In this document: positions 1-32,231 of the stretch, in pieces
Position numbering within the stretch: the first letter of the stretch is position 1
How the letters are laid out: each line of letters starts with the position of its first letter
Source: a virus
IMG/VR virus record: IMGVR_UViG_3300013006_000086
Location: 1 to 32,231 of that record
DNA length: 32,231 nucleotides
Strand: one strand, 5' to 3'
Program-made: the position numbers and the translations under genes
Notes under the pieces: generated by a model
The model's input: only the letters and a program-made list of their open reading frames with translations
What the model was told of the DNA's origin: nothing
Database searches by the model: none

Positions 1-1
1 C

Positions 2-226
<225 letters not shown>

Positions 227-227
227 C

Positions 228-1769
228 ATGGCAAACAAGAACATCGAGCAGTTCATTGCAACCTACGGTCCCGTTGCGCAACAGGTCAGCAAAGAGATCA
301 ACGTCGACCCCAATGTGCTGTTGAGCCAATGGGGCCTTGAGAGCCGTTGGGGTCAGACCGAGATGGCCAAGAAGCATCACAACTTGGGTGGCATCAAGGA
401 CTTCAGCGGCAGTGGTTTTGAGGCCAAAGACAACAAGACCGGCTCGGTGGACAAGTACGTCATGTTTGAGGACCCAGAGGTCTTTGGCATGTACTACGTT
501 GACCAGATCAAGCGGAACTTCCCCGGAGCCGTCAACGCAGGCCCGGACGTTGAAGCGTTTACGCGTGGGTTGGCCTCTGGCAAAAGGGGTTCGTACTTTG
601 AAATTTCACCGGAAGAATACGCACAATCCTTGACCAATGCTCAGTCCGCCTTACCGGAAAACAAGAAGCCACCGGCAAAAAGCGACGACGGTGACCTGCA
701 GCTTGGGCCCCCTCGATCGCGCCCTCAACCACCACCTGCAGACACGTCTGGCGCGGATCGGGCTGCCAAATTTTTGTTTGGCGGCATTGGTGCTGGCGTT
801 GGTTCCTTGGCTACAGGCAAAAGCGCATATGACGTCCAGCGAACGGCAACTCTTGCTAAACGCGCAGGCGCTGAGGAGGCCGCTCGGATCGCCGCGCAGC
901 GGGCTGCTACATCTCCCGCTGCCCCCCCGGGATCCCCAAGAGTTCAGGGATCCCCGGGAGTTCAGGGATCCCCGGGACAAAGCGTTATGCGCCAGCCGAT
1001 ACCGTCCGGAGGTCCAGACGCCGGTCGCTTGGCCGCCGGGCAGACAGGCACGATGCCCTACAACTATGCCAAAGCAGCGGGCTTGACTGACATTGAGGCC
1101 GCTCGGGCTCTGGACATGACCAAGCAGGCCGGTGGCGTCCACGACCTCACCACCCAGCGCCGAGAGGGGATGCAAAAAATCCAGCAGTTATTCCCGGGCG
1201 AAAAGTATGTTGAAAACCCACGGTTTGGCGGCCTGTTGACGCCTGACCAAGGCGGTGGCCGAGGCCCCCGAGCCAGCTATGTGTATCAAGGCCCGTCAGA
1301 ACTGCCACCCAATTTCCTTGCCGGTCCTGCCGCGCCTCCACCTGCCGGATCATTGGTTGAGTTGCCAAAGCCCGTGCCGATACCAACAACCCCGCCACCG
1401 CCTTCTTTTGGCGCAAAAGTAATGTCCGGGCTTGACACCGTCACAGACCTTTTCAAGGGCATGATGCGGCCTATAGCCACTGCGGTGGGTACGGTTAGCA
1501 AGTACGCTTTGCCGCCCGTTGCCGGGCTTTCTGCCGGGTTAGACATTGCCGACATAGCTCACGAGTACAACAAGCCAGCAGGCCAGCGAGACCTTACCAA
1601 AATGGGTCTCAAAGCGGCAAGTGCCCTCGGCGGTGGCCTGTCTATGTTCCCGCCCGCTGCGGTTGTTGGAGTCCCGTTGTCACTTGGGGCAACAGCCGTT
1701 CAAGCCTATCGAGACGACCCGGAGTATTTCAAGCAAAAAATGAAGGAGTACACCGGGTACTCCCCCTAA
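228..1769 (+). CDS. Glucosaminidase-domain peptidoglycan hydrolase / internal virion protein
   Basis: The first 130 residues of this 513-aa protein match the glucosaminidase (FlgJ/LytG-like) fold: a helix with LLSQWGLESRWGQT carrying the likely catalytic Glu, then a NLGGIK turn and a DPEVFGMYYVDQI helix. Such domains cut the glycan chains of peptidoglycan. A long Pro/Gly/Ala-rich section (about 135-400) follows, with an 18-bp repeat coding GSPGVQ. The last 110 residues hold hydrophobic Ala/Gly-rich helices that could contact membrane. This design suggests a virion-carried hydrolase that helps DNA cross the cell wall, rather than a simple cytoplasmic endolysin. ATG 228 was preferred over GTG 219 because GCAGGTGA lies six bases upstream of it. 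It may still be the main lysis enzyme; no holin is recognised nearby. Confidence 0.75.
   Translation: MANKNIEQFIATYGPVAQQVSKEINVDPNVLLSQWGLESRWGQTEMAKKHHNLGGIKDFSGSGFEAKDNKTGSVDKYVMFEDPEVFGMYYVDQIKRNFPGAVNAGPDVEAFTRGLASGKRGSYFEISPEEYAQSLTNAQSALPENKKPPAKSDDGDLQLGPPRSRPQPPPADTSGADRAAKFLFGGIGAGVGSLATGKSAYDVQRTATLAKRAGAEEAARIAAQRAATSPAAPPGSPRVQGSPGVQGSPGQSVMRQPIPSGGPDAGRLAAGQTGTMPYNYAKAAGLTDIEAARALDMTKQAGGVHDLTTQRREGMQKIQQLFPGEKYVENPRFGGLLTPDQGGGRGPRASYVYQGPSELPPNFLAGPAAPPPAGSLVELPKPVPIPTTPPPPSFGAKVMSGLDTVTDLFKGMMRPIATAVGTVSKYALPPVAGLSAGLDIADIAHEYNKPAGQRDLTKMGLKAASALGGGLSMFPPAAVVGVPLSLGATAVQAYRDDPEYFKQKMKEYTGYSP
929..977 (+). repeat. 18-bp tandem repeat, 2.7 copies
   Basis: Units start at 929, 947 and 965 and read GGGATCCCC(GG/AA)GAGTTCA. 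The second and third units are identical as far as the third goes. They code for a collagen-like Gly-Ser-Pro-X-Val-Gln repeat in the linker of the glucosaminidase protein. Confidence 0.8.
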
Positions 1770-1830
1770 TTCAAGCGGCCCTCCCCGCTTGGATTGCCGT
1801 GGCTTTGCCAGTTGCCTGCGGCATCTTCAA

Positions 1831-1864
1831 GCCCTCTTGGAAAAAATTCCAAGGGGGCCTTTTT
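1831..1864 (+). terminator. Rho-independent terminator
   Basis: A 12-bp stem (GCCCTCTTGGAA / TTCCAAGGGGGC, one T-G pair) with an AAAA loop is followed by five Ts. It sits between the glucosaminidase gene and the convergent minus-strand operon and should stop plus-strand transcription. A smaller hairpin (CAAGCGG / CCGCTTG, 1772-1791) precedes it. Confidence 0.85.
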
Positions 1865-2090
1865 AGGGGCGCTGGTTCTGCAAGGCGCTCGCCACTTCGC
1901 GGTTCATGTGAGCCACGATCGTGACGCAGCGCTTGTGCTCCTCGGCCGCGATCAGGGGGCGCAGTGTCAGCTCCAGCTTCTCGGCAAACTGCACAATGTC
2001 CACCTCATCAGCAATCAGCGGATCTGGCCGCTTCTCGTCGCTTTGGAAAAAGACTTGCTTGACCAGTTCTTCACTCAGATGCGATTCCAT
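1863..2090 (-). CDS. Hypothetical protein, last gene of the minus-strand operon
   Basis: This 75-aa acidic, helix-rich protein (MESHLSEELVKQVFF...) belongs to no family that I recognise. A good ribosome site (GAGGTAAAA) directly precedes its ATG. It starts seven bases after the exonuclease stop, so it is the last gene of the same transcript. It has no cysteine pair, membrane segment or obvious DNA-binding motif. Its final codons touch the T-tract of the opposing terminator, so the two transcripts meet tail to tail. A role as a small partner of the replication and recombination genes upstream is only a guess from position. Confidence 0.65.
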   Translation of the reverse strand: MESHLSEELVKQVFFQSDEKRPDPLIADEVDIVQFAEKLELTLRPLIAAEEHKRCVTIVAHMNREVASALQNQRP

Positions 2091-2097
2091 TTTTACC

Positions 2098-2868
2098 TCA
2101 CGAATGTTGATTTTTCAATTGCCAAAATTTCAAAAGCGAGCAGAACATCTCCCACCCGCGCTGCAGGTCCGCCTCATCCCACTGCTTGATGGCCACAAGG
2201 CCCGGGACGCTGCGCGAGACGAACACGTTTGAGCACCGGGCTTTAGGGATCCCAAGACCGACGCGGTAGGCCGCCAACTGCATCAAGTGGTCGTCGTAGG
2301 CGTCAACCTTGTCGGGGTCCGTGAACTCCTTGGTCTTGACGTCGGCCACGATGCCGTCCCCTTCGGTGCTGTGCAGGTCGCACTTGCCACCAAACCCATG
2401 GCTGTGACCGAAGGACCGCTCGGCAATCCAGCCCTGATGGCCATAGAGGGCGTCTAAAGCGGCCACAGTGCCCTTGACGTGGGCCTCGTGACGGGTAAGT
2501 ACCTCGCCCTCATAAAAGCCCTGTATTGAGGCGTGGATGTCCGTCCCGGCGTCCGCAGCCGCCCGGCCCTGCTCCTTGCTGTCGGACATGATCCGGTCGA
2601 TGTAGTCCTCCTCCGGCTCCTGCTCCCGACGCGGCAGGGTCAGCGCTGCCAGCAGCACCTGCTTCTGCAGCCATTGGATGAGCGCAGGCTTGGCCATCAC
2701 GTTCAGGATCGTGGTGACCGACGGCACAAGGTTCTCGGTTCGAGCGTCGCGGAGCGTGGTGTTGCGCTCCTTGCCGTTCTTACCCATCACCGTGTACCGG
2801 GGCACGCCGTCGCGGGTGTACCAGTGCGAAGATTCGCTTGCGCGAGGTTCTTTCGCTGTGATGGTCAT
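2098..2868 (-). CDS. PD-(D/E)XK family exonuclease
   Basis: This 256-aa protein has the layout of RecB/Cas4-like PD-(D/E)XK nucleases: a TDIH motif (His112), a Glu near 150, GGKCD with Asp164, and the catalytic ADVKTK with Asp176 and Lys178, followed by a helix with QLAAY. These residues bind the metal ions that cleave DNA. In phages such enzymes act in recombination, end resection and replication, often beside a single-stranded DNA-binding protein, as here. ATG 2868 was chosen because it overlaps the preceding stop (ATGA) and follows GCGAGGAGC; a longer reading from 2901 lacks such support. The N-terminal 60 residues, with a VPSVTTIL segment, are typical of phage members of this family. Confidence 0.85.
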   Translation of the reverse strand: MTITAKEPRASESSHWYTRDGVPRYTVMGKNGKERNTTLRDARTENLVPSVTTILNVMAKPALIQWLQKQVLLAALTLPRREQEPEEDYIDRIMSDSKEQGRAAADAGTDIHASIQGFYEGEVLTRHEAHVKGTVAALDALYGHQGWIAERSFGHSHGFGGKCDLHSTEGDGIVADVKTKEFTDPDKVDAYDDHLMQLAAYRVGLGIPKARCSNVFVSRSVPGLVAIKQWDEADLQRGWEMFCSLLKFWQLKNQHS

Positions 2869-3077
2869 TTGCTCCTCGCTTCCAGCATGGCGTCTGCCCA
2901 TTCAAAACAACTGTCGCAAATTTCATCAGCGGTAACGTTTTTTTCGCTTAAAGACAAAAACACTTCGGGCATAGATAACTGCGCCTGCATAGCCTTCGCC
3001 GCAAAGTAATCGCGCAGGGTCATTCCGAGGTAAAATGTTCCTACGGGGAACGCTGGATTTTCGTTATCTGTTGTCAT
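2865..3077 (-). CDS. Small conserved phage protein with TLRDYFAAKAM motif
   Basis: This 70-aa protein carries GMTLRDYFAAKAM, a segment found in many small phage and prophage proteins of unknown role. The second half is an acidic helix with two cysteines (CDSCFEWADAMLEAR). ATG 3077 follows GGAGAG and overlaps the stop of the upstream gene (ATGA); its own stop overlaps the exonuclease start the same way. This tight coupling places it in the replication operon. No enzymatic motif is visible. Confidence 0.75.
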   Translation of the reverse strand: MTTDNENPAFPVGTFYLGMTLRDYFAAKAMQAQLSMPEVFLSLSEKNVTADEICDSCFEWADAMLEARSK

Positions 3078-3358
3078 ATTGCTCTCCATACTCGTTGAAA
3101 ACGGCCGGTCTGGCCAACGGTTTCTTGCTCGGTGGGCTCCGCAAAACCTGCTTTTTGCAGGTCAGGGAGACGTCGCCAGATCTGATCCGGACGCAGCCTC
3201 AGACGGGCTGCAAGCTCCTCAAAGGTGCCCTCACCCTTCTTGAGCTCGCGGTAGATCTTGGCGCAAAGGTTGTCAGCAAATTCATCGACTCGAAGTGCAG
3301 CCCTCTTTGAGGTGCTTGGGTCTTCGAGCCGTGCCAGCTTACGTGGTTCGGTGTGCAT
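3074..3358 (-). CDS. Winged-helix-like small protein
   Basis: This is a 94-aa basic protein. Residues about 40-75 (GTFEELAARLRLRPDQIWRRLPDLQKAGFAE) read as a helix-turn-helix of the winged-helix type, where the second helix would lie in the DNA groove and GRFQRVWRA would be the wing. It may be a regulator or an accessory DNA-binding protein of the replication operon. It starts 18 bases after the single-stranded DNA-binding protein gene, with GGGGAAC as ribosome site. The fold is inferred from sequence pattern only. Confidence 0.7.
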   Translation of the reverse strand: MHTEPRKLARLEDPSTSKRAALRVDEFADNLCAKIYRELKKGEGTFEELAARLRLRPDQIWRRLPDLQKAGFAEPTEQETVGQTGRFQRVWRAI

Positions 3359-3376
3359 GCAAGTTCCCCGTTCTAA

Positions 3377-4024
3377 CTAAAAAGGGATGTCATCATCCAT
3401 ATCGTCAAACCCGCTTGACGGTCGCTCAGGGACCGGTTGCGGGGCAAGGCTTCGAGCACGCCACTCAGGGGAGGACGTGATCTTTTCCTTTAGGCCGTTG
3501 CCAAAGGTCTCAAACAGCTCCATGTCGGGGTTTGAGATGACAAACATGGCCAGCTTGTTGAACCCCTCTGGCATACCGGCCTTCTTGATTGCCATAGGCA
3601 CCGGGTTGATCGAAATGATGTTGGTGTACTCCTTGCCGTTTCCACCCAGCGCCTTGGACACGGTGATCATGGCCCACGCACCCAGTACGTTCTTGAGTTC
3701 AAAGCCCCGCAGCTCCTCCGGCGTAAAGTCCCGGCCGCGCCAAGCCTGCAGGTCCTTGCGCATCGTTGCCTTTTCGGCCAACGAAAGGGTGAAGTTTTTG
3801 CTGATGCTCATCGGCTCGCCCTTGGCTGTCAACAGTGGTTTGCCACTGTCGTCCTCACCGTGGACTTCGAACTGAAACATGACTTTCTGCAGGTGCTTTT
3901 CCTGCCCTTGGAACTCAGTCTTCTGGGTTCCCATGTCCACAATGCGGTAGCACCGTGCAAGGTGCATCCCGGGTGACACGGGGGTAAAGCTCCCGCCGCC
4001 GCTGTCTCTCGCTGTTAAGCTCAT
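3377..4024 (-). CDS. ssb: Single-stranded DNA-binding protein with canonical acidic C-tip
   Basis: The first 150 residues of this 215-aa protein fit an OB-fold-like phage replication protein (GMHLARCYRIVDMGTQ, KVMFQFEVHGED, NFTLSLAEKATMRKDLQAWRGRDFTPEEL). The end is GFDDMDDDIPF, nearly the same as the bacterial SSB C-terminal tip, which recruits host repair and replication proteins. It therefore likely coats single strands during replication and docks host partners. Its place beside an exonuclease supports a recombination or replication role. The stop of the 55-aa gene upstream overlaps its start. The body is not classical SSB-like, so the call rests on the family pattern plus the tail. Confidence 0.8.
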   Translation of the reverse strand: MSLTARDSGGGSFTPVSPGMHLARCYRIVDMGTQKTEFQGQEKHLQKVMFQFEVHGEDDSGKPLLTAKGEPMSISKNFTLSLAEKATMRKDLQAWRGRDFTPEELRGFELKNVLGAWAMITVSKALGGNGKEYTNIISINPVPMAIKKAGMPEGFNKLAMFVISNPDMELFETFGNGLKEKITSSPEWRARSLAPQPVPERPSSGFDDMDDDIPF

Positions 4025-4188
4025 TTGTCGCTCCTAGTTTCAAGTTTAAAAATAGACGCATTGGGCACGCCGCACTCTATGCAGATCATGTCCCAGTCGC
4101 CTTGGGTAGCAACGCCATCAACGGCCCGGCGAAGGGCAGCCTCAAGCATTTGCATTCTTTCGAGCATCAGCTCATGAAGTTCGTCCAT
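4021..4188 (-). CDS. Small hypothetical protein
   Basis: This 55-aa protein has an amphipathic N-terminal helix (MDELHELMLERMQMLEAALRRAV) and two cysteines in CIECG. ATG 4188 follows GAGGACTGAC; a TTG start five codons upstream is possible but weaker. The stop overlaps the start of the SSB gene (ATGA). No family is recognised. Confidence 0.65.
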   Translation of the reverse strand: MDELHELMLERMQMLEAALRRAVDGVATQGDWDMICIECGVPNASIFKLETRSDK

Positions 4189-4189
4189 G

Positions 4190-4258
4190 TCAGTCCTCGA
4201 CAAAGTAGTAAGCCAAGCCGATCAATACAAACACAAGCGCTATTAAGAAGGTTCGCAT
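4190..4258 (-). CDS. Tiny single-pass membrane peptide, first gene of the minus operon
   Basis: A 22-codon frame reads MRTFLIALVFVLIGLAYYFVED: one charged residue, a hydrophobic run long enough to span a membrane, then an acidic end. Its TGA lies one base before the next ATG, and it is the first frame after the minus-strand promoter. Both facts favour a real gene despite a weak ribosome site (GAAAGC). The role is unknown; small phage membrane peptides include superinfection and lysis modulators. Confidence 0.45.
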   Translation of the reverse strand: MRTFLIALVFVLIGLAYYFVED

Positions 4259-4285
4259 TGGTCGCTTTCAAGTTAAAGTAGAGCA

Positions 4286-4314
4286 ATCGTATCAAATTTA
4301 ATTTGAAGATACAA
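4286..4314 (-). promoter_or_regulatory. Sigma70-type promoter of the minus-strand operon
   Basis: Read on the minus strand, TTGTAT (4314-4309) and TACGAT (4291-4286) are separated by exactly 17 bases. Transcription would begin near 4279, just upstream of the first minus-strand gene. The spacer contains a perfect palindrome. Confidence 0.6.
4292..4306. promoter_or_regulatory. Palindromic operator candidate TCAAATT-T-AATTTGA
   Basis: This perfect inverted repeat of 7+7 bases around one central T lies inside the spacer of the minus-strand promoter. A dimeric repressor bound here would block that promoter. The best candidate is the Cro-like protein encoded at 4373, as in lambda-type control regions. 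Binding is not shown by sequence. Confidence 0.5.
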
Positions 4315-4319
4315 CCCCC

Positions 4320-4348
4320 TTGCAAAATATTTTTTTAATGTATATGAT
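4320..4348 (+). promoter_or_regulatory. Sigma70-type promoter of the rightward early genes
   Basis: TTGCAA (4320-4325) and TATGAT (4343-4348) are 17 bases apart, a close fit to consensus. Transcription would start near 4355, with AGGAG (4363) as the ribosome site of the regulator gene at 4373. It diverges from the minus-strand promoter. Confidence 0.65.
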
Positions 4349-4372
4349 GCAGTTAAACCAACAGGAGTTTGA

Positions 4373-4582
4373 ATGACACTGACTGAATTTTTTGAACCTA
4401 AGCCACGAGGGGCCAAAGCTGAGATGGCCAGAAAACTTGGCGTCAGCAAGACGTGGATGAGCCTTGTCATCAGCGGAAAAAAGCTGGCCAGCCCGGAGCT
4501 GAGCGCGGCCATTGAGCGCCAAACCAAGGGGCAGGTGACGCGCAAGATCCTCCGGCCGGACATTTTTGGAGCCCTGAAGTGA
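4373..4582 (+). CDS. Cro/YdaS-like helix-turn-helix regulator
   Basis: In this 69-aa protein, residues 14-45 (AKAEMARKLGVSKTWMSLVISGKKLASPELSAAIER) form a typical five-helix lambda-repressor-like core, with SKTWMSLVI as recognition helix. Such short proteins are Cro or YdaS-type DNA-binding regulators. It is the first gene behind the rightward promoter and lies beside the divergent promoter region, where a palindrome is available, so control of the early switch is the likely role. AGGAG lies five bases before its ATG. Its TGA overlaps the GTG start of the next gene. No cI-like partner with a protease domain is visible in the window. Confidence 0.8.
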   Translation: MTLTEFFEPKPRGAKAEMARKLGVSKTWMSLVISGKKLASPELSAAIERQTKGQVTRKILRPDIFGALK

Positions 4583-4899
4583 TCTGGTACAAGTTTCACA
4601 TCGGCGAGTACATCAGCCGGACGACGCACCTTGCCGATGCCGAGGACCTTGCCTACCGCCGCTTGCTGGACTGGTACTACATCAGCGAGAAGCCCCTGCC
4701 GCTTGACCTTGCTGCCGTAGTGCGACGAGTCAGGCTTGACGAAGACGTTGTCACGCCCGTTTTAACGGAGTTCTTTGAGCGGACGGACGCGGGCTACATC
4801 AATGCCCGGGCCGACAAGGAGATTGCCCGCTATAACGCAAGGGTCAAGGCAAACAGCCTGTCCGGTAAGCTGGGCGGTAGGCCAAAAAAGGTGATATGA
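4579..4899 (+). CDS. DUF1376 (YdaU-like) domain protein, short copy
   Basis: This 106-aa protein consists only of the DUF1376 domain: WYKFHIGEYISRTTHLADAEDLAYRRLLDWYY, EKPLP, then EFFERTDAGYINARADKEIARY. The family is found in phage replication modules, often taking the place of a replication initiator. It starts at GTG 4579 within the stop of the regulator (GTGA). It ends at GGRPKKVI, just where longer members continue with a linker and a C-terminal domain, so it is either a truncated duplicate or a stand-alone short form. The second copy begins 100 bases downstream and shares the same domain. Confidence 0.8.
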   Translation: MIWYKFHIGEYISRTTHLADAEDLAYRRLLDWYYISEKPLPLDLAAVVRRVRLDEDVVTPVLTEFFERTDAGYINARADKEIARYNARVKANSLSGKLGGRPKKVI

Positions 4900-4999
4900 T
4901 TTTTGAAACGCGGCTAAGTTGGGACTGATCCCCCGACTGAAAAGAGTTAACCCTTCTCCTGCCGTTGTTTCTTCTAAGGGTTTTTAAAAAGCGGAAGTC
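4900..4999 (+). other. Intergenic hairpins between the two DUF1376 genes
   Basis: The 100-base gap holds GGGA-CTGA-TCCC (4921-4932) and a wider inverted repeat, AACCCTT (4949-4955) with AAGGGTT (4976-4982), the latter followed by TTT. It could act as an attenuator or a weak terminator; no convincing promoter was seen. The ribosome site GCGGAAG for the next gene lies at its end. Confidence 0.35.
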
Positions 5000-5770
5000 A
5001 TGCACTACTACCAATTTAACATTGGTGACTATGTCAGTCACACTCGGCATTTGTCGCCCATCGAGGACATTGCCTACCGTCGCCTGCTCGACGCCTACTA
5101 CCTAAGTGAACGCCCGTTGAACAGCGGTGTAACGGCCGTTGCACGTCAGATCGGTTTGCGCGAGTACGAGCAAGAGGTGGGCATGGTGCTTCAAGAGTTT
5201 TTTGTTCTCGGCGAACATGGCTGGACAAGCGGTTGCGCCGACAAAGAAATTGCTCATTACAAAGCAAAAGTTGACCAAGCGTCCCGTGCTGGTAAGGCAT
5301 CCGCTGAACGCAGGTCTAACGCCCGTTCAACGGACGTTCCAACGGACGTTCAACCAACCAATAACCAAGAACCAATAACCAATAACCATAAACCAGTAGA
5401 TACCTATATTTGTCCACCTGACGGTGAACCTGTGGACAAGTTGCCTGATTGTCAACACCAAGCCGTGATTGACCTGTACCACCAGCAGTTGCCTACTCTG
5501 CGCCGGGTCGAGGTTTGGAACTCTGCCCGGCAGGGCTACCTGAGACAGCGCTGGCGCGAAGTGGCGGCGGAGCTAGGCAAAGAGAAGCCGATCGGCGGGG
5601 ATGCTGTCTTGGACTGGTTCAGTGACTTTTTTGGTCACATCCAGAAGTCCCGTTTTCTGGTCGGCAAGGTGTCCGGCAAAGACGGGCGTGCTTTTGCGGC
5701 CGATCTTGAGTGGATTTTGCGGCCGAGCAATTTTGCAAAAATCGTAGAAGGAAAATACCATGGCACTTAA
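5000..5770 (+). CDS. DUF1376 (YdaU-like) replication protein
   Basis: Residues 1-95 of this 256-aa protein are a full DUF1376 domain (YYQFNIGDYVSHTRHLSPIEDIAYRRLLDAYYLSE). A repetitive polar linker (about 110-130, TDVPTDVQPTNNQEPITNN) follows. The C-terminal domain reads AVIDLYHQQLPTLRRVEVWN, RQRWREV, FSDFFGHIQKSRFLVGK, FAADLEWILRPSNFAKIVEGKY. This tail is common in phage replication proteins that replace the lambda O type initiator, so origin recognition is the likely job. The linker DNA is itself made of direct repeats, like the iterons inside lambda O. The next gene overlaps its end by 11 bases. Confidence 0.8.
   Translation: MHYYQFNIGDYVSHTRHLSPIEDIAYRRLLDAYYLSERPLNSGVTAVARQIGLREYEQEVGMVLQEFFVLGEHGWTSGCADKEIAHYKAKVDQASRAGKASAERRSNARSTDVPTDVQPTNNQEPITNNHKPVDTYICPPDGEPVDKLPDCQHQAVIDLYHQQLPTLRRVEVWNSARQGYLRQRWREVAAELGKEKPIGGDAVLDWFSDFFGHIQKSRFLVGKVSGKDGRAFAADLEWILRPSNFAKIVEGKYHGT
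5328..5394 (+). repeat. Iteron-like repeats inside the DUF1376 gene, candidate replication origin
   Basis: Two perfect tandem 12-mers (CAACGGACGTTC at 5328-5339 and 5340-5351) are followed by an A/C-rich array. In it AATAACC occurs at 5360, 5374 and 5381, and the variant ATAAACC at 5388. The top strand lacks G almost entirely over 5352-5395. Repeats inside an initiator gene next to an AT-rich stretch are the hallmark of lambda-type origins. Confidence 0.5.
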
Positions 5771-6005
5771 TAATTTCAGAAAAGAAGAGCCCGTCCAAAA
5801 CGACGACAAGCTGTACTGCTCTCACCCGGGCTGCCCGAACCTTTGGTCCGTCCGGATGGAAGGGTCTCCAGCAAAGTGCAGCCACCACCATTGGGGTGCT
5901 AAGCCCAAGCACGAGGGCACCTCGACGTACAAGCAGTGGGCAGACCGTCAAACCCTGTCCAAGCCGGTGGCCGACTGGTACAACCAGTCTGACGAAAAGT
6001 GGTGA
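5760..6005 (+). CDS. Small protein with Cys/His zinc-binding pattern
   Basis: This 81-aa protein has Cys-Ser-His-Pro-Gly-Cys at 20-25 and Lys-Cys-Ser-His-His-His at 39-44, a spacing that could hold one zinc ion. AGAAGGAAAA precedes its ATG, which lies inside the end of the replication gene, so translation is coupled. Small zinc proteins at this position in phage replication modules often accompany the initiator, but the exact role is unknown. Confidence 0.7.
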   Translation: MALNNFRKEEPVQNDDKLYCSHPGCPNLWSVRMEGSPAKCSHHHWGAKPKHEGTSTYKQWADRQTLSKPVADWYNQSDEKW

Positions 6006-6007
6006 AC

Positions 6008-6250
6008 ATGAACTATTTTGACGCCCAAAAACTGCTTGACGAGGTAAAAGATGGACACGACCACCCCACCGCCGACATCACAATCGCACTTGGAATGGTT
6101 GGAGACATTGGCCCAAACCTACGCCGAAATGGCTCTGGCTGGTGGCGACCAAGCGCTGAAAGATGGCCGGAGGGGTTACCTGATACACCGGTTCAAGGAA
6201 CTGGAGCAGGATTTCCCCGGCATTACAGCAATTATTCACACCAAAATTAG
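6008..6250 (+). CDS. Overlapping frame with conserved-looking N-terminus
   Basis: The first 30 residues (MNYFDAQKLLDEVKDGHDHPTADITIALGM) resemble a family of very small phage proteins that open with an AQKLLDEV helix. Beyond about residue 37 the frame is Trp/Arg/Pro-rich and looks like the out-of-frame shadow of the gene at 6051. Either a short gene has lost its stop and now runs through its neighbour, or both frames are used. The ribosome site is weak. Listed because the start fills an otherwise empty gap after 6005. Confidence 0.4.
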   Translation: MNYFDAQKLLDEVKDGHDHPTADITIALGMVGDIGPNLRRNGSGWWRPSAERWPEGLPDTPVQGTGAGFPRHYSNYSHQN

Positions 6251-6263
6251 GGCAATGAAATGA
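6051..6263 (+). CDS. Small hypothetical protein
   Basis: This 70-aa protein has a plausible globular helix-rich pattern (HLEWLETLAQTYAEMALAGGDQALKDGRRGYLIHRFKELEQDFPGI). GAGGTAAAAG precedes its ATG, and its TGA overlaps the next start (ATGA), matching the style of this operon. The frame at 6008 overlaps nearly all of it. No family is recognised. Confidence 0.65.
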   Translation: MDTTTPPPTSQSHLEWLETLAQTYAEMALAGGDQALKDGRRGYLIHRFKELEQDFPGITAIIHTKIRAMK

Positions 6264-6508
6264 ACATTTTTGAGCAGGGCAAAACCCTTTTCACGCAGAA
6301 CGAATTCAATCAGGCACTGGCCGAGGCGAAGGCCGAGATCATGTCGGTTGCCGTCCACACAACCAAGCAGGCCATGTACCTCGAGCGCCGGGCCTGCGCC
6401 CAGATGCTGCTGGACATGGCTGACAACGAGGACGAGGGGGCTGTCTGCACGGCCCTGCGCAATGCCGCCGAGGAAATCATAAATCGCATCCCGGCGCAAC
6501 GGCAATGA
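6260..6508 (+). CDS. Small helical hypothetical protein
   Basis: This 82-aa protein is almost entirely helical by pattern (FNQALAEAKAEIMSVAVHTTKQAMYLERRACAQMLLDMADNEDEGAVCTALRNAAEEIINRI). It starts in the stop of the gene before and ends in the start of the RusA gene, so translation of all three is coupled. No motif points to a function. Confidence 0.7.
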   Translation: MNIFEQGKTLFTQNEFNQALAEAKAEIMSVAVHTTKQAMYLERRACAQMLLDMADNEDEGAVCTALRNAAEEIINRIPAQRQ

Positions 6509-6927
6509 TGCAAATTACGTTCACCGTGCCCGGGCCGCCGCATGGCAAAGGCAGGCCAAAATTTGCCCGGCGTGGCAATTTTGTTGCCACCTATACTGAC
6601 GCTAAGACCGCGAGCTATGAAGACCAGATCAGGTTTTACGCATTGCAAGCAATAGGCAGCAGCAAACCGCTAGAAACGGCGCTAGAGGTTTTTATCTACA
6701 TCAGGCTATCAGTGCCTAAGTCGTACCCCAAAAAGCGCGTGGCGGCCTGTTTAAGCGGTTCTGAGTGGCCTTGCAAGAAACCTGACTGGGACAACGTGGC
6801 GAAATCAGTCTGCGATGCGATGAACTCAATTGTTTGTGTAGATGACAGCCAGATCGTCGAGTGCCATGTTCGCAAGGTCTACGCAAGCGAAGCCGGAGTA
6901 GATGTTTTGGTGAAGGAAAAAGAATGA
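6505..6927 (+). CDS. rusA: RusA-family Holliday junction resolvase
   Basis: In this 140-aa protein, the opening ITFTVPGPPHGKGRPKFAR and the core KKPDWDNVAKSVCDAMNSIVCVDDSQIVE are the RusA signature. Asp94, Asp96, Asp104 and Asp113/114 match the acidic cluster that binds metal in this family. RusA enzymes are dimers that cut four-way junctions made during phage recombination and replication, leaving packageable linear DNA. It pairs logically with the exonuclease and SSB encoded on the other strand. ATG 6505 makes the ATGA overlap with the gene before; ATG 6508 is equally possible and differs by one Met. Confidence 0.9.
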   Translation: MMQITFTVPGPPHGKGRPKFARRGNFVATYTDAKTASYEDQIRFYALQAIGSSKPLETALEVFIYIRLSVPKSYPKKRVAACLSGSEWPCKKPDWDNVAKSVCDAMNSIVCVDDSQIVECHVRKVYASEAGVDVLVKEKE

Positions 6928-7127
6928 CGCCATTGAAGGTAAAGTGGTTTGACGGGAGCAAGGGCAAGATCGGTATTGCTAAGGTCCAGACCGAGGACGG
7001 CGACACCGAGTACCGTATTGGCACTGTTGACGGGTTCTTGGAGCATATGGACGTCCAGCAAGTTGTGGCGTGGGGCGTGTGGTTCCCAATTGAAGCTGGT
7101 GACGCATTATTCCCGGAGGAGCTATGA
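6924..7127 (+). CDS. Small hypothetical protein
   Basis: This is a 67-aa acidic protein with many Trp, Gly and Asp (KVKWFDGSKGKIGIAKV, WGVWFPIEAGDALFPEEL), likely beta-rich. ATG 6924 overlaps the RusA stop (ATGA). A longer frame starting at 6861 lies within rusA and is not needed. It resembles unnamed proteins seen near RusA genes in other phages, but no function is known to me. Confidence 0.7.
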   Translation: MTPLKVKWFDGSKGKIGIAKVQTEDGDTEYRIGTVDGFLEHMDVQQVVAWGVWFPIEAGDALFPEEL

Positions 7128-7456
7128 GCGAAGAAAGAGACCCCCACCGGGCTGTGGACTACATCCTGAAGCACGCCTCGCTGTTTGCGAAGGCCAAGGC
7201 AGAGCGAACTTACATTGAGCAGTACCGCAAGAGCCTGAAGGCTATCCTGATGAAGCGCAGCATGGAGACCGCCCTTGGTGCGCAGGAGCGCGAAGCCTAC
7301 GCCCATCCAGAGATGTTGGAGATGATCAAAGGCTTGCAAGCGGCGGTGGAGATTGAAGAGAAGTTGAAGTGGGACATTACCGCTGCTGAGATGCGCGTAG
7401 AAATCTGGCGAACAGAGCAAGCAAACAACCGCGCAGAAGGAAAGGCAACGATATGA
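7124..7456 (+). CDS. Conserved phage coiled-coil protein of unknown function
   Basis: This 110-aa protein opens with DPHRAVDYILKHASLFAKAKAERTYIEQYRKSLKAILM and continues with AYAHPEMLEMIKGLQAAVEIEEKLKWDITAAEMRVEIWRTEQANNRA: two long charged helices with heptad-like spacing, suggesting a helical hairpin or dimer. This arrangement recurs in many phage early regions, next to nuclease genes, without an assigned role. The start overlaps the preceding stop (ATGA), and the next gene overlaps its end. Confidence 0.8.
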   Translation: MSEERDPHRAVDYILKHASLFAKAKAERTYIEQYRKSLKAILMKRSMETALGAQEREAYAHPEMLEMIKGLQAAVEIEEKLKWDITAAEMRVEIWRTEQANNRAEGKATI

Positions 7457-7635
7457 CCGAAGACGAAGAGTGGGAGCGCCTTGAGCGCGAGATCAAACAA
7501 CGCCAGTTACCGCCAGTCAAACTGACCGTGACGTACTCAATCAAACTGAGCCGAGATCAGCGAGTTAAGTTACTGCAACTGGGCGGACCTAAGTGGATCA
7601 GGGCTCAGATCGATGCCGCCGTGGCGCGCAAATGA
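7453..7635 (+). CDS. Small protein with possible DNA-binding helices
   Basis: This 60-aa protein ends KLTVTYSIKLSRDQRVKLLQLGGPKWIRAQIDAAVARK. A beta strand, then LSRDQRVKLLQLGG and WIRAQIDAA helices, is the usual order of ribbon-helix-helix-like proteins, which bind DNA as dimers through the strand. That is pattern-based only. It is the last gene of the first rightward operon; a short inverted repeat follows. Confidence 0.65.
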   Translation: MTEDEEWERLEREIKQRQLPPVKLTVTYSIKLSRDQRVKLLQLGGPKWIRAQIDAAVARK

Positions 7636-7646
7636 CAACGACACCC

Positions 7647-7663
7647 AAACCCTATTAGGGTTT
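7647..7663. other. Perfect inverted repeat AAACCCTA-T-TAGGGTTT
   Basis: Eight bases on each side of a single T are fully complementary. It lies between the end of one operon and the promoter region of the next. The downstream side (GTCCCTATAAAAATAAT) is not a clean T-tract, so it may be a weak terminator or, given its symmetry, a protein-binding site. Confidence 0.4.
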
Positions 7664-7689
7664 GTCCCTATAAAAATAATTTGAAATAG

Positions 7690-7727
7690 TTGGTCTGTCG
7701 TTTAATTCTGGATTACACTAGCATCAC
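7690..7727 (+). promoter_or_regulatory. Promoter-like element with shared TTACACTAGCATCAC motif
   Basis: TTACACTAGCATCAC (7713-7727) recurs with one change at 9969-9983, each time 50-60 bases before the first gene of an operon. TACACT fits a -10 box; TTGGTC (7690-7695) is a poor -35 at 18 bases. The shared sequence and position suggest a promoter or a binding site for a phage activator. Confidence 0.5.
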
Positions 7728-7773
7728 TGACAAAGCAACACCGCACAGTCAGGCAACACAGAAAGACAGCGAC

Positions 7774-8061
7774 ATGAACATCACCATCACCCACGACGTT
7801 GACACCCTCGGCACCCTGTTGGCTCAGATTGCCCTTCTGACCAAGCAGGCCGATGCCATCAAGGACCAGATCAAAGACAGCGCCAGCCTCGGCGGCGACA
7901 AAGTTGTAGAGGGTGACCTCTTCAAAGCCACCTACTCTGAGTCCAACCGCAGCACGGTTGACAGCAAGGCTCTGTTCGCCGAGCTGGGTGCCACTGCCGA
8001 GCAGATCGCACGTCACACAAAAGTGACTGCCGTGTTTAGCGTCAAGGTCACCAGCCGTTAA
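7774..8061 (+). CDS. Conserved small phage protein
   Basis: This 95-aa protein has an N-terminal helical part (DTLGTLLAQIALLTKQADAIKDQIKDSA) that looks like a short coiled coil. The second half (KVVEGDLFKATYSESNRSTVDSKALFAELGATAEQIARHTKVTAVFSVKVTSR) is a mixed alpha-beta piece. Similar proteins occur in many phage early regions near recombination genes, with no set function. ATG 7774 lies behind GAAAGACAG, and the DNA around the start matches that before the 10020 gene, which supports this choice over an in-frame start at 7690. Confidence 0.7.
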   Translation: MNITITHDVDTLGTLLAQIALLTKQADAIKDQIKDSASLGGDKVVEGDLFKATYSESNRSTVDSKALFAELGATAEQIARHTKVTAVFSVKVTSR

Positions 8062-8068
8062 ACCCAAC

Positions 8069-8082
8069 GGGGCTTCGGCCCC
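8069..8082 (+). other. Stable GGGGC-TTCG-GCCCC hairpin
   Basis: Five G/C pairs are closed by a cUUCGg tetraloop, one of the most stable small RNA hairpins. It lies between two genes with no T-tract after it, so it more likely protects or processes the mRNA, or weakens read-through, than terminates. A similar UNCG-type hairpin lies at 26850. Confidence 0.6.
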
Positions 8083-8097
8083 TATCAGGAGAACACC

Positions 8098-8292
8098 ATG
8101 AAAACGCATCTTAGTTACAGCAAAAACGGTTGGAGTTTGATCCACCAAGGGTCGCCCCTGTGCGACTACAAAAAGACCAAGGCCGAGGTCATGGAGGTGG
8201 TCAAGTTTTACAAGATCACGCTGCCAAACTGCACTTGGAACGGCGACCGTGGTGAGTTTGTGGTCACTGACACCATTGAGGAAACAGCATGA
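8098..8292 (+). CDS. Small hypothetical protein
   Basis: This 64-aa basic protein (KTHLSYSKNGWSLIHQGSPLCDYKKTKAEVMEVVKFYKITLPNCTWNGDRGEF) is likely a beta-hairpin plus one helix. A strong ribosome site (CAGGAGAAC) precedes the ATG, and its stop overlaps the next start. No family is recognised. Confidence 0.65.
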   Translation: MKTHLSYSKNGWSLIHQGSPLCDYKKTKAEVMEVVKFYKITLPNCTWNGDRGEFVVTDTIEETA

Positions 8293-8447
8293 AAACTGAA
8301 TATGCCGAAGGCTTTGACGCCGGGGTTGACGTAGTCCTGCTGGAGATTGAGCTCTGGATCAAAGAGCGGGAGCACGAACCCCGCATCACCCGACCCGTTG
8401 AGCAACTGCTGGCCCATCTCAAGATGGAGAAAAAACCAAATGATTAA
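8289..8447 (+). CDS. Small acidic hypothetical protein
   Basis: A 52-codon frame (MKTEYAEGFDAGVDVVLLEIELWIKEREHEPR...) starts in the preceding stop (ATGA) and overlaps the methyltransferase start by eight bases. It fills the space between two well-supported genes with the coupling style of this operon. YAEGFDAGVD followed by a helix resembles several tiny phage proteins; its role is unknown. Confidence 0.6.
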   Translation: MKTEYAEGFDAGVDVVLLEIELWIKEREHEPRITRPVEQLLAHLKMEKKPND

Positions 8448-9930
8448 ATTTGGATCAGTTTGTTCAGGCATTGAAGCAGCCTCAGTGGCTTGGCATCCAC
8501 TTGGATGGGAGGCAGCTTGGCTATCAGAAATTGAAAAATTTCCCTCCCAAGTGTTGGCGCATCATTACCCCAACACGCCCAATTTCGGCGACATGACTAA
8601 ATTCAAGGAGTGGTCAATTGACTCAGCTATCAATGTTCTCGTCGGAGGAACTCCCTGCCAATCATTCAGCGTCGCCGGACTCAGAAAAGGACTGGATGAC
8701 CCTCGTGGCAACCTCATGCTTACATACCTTGCCATTGCTGCAAAGTATCGGCCCCAGTGGCTGGTTTGGGAGAACGTCCCCGGCGTCTTATCCTCTAACG
8801 GAGGACTCGACTTTGCCAGTCTCCTTCGAGGGATGGGGGAACTCGGGTATGGGTTCGCATACCGGGTTCTTGACGCTCAGTATTTCGGAGTGGCCCAGCG
8901 AAGGCGTCGCGTGTTTGTTGTCGGATATTTTGGAAACTGGCGACCTGCCGCAGCGGTTCTTTTTGAGCGCCATAGCCTGTGCGGGTATCCTGCGCCGAGC
9001 AGAGAAAAGAGGGAAAGTATTACCGCCACAATTACAGCACGCACTCCTGTCAGTGACTATGATGTCGCAGGAACCCTTGACAAAGGAACCCCCGGAAGAG
9101 GAATAGGTCACAACAACAACTACGATTCACAAGTTTTATCAGTCAGTCGTAACAACTACGAAGAGTGCTTGAGAACATACAGTACGCCAGCGATTGGCAG
9201 CATTAGGGAAGATGTAATTTCATCTTGCATTACTAAAAATACAGGCTGTGGCGGAGAAACTCAAAACCCTGCATTCGTATTGCAGCCAATTGCACTTGCC
9301 GAGAACACTATAGGACGCAAACCTGAGAATGGCGGCAATGGCGACGGGTTTACTGAGGAAGGCCCGATGTACACGCTGAACGCAACTGGGGTGCATGGCG
9401 TGGCGCAGCCAATTGCATTTGCTCAAAACACGCGAGATGAAGTGCGTTTGATGAATGGCGACGGCAGCATTGTTGGAGCCTTGGCCGCAAATCCGGGGAT
9501 GAAGCAGACTTGTTACATCGCCCAACCAATCCCCATTGACACAATGAACCACATTGGTCGCGGCGACAAGCACAGTTTTGGAGACTTTGTGCCCGGCGCG
9601 CCTAGTTACACATTGACCAAGGGGCATAGCCATGCTGTGGCATTGCCTCGGCAATCAGGTTTAGACCCAATTGGTAACCCGGTTGATCTTAGCGGCACAT
9701 TGGTAAAAAACCAGACTATGGCTTGCATGACCGCCATGCAAGTGCGCCGCCTAACCCCGGTTGAGTGCGAGCGCTTGCAGGGCTTCCCTGACGGGTACAC
9801 CGACATCCAGCTAAAGGGCAAGGCAACACCTGATGGCCCACGGTACAAGGCGTTGGGCAACAGCATGGCGGTGCCAGTGATGGCGTGGATCGGCAAAAGG
9901 ATTCAACAGGTAGAGGACATATTAGGGTAA
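8440..9930 (+). CDS. dcm: C5-cytosine DNA methyltransferase
   Basis: All main motifs of the family are visible in this 496-aa protein: I (FGSVCSGIEAAS, binds S-adenosylmethionine), IV (GGTPCQSFSVAG, catalytic Cys73), VI (ENVPGVL), VIII (QRRRRVFVVG), IX (RRLTPVECERLQGFPDGYT) and X (YKALGNSMAVPV). The enzyme would methylate carbon 5 of cytosine at a fixed DNA site. The target-recognition region (about 175-435) is unusually long and holds a loose repeat (QPIALAENT, AQPIAFAQNT, AQPIPIDTM). No restriction partner is nearby, so protection of phage DNA from host restriction is the usual explanation. ATG 8440 overlaps the previous gene. Confidence 0.93.
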   Translation: MIKFGSVCSGIEAASVAWHPLGWEAAWLSEIEKFPSQVLAHHYPNTPNFGDMTKFKEWSIDSAINVLVGGTPCQSFSVAGLRKGLDDPRGNLMLTYLAIAAKYRPQWLVWENVPGVLSSNGGLDFASLLRGMGELGYGFAYRVLDAQYFGVAQRRRRVFVVGYFGNWRPAAAVLFERHSLCGYPAPSREKRESITATITARTPVSDYDVAGTLDKGTPGRGIGHNNNYDSQVLSVSRNNYEECLRTYSTPAIGSIREDVISSCITKNTGCGGETQNPAFVLQPIALAENTIGRKPENGGNGDGFTEEGPMYTLNATGVHGVAQPIAFAQNTRDEVRLMNGDGSIVGALAANPGMKQTCYIAQPIPIDTMNHIGRGDKHSFGDFVPGAPSYTLTKGHSHAVALPRQSGLDPIGNPVDLSGTLVKNQTMACMTAMQVRRLTPVECERLQGFPDGYTDIQLKGKATPDGPRYKALGNSMAVPVMAWIGKRIQQVEDILG

Positions 9931-9968
9931 ACACTGAATAAAAAGTCTATGCATTGTGTAATTTGCGG

Positions 9969-9983
9969 TTACACTAACATCAC
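9969..9983 (+). promoter_or_regulatory. Second copy of the TTACACTAACATCAC element
   Basis: It differs from 7713-7727 by one base and sits 51 bases before the ATG at 10020. The sequence just before that ATG (GGACAGCGA) also matches the earlier site (AGACAGCGA). TACACT fits a -10 box, but no good -35 is present, which hints at an activator or a phage-specific signal. Confidence 0.5.
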
Positions 9984-10019
9984 GGTCAGCAAGACCGGTA
10001 ACACCAAAAGGACAGCGAA

Positions 10020-10214
10020 ATGACAAACGAAATTCAAACTGTAATTAAGACCGAAGAAGGCGTTCGGGTCAGCATTGACTCGTGGGACGAGGGAGGCGCG
10101 TGGATTGGACTGCAGATGCGTGGCGGCTCTGCTTACGCAGTCCTGACCCGTGACGAAGCCCAGCAAATGCTGGCTGGCCTGCAGGCAATCTTGGCTCAAG
10201 AGGTGGCGGCATGA
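10020..10214 (+). CDS. Small hypothetical protein
   Basis: This 64-aa protein has two or three strands (QTVIKTEEGVRVSIDSW, AWIGLQMRGGSAYAVLTRDEA) and an end helix (AQQMLAGLQAILAQEVAA), a simple beta-beta-alpha arrangement. It is the first gene after the methyltransferase and its promoter-like element, and starts a chain of overlapping genes. No function is known to me. Confidence 0.7.
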   Translation: MTNEIQTVIKTEEGVRVSIDSWDEGGAWIGLQMRGGSAYAVLTRDEAQQMLAGLQAILAQEVAA

Positions 10215-10411
10215 ACATGGGCAACCTGTTTGATCAGGTGGAGGGGGAGCTAATCCGCAAGCACCGGGCCATCACCCCTGAGCAATTGGCGCAGGAAGAG
10301 CGCCAACGGAAGGTCCAGCGTGAGTACGAAGCTTTGCATACAGCCATAGAAACTGAGGCAGACCGGGCCGATAAAGATGAGTACCCAGATGAAGATGAGG
10401 AGGCCGCATGA
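10211..10411 (+). CDS. Small charged hypothetical protein
   Basis: This 66-aa protein is almost all helix and very rich in Glu, Arg and Asp, ending in an acidic tail (DKDEYPDEDEEAA). Both ends overlap neighbours by ATGA. An acidic tail can mimic DNA or bind basic partners, but no function is shown. Confidence 0.65.
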   Translation: MNMGNLFDQVEGELIRKHRAITPEQLAQEERQRKVQREYEALHTAIETEADRADKDEYPDEDEEAA

Positions 10412-10641
10412 TCTACGAAGTTTTCATTGACGGCGACTTTTACGATCAGGTCGATGCCACCGACAGCGCCGACGCCTGCAGGCAGGTGTTTGATCGCCTT
10501 GATGGTCAAGTCGGGGAGATGCACGCAGAGCCCGTAGAGGGCTCAGACGAGCCCGGGATTTGCCCGGCATGCAACGGTAGCGGTGAGGGCCAGCACGAGG
10601 GCTCACGGTGCCATTATTGCGGCGGAATGGGTGAAGCATGA
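10408..10641 (+). CDS. Small zinc-ribbon protein
   Basis: In this 77-aa protein the C-terminal third has CPACNGSGEG and CHYCGGMGE, two CxxC(x)GxG knuckles like those of DnaJ zinc fingers, which would bind one zinc ion. The N-terminal half is a small alpha-beta unit (IYEVFIDGDFYDQVDATDSADACRQVFDRL). Such knuckles bind proteins or nucleic acid. It overlaps both neighbours, and its exact role is unknown. Confidence 0.7.
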   Translation: MIYEVFIDGDFYDQVDATDSADACRQVFDRLDGQVGEMHAEPVEGSDEPGICPACNGSGEGQHEGSRCHYCGGMGEA

Positions 10642-10901
10642 GCAAACTGAACGACATTGTCAAAATCAATGCGCCAACGCATATGGTGCGCTACGCAGGT
10701 CTTGAACTGAACCGCAAGACCAAAGAGACCCTTGGCCGGTACGTGGAGCGTCCCAAGCGCCCCAATGAGGTGCAAGCATCTGACAATAATCTCTGGCAGC
10801 GCGGTCACTACAAAACGGGTGACGGTGACTACACCTCCCAAGTGCCGAGGGCAGGTAGCTTGAGGGCGTTTAGTTTGCCGAGCAAGGGGAATCGGACATG
10901 A
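10638..10901 (+). CDS. Small basic hypothetical protein
   Basis: This 87-aa protein is rich in Arg, Lys and Asn. KINAPTHMVRYAGLELNRKTKETLGRYVERPKRPNE suggests strands and loops rather than long helices. It starts in the previous stop and ends in the next start. No known motif is visible. Confidence 0.6.
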   Translation: MSKLNDIVKINAPTHMVRYAGLELNRKTKETLGRYVERPKRPNEVQASDNNLWQRGHYKTGDGDYTSQVPRAGSLRAFSLPSKGNRT

Positions 10902-11179
10902 GCGGCGGACACTTTAATTACAAACAGCACAACCTGCTGGACATGGTGGATGATATTAGATTTGCCATATTAATGAATGAAAGCAAGGAAAAGAACGAAT
11001 GGGGCCACAACATAGGCAACCGTTACAACCCCGAAACAATTGCCGAATTTGAGAAAGCAGTGAAGGTACTGAAGCTGGCCTATGTTTATGCACAGCGCAT
11101 CGACTGGCTACTGTCTGGTGATGATGGCGAGGATAGCTTTCACAAGCGTTTACAGGCACAACTGAGGGAGTTGAAATGA
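10898..11179 (+). CDS. Conserved phage protein with MSGGHFNY start
   Basis: This 93-aa protein begins MSGGHFNYKQHNLLDMVDDI, an opening shared by a widespread set of small phage and prophage proteins. The rest is helical (ETIAEFEKAVKVLKLAYVYAQRIDWLLSGDDGEDSFHKRLQAQLREL). Function is not established. Start and stop both use ATGA overlaps. Confidence 0.75.
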   Translation: MSGGHFNYKQHNLLDMVDDIRFAILMNESKEKNEWGHNIGNRYNPETIAEFEKAVKVLKLAYVYAQRIDWLLSGDDGEDSFHKRLQAQLRELK

Positions 11180-11295
11180 ACGACGATGACGATGAACAAT
11201 ACCTGATGAGCGAGTGGCTGGAATTTTCAATCGTGCTGATCATCAGCATGATCTCTCTGGCGGCATTCTTTTTTTGGCTAGGGTATCTGCTATGA
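11176..11295 (+). CDS. Small single-pass membrane protein
   Basis: A 39-codon frame starts MNDDDDEQYLMSEWLEF and continues SIVLIISMISLAAFFFWLGYLL: an acidic head followed by one long hydrophobic helix reaching the C-terminus. It begins in the stop of the previous gene and ends in the start of the next (ATGA on both sides), strong support for a real gene. The acidic head is likely cytoplasmic or periplasmic depending on insertion; the role is unknown. Confidence 0.7.
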   Translation: MNDDDDEQYLMSEWLEFSIVLIISMISLAAFFFWLGYLL

Positions 11296-11519
11296 CTAAA
11301 CACGACGAAGATGATGACACGCAAGTTCAGGCAGACACACTGTTAATTGTGTACCAAAGAGGTTTTGCCGACGGCAAGGCAGCACAGCGCAAGGCGCTTA
11401 CGGATGATGAGATCAACGGCATTGCAAAGAACTATGCGTTAACTAACCCAACAACGCCATTGCACTTTGCCCGAGCCATTGAAGCCGCCCACAACATCAA
11501 GGAGAGAACACATGACTGA
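11292..11519 (+). CDS. LTDDE-motif small protein, first of three related genes
   Basis: This 75-aa protein has an acidic start, a GFADGKAAQRKALTDDEINGIAKNY core and a helical end (HFARAIEAAHNIKE). The core (AQRK-x-LTDDE) and the ending (RAIEAAH) recur in the next two genes, so this is a locally duplicated family. ATG 11292 overlaps the stop of the membrane protein gene. Function unknown. Confidence 0.7.
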   Translation: MTKHDEDDDTQVQADTLLIVYQRGFADGKAAQRKALTDDEINGIAKNYALTNPTTPLHFARAIEAAHNIKERTHD

Positions 11520-11823
11520 CCTAAGACAAGCCGCGATGCAGGCGTTGGAGGCGTTGGAGAGTGGGATGGCATTTGATAGACACGCCGCTGTTTTACAAAA
11601 CCTCCGCACTGCACTGGAGCCAGAGCAGGAGCCGGTGGCAAAGCTGTTCGGAACTCTGCCTGTATATGACACCACCCCATCAGCACAGCGCAAGCCGCTG
11701 ACGGAAGAGGAAGCAAGGGACTTGCTGCCTACCAATCACAATCACATGACTCGTGCCGATTTGATTTTGTGGGTTCTCCGAGCGACTGAGCGCGCCCACG
11801 GCATCACAGGAGAGAAGACATGA
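11512..11823 (+). CDS. LTEEE-motif small protein, second of three related genes
   Basis: This 103-aa protein opens with MTDLRQAAMQALEALESG, a common start in small phage proteins, followed by PVYDTTPSAQRKPLTEEEARDLL and ending VLRATERAHGI. The AQRK-LTEEE core and the final helix match the gene before, and DTTPSAQ matches TTPPAAQ in the gene after. A strong ribosome site (AAGGAGAG) precedes ATG 11512. Confidence 0.7.
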   Translation: MTDLRQAAMQALEALESGMAFDRHAAVLQNLRTALEPEQEPVAKLFGTLPVYDTTPSAQRKPLTEEEARDLLPTNHNHMTRADLILWVLRATERAHGITGEKT

Positions 11824-12045
11824 CTGACAGAGAACTACTTGAACTTGCGTCCAAGGCTTGTGGGCTGGAAGACGCCATCAAGCACATACAAGCCAATTGC
11901 CCTCTACACCACCCCACCCGCAGCACAGCCCAAGTGGCAGGGTCTGACGGATGAGGATTGGGAGAAGGTTGGGGATATGCCCGACACTTTCGATCAGGGC
12001 GCAGCATGGGCAGCGGCGAGACTTAAGGAGCGCAACAATGGATGA
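11820..12045 (+). pseudogene. Frameshifted third member of the LTDEE family
   Basis: The start is well placed: ATG 11820 overlaps the previous stop, and the frame reads MTDRELLELASKACGLEDAIKHIQA before stopping at 11954. The conserved remainder, PIALYTTPPAAQPKWQGLTDEDWEKVGDMPDTFDQGAAWAAARLKERNNG, is in another frame (open from 11839 to 12045). Joined across a single shift near 11875-11900, the two halves give a protein like its neighbours. It is probably a recently broken gene, a programmed shift, or an assembly error. The alternative is two short overlapping genes. Confidence 0.55.
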
Positions 12046-12127
12046 ATCATTGACCGAAAAGGTCCTTATTGCTACAATGTTTATAGGTTTTGTGGTGGTG
12101 ATATGCCTGTTGCCTGACCTCATTTAG
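12038..12127 (+). CDS. Tiny membrane protein
   Basis: A 29-codon frame reads MDESLTEKVLIATMFIGFVVVICLLPDLI: a short acidic head and one hydrophobic segment. AAGGAG (12025-12030) stands at good distance before its ATG, and it overlaps the end of the previous frame. It is the third tiny membrane protein in the window. Role unknown. Confidence 0.55.
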   Translation: MDESLTEKVLIATMFIGFVVVICLLPDLI

Positions 12128-12174
12128 CAAAACAAAAGCAAATTGGTTTACATCAAATAATACGGAGAGAAATC

Positions 12175-12399
12175 ATGGCAGAACGAATCTACATCGTCCA
12201 TAGTGCCCAAGGCACCCGGCTCGTCAAGGCCAACCTGCGCCAGCAGGCCCTGAGCCACATTGCAAACAGCACCTTCACCGTGCGAGTGGCAACTCAGGAC
12301 GACCTTGTCAAGCAGCTTACGGCTGGAGCCAAAATTGAACAGTACAAGGCCCCAGATCAAGCAGAGTTGATCGAAGAGAGCGAATCCCCGGGAAACTGA
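12175..12399 (+). CDS. Small hypothetical protein upstream of terminase
   Basis: This 74-aa protein begins AERIYIVHSAQGTRLVKANLRQQALSHIANSTFTVRVATQDDLVKQL, a beta-alpha pattern. ACGGAGAG precedes the ATG. Proteins with this RLVKA-x-x-RQQAL-x-H core occur in many phages just before the terminase small subunit, without an assigned role. It is separated by 35 bases from the terminase gene. Confidence 0.7.
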   Translation: MAERIYIVHSAQGTRLVKANLRQQALSHIANSTFTVRVATQDDLVKQLTAGAKIEQYKAPDQAELIEESESPGN

Positions 12400-12435
12400 T
12401 ACCATCGCCCAATCTAACGGACGAGGAATAAGGTC

Positions 12436-13044
12436 ATGCCAGAAACCGCCGCAAAGCCATCAAAACGATCTACAGCAGCCCCGAAGCCTAAAACTAAGGC
12501 CAAGGGTGCTGCAGCACAGAAAAACGTCTCCAAAGCCCCAAAGAAGACAGGCAAGTACACCCCAGAGCTGATAACAGAGATCTTCCGCCGCATCAGCTTG
12601 GGAGAGTCGTTACTGCAGATCTGCAGGGATGAGGGAATGCCAACGCGACAGGCTGTCTACGATTGGGTTCATGGCGACGAGACCCTCGCTTTACAATTCG
12701 CACGCGCACGGGAGGAGGGTTGTGACGCCATGGCGGAAGAGGCGCTGCACATTTCTAACACCCCGCACATTGGCAAGAAAAAGGTCTACAGCTCTGGCGC
12801 TGAGGATGATGAGGACAGCATGACGGTGACCGAGGAGGACATGCTTGGCCACCGCAAGCTCCAGATCGAGACGCGGCTCAAGCTGCTGGCCTGCTGGAAC
12901 CCTAAGAAGTATGGCACCAAAATCCAGATGGGCGGTGACCCCGGCAACCCGATCCAGATCGAGGCTCAGGTGGAGGCCGACAACTTCTTGGCCGCCATTA
13001 TGAAAAACGCGGAGCTCAAACGGCAAGTCGCGGCGAATGAATGA
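12436..13044 (+). CDS. terS: Terminase small subunit
   Basis: In this 202-aa protein, after a Lys/Ala/Pro-rich N-terminal arm (1-36), residues 40-85 hold a helix-turn-helix of the Sf6/P22-like small terminase type (YTPELITEIFRRISLGESLLQICRDEGMPTRQAVYDWVHG). Helices DALALQFARAREEG-like and HRKLQIETRLKLLACWNPKKYG follow, the latter a signature of this family. The protein would bind the packaging site on phage DNA as a ring and regulate the large subunit. Its end overlaps the large-subunit start by eight bases. Confidence 0.85.
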   Translation: MPETAAKPSKRSTAAPKPKTKAKGAAAQKNVSKAPKKTGKYTPELITEIFRRISLGESLLQICRDEGMPTRQAVYDWVHGDETLALQFARAREEGCDAMAEEALHISNTPHIGKKKVYSSGAEDDEDSMTVTEEDMLGHRKLQIETRLKLLACWNPKKYGTKIQMGGDPGNPIQIEAQVEADNFLAAIMKNAELKRQVAANE

Positions 13045-15352
13045 CATCGCGGCGATCGTCTCTGACCCAGAGGTCAAGAGGCATCTAGCTGCTGCCAGCC
13101 CCGAGTACCGTCTGGCGTGGGCTTGGCGCATGTCATGGTTCAGTACCCAGCATACCCATCAGATCCTGCCGCCGGGCGACTGGTGGTCTATCTGGCTGAT
13201 GCTGGCCGGACGTGGAGCCGGGAAGACCCGCACGGCAGCCGAGCAGATCGCTTGGTGGGCTTACGAGCAGCCCGGCACCCGCTGGCTGGTGGCCGCTCCC
13301 ACCTCGGCCGACGTCCGGGGAACCATTTTTGAGGGTGAATCCGGCCTGATGACCATCATCCCCAAGGCCTTGGTGGCTGACTACAACAAGACGGCGCACG
13401 AGCTGCGCCTGATTAACGGCAGCCTGATCAAAGGCATCCCAGCGTCGGAGCCTGAGCGCTTCCGGGGTCCACAATTCCACGGTGGATGGTGCGATGAGCT
13501 CGCGGCATGGGACTATATACAAGAGGCGTGGGACCAGATCCAGTTCGGCATGCGGCTCGGCAAGCGCACCCGGATGATCTGCACCACCACCCCACGACCG
13601 AAGGATCTGATCATTGAGCTGATGGGCCGGGAGGGTGACGACGTCGTGATGACCACCGCTTCAACCTACACCAATCTGGCCAACCTGAGCGAGAATTTCC
13701 GCAAACAGATCCTGAGCTACGAGGGCACGACTCTTGGGCGGCAGGAGATCTACGCCGAGATTATTGACCCGGAGGCAAGTGGGATCGTCAAAAGGGACAT
13801 GTTCAAGCTCTGGCCTGCCGGGCGGGCGTTCCCCAAGTTCGAGTACATCCTGCAGAGCTACGACGTGGCGACCTCAGAGAAGGCGCAGAACGACCCGACG
13901 GCCTGCATCACCTTCGGCGTTTTCAAGCCACAGGATTCCCCTATGAGCGTCATGGTCATTGACTGCTGGCAGGAGAGGATGATGTACCCCGACCTGCGCC
14001 CCAAGGTCATTGAGGAGTACGAGACCGTCTTCGGAGAGGGCAAGGACCGCAAGCGGGTTGACCTGCTGCTGATCGAGGACAAGAGCGCCGGGATCTCCCT
14101 GATCCAAGACCTCCAGCGGGCTCACCTGCCGGTTCGGGCGTACAACCCCGGCAGGGCCGACAAGCTCCAGCGCCTGAACATTGTGTCCAACATCATCGCC
14201 CGGGGCCGGGTGTGGATTCCTGAGTCCGACCACCGCAAGGGCTACGTCAAGGACTGGGCAGAGGGCTTCGTCAGCCAGATCTGCTCGTTCCCTGAGACGA
14301 CTCATGATGATTTGGTGGACGCATGTGTTGATAGCTTGACTCAGGTGCAAATGGCCAAGGGCGTGAAGCTGATCAAGGACGTGCAGGTGGGTGACATGGT
14401 GATGACCCCTGCCGGTCCGAGGCGAGTGACTGCTGTGCATGACAACGGGCTCAAGGAAGTTTGGAACGTCAACGGCCTGCTGGCCACGGCAGAGCACCAA
14501 GTGATGACCCAAGACGGCTGGATGCGTGTTGACTGCTTGAGTCAATCAATCCATAATGTATACCTTTACAAGGATGCATCATGGCTTTCAAATCAAGTGG
14601 CGCTGTTGTCGAGTCGGTGGTCTTCAACGGTCGCAGGTATAACCGCTACCCTGAGAGCGATAACCCGGCGCACCGCCGATACTTTGCAAGGGCTGGCCAC
14701 CGGCTTCACCGCGACGTGTGGAAGCACCACAACGGGCCAATCCCTGCGGGCATGCACGTCCACCACATTGACGGCAACACGGCCAACAACGACATCGGCA
14801 ACTTGGCCTGCGTCACAAGCAAGCAGCATTGGGACGAGCACCGGGCGCAGGCATCTGAGCGCAGCAGGCGGCCAGAGCAGCTTGAGCACCTCAGCCGGAT
14901 CCGCGTCAGCGCAGCCGAATGGCACCGATCAGACGAGGGACGGGCTTGGCACAGAGAACACGCAAAGACCTCTTTGGCAAAGACTTGGGGAAAGCCTAAG
15001 TCGTACTACCCAGCCCCTTACAAATGCATTTGGTGCGGTTTTGACGGTATTGCCAAGGTTCCTGAGCGAAAGAAGTTCTGCTCCCCCACTTGCCAAAACG
15101 CCGAATCAAAGCACCGCCTTGGTAAGACAAGTTACGAACACCCATACCATGCGTCATGTGTTCGACCTGACGGTGGAGGGTGAGCACTGCTACTACGCCA
15201 ACGGGATACTGGTCCACAACTGTACGCAGGCCCTGCGCTACCTGCGGGATGCCGGGTGGCTGGAGATCGACCCACCGCCCAACGAGGACTGGGACGAGGA
15301 CGACTTTGCCGACAGCGGCAAACAAAAACGAGTCAACCCCTATGCAGTCTGA
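13037..15352 (+). CDS. terL: Terminase large subunit interrupted by an intein
   Basis: The unspliced product is 771 aa, and removal of the intein leaves a 472-aa packaging motor. ATPase motifs: Walker A GRGAGKT (58-64), Walker B WCDE (Asp153, Glu154) and coupling motif CTTTPRP (182-188). RNase H-like nuclease motifs: SYD (Asp276), LLIED (Glu347, Asp348) and HDDLVDA (Asp424-Asp428). The intein begins at Cys430, directly after DDLVDA, and ends at His727-Asn728 before Cys729; the extein then resumes with CTQALRYLRDAGWLEI. The motor would cut concatemers and pump DNA through the portal, but the nuclease site is broken until splicing is complete. The acidic C-terminal tail (EDWDEDDFADSGK) is typical for contact with the portal. 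Confidence 0.93.
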   Translation: MNDIAAIVSDPEVKRHLAAASPEYRLAWAWRMSWFSTQHTHQILPPGDWWSIWLMLAGRGAGKTRTAAEQIAWWAYEQPGTRWLVAAPTSADVRGTIFEGESGLMTIIPKALVADYNKTAHELRLINGSLIKGIPASEPERFRGPQFHGGWCDELAAWDYIQEAWDQIQFGMRLGKRTRMICTTTPRPKDLIIELMGREGDDVVMTTASTYTNLANLSENFRKQILSYEGTTLGRQEIYAEIIDPEASGIVKRDMFKLWPAGRAFPKFEYILQSYDVATSEKAQNDPTACITFGVFKPQDSPMSVMVIDCWQERMMYPDLRPKVIEEYETVFGEGKDRKRVDLLLIEDKSAGISLIQDLQRAHLPVRAYNPGRADKLQRLNIVSNIIARGRVWIPESDHRKGYVKDWAEGFVSQICSFPETTHDDLVDACVDSLTQVQMAKGVKLIKDVQVGDMVMTPAGPRRVTAVHDNGLKEVWNVNGLLATAEHQVMTQDGWMRVDCLSQSIHNVYLYKDASWLSNQVALLSSRWSSTVAGITATLRAITRRTADTLQGLATGFTATCGSTTTGQSLRACTSTTLTATRPTTTSATWPASQASSIGTSTGRRHLSAAGGQSSLSTSAGSASAQPNGTDQTRDGLGTENTQRPLWQRLGESLSRTTQPLTNAFGAVLTVLPRFLSERSSAPPLAKTPNQSTALVRQVTNTHTMRHVFDLTVEGEHCYYANGILVHNCTQALRYLRDAGWLEIDPPPNEDWDEDDFADSGKQKRVNPYAV
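14529..14557 (+). promoter_or_regulatory. Promoter inside the intein, upstream of the HNH gene
   Basis: TTGACT (14529-14534) and CATAAT (14552-14557) stand exactly 17 bases apart, five of six matches to consensus in each box. TTGACT also forms an inverted repeat with AGTCAA (14540-14545). The start point would be near 14564, just before AAGGA (14570-14574) and the HNH ATG at 14581. This would allow transcription apart from the terminase message. Confidence 0.5.
14581..15183 (+). CDS. HNH homing endonuclease nested out of frame in the intein
   Basis: This is a 200-aa protein. The N-terminal half has a DNA-contact segment (FNGRRYNRYPES, HRLHRDVWKHHNGPIPAGMHV) leading into the HNH core VHHIDGNTANNDIGNLACVTSKQHWDEH (His61, His62, Asp64, Asn70, His83), as in phage HNH homing enzymes. 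The C-terminal part has a zinc ribbon (Cys149, Cys152, Cys167, Cys171). It would cut terL alleles that lack the intein and so copy the element into them. The frame differs from terL, and TAA at 14554 in its own frame rules out fusion to the splicing domain. AAGGA six bases before ATG 14581 gives it a ribosome site. Its last ten codons overlap splicing block F. Confidence 0.9.
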   Translation: MAFKSSGAVVESVVFNGRRYNRYPESDNPAHRRYFARAGHRLHRDVWKHHNGPIPAGMHVHHIDGNTANNDIGNLACVTSKQHWDEHRAQASERSRRPEQLEHLSRIRVSAAEWHRSDEGRAWHREHAKTSLAKTWGKPKSYYPAPYKCIWCGFDGIAKVPERKKFCSPTCQNAESKHRLGKTSYEHPYHASCVRPDGGG

Positions 15353-15398
15353 CCAAGCTGTGGTAGAGTTTGTTTGTTGCGGTCGTGCGCAGCAGTTG

Positions 15399-15465
15399 AA
15401 AGCCGTTACTCATGCACTGGCCTCCGTTTGGAGGGCACGACCCAGTGCAGTAGTAACGGCTTTTT
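15399..15465 (+). terminator. Large compound terminator after terL
   Basis: A perfect 12-bp outer stem (AAAGCCGTTACT 15399-15410 / AGTAACGGCTTT 15452-15463) encloses a second stem (GCACTGG 15414-15420 / CCAGTGC 15442-15448) and an apical CCTCC-GTTT-GGAGG. Five Ts follow (15461-15465). It would end transcripts from the terminase operon. Confidence 0.8.
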
Positions 15466-15479
15466 GCGTTCACGACGGC

Positions 15480-15680
15480 GACTCGGACACCATGCGGTAC
15501 GTCGGTGGTGGAGTCTTAAATAACCCTGTGACACGAGCAAGCCATAGCAGGGGCGGTGGGCGAATTCCTAGAGCCGGGCGGTTGAAACAAGTCTGGGATA
15601 ACGTAAGCGACGACTGGCTCCATACAGAGGATCGTCGAGGCGTAGAGCGAACTTTGGTCTTGACCACGGTAAGGCTACGC
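15480..15680 (+). ncRNA. Candidate structured RNA or structured 5' leader
   Basis: Within 200 bases several stems can form. GACTC (15480-15484) pairs with GAGTC (15511-15515) and encloses CACCA / TGGTG (15488-15492 / 15506-15510). CGACGA and TCGTCG pair around 15608-15636. GCGTAG (15640-15645) pairs with CTACGC (15675-15680) and encloses TGGTC-TT-GACCA. It starts just after a terminator and ends 30 bases before the next gene. It could be a separate small RNA, a leader of the virion message, or part of a packaging site. It matches no RNA family I know; the evidence is pairing only. Confidence 0.35.
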
Positions 15681-15711
15681 TTTGCTCAAACCTTCACCAC
15701 CAGAGGCCTAC

Positions 15712-15915
15712 ATGCAGATAACTAGAGAGTGGTTAGATCTAATCAGTGATGATCATGGGTTGACCAATGGCCAACAGAAACTGCTCAACATCTGGTGCCA
15801 AGCTGCCCCCTACGTTGACAAGCTGATCCCTGATCTGGTGGCGCATTTCCTTGAGCACTGCCGTGGGTACCGCGAGATGCCGCAGCACGTCAAAGACTTT
15901 AAGGGCTGGGTGTAG
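15712..15915 (+). CDS. Small hypothetical protein
   Basis: This 67-aa protein (MQITREWLDLISDDHGLTNGQQKLLNIWCQAAPYVDKLIPDLVAHFLEHCRGYREMPQHVKDFKGWV) is compact and helical, with two cysteines. The in-frame start at 15682 was rejected because AGAGG stands before ATG 15712. It is the first gene after the gene-free stretch. No family is recognised. Confidence 0.65.
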   Translation: MQITREWLDLISDDHGLTNGQQKLLNIWCQAAPYVDKLIPDLVAHFLEHCRGYREMPQHVKDFKGWV

Positions 15916-15917
15916 CA

Positions 15918-15989
15918 ATGGACTTGACAGACTCCAGCGTTTATGATGGCGGCATTCCCGCGAAAGGCCCTGAGAATGCAACTCCCTAA
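15918..15989 (+). CDS. Possible 23-codon minigene
   Basis: The frame MDLTDSSVYDGGIPAKGPENATP starts two bases after the previous stop and ends inside the first codons of the next gene. Its tail (KGPENATP) looks protein-like, and it fills the gap exactly, but the ribosome site is poor. It may instead be leader sequence for the large gene that follows. Confidence 0.35.
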   Translation: MDLTDSSVYDGGIPAKGPENATP

Positions 15990-18270
15990 AATCGCCCCGC
16001 TCAAGCTGATGAAGAGGCCGGATCTGAAGCCGATCGAATCCAAGAAGCAGTCATTGCAGGAGTGGCACGCGGCCGGTGGTGGGGTTCCCCTCCAGTACAA
16101 GGGCCGGGAGCATGTCTGGCACGCCAAGGTCAAAAAGTTTGCCGCTGGTGGCGATGTCCATATGGCTGGCGGCGGTGACCCGCTGGACGAGTTCAGCCCC
16201 CCGCGCTACCGATCGGCCGGGCGCAGGCCGGAGAGTCAGAACGACCGCCGGGCCGCCGCCAACATGCCAATAGACTTTGTCCGTGGCGTGGCCTCCGGCG
16301 TCCTTGGAGCCCCCGGCGACATTGAGTCGCTAGTCCGCATGCTGCCCGGCTTGGACGAACGCACAGTGCTCCCGACGTCCGAAGACATTGAGAAGCGCTT
16401 GCCCCTGCGATCCGACACGCCTGCCGGGCGAGCGGCGTCCGGGCTAGGGACACTAGCGGGAGGCTTCTACATGGGCCCCGGAGCGCCCATACGCCTCGTT
16501 GGTGGCCTACCGCAAGCCGTCTACAAGGCAGGCAAGGACTTTGGCCGAGCTGCTGGTCAGCCTGCTGCCAACGTCGTCAAGCCAACGGGAGGGAACTTCC
16601 TGACCGGGCGGGTTGAGAAGGACCTGCAGCCTTTAAAGGGGCGAACTGAACCAAGGTTGACTCATATCAATGAGCAAAATCAAACTGTTGGCCCAGAGTA
16701 TGGGCGACCAATGACGCAAGAAGAACTTCAGTCTCTCATGGCTGACCCTTTTTATGCAAATAATCAAGTCCTTAACAAGTGGGTTGACAGCAACCTGACC
16801 AACTACGTCAAGAAACAGATGGGCACGCCGGATGACCCGGTGCGCAAGTTGGCCGAGCAGGGTATCACGCACAAGCCTGCGCTTTTAGATGAGTACCTAC
16901 ATGAGCCGGAAAGTGGCCCGCAATTGCGCCGTGCTGAAAATGTCAAAAAGCAGCGCAGGAAAGCTGGATTTCCCGAGGAAGGTATGGGCCAATCTCCTAT
17001 GGCCAAGGCTTGGGAGACATCTTCTGACGAGGTTATTGCAGCCTACAGGGCTGGCGACATTCAGGGAATGCCGGAGCGATATGCCAAATTTACTGAGGCC
17101 GAGGACAAGATGCGTGCCGCCAGAAACGAGCTGGACCAGAAGTTCAAGCAACGTATTGCGGTTGCCGGACTTACCGAATCTCAAGAAGCCAGACTGATCC
17201 GTGGAACTCCGTTTTCCGAAAAAGCAAAATTGGTTGGCGATACAGATTATTTAAAAGCCGAAGAGCAGTATTACGCTTCTCAATCCCCAATGATGGACAA
17301 CTACATGATGCTTTGGCGTGATAACCCTTACATCAGCAAGCTTGCGCCAGACACTCAGTTGTATGCGCCGTTCACTGGCGACCTTGGCTTTGACCACATC
17401 ATGGACGTCCTTCGCGAGGACCTGACGGCCGGTCGCATCCGTCCGGAGCAGATGAACAAGATCAGCATGAGCGACGCGGTCCGGCGCACCTACCAGTACG
17501 ACCAAGAGCTGGCGGCCAAGATGAACGCCAGCAGGGCTGCCGCCCGGGAAGGACTGCCCACCTACAAAGAGTATCCTGAAGGCTACAGGTGGATTGAGCT
17601 GAACAAACCCGGATCATTTGCCAACGAGTCTGAGGCCATGGGGCACTCAGTCAGGGGTTACGAGCCGCCAAAGGGCCACCCAGACTGGTCTGAAGGCTCT
17701 GGCGAATCAGGCAGCTCCAGCTACGGCCACGGCGGCTGGGAGGCCATCAAGAGCGGCAAGGCCAAGGTGTATTCGCTGGTTGACTCCAAGGGTGCGCCGC
17801 ACGCAACGGTTGAAACTAAGCAAATAGGAATGACTCCAGAGCAACGCCGTTACAAAGTTGGATTTTTAGCTGCGCAATTAGAGAAAGAAGGCAAAACGGC
17901 TGAAGATGCGTTGCGGCAAGCTGAAAAAATTTACCCAGAGGAATCTAAAGAAAGCATCACCCAGATTAAAGGCAAAAGCAACCGCGCACCCAACGAGGAA
18001 TACCTGCCCTACATCCAAGACTTTGTCAAGGGCGGCAAGTGGTCTAGCGTCAACGACTTGAGGAATACTGGGTTAACTCGCAAGAGTGATTTGATTGACA
18101 AATTCTCTCCAGACGAACTGGACGCAATTGGCGCTGGTGAATACCTAACTAAAGCCGAACAAGATGATTTGTTGCTTAGAGCGTTGCGTCCACCCGAAGG
18201 CATGGCCAACGGCGGTGTAGTCCGTATGGCCGGTGGTGGCGTCCGTGGCGGTCTTTCATCAATAAAGTGA
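15976..18270 (+). CDS. Large virion-module protein with PcfJ-like domain
   Basis: This is a 764-aa protein. ATG 15976 was chosen over 15943 because AAAGG lies eight bases upstream. A basic N-terminus leads to a Gly-rich segment (FAAGGDVHMAGGG, 55-67), then an Ala/Gly helix region (FVRGVASGVLGAPGDIESLVRMLPGL) that could be membrane-active. Long charged helical parts fill 190-530. Residues about 538-692 look like a PcfJ domain: AMGHSVRGYEP, KVYSLVDSKGAPHATVE, ITQIKGKSNRAPNEEYLPYIQDFV. In this copy Ser replaces the usual Cys of HCVGGY. The end repeats the Gly motif (MANGGVVRMAGGGVRGG). It lies just before the portal gene, so it may be an internal or ejected virion protein. Function not established. 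Confidence 0.7.
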   Translation: MQLPKIAPLKLMKRPDLKPIESKKQSLQEWHAAGGGVPLQYKGREHVWHAKVKKFAAGGDVHMAGGGDPLDEFSPPRYRSAGRRPESQNDRRAAANMPIDFVRGVASGVLGAPGDIESLVRMLPGLDERTVLPTSEDIEKRLPLRSDTPAGRAASGLGTLAGGFYMGPGAPIRLVGGLPQAVYKAGKDFGRAAGQPAANVVKPTGGNFLTGRVEKDLQPLKGRTEPRLTHINEQNQTVGPEYGRPMTQEELQSLMADPFYANNQVLNKWVDSNLTNYVKKQMGTPDDPVRKLAEQGITHKPALLDEYLHEPESGPQLRRAENVKKQRRKAGFPEEGMGQSPMAKAWETSSDEVIAAYRAGDIQGMPERYAKFTEAEDKMRAARNELDQKFKQRIAVAGLTESQEARLIRGTPFSEKAKLVGDTDYLKAEEQYYASQSPMMDNYMMLWRDNPYISKLAPDTQLYAPFTGDLGFDHIMDVLREDLTAGRIRPEQMNKISMSDAVRRTYQYDQELAAKMNASRAAAREGLPTYKEYPEGYRWIELNKPGSFANESEAMGHSVRGYEPPKGHPDWSEGSGESGSSSYGHGGWEAIKSGKAKVYSLVDSKGAPHATVETKQIGMTPEQRRYKVGFLAAQLEKEGKTAEDALRQAEKIYPEESKESITQIKGKSNRAPNEEYLPYIQDFVKGGKWSSVNDLRNTGLTRKSDLIDKFSPDELDAIGAGEYLTKAEQDDLLLRALRPPEGMANGGVVRMAGGGVRGGLSSIK

Positions 18271-18277
18271 GCATTAC

Positions 18278-20824
18278 ATGGCAACCCAATTTCCAATCGA
18301 CCCAGAGTTCAACCGATTCGTCGGCGGCAATCCCGACCAAGACAACGAGGCCGGTGGCGAGGAAGAGGTCGTTGACATGCCAGAGATGGACGACGCCGAG
18401 CTAGAGGAGCTGCCCGACGGTAGCGTGGTGGTCACCATGGACACCAAGGGCCCCATGGAGAACGAGGACTTTTACCAAAACTTGTCCGACAGCGACCTGA
18501 TCATGGACATGGACCTTGACGCGCTGGCCCTGCGCTACATTGAGCTGGTTGAGAAGGACAAGGACGCCCGCAAACAGCGCGACAAGCAGTACGAAGAGGG
18601 CATCAAACGCACCGGAATGGGCAACGACGCCCCCGGCGGGGCCAACTTCAACGGCGCGTCCAAGGTTGTCCACCCCGTGATGGCCGAAACCTGCATTGAC
18701 TTTGCCTCCCGCGCCATCAAGGAGATGTTCCCGCCTGACGGCCCAACCAAAACCAAAATTTTGGGCGACGTCACCGAGGACAAAACCAAGATTGCCGAGC
18801 GCAAGCGCGACTTTATGAACTGGCAGCTCACCGAGCAGATTGAGGAGTTCCGCGACGAGCAGGAGCAGATGCTCACCCAACTCCCGCTTGGCGGCTCTCA
18901 GTACCTGAAACTCTGGTACGACGAGAAGAAGCGCCGCCCATGCGCCCAGTTCCTGCCCATTGATAATGTACTTTTGCCTTACGCGGCAGGCAGCTTTTAC
19001 ACCGCTGAGCGGTTCACTGAGGTGGACGACATCTCCGACTGGGATTACAAGCGCCGCATCACCTCCGGCCTGTACCGCGAGACCACCATGACCCGCGCCA
19101 CCATGGACCCAGAGATGACCGGGTCCCAGAAGGCTACCAACAAGGTGGAGGGCAAGTCCCAAAACGACAACGAGGACGCTGTTCGCCGGGTGTACCACAT
19201 CTACACATGGCTGGAGCTGGAAGACGACCCCATTACCAAGGGCGAGATGGCCCCGTACATCTTGATGATCGACGACCTGTCCAGCGAGGTCATCGGCCTG
19301 TACCGGAACTGGGAGGAAGGCGACGACACATTGACCAAATTGGACTGGGTGATCGAGTTCAAGTTCATCCCATGGCGCGGGGCATACGCCGTTGGCCTGC
19401 CGCAGCTCATTGGAGGCCTCTCAGCGGCCCTTACAGGCGCTTTGCGAGCCCTGTTGGACTCTGCCCACATCAACAACGCTGCGACGCTCCTGAAGCTCAA
19501 GGGCGGAAAGATTTCTGGCCAGTCCCAAGAAATCGAAGTCACGCAGGTTGTGGAGATTGAAGGCGCTCCCGGCGTGGACGACGTGCGCAAAATTGCCATG
19601 CCGATGCCATTTAACCCTCCGTCGCCGGTCCTTTTCCAACTTTTGGGCTGGCTGACCAACGCCGCCAAGGGCGTGGTGACCACCGCCGAGGAAAAGATTG
19701 CCGATGTCAACTCCAACACCCCGGTCGGCACCACTCAGGCGCTGATTGAGCAGGGCGCGGCCGTTTTTAGCTCAATTCACGCCCGTTTGCACGAGTCTCA
19801 GGGCCGCGTGCTGAAGGTTTTGAGCCGAATCAACCGCTGGTACTTGGACGACATGCAGCGCGGCGAGGTTGTGGAAGATTTGGAGATCAAACGCGAGGAT
19901 TTTGCCCGCGTGACCGACGTTATTCCGGTATCGGACCCCCACATCTTCTCTGAGACCCAGCGGATGGCCCAAACCCAAGCGGTGATGGCTGTCATGAAGG
20001 ACAACCCGGAGATGTTCAACAAGAAGGTGGTGATCCAGCGCTTCTTGAAACAGATCAAGGTGCCCGGCATCAATGAAATCATGGTTGACGTGCCCTCGCC
20101 GGTCAAAATGGACTCGGCCAACGAGAACGTGGCCATGGCAATTGGCCAAGGAGCCTACGCCTACCCCGAGCAGGACCAACTTGGCCACATTCAGTCCCAT
20201 TTGGACTTTGCCAAGAACCCAATTTTCGGTGGCAACCCCATCATTGCGCCTGCGTACCTGCCAAAAGCGGTCGAGCACATCAAGCAGCACATCGTGCTCT
20301 GGTACCTGAACCGCATGACGGGCTACGTCCAGAAGGCGATGGGCAAGAAGCTGCCCGATTACGACTTGCAGAAAGACCCCAAGGCAATTGACAAAATGTA
20401 CGCCTTGGCCTCGCAGCACGTTGAGATGGACGCCGACCAGACGCTCAAGGGCATCATGCCGGTCATCCAACAGTTGGTACAGGGCCTGCAGCAGTTCAAG
20501 CCGCAGCCACAGATGACGCCAGACACCAAGGTACTGCTCGACACCAGCATGGCCGAGACTCAGCGCCGGGCCAAACGCGACGAGGCAGAGATGGGCCTCA
20601 AGGACAAGGCGCTGGCTGCCAAGATCCAGTTGGACATGGCCAAGTTGCAACAGGACCAGCAGGAAGCCATGGAAGACCTGCAGCTCAAGCTGGCCATCGC
20701 TACCGACGACCGCGACATGAAAGAACGCATCGAAACAGCCCGTTTAACACGCGATGCGGCAAAGCTCAATTTTGAGCAAGTCAAGGCTGTATCAACCCAA
20801 GGAGATAACTATGGCAACCAGTGA
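18278..20824 (+). CDS. Portal protein (head-to-tail connector)
   Basis: This 848-aa protein is the size of large podovirus portals. An acidic N-terminal part (20-60) is followed by the conserved body: YIELVEKDKDARKQRDKQYEEGI, FNGASKVVHPVMAETCIDFASRAIKEMFP, LPLGGSQYLKLWYDEKKRRP, FLPIDNVLLPYAAG. The middle includes IEFKFIPWRGAYAVGLPQLIGGL and the LLDSAHINNAATLLKLKGG helix that lines the channel in this family. A long Gln/Lys/Ala coiled-coil tail (QQDQQEAMEDLQLKLAIATDDRDMK) would form the barrel. Twelve copies would form the ring that terminase docks on and DNA passes through. Ribosome site GTGAGC precedes ATG 18278. Confidence 0.88.
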   Translation: MATQFPIDPEFNRFVGGNPDQDNEAGGEEEVVDMPEMDDAELEELPDGSVVVTMDTKGPMENEDFYQNLSDSDLIMDMDLDALALRYIELVEKDKDARKQRDKQYEEGIKRTGMGNDAPGGANFNGASKVVHPVMAETCIDFASRAIKEMFPPDGPTKTKILGDVTEDKTKIAERKRDFMNWQLTEQIEEFRDEQEQMLTQLPLGGSQYLKLWYDEKKRRPCAQFLPIDNVLLPYAAGSFYTAERFTEVDDISDWDYKRRITSGLYRETTMTRATMDPEMTGSQKATNKVEGKSQNDNEDAVRRVYHIYTWLELEDDPITKGEMAPYILMIDDLSSEVIGLYRNWEEGDDTLTKLDWVIEFKFIPWRGAYAVGLPQLIGGLSAALTGALRALLDSAHINNAATLLKLKGGKISGQSQEIEVTQVVEIEGAPGVDDVRKIAMPMPFNPPSPVLFQLLGWLTNAAKGVVTTAEEKIADVNSNTPVGTTQALIEQGAAVFSSIHARLHESQGRVLKVLSRINRWYLDDMQRGEVVEDLEIKREDFARVTDVIPVSDPHIFSETQRMAQTQAVMAVMKDNPEMFNKKVVIQRFLKQIKVPGINEIMVDVPSPVKMDSANENVAMAIGQGAYAYPEQDQLGHIQSHLDFAKNPIFGGNPIIAPAYLPKAVEHIKQHIVLWYLNRMTGYVQKAMGKKLPDYDLQKDPKAIDKMYALASQHVEMDADQTLKGIMPVIQQLVQGLQQFKPQPQMTPDTKVLLDTSMAETQRRAKRDEAEMGLKDKALAAKIQLDMAKLQQDQQEAMEDLQLKLAIATDDRDMKERIETARLTRDAAKLNFEQVKAVSTQGDNYGNQ

Positions 20825-20960
20825 TCAGGAACAGAAAAGCGTGCTGGTCCCCCAGCTCAAGCGCATGGCTATGGGCGAGAAGCTTGATGGCCAGAGCATG
20901 AAGGGCAGCACCGCCCCAACCAAACAAGCAGGAGGTCTGTCACAAACAAAGAAAAAATGA
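20811..20960 (+). CDS. Small basic hypothetical protein
   Basis: This 49-aa protein is rich in Lys, Gln and Met (VLVPQLKRMAMGEKLDGQSMKGSTAPTKQAGGLSQTKKK) and probably disordered. A very good ribosome site (AAGGAGATAACT) precedes ATG 20811, inside the end of the portal gene. Its stop overlaps the next start. It could be a small capsid or portal partner by position only. Confidence 0.65.
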   Translation: MATSDQEQKSVLVPQLKRMAMGEKLDGQSMKGSTAPTKQAGGLSQTKKK

Positions 20961-21139
20961 GAACCCTTTCGGACTTAATTGGCGGAATTAAGGCTAAACA
21001 GGCTGAAATAGCCTCGTCCCTTGTTGCTGGTAATGCGACGAACTGGGAGTCTTACATCCGACTGGTCGGTCACAACGCGGGCCTACAAGAGGCTCTTGAA
21101 ATCCTAAACAACCTGATGGAAGAAGATAAAAATGAGTAA
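20957..21139 (+). CDS. Small helical hypothetical protein
   Basis: This 60-aa protein (MRTLSDLIGGIKAKQAEIASSLVAGNATNWESYIRLVGHNAGLQEALEILNNLMEEDKNE) reads as two amphipathic helices with a central loop. Starts with an ATGA overlap and overlaps the co-chaperonin gene by eight bases. In several phages a short helical protein of this kind lies after the portal gene, but no function is assigned. Confidence 0.7.
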   Translation: MRTLSDLIGGIKAKQAEIASSLVAGNATNWESYIRLVGHNAGLQEALEILNNLMEEDKNE

Positions 21140-21563
21140 CCCGGTAGCTTCTAACGAAGCTGAGATGGCTTGGGCATTTCCGAGCGTAGATCCCGGTGCA
21201 AAACCTCTTGGCGGACGTATTTTGGTACAACTCCGCCGTTCAAAAAAGGCAACAACTGCATCTGGGATCATCTTGGTTGAAGAAACCAAGGAAACCGAAA
21301 AGTGGCAAAACATGGTGGCGAAGGTCATTGAGATCGGCCCACTGGCGTTCAAGCATCGTGACACGATGGCATCTTGGCCAGAGGGATCTTGGTGTTCTGT
21401 GGGCGACTACATTCGCGTCCCCAAGTGGGGCGGCGATCGCTGGGAGATCAAAGTTCCCGGCGAGGATGCGCACGAAGACTCCGCCCTGTTCATGGTCTTG
21501 AACGACCACGAGGTGATTGCAAAGCTCACCGGCGACCCACTTGCAGTGAGGGCTTTCTTATGA
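21132..21563 (+). CDS. GroES-like co-chaperonin
   Basis: In this 143-aa protein, residues 24-73 show the GroES fold: PLGGRILVQLRRSKKATTASGIILVEETKETEKWQNMVAKVIEIGP. The segment around ATTASGIILVEE corresponds to the mobile loop that inserts into GroEL, and AKVIEIGP to the conserved beta strand that follows. A later part has GDYIRVPKWGG. Like T4 Gp31, it could replace host GroES so that GroEL folds the capsid protein. Its position between portal and scaffold fits that idea. No matching large GroEL gene is present, so it would act on the host chaperonin. Confidence 0.8.
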   Translation: MSNPVASNEAEMAWAFPSVDPGAKPLGGRILVQLRRSKKATTASGIILVEETKETEKWQNMVAKVIEIGPLAFKHRDTMASWPEGSWCSVGDYIRVPKWGGDRWEIKVPGEDAHEDSALFMVLNDHEVIAKLTGDPLAVRAFL

Positions 21564-22492
21564 GTACCGAAGAAAAACTTGAAGATCTAAACGTCATTGA
21601 GGAGAAAGACGGATCCGTCACGGTTGACCTGTCTGACCAGTTGGCCGACCAAATTGACAGAGGCTCCGACGTCAGCGCAGATGATCCCGGTGACGTGGAC
21701 CACCCCGACGACTCTGACGCAGTGCGCGAGGCCCGACGCAATCGCCGCCGGGCCAAGAAGGTGTACATCAAGCGCACCAACGAGGAGAAGGACCAGCGCC
21801 TCGGCCTGCTGCAACGCCAAAATCAGGAGCTGATGGAGCGCCTGTCCGTCGTTGAGCGCAAGACCCACGGCGCGGACATGGCCCGTTACGAGAAGGCCAT
21901 GGAGGACGAGCAATACCGTCTGAGGTATGCCCAGCAAAAAATGCAGGAGGCCACAGACAACTCCGACGGCACGGCGTTTACCAAGGCTCAAGAGCTTTGG
22001 TACGACAGCCGCCGCAAGCTTGAGGCGATGAACAGCTACAAAGAGCAGGTTGCCCGGGCCGGTTCAACTGAATCAGCGCCAGCCAATCCCAAGCTGGTGC
22101 GGTTGGCCAACGGCTGGATGGAGCGGAATTCTTGGTACGACCCCGAGGCGGGCGACGAGGATACCCAGATTGCCAAGGTTATTGACAATCGTCTGGTTGC
22201 CGAGGGTTGGGACCCCGCAACGCAAGATTATTGGGATGAACTTGACAACCGCTTGCAAAAGCGCCTACCACACCGTTATACTCGAAATACTGACGAGTCG
22301 TCCAGAAGGAGTCCCCGAAGTGTGGTTACAGGATCAAGTCGTGAATCGTCCGGTCGCGTTAATGGCAACCAATTTGTTTTGGAACCTGAACAGGTCCGAG
22401 CAATGAAGGATGCTGGTTTTTGGGATGACCCCGAAAAACGCAACCGGATGATCAAACGATACGCAATTGAAGCCCGCAACAGAAGGAACTAA
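21560..22492 (+). CDS. Scaffolding protein
   Basis: This is a 310-aa, highly charged protein. An acidic N-terminus (about 1-50, DPGDVDHPDDSD) is followed by long helices (EKDQRLGLLQRQNQELMERLSVVERKTHG, EQYRLRYAQQKMQEATD, LWYDSRRKLEAMNSYKEQV) and a basic C-terminal end (EKRNRMIKRYAIEARNRRN). Phage scaffolds are typically long coiled coils whose basic C-terminus binds the capsid protein. The position directly before the capsid block supports the call. ATG 21560 overlaps the co-chaperonin stop. Sequence similarity to a named family is not obvious, so the call rests on composition and order. Confidence 0.7.
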   Translation: MSTEEKLEDLNVIEEKDGSVTVDLSDQLADQIDRGSDVSADDPGDVDHPDDSDAVREARRNRRRAKKVYIKRTNEEKDQRLGLLQRQNQELMERLSVVERKTHGADMARYEKAMEDEQYRLRYAQQKMQEATDNSDGTAFTKAQELWYDSRRKLEAMNSYKEQVARAGSTESAPANPKLVRLANGWMERNSWYDPEAGDEDTQIAKVIDNRLVAEGWDPATQDYWDELDNRLQKRLPHRYTRNTDESSRRSPRSVVTGSSRESSGRVNGNQFVLEPEQVRAMKDAGFWDDPEKRNRMIKRYAIEARNRRN

Positions 22493-22497
22493 ACATT

Positions 22498-23040
22498 ATG
22501 GATTCTCGTCTCAAAAAAACCCTCAACGCAGGTGGCCGTGAAAGCCGATCTTCACAAGATTCGTCACGAGCCGCCCCCGAAGAGGCGTTCATTTCAAAGC
22601 AGGAACGTCGCAAGATGTGGAGCGATGAATGGACACAAAGTGCGCTGCCGAAGGTTCCGGATATTCCGGGATGGCATCTTTGCTGGTTATCAACCACCAA
22701 TGGCTACGACCCTATTGATAAGCGGATGCGACTGGGTTATGTTCCCGTGAGAGCGGATGAGTTACCCGGATTTGACAATTACCGCGTAAAAGCTGGCGAA
22801 GACGTAGGTTTTATCGCGTGCAACGAAATGCGCCTGTACAAGCTTCCAATGGAGGTTTATCAGGATGTCATGACTCAAATGCACCATGAGGCACCCAATG
22901 AGGAGGCGGACAAGGTCCAAATCCAAGTTGAACAGCTTCAAGGGAACCGCGATAGCTCAGGCAAGAGTCTGAGTAAGGTTGAAGGCGAAGGCTTTGGCAA
23001 TTTGAACCGAAACGTCCAAACGCCCGTGTTTTACGGGTGA
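22498..23040 (+). CDS. Virion-module protein of unknown function
   Basis: In this 180-aa protein, the N-terminal 45 residues are polar and probably disordered (RESRSSQDSSRAAPEEAF). The middle has PGWHLCWLSTTNGYDPIDKRMRLGYVPVRADELPGF, then VGFIACNEMRLYKLPMEVYQDVMTQMHHEAP. It lies between scaffold and decoration genes and resembles unnamed conserved proteins at this position in related phages. The end (EGEGFGNLNRNVQTPVFYG) is likely flexible. A capsid assembly role is inferred from place only. Confidence 0.65.
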   Translation: MDSRLKKTLNAGGRESRSSQDSSRAAPEEAFISKQERRKMWSDEWTQSALPKVPDIPGWHLCWLSTTNGYDPIDKRMRLGYVPVRADELPGFDNYRVKAGEDVGFIACNEMRLYKLPMEVYQDVMTQMHHEAPNEEADKVQIQVEQLQGNRDSSGKSLSKVEGEGFGNLNRNVQTPVFYG

Positions 23041-23062
23041 GGACTTAACAAAGGAGTTAGAT

Positions 23063-23635
23063 ATGAGTGCAATTTCTGCTCCGTTCGGCTTGCGTCCTTC
23101 GTTCCACCCATCGGGTCTGGATCGCGCTGTGGCGCTTGCGAGCGGTATTGCTTCCGGTTACAACACCGGAATTTTGAAGGGCCAACCTGTCGCCCTTAAC
23201 ACGTCTGGAAACATCATTGCAGCCACTGCTGGCAGCGCCTACCAAGGTGCTTTTGCTGGCCATGAGTTCACTGATACCACGGGCCGTCGTCTGGTCAGCA
23301 ATCAGTGGGTGGCTAACACCGCCTATCAAACTGGCTCTGAAGTGACCTACTACTACTCTGACCCGAATATCGTTTACGACATTCAGGCCAACGGTAGTTT
23401 GGCACAAACCTCGATTGGCGATCAGGCCAACTTCGCAAGCATCACCGCCGGTTCCACGACCACGGGCTTGTCGCAGTGCATGATTTCCACTTCGTTGGTT
23501 GGTTCGGGTGCTGTCGGTGATATGCGTATCATCGGCCTGTCTCCCGCTGTTGATAACGCTTGGGGCGATGCGTTTACTGTGGTGCAGGTTCAAGTGAGCC
23601 GCAGCCAGTTCGTTGCTACCATTAACGCCTTCTAA
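23063..23635 (+). CDS. Probable capsid decoration (cement) protein
   Basis: This 190-aa beta-rich protein (FGLRPSFHPSGLDRAVALASGIASGYNTGILKGQPVALNTSGNIIAATAGSAYQGAFAGHEFTDTTGRRLVSNQW) has few charged residues, many Gly/Ser/Thr, and is probably made in large amounts (strong AAAGGAG ribosome site). The next gene is the major capsid protein. Small beta proteins directly before the capsid gene commonly cement the outside of the shell. A minor structural role is the alternative. Confidence 0.65.
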   Translation: MSAISAPFGLRPSFHPSGLDRAVALASGIASGYNTGILKGQPVALNTSGNIIAATAGSAYQGAFAGHEFTDTTGRRLVSNQWVANTAYQTGSEVTYYYSDPNIVYDIQANGSLAQTSIGDQANFASITAGSTTTGLSQCMISTSLVGSGAVGDMRIIGLSPAVDNAWGDAFTVVQVQVSRSQFVATINAF

Positions 23636-23646
23636 GGAGTCACAAA

Positions 23647-24561
23647 ATGGCAGCACCAATGCGCAGTACGGACTTCCGTTCGATCGTTGAACCGATCATG
23701 AACGAATGCTTCGACGGAGTCTACGATCAACGTTCCGATGAATGGTCACGGGTTTTCCGTGAGCAGGACGGTATCCCCCGCAATTACCACGAAGAACCCG
23801 TCCTGTACGGTTTTGGCGCGGCTCCCCAGTTGCCTGACGGCACCCCCGTCAGCTACCAGCAGGGCGGCGTGCTCTTCTTGCAGCGCTATGTGTACAACGT
23901 GTTTGGCTTGGCCTTCGCGTTGACCAAAGTGCTGGTTGAAGACGGCGACCACATCCGTATCGGTCAGGTCTATGCTCGTCACTTGGCTCAGTCTCTCATT
24001 GAGACCAAAGAGACTCTGTGCGCGAACATTCTCAACCGTGCGTTCAACAGCAGCTTCCCCGGCGGCGATGGCGTGTCTCTGATCAACACCGCTCACCCCA
24101 TCGTGAACGGCACGTTCAGCAACCAGTTGGCCACTGCGGCCAACCTGAGCCAGACCAGTCTGGAGCAGATGCTAATTCAAATCCGCCAAGCTGTGGACAA
24201 CAACGGCAAGAAGATTCGTCTGGTGCCCCGCCAACTGGTGGTCGCTCCGGGCAACGTCTTCCAAGCCGAAGTTTTGCTGAAGAGCGTGCTGCGGTCTGGT
24301 TCGGCCAACAACGACCTGAACCCTGTCAAGTCCATCGGCTTGCTGGACGAAGGCGCGGTCGTCATTAGCCGTTTGACCAGCGCTACCGCGTTCTGGGTCC
24401 AGACCGACGCTCCCGAGGGCATGAAGCTCATGATGCGTCGCAAGTTGGAAAAGACCATGGAAGGCGACTTTGAAACCGACTCGATGCGCTACAAGGCCAC
24501 CGAGCGTTACATCCCCGGGTTTACTGACCCGCGTGCAATGTACGGTACGCCCGGCGTTTAA
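23647..24561 (+). CDS. Major capsid protein, Mu gpT-like HK97 fold
   Basis: In this 304-aa protein, the segments [84 protein letters not shown] and [34 protein letters not shown] follow the order of the Mu gpT-type capsid family, with the HK97 fold. The long N-terminal acidic-basic helix and the E-loop region (about 60-85) fit. The codon choice is biased and the ribosome site AAGGAG is strong, as for a major product. A strong terminator follows directly, which sets the transcript end after the capsid gene. Confidence 0.85.
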
Positions 24562-24570
24562 CGCCAAACG

Positions 24571-24600
24571 GGGCGGGCGTAAAAACCCCGCCCTTTTTTT
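24571..24600 (+). terminator. Rho-independent terminator after the capsid gene
   Basis: GGGCGGG (24571-24577) and CCCGCCC (24587-24593) form a 7-bp GC stem with a CGTAAAAAC loop, followed by seven Ts. Confidence 0.85.
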
Positions 24601-24632
24601 CAACATTGGTCAAACTTTTCAAGGAGCAGACC

Positions 24633-25610
24633 ATGCCTCAGTTTTCAGACGATCTCTTTTTGGGTTCCGCCCTTACCGTTCAAGGTATAGATCAGTACCC
24701 TGCTGTTTCAACTTTCACTGGCTCAATCGCTACCACCACATTGACCGTTACCGAGATGCTTTCGGGTGACCCAATTTTTGTTGGTATGTTTCTTGATAGC
24801 TCCACGTCACTCACCAATGGCACTTACATTACCGCTTTTGGTACGGGTGCAGGTGGTGTAGGAACCTACACCGTCAGTGCTTCTCAAACTGTAGCAAGCG
24901 CTACTATCATTGGTTCCGGGAATGCTCTGTTGCAAAACCCGTCGCCCATGAGCGTTGGTGTTGGCCCGTTGGGTCGTGTCTATATTTGGGACGTTGTACC
25001 ACAAGCCAAGCTGACAACCAACATCGTTGCCGCCGTCATCACAACTGCTACCACGCTCACGCTGGCCGCAGGCGCAGGTGTGACATCAGTCACCACAGCT
25101 AGTGGCGCTACAGTTTTGCAACTTGACTGCCCTCGTGCTGTGTCTACAACCACAGGCGCTGGCTCCCCGACCACTGTCAACATCACGGTTTCTGGTTTTG
25201 ACTACTATGGTCAAGCCATGAGCGAGGTAATTGCAACAGGGGCGGTGGCGTCAACGACTGTCAGTGGTAAGAAGGCCTTCTACCAAATTGCCAGCGTTGT
25301 CTCTTCTGGCGCAAGCGTGGTGACCGTTGCGGTAGGTACAACCGACATCTTGGGTGCACCATTGCGCATCACTGATCGAGGTTACGTTACCCGCGCTGGT
25401 TGGGACAATACTTTGGCTGAAGATGCTGGCACTATGACTGTTGCCGCCACTGCTACAGCAACCACCACCACTGGTGATGTCAGGGGCACTTACCTGCCCT
25501 CCTCGGCGGCCGACGGCATCAAGCGCCTTGTGATGGAAATAGCCCTGCCAGCAATTGCTGTAGGCCCGAATGCAACCCGTGTTGGCGCTCTTGGCGTCAC
25601 ACAAGCATAA
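24633..25610 (+). CDS. Beta-rich structural protein
   Basis: This 325-aa protein is very rich in Thr, Ala, Gly and Val with few charges, typical of stacked beta strands in virion proteins ([58 protein letters not shown]). ATG 24633 follows CAAGGAGCAG; the longer frame from 24606 lacks this. A cement, neck or tail-tube role is possible. The gene lies after the capsid terminator, so it may have its own promoter or depend on read-through. Confidence 0.65.
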
Positions 25611-25620
25611 GGAGAACGAC

Positions 25621-26841
25621 ATGGGTCAATTTAAACCAATGGTCAAGATGGAGACCACAGAGCCCTCAGTTCAGCTAAAGCTCAAAAAGGGTGGCAAGGT
25701 AGCCAAGAAGGCTGACGGAGGCATGATGGGCCCTCCTATGGGCTCTATGCCCCCGTCTATGCCTGCTCGTGGCGGCATGATGGGTGCCAAGGCTCCGATG
25801 CGCCCGCCTCTGGCTATGCGTCGCCGTGCAATGCGCGGTATGCCTTCCGGCGCGGGTCCTGCTGGCCCAATCGGTGGTGCTGCTCAGATGCAATCTTCAA
25901 TGCCTCCTTCAATGCCGCCTCCCATGCCTTCCGCCCCGATGAAAAAAGGTGGCAAGGCCGACATGCCCCAAGACAAGGCCATGATCAAAAAGGCCTTTAA
26001 ACAGCACGACATGCAAGAGCATAAGGGCGGCAAGGGCACATCGCTTAAGCTCAAGAGCGGCGGCAAGATGGCCACTGGTGGTGTAGTAAACGGCCTTGCT
26101 CGCGGGGGCGTTGCCAAGTCAAATACTCGCGCTGGCGTTGCCAAGTCAAATGCTGGCGGCTACAAAAAAGGCGGAAAAATTAAAAAAATGGCCGAGGGCG
26201 GCGGCTTGGAAGCCATATTGGGCGGCAGAACCCCTCCGCCCGAAGTTGGTGGAAACGGGGGCGGCTATCCGCCCGTTTATGGTGGAGGCGGGGGCAGTAG
26301 TGGCAGTGATGCCATGTCTGGCTTGGGCAACGTAAATCAAGGCGCTTCAACTATCGGCAGCGCTTTGAGAAACATTTCAAGCGCAGTTGGTGGTGGTGGT
26401 GGTGGCGGTGGCGGTATGGGAAAGTACCCTAATGCAACCATGAAACGTGGAGGTAGCGCCACAAAAAAAGCCTACGCGGCGGGCGGGACTGTTAATTCAG
26501 GCCGTCCCGTCGCGATGCCGCAAGGCAACAAGCCTGCCTCCAAGCCAGTAAGGATCAACGAGCTCGCTGGTACTTACAAGTCTGGTGGCACGGTCAAAAT
26601 GAATCATGGTGGCTCTTCCTCTGACAAAGGGGAGGATATGTCCAAGGGCGCTTATGACAAAGCACCAAAGTACAGTCGTGACGTTGAGGATGCATTGAAT
26701 CCTCTTGGCATGATCAAGGAACTGGCTGGTAAAGCTAGGGACTACTTCATGCCCAAAAAGACTGCTGATAGCGTGACCAAGACCAAAGAGTCAGTCACCG
26801 TGACTCCCGCTAAAAAGCGCGGCGGTGCGGTAAATTGCTGA
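25621..26841 (+). CDS. Low-complexity Gly/Met/Lys-rich virion-module protein
   Basis: This is a 406-aa protein. An early part is Met/Pro-rich (MGPPMGSMPPSMPARGGMMG), and later parts repeat short Gly motifs with Lys: KKGGKVAKKADGG, KMATGGVVNGLARGGVAKS, KMAEGGGLE, KAYAAGGTV, KKRGGAVNC. The centre has a run of nine Gly codons. It has almost no globular sequence and is strongly basic. Similar Gly motifs occur in the 15976 and 27305 products. A DNA-compacting or ejected virion component is conceivable; nothing in the sequence proves it. TAAGGAG precedes the ATG. Confidence 0.65.
   Translation: MGQFKPMVKMETTEPSVQLKLKKGGKVAKKADGGMMGPPMGSMPPSMPARGGMMGAKAPMRPPLAMRRRAMRGMPSGAGPAGPIGGAAQMQSSMPPSMPPPMPSAPMKKGGKADMPQDKAMIKKAFKQHDMQEHKGGKGTSLKLKSGGKMATGGVVNGLARGGVAKSNTRAGVAKSNAGGYKKGGKIKKMAEGGGLEAILGGRTPPPEVGGNGGGYPPVYGGGGGSSGSDAMSGLGNVNQGASTIGSALRNISSAVGGGGGGGGGMGKYPNATMKRGGSATKKAYAAGGTVNSGRPVAMPQGNKPASKPVRINELAGTYKSGGTVKMNHGGSSSDKGEDMSKGAYDKAPKYSRDVEDALNPLGMIKELAGKARDYFMPKKTADSVTKTKESVTVTPAKKRGGAVNC
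26389..26415 (+). repeat. GGT/GGC trinucleotide run
   Basis: Nine consecutive Gly codons (mostly GGT) in the low-complexity gene form a triplet microsatellite that could vary in length without frame loss. Confidence 0.7.
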
Positions 26842-26849
26842 ACTTGAGC

Positions 26850-26872
26850 GGGGGCTACGGCCCCTGCTTTTA
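26850..26872 (+). terminator. Short terminator with TACG tetraloop
   Basis: GGGGGC and GCCCCT (26850-26855 / 26860-26865, one G-T pair) close a TACG loop, followed by GCTTTTAA. The stem is short and the T-tract modest, so termination may be partial. Confidence 0.6.
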
Positions 26873-26885
26873 ATTGGAGATATTT

Positions 26886-27305
26886 ATGGCTATTACAGCT
26901 ACCTCACAAACGCTTTTTGATGGTGAGCGCATTGCCATTATGAAGTTTTACGCAACAATGAGCGCAACAGAAAATGAGTCTGCAGTTGCAAAAGTTACTC
27001 CCTCAGCGCTTACCGCTTCAGCGGCAGGTGGTGCTTGTGATGCTGTGACTATTTTAAAATGCACAGCCATGACGCACGGGCTAGTAGTGCAGATGAACTG
27101 GAAAGCAACTGCACCGGTGGTTATTGAAATCATCCCGCCCAATACAAATTACACCCAAGATTACTCAAGTTTTGGTGGGTTGTGGAACAACGCCGGGGAT
27201 GGCAAAGATGGCGTGATTACCTTCACAACCCTTGATGGTTCTGCTGGCGATGCGTACACGGTCATTCTTGAGATGCAAAAGCATTACGTCAATCCATTGG
27301 GTTAA
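26886..27305 (+). CDS. Beta-rich structural protein
   Basis: This 139-aa protein (MAITATSQTLFDGERIAIMKFYATMSATENESAVAKVTPSAL, VIEIIPPNTNYTQDYSSFGGLWN, TVILEMQKHYVNPLG) is a likely all-beta fold. TTGGAGAT precedes ATG 26886. Its place among virion genes points to a neck, decoration or tail part; no named family is recognised. Confidence 0.7.
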   Translation: MAITATSQTLFDGERIAIMKFYATMSATENESAVAKVTPSALTASAAGGACDAVTILKCTAMTHGLVVQMNWKATAPVVIEIIPPNTNYTQDYSSFGGLWNNAGDGKDGVITFTTLDGSAGDAYTVILEMQKHYVNPLG

Positions 27306-27613
27306 TGATGCCAAGCAAGTCACCTGCTCAACATAGGTTGATGGAGGCGGTTGCGCACAATCCTGCGTTTGCCAAAAAGGTGGGCATCCCTCAAAAAGTC
27401 GGCAAAGAGTTTGCTCGTGCTGACAAAAAAATGGCGGATGGTGGTGGCGTGAACGCGGCTGGTAATTACACCAAGCCCGAGCTCAGAAAGCGTATTGTTT
27501 CAGCAGTCAAGTCTGAGGCCACGCAGGGCACGGGCGCAGGACAATGGAGCGCAAGAAAAGCGCAGCTTGTGGCCAAGCGGTACAAGGCCGCAGGTGGCGG
27601 GTATCGTGATTAA
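27305..27613 (+). CDS. Basic virion-module protein, DUF5872-like C-terminus
   Basis: In this 102-aa protein the N-terminal KSPAQHRLMEAVAHNPAFAKKVGIPQKVGKEFARADK is a motif seen in many phage proteins. A Gly motif (KKMADGGGVN) follows. The C-terminal NYTKPELRKRIVSAVKSEATQGTGAGQWSARKAQLVAKRYKAAGGGYRD resembles DUF5872-type modules found in phages and giant DNA viruses. It is strongly basic, so it may bind nucleic acid. ATG 27305 overlaps the previous stop; ATG 27308 is equally likely. Family assignment is by memory of the motif. Confidence 0.65.
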   Translation: MMPSKSPAQHRLMEAVAHNPAFAKKVGIPQKVGKEFARADKKMADGGGVNAAGNYTKPELRKRIVSAVKSEATQGTGAGQWSARKAQLVAKRYKAAGGGYRD

Positions 27614-27845
27614 AGCGCCACAAAAATCCCTGAGCGATTGGGGCAAACAAGATTGGACAACCAAAAGTGGGAAAAAATCTTCTGAGACTGGTGAGCGATA
27701 CCTTCCAAAAGCTGCGATTAAAAGCCTTAGTCCTGCTGAATACGCTGCGACAACCAAAGCCAAGCGAGCAGGAAAAGCCGCAGGCAAACAGTTCGTAGCG
27801 CAGCCAAAAAAGATTGCGCAGAAAACAGCCAAATACAGGTTTTGA
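27606..27845 (+). CDS. Basic protein with KSLSDWGKQDWTTKSGKKS motif
   Basis: This 79-aa, very basic protein starts at GTG 27606, overlapping the previous gene by eight bases. The motif SLSDWGKQDWTTKSGKKSSETGERYLPKAAIKSLSPAEYAATTKAKR is known from short proteins of phages and large eukaryotic DNA viruses, with no firm role. It ends QPKKIAQKTAKYRF. Its size, charge and neighbours suggest a nucleic-acid-binding virion component. GTG was chosen because the upstream part of the frame is the shadow of the gene before. Confidence 0.6.
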   Translation: MIKAPQKSLSDWGKQDWTTKSGKKSSETGERYLPKAAIKSLSPAEYAATTKAKRAGKAAGKQFVAQPKKIAQKTAKYRF

Positions 27846-27847
27846 CC

Positions 27848-28255
27848 ATGCCAAAAAACAACTCATCCGTAGCCAAATCTTTGAAGAAAGCTGGTTTCTA
27901 CGAGCCGTCCAAAAGCAAGCCTGAGCGGGTCAAAATTATCAACGAGGTTACGACCAAACCTCAGCGGCTGAACATGGTTGAGAAGCTGTTTTCTGATAAA
28001 AAATTGAAGGCTGGAGGCCCGTCACTTGCAGTTGGCCGTGGTGAAAAGTTGCCTGTCAGCAAGGGCGCTGGGCTGACGGCCAAGGGCAGAGCCAAATACA
28101 ACGCAGCAACCGGCAGCAACCTCAAGGCTCCACAGCCCCAAGGCGGCTCCCGTAGGGATGCGTTTTGCGCGAGAATGGGGCCTGTAGCAGAAAAGAGCGA
28201 AAAGGGCAGTAGGTCGCGTGCTTCTATGCAGCGTTGGAACTGCCCCGGCTGGTAA
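27848..28255 (+). CDS. Basic protein with DUF6321-like C-terminus
   Basis: In this 135-aa protein, the C-terminal GLTAKGRAKYNAATGSNLKAPQPQGGSRRDAFCARMGPVAEKSEKGSRSRASMQRWNCPGW follows the DUF6321 pattern (GLTAxGRxxY...GSNLKxP...FCARM...RWNC) seen in phages and giant viruses. The N-terminal part (SSVAKSLKKAGFYEPSKSKPERVKIINEV) is basic and helical. With the two genes before it, it makes a run of three small basic proteins in the head-tail region. Function unknown; conserved Cys in FCARM and RWNC might bind zinc. Confidence 0.65.
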   Translation: MPKNNSSVAKSLKKAGFYEPSKSKPERVKIINEVTTKPQRLNMVEKLFSDKKLKAGGPSLAVGRGEKLPVSKGAGLTAKGRAKYNAATGSNLKAPQPQGGSRRDAFCARMGPVAEKSEKGSRSRASMQRWNCPGW

Positions 28256-28264
28256 GGAACAACG

Positions 28265-29326
28265 ATGGCATATTCTGGAACTACAGGTACGACCGTTGTA
28301 ACGGTGCAAACGCTGATTGACCATGGCGCACGTCGCTGTGGCAAGCTAGCCGAAGAGCTGACCTCCGAGCAGGTCCTGAGCGCCCGCGAGTCGCTTTTCT
28401 TCCTGCTGTCCAACCTAATAAATATTGGCATCCAGTATTGGGCCATCAACAAGAAGGTCTACGGCTTCACGCCTGACAAGGCAACGTACCTGCTCCCTTT
28501 GGGAGGTAATGACGTGCTGAACGCCCTGTACCGCTACATGAACCGCCCTGACGGCTCCTACACGTCCTCGGCTGGCGGGACCATTGGCAACGTCTATGAC
28601 GGCGACGTGGACACAGTCTGCACCCAGACCTCGGCCAACGGCAACATCTCTGTCAGTTACGGCCCGTCCAACCCAATTTTTATTGGCTCCATTGGCTTCC
28701 TGCCTGCCTCCAGCGGCACTAAATCATTCATCCTTGAATACTCGCTTGACAACGTGACTTGGGCAACCTTGGTTGATCTTGGGACCATCACGGTGGTTGA
28801 TAACGAGTGGGTTTGGACCGACATTGCCAACGGCCAAACTGTTCCCTACTACCGCATCCGGGCTTACAACGGGACCACCCTGAGCCTGCGTGAGTTGTAT
28901 TTTGGCAACAACAGCACCGAGATCACCATGTCGCGCCTGAACCGGGACGACTACACCAACCTGCCCAACAAGAACTTCACGGCCAACCAGCCGTTTCAAT
29001 TTTGGTTCAACCGGACCATTCCCCAGAGCGAGATTGTGCTTTGGCCAACACCCCAGAACGCCTTCTACCAGATGACCATCTGGTACTCGCGCCAGATCAT
29101 GGACGTGGGCGACCTGTACGGCGAGTTGGAGGTCCCTCAGCGCTGGTACGAGGCCGTGGTGATGATGCTAACTCACCGGATGAGCCTTGAGCTGCCCGGC
29201 GTGGACATGGCCCGCGTGCAGTACCTTGAGGGTCAGGCCGAAAAGTACCTCCGGATGGTCGAAGAGGAAGAACGCGACAAGTCGCCAATCTACTTTGCTC
29301 CTTCAATAGCGTGCTACACGAGGTGA
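28265..29326 (+). CDS. P22 gp4-like head-tail adaptor with inserted beta-sandwich domain
   Basis: In this 353-aa protein, residues 15-95 (TLIDHGARRCGKLAEELTSEQVLSARESLFFLLSNLINIGIQYWAI...) and 225-353 (ITMSRLNRDDYTNLPNK, QPFQFWFNRTIPQSEIVLWPTPQNAFYQMTIWYSRQI, WYEAVVMMLTHRMSLELPG) match the gp4-type tail accessory (packaged DNA stabilization) pattern. Between them (about 96-222) lies a different module, with NVYDGDVDTVCTQTS and FILEYSLDNVTWATLVDLGT, YYRIRAYNGTTLSLRELYFG, the order of F5/8 type C (discoidin) carbohydrate-binding domains. The protein would close the portal after packaging; the insertion may face outward. GGAAC precedes ATG 28265. Confidence 0.8.
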   Translation: MAYSGTTGTTVVTVQTLIDHGARRCGKLAEELTSEQVLSARESLFFLLSNLINIGIQYWAINKKVYGFTPDKATYLLPLGGNDVLNALYRYMNRPDGSYTSSAGGTIGNVYDGDVDTVCTQTSANGNISVSYGPSNPIFIGSIGFLPASSGTKSFILEYSLDNVTWATLVDLGTITVVDNEWVWTDIANGQTVPYYRIRAYNGTTLSLRELYFGNNSTEITMSRLNRDDYTNLPNKNFTANQPFQFWFNRTIPQSEIVLWPTPQNAFYQMTIWYSRQIMDVGDLYGELEVPQRWYEAVVMMLTHRMSLELPGVDMARVQYLEGQAEKYLRMVEEEERDKSPIYFAPSIACYTR

Positions 29327-29329
29327 CCG

Positions 29330-29692
29330 ATGGCCATCTTTCTGGACACCGAAGGCTACTCTGACATTGCAATTGCGATATGTGACCGCTGCAAGATGAA
29401 GCGCCCGCACGCCGTGATGCGCAATGACCTTAACTTGCCGGGTCTCAGAGTATGCAACGAGGGTTGTGCTGATGAGCTTGACCCCTACCGCCTGCCTGCT
29501 CGTAAAACGGAAAGGATAACGATTCGGTTTCCGCGCCCTGATCTCCCGCTCAATGCTGGCGACAACTACCTGATCACGGGCGGCGAGACCAGCGTGTTCC
29601 AGATTTCGACTGAGGGTAATACCCAGACTCCAACATCTACCGGGAACAGGGACACTATTGCCCCGAACCCGCCAGACAACACGAGCACATAA
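29330..29692 (+). CDS. Small virion-module protein with zinc-ribbon pattern
   Basis: In this 120-aa protein, residues 18-49 hold CDRCKMKRPHAVM and CNEGCADELDPYRLP, a CxxC...CxxxC pair fitting a zinc ribbon of rubredoxin type. The C-terminal half is Thr/Pro/Asn-rich and probably disordered. It follows the gp4-like adaptor by three bases, with AGGTGA as ribosome site, and precedes tail genes. Related proteins occur next to the head-tail adaptor gene in other phages, with no known activity. Confidence 0.7.
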   Translation: MAIFLDTEGYSDIAIAICDRCKMKRPHAVMRNDLNLPGLRVCNEGCADELDPYRLPARKTERITIRFPRPDLPLNAGDNYLITGGETSVFQISTEGNTQTPTSTGNRDTIAPNPPDNTST

Positions 29693-30555
29693 TGTCCGCA
29701 CAAGTCACCATCCTCCAATTGCCATCGGCCGGTGCCATTACGGGCACAGAATCGGTCCCAATCGTCCAAAATGGGGTTACGGTGCGGACAACCACCGCGG
29801 CAATCTCCGCCTCCCCGTCGCAGCCCTACACCTACCTGACCGTCACCCAAACGCCCCAGTTGGCCAACAGCCGGTCAGTCGGCGCAACCAACGGTCTGAC
29901 GCTGACCGACGGCGGTGCGCAGGGCGTACTCAATATAACGACCACAGGCGCTCTTTTGTCGTTGGTGAACTCCAGCACTGGGTTTCAGGTAAAGACGTCT
30001 TCTACGGCCCTTACAACCCGTTCTATTGCTGTTTCCGGGGCTGGCCTGTCCATTGCCAACGGAAGCGGGGTTTCTGGTGACCCCACCGTCTCTTTGAGCG
30101 GTCAGGTGTTGAATTTTGCCAACGCCAGTTTCAACGGCCTTGTGGTTCTGTCAACCGGCGGAGCAATAACGTCCGCCACGATTACGGGCACCGCAAACCA
30201 AATAGACGTGGCCAACGGCACCGGCATAAGCGGCAACCCCACGCTGTCAATTTCAAACAACCCTGTTGTCCCCGGCACGGGCGGCATGATTCTGCCTGTT
30301 GGAACGACGGGTCAGCGCGGATCATCAACGAACGGCAATCTGCGGTACAACACCACAACCTCCGAGTTTGAGGGTTATGCAAACGGCGCATGGGGTTCAA
30401 TTATCACTGGAGTAGGCGTTAGCGCAATCTCTTTTGGTACAACTGGCTTGACTCCATCCACGGCAACCACCGGGAATGTCACTGTTGCAGGAGTTTTGGC
30501 TACAGCCAATGGTGGTACTGGCACAATCTACGGAGTTTCCGGCGGGACTTTCTAA
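29692..30555 (+). CDS. Tail-fibre-like beta-repeat protein
   Basis: This 287-aa protein is rich in Ser, Thr, Gly and Asn with short strand-turn repeats (NGLTLTDGGAQGVLNITTTG, GAITSATITGTANQIDVANGTGISGNPTLSISN), and has the typical fibre end NLRYNTTTSEFEGYANGAWGSI and ATANGGTGTIYG. Such sequences form trimeric beta fibres. The ATG overlaps the preceding stop (TAATG). It is probably a tail fibre or tail-tip part, working with the next gene, which has the same style. Confidence 0.7.
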   Translation: MSAQVTILQLPSAGAITGTESVPIVQNGVTVRTTTAAISASPSQPYTYLTVTQTPQLANSRSVGATNGLTLTDGGAQGVLNITTTGALLSLVNSSTGFQVKTSSTALTTRSIAVSGAGLSIANGSGVSGDPTVSLSGQVLNFANASFNGLVVLSTGGAITSATITGTANQIDVANGTGISGNPTLSISNNPVVPGTGGMILPVGTTGQRGSSTNGNLRYNTTTSEFEGYANGAWGSIITGVGVSAISFGTTGLTPSTATTGNVTVAGVLATANGGTGTIYGVSGGTF

Positions 30556-30565
30556 GGGAAAAATT

Positions 30566-32231
30566 ATGGCTGCAACGAACTTCACACCAATTCAACTTTA
30601 CCACTCGACAACTGCATCTGCCGTACCACTGGCGGCAAATCTTGCGCAAGGTGAATTGGCAATTAACATCACCGACGGCAAGCTGTATTACGAGGACAAC
30701 GGCGGCGTTGTTCAGGTAATCGCCACCAAGGGTGCTGGCACGATCGGCGGCTCAACCACGCAGATCCAGTACAACAACGCAGGCGCGTTGGCCGGAAATG
30801 CTGCGATGACGTTCAACAGCGGAACCAGCACCACCACGCTGACCACGCTGAACCTCACCAATGCCCTTGGAGCGATCTACGGCGGCACGGCGCAGTCTGC
30901 CTATACCCAAGGTGACGTTCTGTACGCTTCGGCCACCAACACGCTCTCCAAGCTTGGTATCGGCACTGTCAACTTCATCCTGACATCGACTGGCTCGGTT
31001 CCACAGTGGGTAGCGCCTACGAGTATTACCGTACAGACAGCCAACAACCTTGCTGGTGGCCTTGCTGGGTCGGTTCCTTACCAGTCGGCCTTGGATACGA
31101 CCACCTTCTTGGCCATTGGAGCCGCGAACCGGGTCATGACGTCCTCTGGGTCCGCCCCGCAGTGGGTGACGTCCCTGACAGGCCTGACAGGCGTTTCTAG
31201 CTCGTCTATCACGAACACCAGCTTGACCTCCGGCCGGGTGGTAATCAGCTCAACTGCTGGGCTTGAGTCTGATTCGGCAAACCTGACCTTCAACGGCACG
31301 ACCTTGTCAACCACCGGCCTGTCAAATACCGGCTTCAGCACCTTGGTCAAAACCCTGACCTTGGGCGACGCTAGTTTCAACGGTACGGCGGTGTTTGCCC
31401 CCGCTACGCCTGCCAAGCTGTATTTGGGTACCGGCACCGTGACTGACGTCACCTCGGCCGTCAGCGCAACCAACGCTACGGGTGCAATCACCTCCTTGGC
31501 CATTACGCCAATCGCCGCGACCAACACAAGCGTCACCTACACCAACGCCTCAACCCTGTACATTGCAGGCGCTCCGAGTGCCGGTACGAATATTACGATC
31601 ACCAACCCATACGCTTTGTATGTGGCTGCTGGCAATGCGTTCTTCGGCGGCACAGTGACCGCTACGAGCCTTGTGTCCTCTGGCACAGCAGCAAGCAGCT
31701 TCACCGTGACCAGCGGGTCAGCCGTACCGTTGACGATTACGAATGTGGGGACGGGGAATAGCTTTGTGGTGGAGGACTCAGCAAGTACGGACAGTTCGCC
31801 GTTTGTGATTGATAACAGTGGTTTAGTTATTTCTGGTTCAACTTCAGCATTGACCGATGGAGCAATTCAAACCTTCAAATTAGACGGCATTGGTGCAAAT
31901 GACTTTGCCCGTAAAAACACGGCTGGTTCTGGAATAGTCTTGTCTGGAGAAACGGTTGGTAATCTTCGCTACTACGGTTTTGATGGCACAAATTATATTC
32001 GCACGGCACAAATATTTTCAGCCGTAGACGGCACACCCGGCACAAACGATATGCCCGGCAGGTTGGTATTCTCAACCACGGCTGACGGGGCAAGTTCGCC
32101 TACTGAACGGATGCGGATTGACAGTGATGGGAATGTGGGAATTGGTGGGACTCCTTCGGCAGGCTCTACGGTATGGAACATCAAAAACATTACAGGTGCA
32201 ACGACGGCTATAGCTTACGATGCAGTCGGTA
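30566..32231 (+). CDS. Tail fibre protein (3' truncated by the window)
   Basis: The frame is open from ATG 30566 to the right edge, 555 codons so far. It starts with FTPIQLYHSTTASAVPLAANLAQGELAINITDGKLYYEDNGG, the usual N-terminal unit of phage fibres that bind the tail. Thr/Ser/Gly-rich repeats follow (NLTFNGTTLSTTGLSNTGFSTL), and near the edge ERMRIDSDGNVGIGGTP, a motif typical of the shaft near an intramolecular chaperone or tip domain. The receptor-binding end is outside the window. Ribosome site AAGGGAAAAATT. Confidence 0.8.
   Translation, partial: MAATNFTPIQLYHSTTASAVPLAANLAQGELAINITDGKLYYEDNGGVVQVIATKGAGTIGGSTTQIQYNNAGALAGNAAMTFNSGTSTTTLTTLNLTNALGAIYGGTAQSAYTQGDVLYASATNTLSKLGIGTVNFILTSTGSVPQWVAPTSITVQTANNLAGGLAGSVPYQSALDTTTFLAIGAANRVMTSSGSAPQWVTSLTGLTGVSSSSITNTSLTSGRVVISSTAGLESDSANLTFNGTTLSTTGLSNTGFSTLVKTLTLGDASFNGTAVFAPATPAKLYLGTGTVTDVTSAVSATNATGAITSLAITPIAATNTSVTYTNASTLYIAGAPSAGTNITITNPYALYVAAGNAFFGGTVTATSLVSSGTAASSFTVTSGSAVPLTITNVGTGNSFVVEDSASTDSSPFVIDNSGLVISGSTSALTDGAIQTFKLDGIGANDFARKNTAGSGIVLSGETVGNLRYYGFDGTNYIRTAQIFSAVDGTPGTNDMPGRLVFSTTADGASSPTERMRIDSDGNVGIGGTPSAGSTVWNIKNITGATTAIAYDAVG

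What the first reader, a model, noticed from the sequence alone, without database searches (positions are those of the whole stretch)
15480..15711. Possible structured RNA between the terminase and virion genes
After a strong terminator, 240 bases without a credible gene contain several nested complementary segments: GACTC...GAGTC with CACCA/TGGTG inside, CGACGA...TCGTCG, and GCGTAG...CTACGC with TGGTC/GACCA inside. In a phage this dense, an empty, structured stretch is unusual. It may be a small RNA, a regulated leader of the virion operon, or, next to terminase, a packaging-related element.
Basis: seen in the sequence. Interest (0 to 1): 0.6.

Follow-up and report, generated by a model that had tools for sequence, protein, structure and literature searches.

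The report
New phage RNA with self-matching loop
The empty stretch beside the terminase gene encodes a real, previously undescribed folded RNA found once per genome in many uncultivated phages, and one of its loops almost always carries the same six to eight letters as the RNA's own tail, a matching code for which I know no close counterpart.

Summary
Window 15478-15708 (RNA-B) is a conserved structured RNA, shown by compensatory changes and not by folding energy (z = 0.36). At least 119 IMG/VR stretches carry it. On 62 diverse copies, 83% of cells pair (68% when shuffled), with 308 two-sided changes (97 shuffled). The fold has hairpins and two H-type pseudoknots. No Rfam match; one diverged homologue in a complete annotated phage genome (MW202512); none found in plasmids or GTDB genomes; one copy per contig in 24/24. 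It is not coding and not terminase-specific: other phages have it before terminase or among replication/nin-like genes. The 'terminator' in front is part of a second RNA (RNA-A, c. 15376-15465), usually with a sigma-70-like promoter and a covarying loop-terminator pseudoknot. The oddest feature: 6-8 letters in one loop equal the 3' end of the same RNA (105/125 exact at six positions; 6% by chance). They change together even where the rest is 97-99% identical, and no complementary partner was found. My best mechanism, inferred and untested: the loop pairs with template DNA at the RNA's own 3' end (an R-loop, as in ColE1 RNA II), perhaps priming replication. A transcription-control leader is the main rival.

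The parts
15364..15369 (+). -10-like element (TGgTAGAGT, extended) of the RNA-A promoter
   Evidence: In 44 RNA-A copies the best sigma-70-like pair ends 6-7 nt before the RNA-A hairpin in most; mean score 9.1 vs 5.3 in shuffles. In the window itself it is weak: the consensus scan finds none.
15376..15465 (+). RNA-A: short RNA with 5' hairpin and terminator-type hairpin plus T run
   Evidence: Conserved in front of RNA-B in most contexts
15381..15388 (+). RNA-A loop GGTCGTGC, pairs with 15435-15442
   Evidence: Perfect loop complement of 6-8 nt in 43 of 44 copies, 26 different words, mean run 7.1 vs 4.5 shuffled
15435..15442 (+). GCACGACC inside the terminator-type hairpin, partner of the RNA-A loop
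15478..15708 (+). RNA-B, the structured RNA of the finding
   Evidence: Covariation, covariance model R1 231 bits on the window (the model was built with the window among its 62 sequences)
15486..15515 (+). P1 hairpin with near-invariant loop ATGCGGYACGTCRGTGGT
   Evidence: The two inner pairs: 100% of cells paired with two-sided changes; outer pairs 74%
15524..15552 (+). P2 CCCTG/CAGGG
   Evidence: 100% paired; CCCUG/CAGGG to CCCCG/CGGGG and others, with G-U pairs
15554..15598 (+). P3 (15554-15556/15574-15576) and P4 (15566-15569/15595-15598), an H-type pseudoknot
   Evidence: P3 99.5%, P4 83.8% paired with two-sided changes; strongest complement couplings
15615..15621 (+). conserved TGGCTCC before the loop word, in hairpin P6
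15625..15630 (+). loop word CAGAGG (internal copy)
   Evidence: Identity coupling with the 3' copy 0.86-0.95 vs 0.32-0.50 expected; 105/125 exact
15640..15686 (+). P7 (15640-15645/15675-15680), P8 (15646-15648/15684-15686, pseudoknot with P7), P9 (15655-15659/15662-15666)
   Evidence: P7 88.8% and P9 64.8% paired with two-sided changes; P8 95.7% paired, one-sided (G-U) changes only
15695..15698 (+). conserved CACC before the 3' word
15701..15706 (+). 3' word CAGAGG (tail copy, F)
15712..15915 (+). small gene MQITREWLD.. (67 aa) directly downstream

Best explanation
SHOWN by sequence comparison: RNA-B is a new family of c. 210-260 nt structured phage RNA, one copy per contig. It is usually preceded by RNA-A, a short RNA with a sigma-70-like promoter and a pseudoknotted terminator-type hairpin. 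One loop word (6-8 nt) is held equal to the word at the RNA's own 3' end, while the word itself is free to change. INFERRED: the two copies are kept identical because both bind one strand, the template DNA at the 3' word. As RNA polymerase passes, the loop pairs with the template at F and holds the transcript on the DNA as an R-loop. RNA-A's terminator would set how often polymerase gets that far. INFERRED, less certain: the R-loop is a primer or opening step for phage DNA replication, as in ColE1 RNA II or the T4 R-loop origins. Alternatively the same tether could control transcription of the genes behind it.
For: Structure. Identity code: the six in-register loop/tail columns are the strongest identity couplings among 375 columns. 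105/125 distinct elements are exact at 6/6 against 6.4% when tails are shuffled. In 296 pairs with similar cores, 435 word positions changed on both sides (433 still matching) and 48 on one side, including pairs 97-99% identical elsewhere. The repeat survives in lineages that lost the TGGCTCC/CACC context: TTGCCTAAG in L156, TTGCCAGAG in L101, CCCATG in L085, AGGGTAAG in L187 (read from the sequences). No complement of the word occurs in the RNA or nearby phage DNA above chance, so the DNA at F is the one partner that always matches. The tail word belongs to the element: the same downstream genes without RNA-B mostly lack it. Words are purine-rich (positions 4 and 5: 94-100% purine) and the next 20 nt are AT- and purine-rich, which favours RNA:DNA hybrids. 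One copy per contig in 24/24. Promoter and RNA-A.
Against: No direct evidence of transcription, an R-loop or an origin. GC skew does not mark the element. The diverged homologue in MW202512 shows no clear repeat, so the code is not essential to the whole family. About half of the tail words sit at Shine-Dalgarno distance from an ATG, which offers another reason for purine bias. The G/A difference next to the two copies is unexplained. The copies held are related, so some joint changes may stem from shared ancestry or from recombination tracts spanning both words.
Confidence: 0.35

Rival explanations
1. RNA-A/RNA-B is a transcription-control leader: a promoter makes a short attenuated RNA (like lambda pR' 6S RNA ending at tR'), and RNA-B is a cis-acting RNA that lets polymerase read through later terminators (like HK022 put or EAR) at the head of an operon.
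For: Promoter - RNA-A - terminator-type hairpin - RNA-B - genes on the same strand in most contexts. It sits at the head of late genes in one group and among replication/nin-like genes in another. put RNA is known to suppress pausing and termination by itself (PMC9378689, abstract seen).
Against: Does not explain the identical loop and tail words. RNA-B lies after, not before, the RNA-A terminator. Terminators farther downstream were not examined.
Confidence: 0.3
2. Both words bind one trans-acting partner (host or phage RNA, or a dimeric protein) whose specificity varies between phages, as in a translation or RNP control element; the tail copy may act as ribosome-binding site of the next gene.
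For: Tail word at 9-16 nt before an ATG in about half of copies and purine-rich.
Against: No complement found in nearby phage DNA. Many copies have the ATG 25-60 nt away with another ribosome-binding site, or none, yet keep the repeat. 35 different words would need as many partners.
Confidence: 0.18
3. RNA-B is a mobile or RNA-guided element whose loop is a guide matching its insertion site.
For: The same RNA occurs in unrelated genomic places; the loop equals adjacent sequence, as guides of RNA-guided elements do.
Against: Sites without the element mostly lack the tail word, so it belongs to the element. One copy per contig. No associated nuclease or recombinase shared by the loci. The identity is with the downstream flank on the RNA strand, which does not fit the bridge-RNA arrangement as I know it.
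Confidence: 0.1
4. Ordinary non-coding spacer: chance complementarity with no RNA function.
For: Folding energy of the single sequence is unremarkable.
Against: Covariation and conservation across diverse phages.
Confidence: 0.01

Closest known systems
ColE1-type RNA II primer RNA (persistent RNA-DNA hybrid; PMC5043065)
   Same: Promoter-driven structured RNA, proposed to pair a loop with the template strand near its 3' part; the interaction of a G-rich loop with C-rich template DNA in RNA II is from my own knowledge (Masukata and Tomizawa 1990), not checked in a held paper.
   Different: No sequence relation found; far shorter loop-to-tail distance (c. 75 nt); no antisense RNA I seen; a phage, not a plasmid; no R-loop or origin shown.
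Phage T4 R-loop origins (own knowledge)
   Same: Phage origin that starts from a transcript held on the DNA
   Different: T4 origins rest on a promoter and an unwinding element, not on a conserved folded RNA with a matching loop
HK022 put RNA and EAR antitermination RNAs; lambda pR' 6S/tR' leader
   Same: Cis-acting leader RNAs; an attenuated short transcript at an operon head resembles RNA-A
   Different: put is small with two hairpins; neither has a loop-tail identity code as far as I know; no Rfam match here
GOLLD / ROOL large phage-associated RNAs (PMC12286853, abstract seen)
   Same: Large ornate RNAs linked to phages, function unknown
   Different: Much larger (own knowledge); no Rfam match here

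Membership tests
Any Rfam 15 family | covariance-model score at or above gathering, or any credible sub-threshold match | tested here: not met
   No match at gathering in the window; with E up to 10 only two microRNA models, both on the RNA-A hairpin
ColE1 RNA II-like primer RNA | internal loop able to pair with template DNA near the 3' end | tested here: met
   Loop word identical to the 3' word, hence complementary to its template strand: 105/125 exact. Pairing itself not observed.
ColE1 RNA II-like primer RNA | RNase H-processed hybrid priming DNA synthesis at an origin | not testable with these tools
   No RNA or replication data; GC skew uninformative
ColE1 RNA II-like primer RNA | sequence homology to RNA II | tested here: not met
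   No Rfam match; no hit in PLSDB plasmids
Processive antitermination RNA (put/EAR) | readthrough of downstream terminators | not testable with these tools
   needs reporter assays
Self-splicing intron (group I/II) | interrupts a gene; Rfam intron core | tested here: not met
   No interrupted gene seen around the copies examined; no Rfam match
Bridge RNA / omega RNA of a mobile element | guide matches the target site and a cognate recombinase or nuclease gene is present | tested here: not met
   Word absent from most sites without the element; no shared neighbouring enzyme gene
Protein-coding gene | conserved reading frame | tested here: not met
   Single-base indels and an in-frame stop among homologues, e.g. 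L067
tRNA/tmRNA | ARAGORN hit | tested here: not met

The most novel reading that the evidence does not exclude
A new class of phage RNA whose hairpin loop pairs with the DNA template of its own tail, making a self-addressed R-loop that starts phage DNA replication; the address is free to change as long as loop and tail agree, giving each phage a private origin code.
Probability: 0.25. Interest if true: 0.88.

Novelty: categorically new. Interest (0 to 1): 0.72.

Why it matters
It adds an unnamed RNA family, with a second RNA in front of it, to a common group of uncultivated phages, and it shows a rule, identity rather than complementarity between a loop and a tail, that I know from no described RNA family. 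If the R-loop reading holds, it would be an RNA-primed, reprogrammable phage origin; if not, the rule still needs a partner to be found, and it can be tested with simple mismatch-and-rescue swaps.

Tried and rejected
Folding energy as proof (z 0.36): rejected as uninformative. Coding potential: rejected. tRNA/tmRNA and Rfam families: none. Bacterial or prophage copies: the exact pattern gives none in GTDB species genomes; the model gives none in 300 genomes of one order and a single 18-bit chance match inside a coding gene in 274 of one class (the tool warns that an empty answer there shows little). Origin by GC skew: not diagnostic. Intramolecular or nearby complement to the repeat: none above chance. 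Insertion-site guide: the word is absent from most sites without the element. A search for L239-like variants in viral contigs found none. Whether the unrelated elements C and D share the loop-tail rule: not obvious by eye. Literature searches for a described phage RNA of this kind found none in the held library, which lacks most subscription papers.

Full report
WHAT IS THERE. The window is a fragment of an uncultivated phage (virus record); related terminases give hundreds of loci in IMG/VR. Between terminase (ends 15352) and the next small gene (ATG 15712) lie two structured RNAs. RNA-A (c.

IS RNA-B REAL? Folding energy does not show it: -73.7 kcal/mol against a shuffled mean of -75.4, z 0.36. 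Comparison does. On 62 diverse copies, a structure with P1, P2, P3, P4 (pseudoknot with P3), P6, P7, P8 (pseudoknot with P7) and P9 has 83.3% of cells paired against 68.1% in shuffles, 308 cells changed on both sides against 97, and 0 of 500 shuffles as high; sliding the partners drops pairing to 33-49%. The two inner P1 pairs, P2 and P3 are paired in 99.5-100% of cells, with two-sided changes. G-U pairs are frequent, as expected for RNA. P6 is poorly aligned (38-52% of cells), so it rests mainly on reading the sequences. P8 has only one-sided changes. Reading frames are not conserved. Rfam has no match.

WHERE IT OCCURS. One copy per contig in 24 of 24 contigs. No exact-pattern match in GTDB species genomes; no significant match in annotated phages by BLAST with three versions of the RNA, nor in plasmids. 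A weak BLAST hit led to one annotated record in which the covariance model finds a diverged homologue: the complete circular genome MW202512.1 (39.6 bits, E 6e-12), where the stretch is annotated as small hypothetical proteins. In the loci held it lies downstream of TerL (this window's group), upstream of TerS/TerL, or next to a gene encoding an FWxAWP-type protein (replication-like by my reading only, not tested against a family library) and near RusA-, RuvC- and HNH-like genes, named by my reading as well. It is therefore not a packaging element tied to terminase.

RNA-A. In 44 copies the loop of the first hairpin has a perfect 6-8 nt complement inside the terminator-type hairpin in 43, with 26 different words (mean run 7.1 against 4.5 shuffled). 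A sigma-70-like promoter ends 6-7 nt before the hairpin in most (mean score 9.1 against 5.3 in shuffles); in the window it is only an extended -10, and the consensus scanner found no promoter or terminator there. One lineage (L093, L101, L156) lacks RNA-A and has a -10-like TG(C/T)CATAAT directly before P1. Sister phages carry other conserved elements behind RNA-A: element C (L001, L003, L009, L043, L060) and element D (L010, L019, L032, L041, L053, L059), with no Rfam match in the loci tested.

THE SELF-MATCHING WORD. In RNA-B the letters after TGGCTCC in the P6 loop repeat after CACC at the 3' end (window: CAGAGG twice, 15625-15630 and 15701-15706). Mean shared word 7.6 against 4.0 when tails are shuffled. 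In a scan of all column pairs the six in-register loop/tail positions are the strongest identity couplings of the molecule. Among 125 distinct elements 105 match 6/6, against 6.4% by chance, with 35 different words. In pairs with cores at least 88% identical, 435 word positions changed on both sides (433 matching) and 48 on one side; pairs share ancestry, so these are not independent events. New copies found later behave alike. The repeat persists in lineages that lost the flanking TGGCTCC/CACC (read). No complement lies in the RNA or nearby DNA above chance. The tail word belongs to the element, because the same downstream genes elsewhere without RNA-B mostly lack it; one case (L253/L302 against L083) is a partial exception. 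The MW202512 homologue has no clear repeat.

HOW IT MAY WORK. Two identical segments without a complement in the RNA imply a third strand. The only one certain to be present and to change with the tail is the template DNA under the tail. A loop that pairs there would hold the transcript on DNA as an R-loop. ColE1 RNA II forms a persistent hybrid that RNase H processes into a replication primer (PMC5043065; the loop-template detail is from my own knowledge). Purine-rich words and an AT- and purine-rich 20 nt beyond suit an RNA:DNA hybrid, though ribosome-binding sites give a similar bias. GC skew gives no origin signal. The rival I rate almost as high is a transcription-control leader: attenuated RNA-A, then RNA-B acting like put RNA. 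It fits the promoter-terminator-RNA-genes order but not the self-matching word.

VERDICT. A new RNA family with an unusual, strongly supported sequence rule; mechanism open, with clear tests.

Noticed in passing
window 13037-15352 and 14581-15183: TerL carries an intein (DA|CVDS ... HN|CTQAL; Intein_splicing and Vint hits just below their cut-offs) whose middle is overlapped in another frame by an HNH_3 homing-endonuclease ORF (E 6e-17). Both frames are also open in L234 (770 aa and 200 aa), so the endonuclease seems nested in the intein gene in a second frame.
   Followed up: partly
L009:3467.., L043:4593.., L001, L003, L060: Element C (CCGTACTCCGCACG...): an unrelated conserved non-coding-looking stretch that takes RNA-B's place behind RNA-A in sister phages; no Rfam match in those tested.
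   Followed up: partly
L059:2899.., L010, L019, L032, L041, L053: Element D (CCTCAGAGCGGGTTAGC...): a second unrelated, highly conserved c. 280 nt stretch in the same place.
   Followed up: partly
window 15376-15465: RNA-A: promoter, hairpin whose loop pairs into the following terminator-type hairpin, 26 different loop words; a conserved small RNA or attenuator in its own right.
   Followed up: yes
RNA-B, next to the two word copies: The base before the repeat is nearly always A in the tail copy (CACC-A) and usually G in the loop copy (CTCC-G), a fixed difference at the edge of the identity; unexplained.
   Followed up: no
window 2-109: 18 imperfect copies of CCTGCT at the contig end.
   Followed up: no
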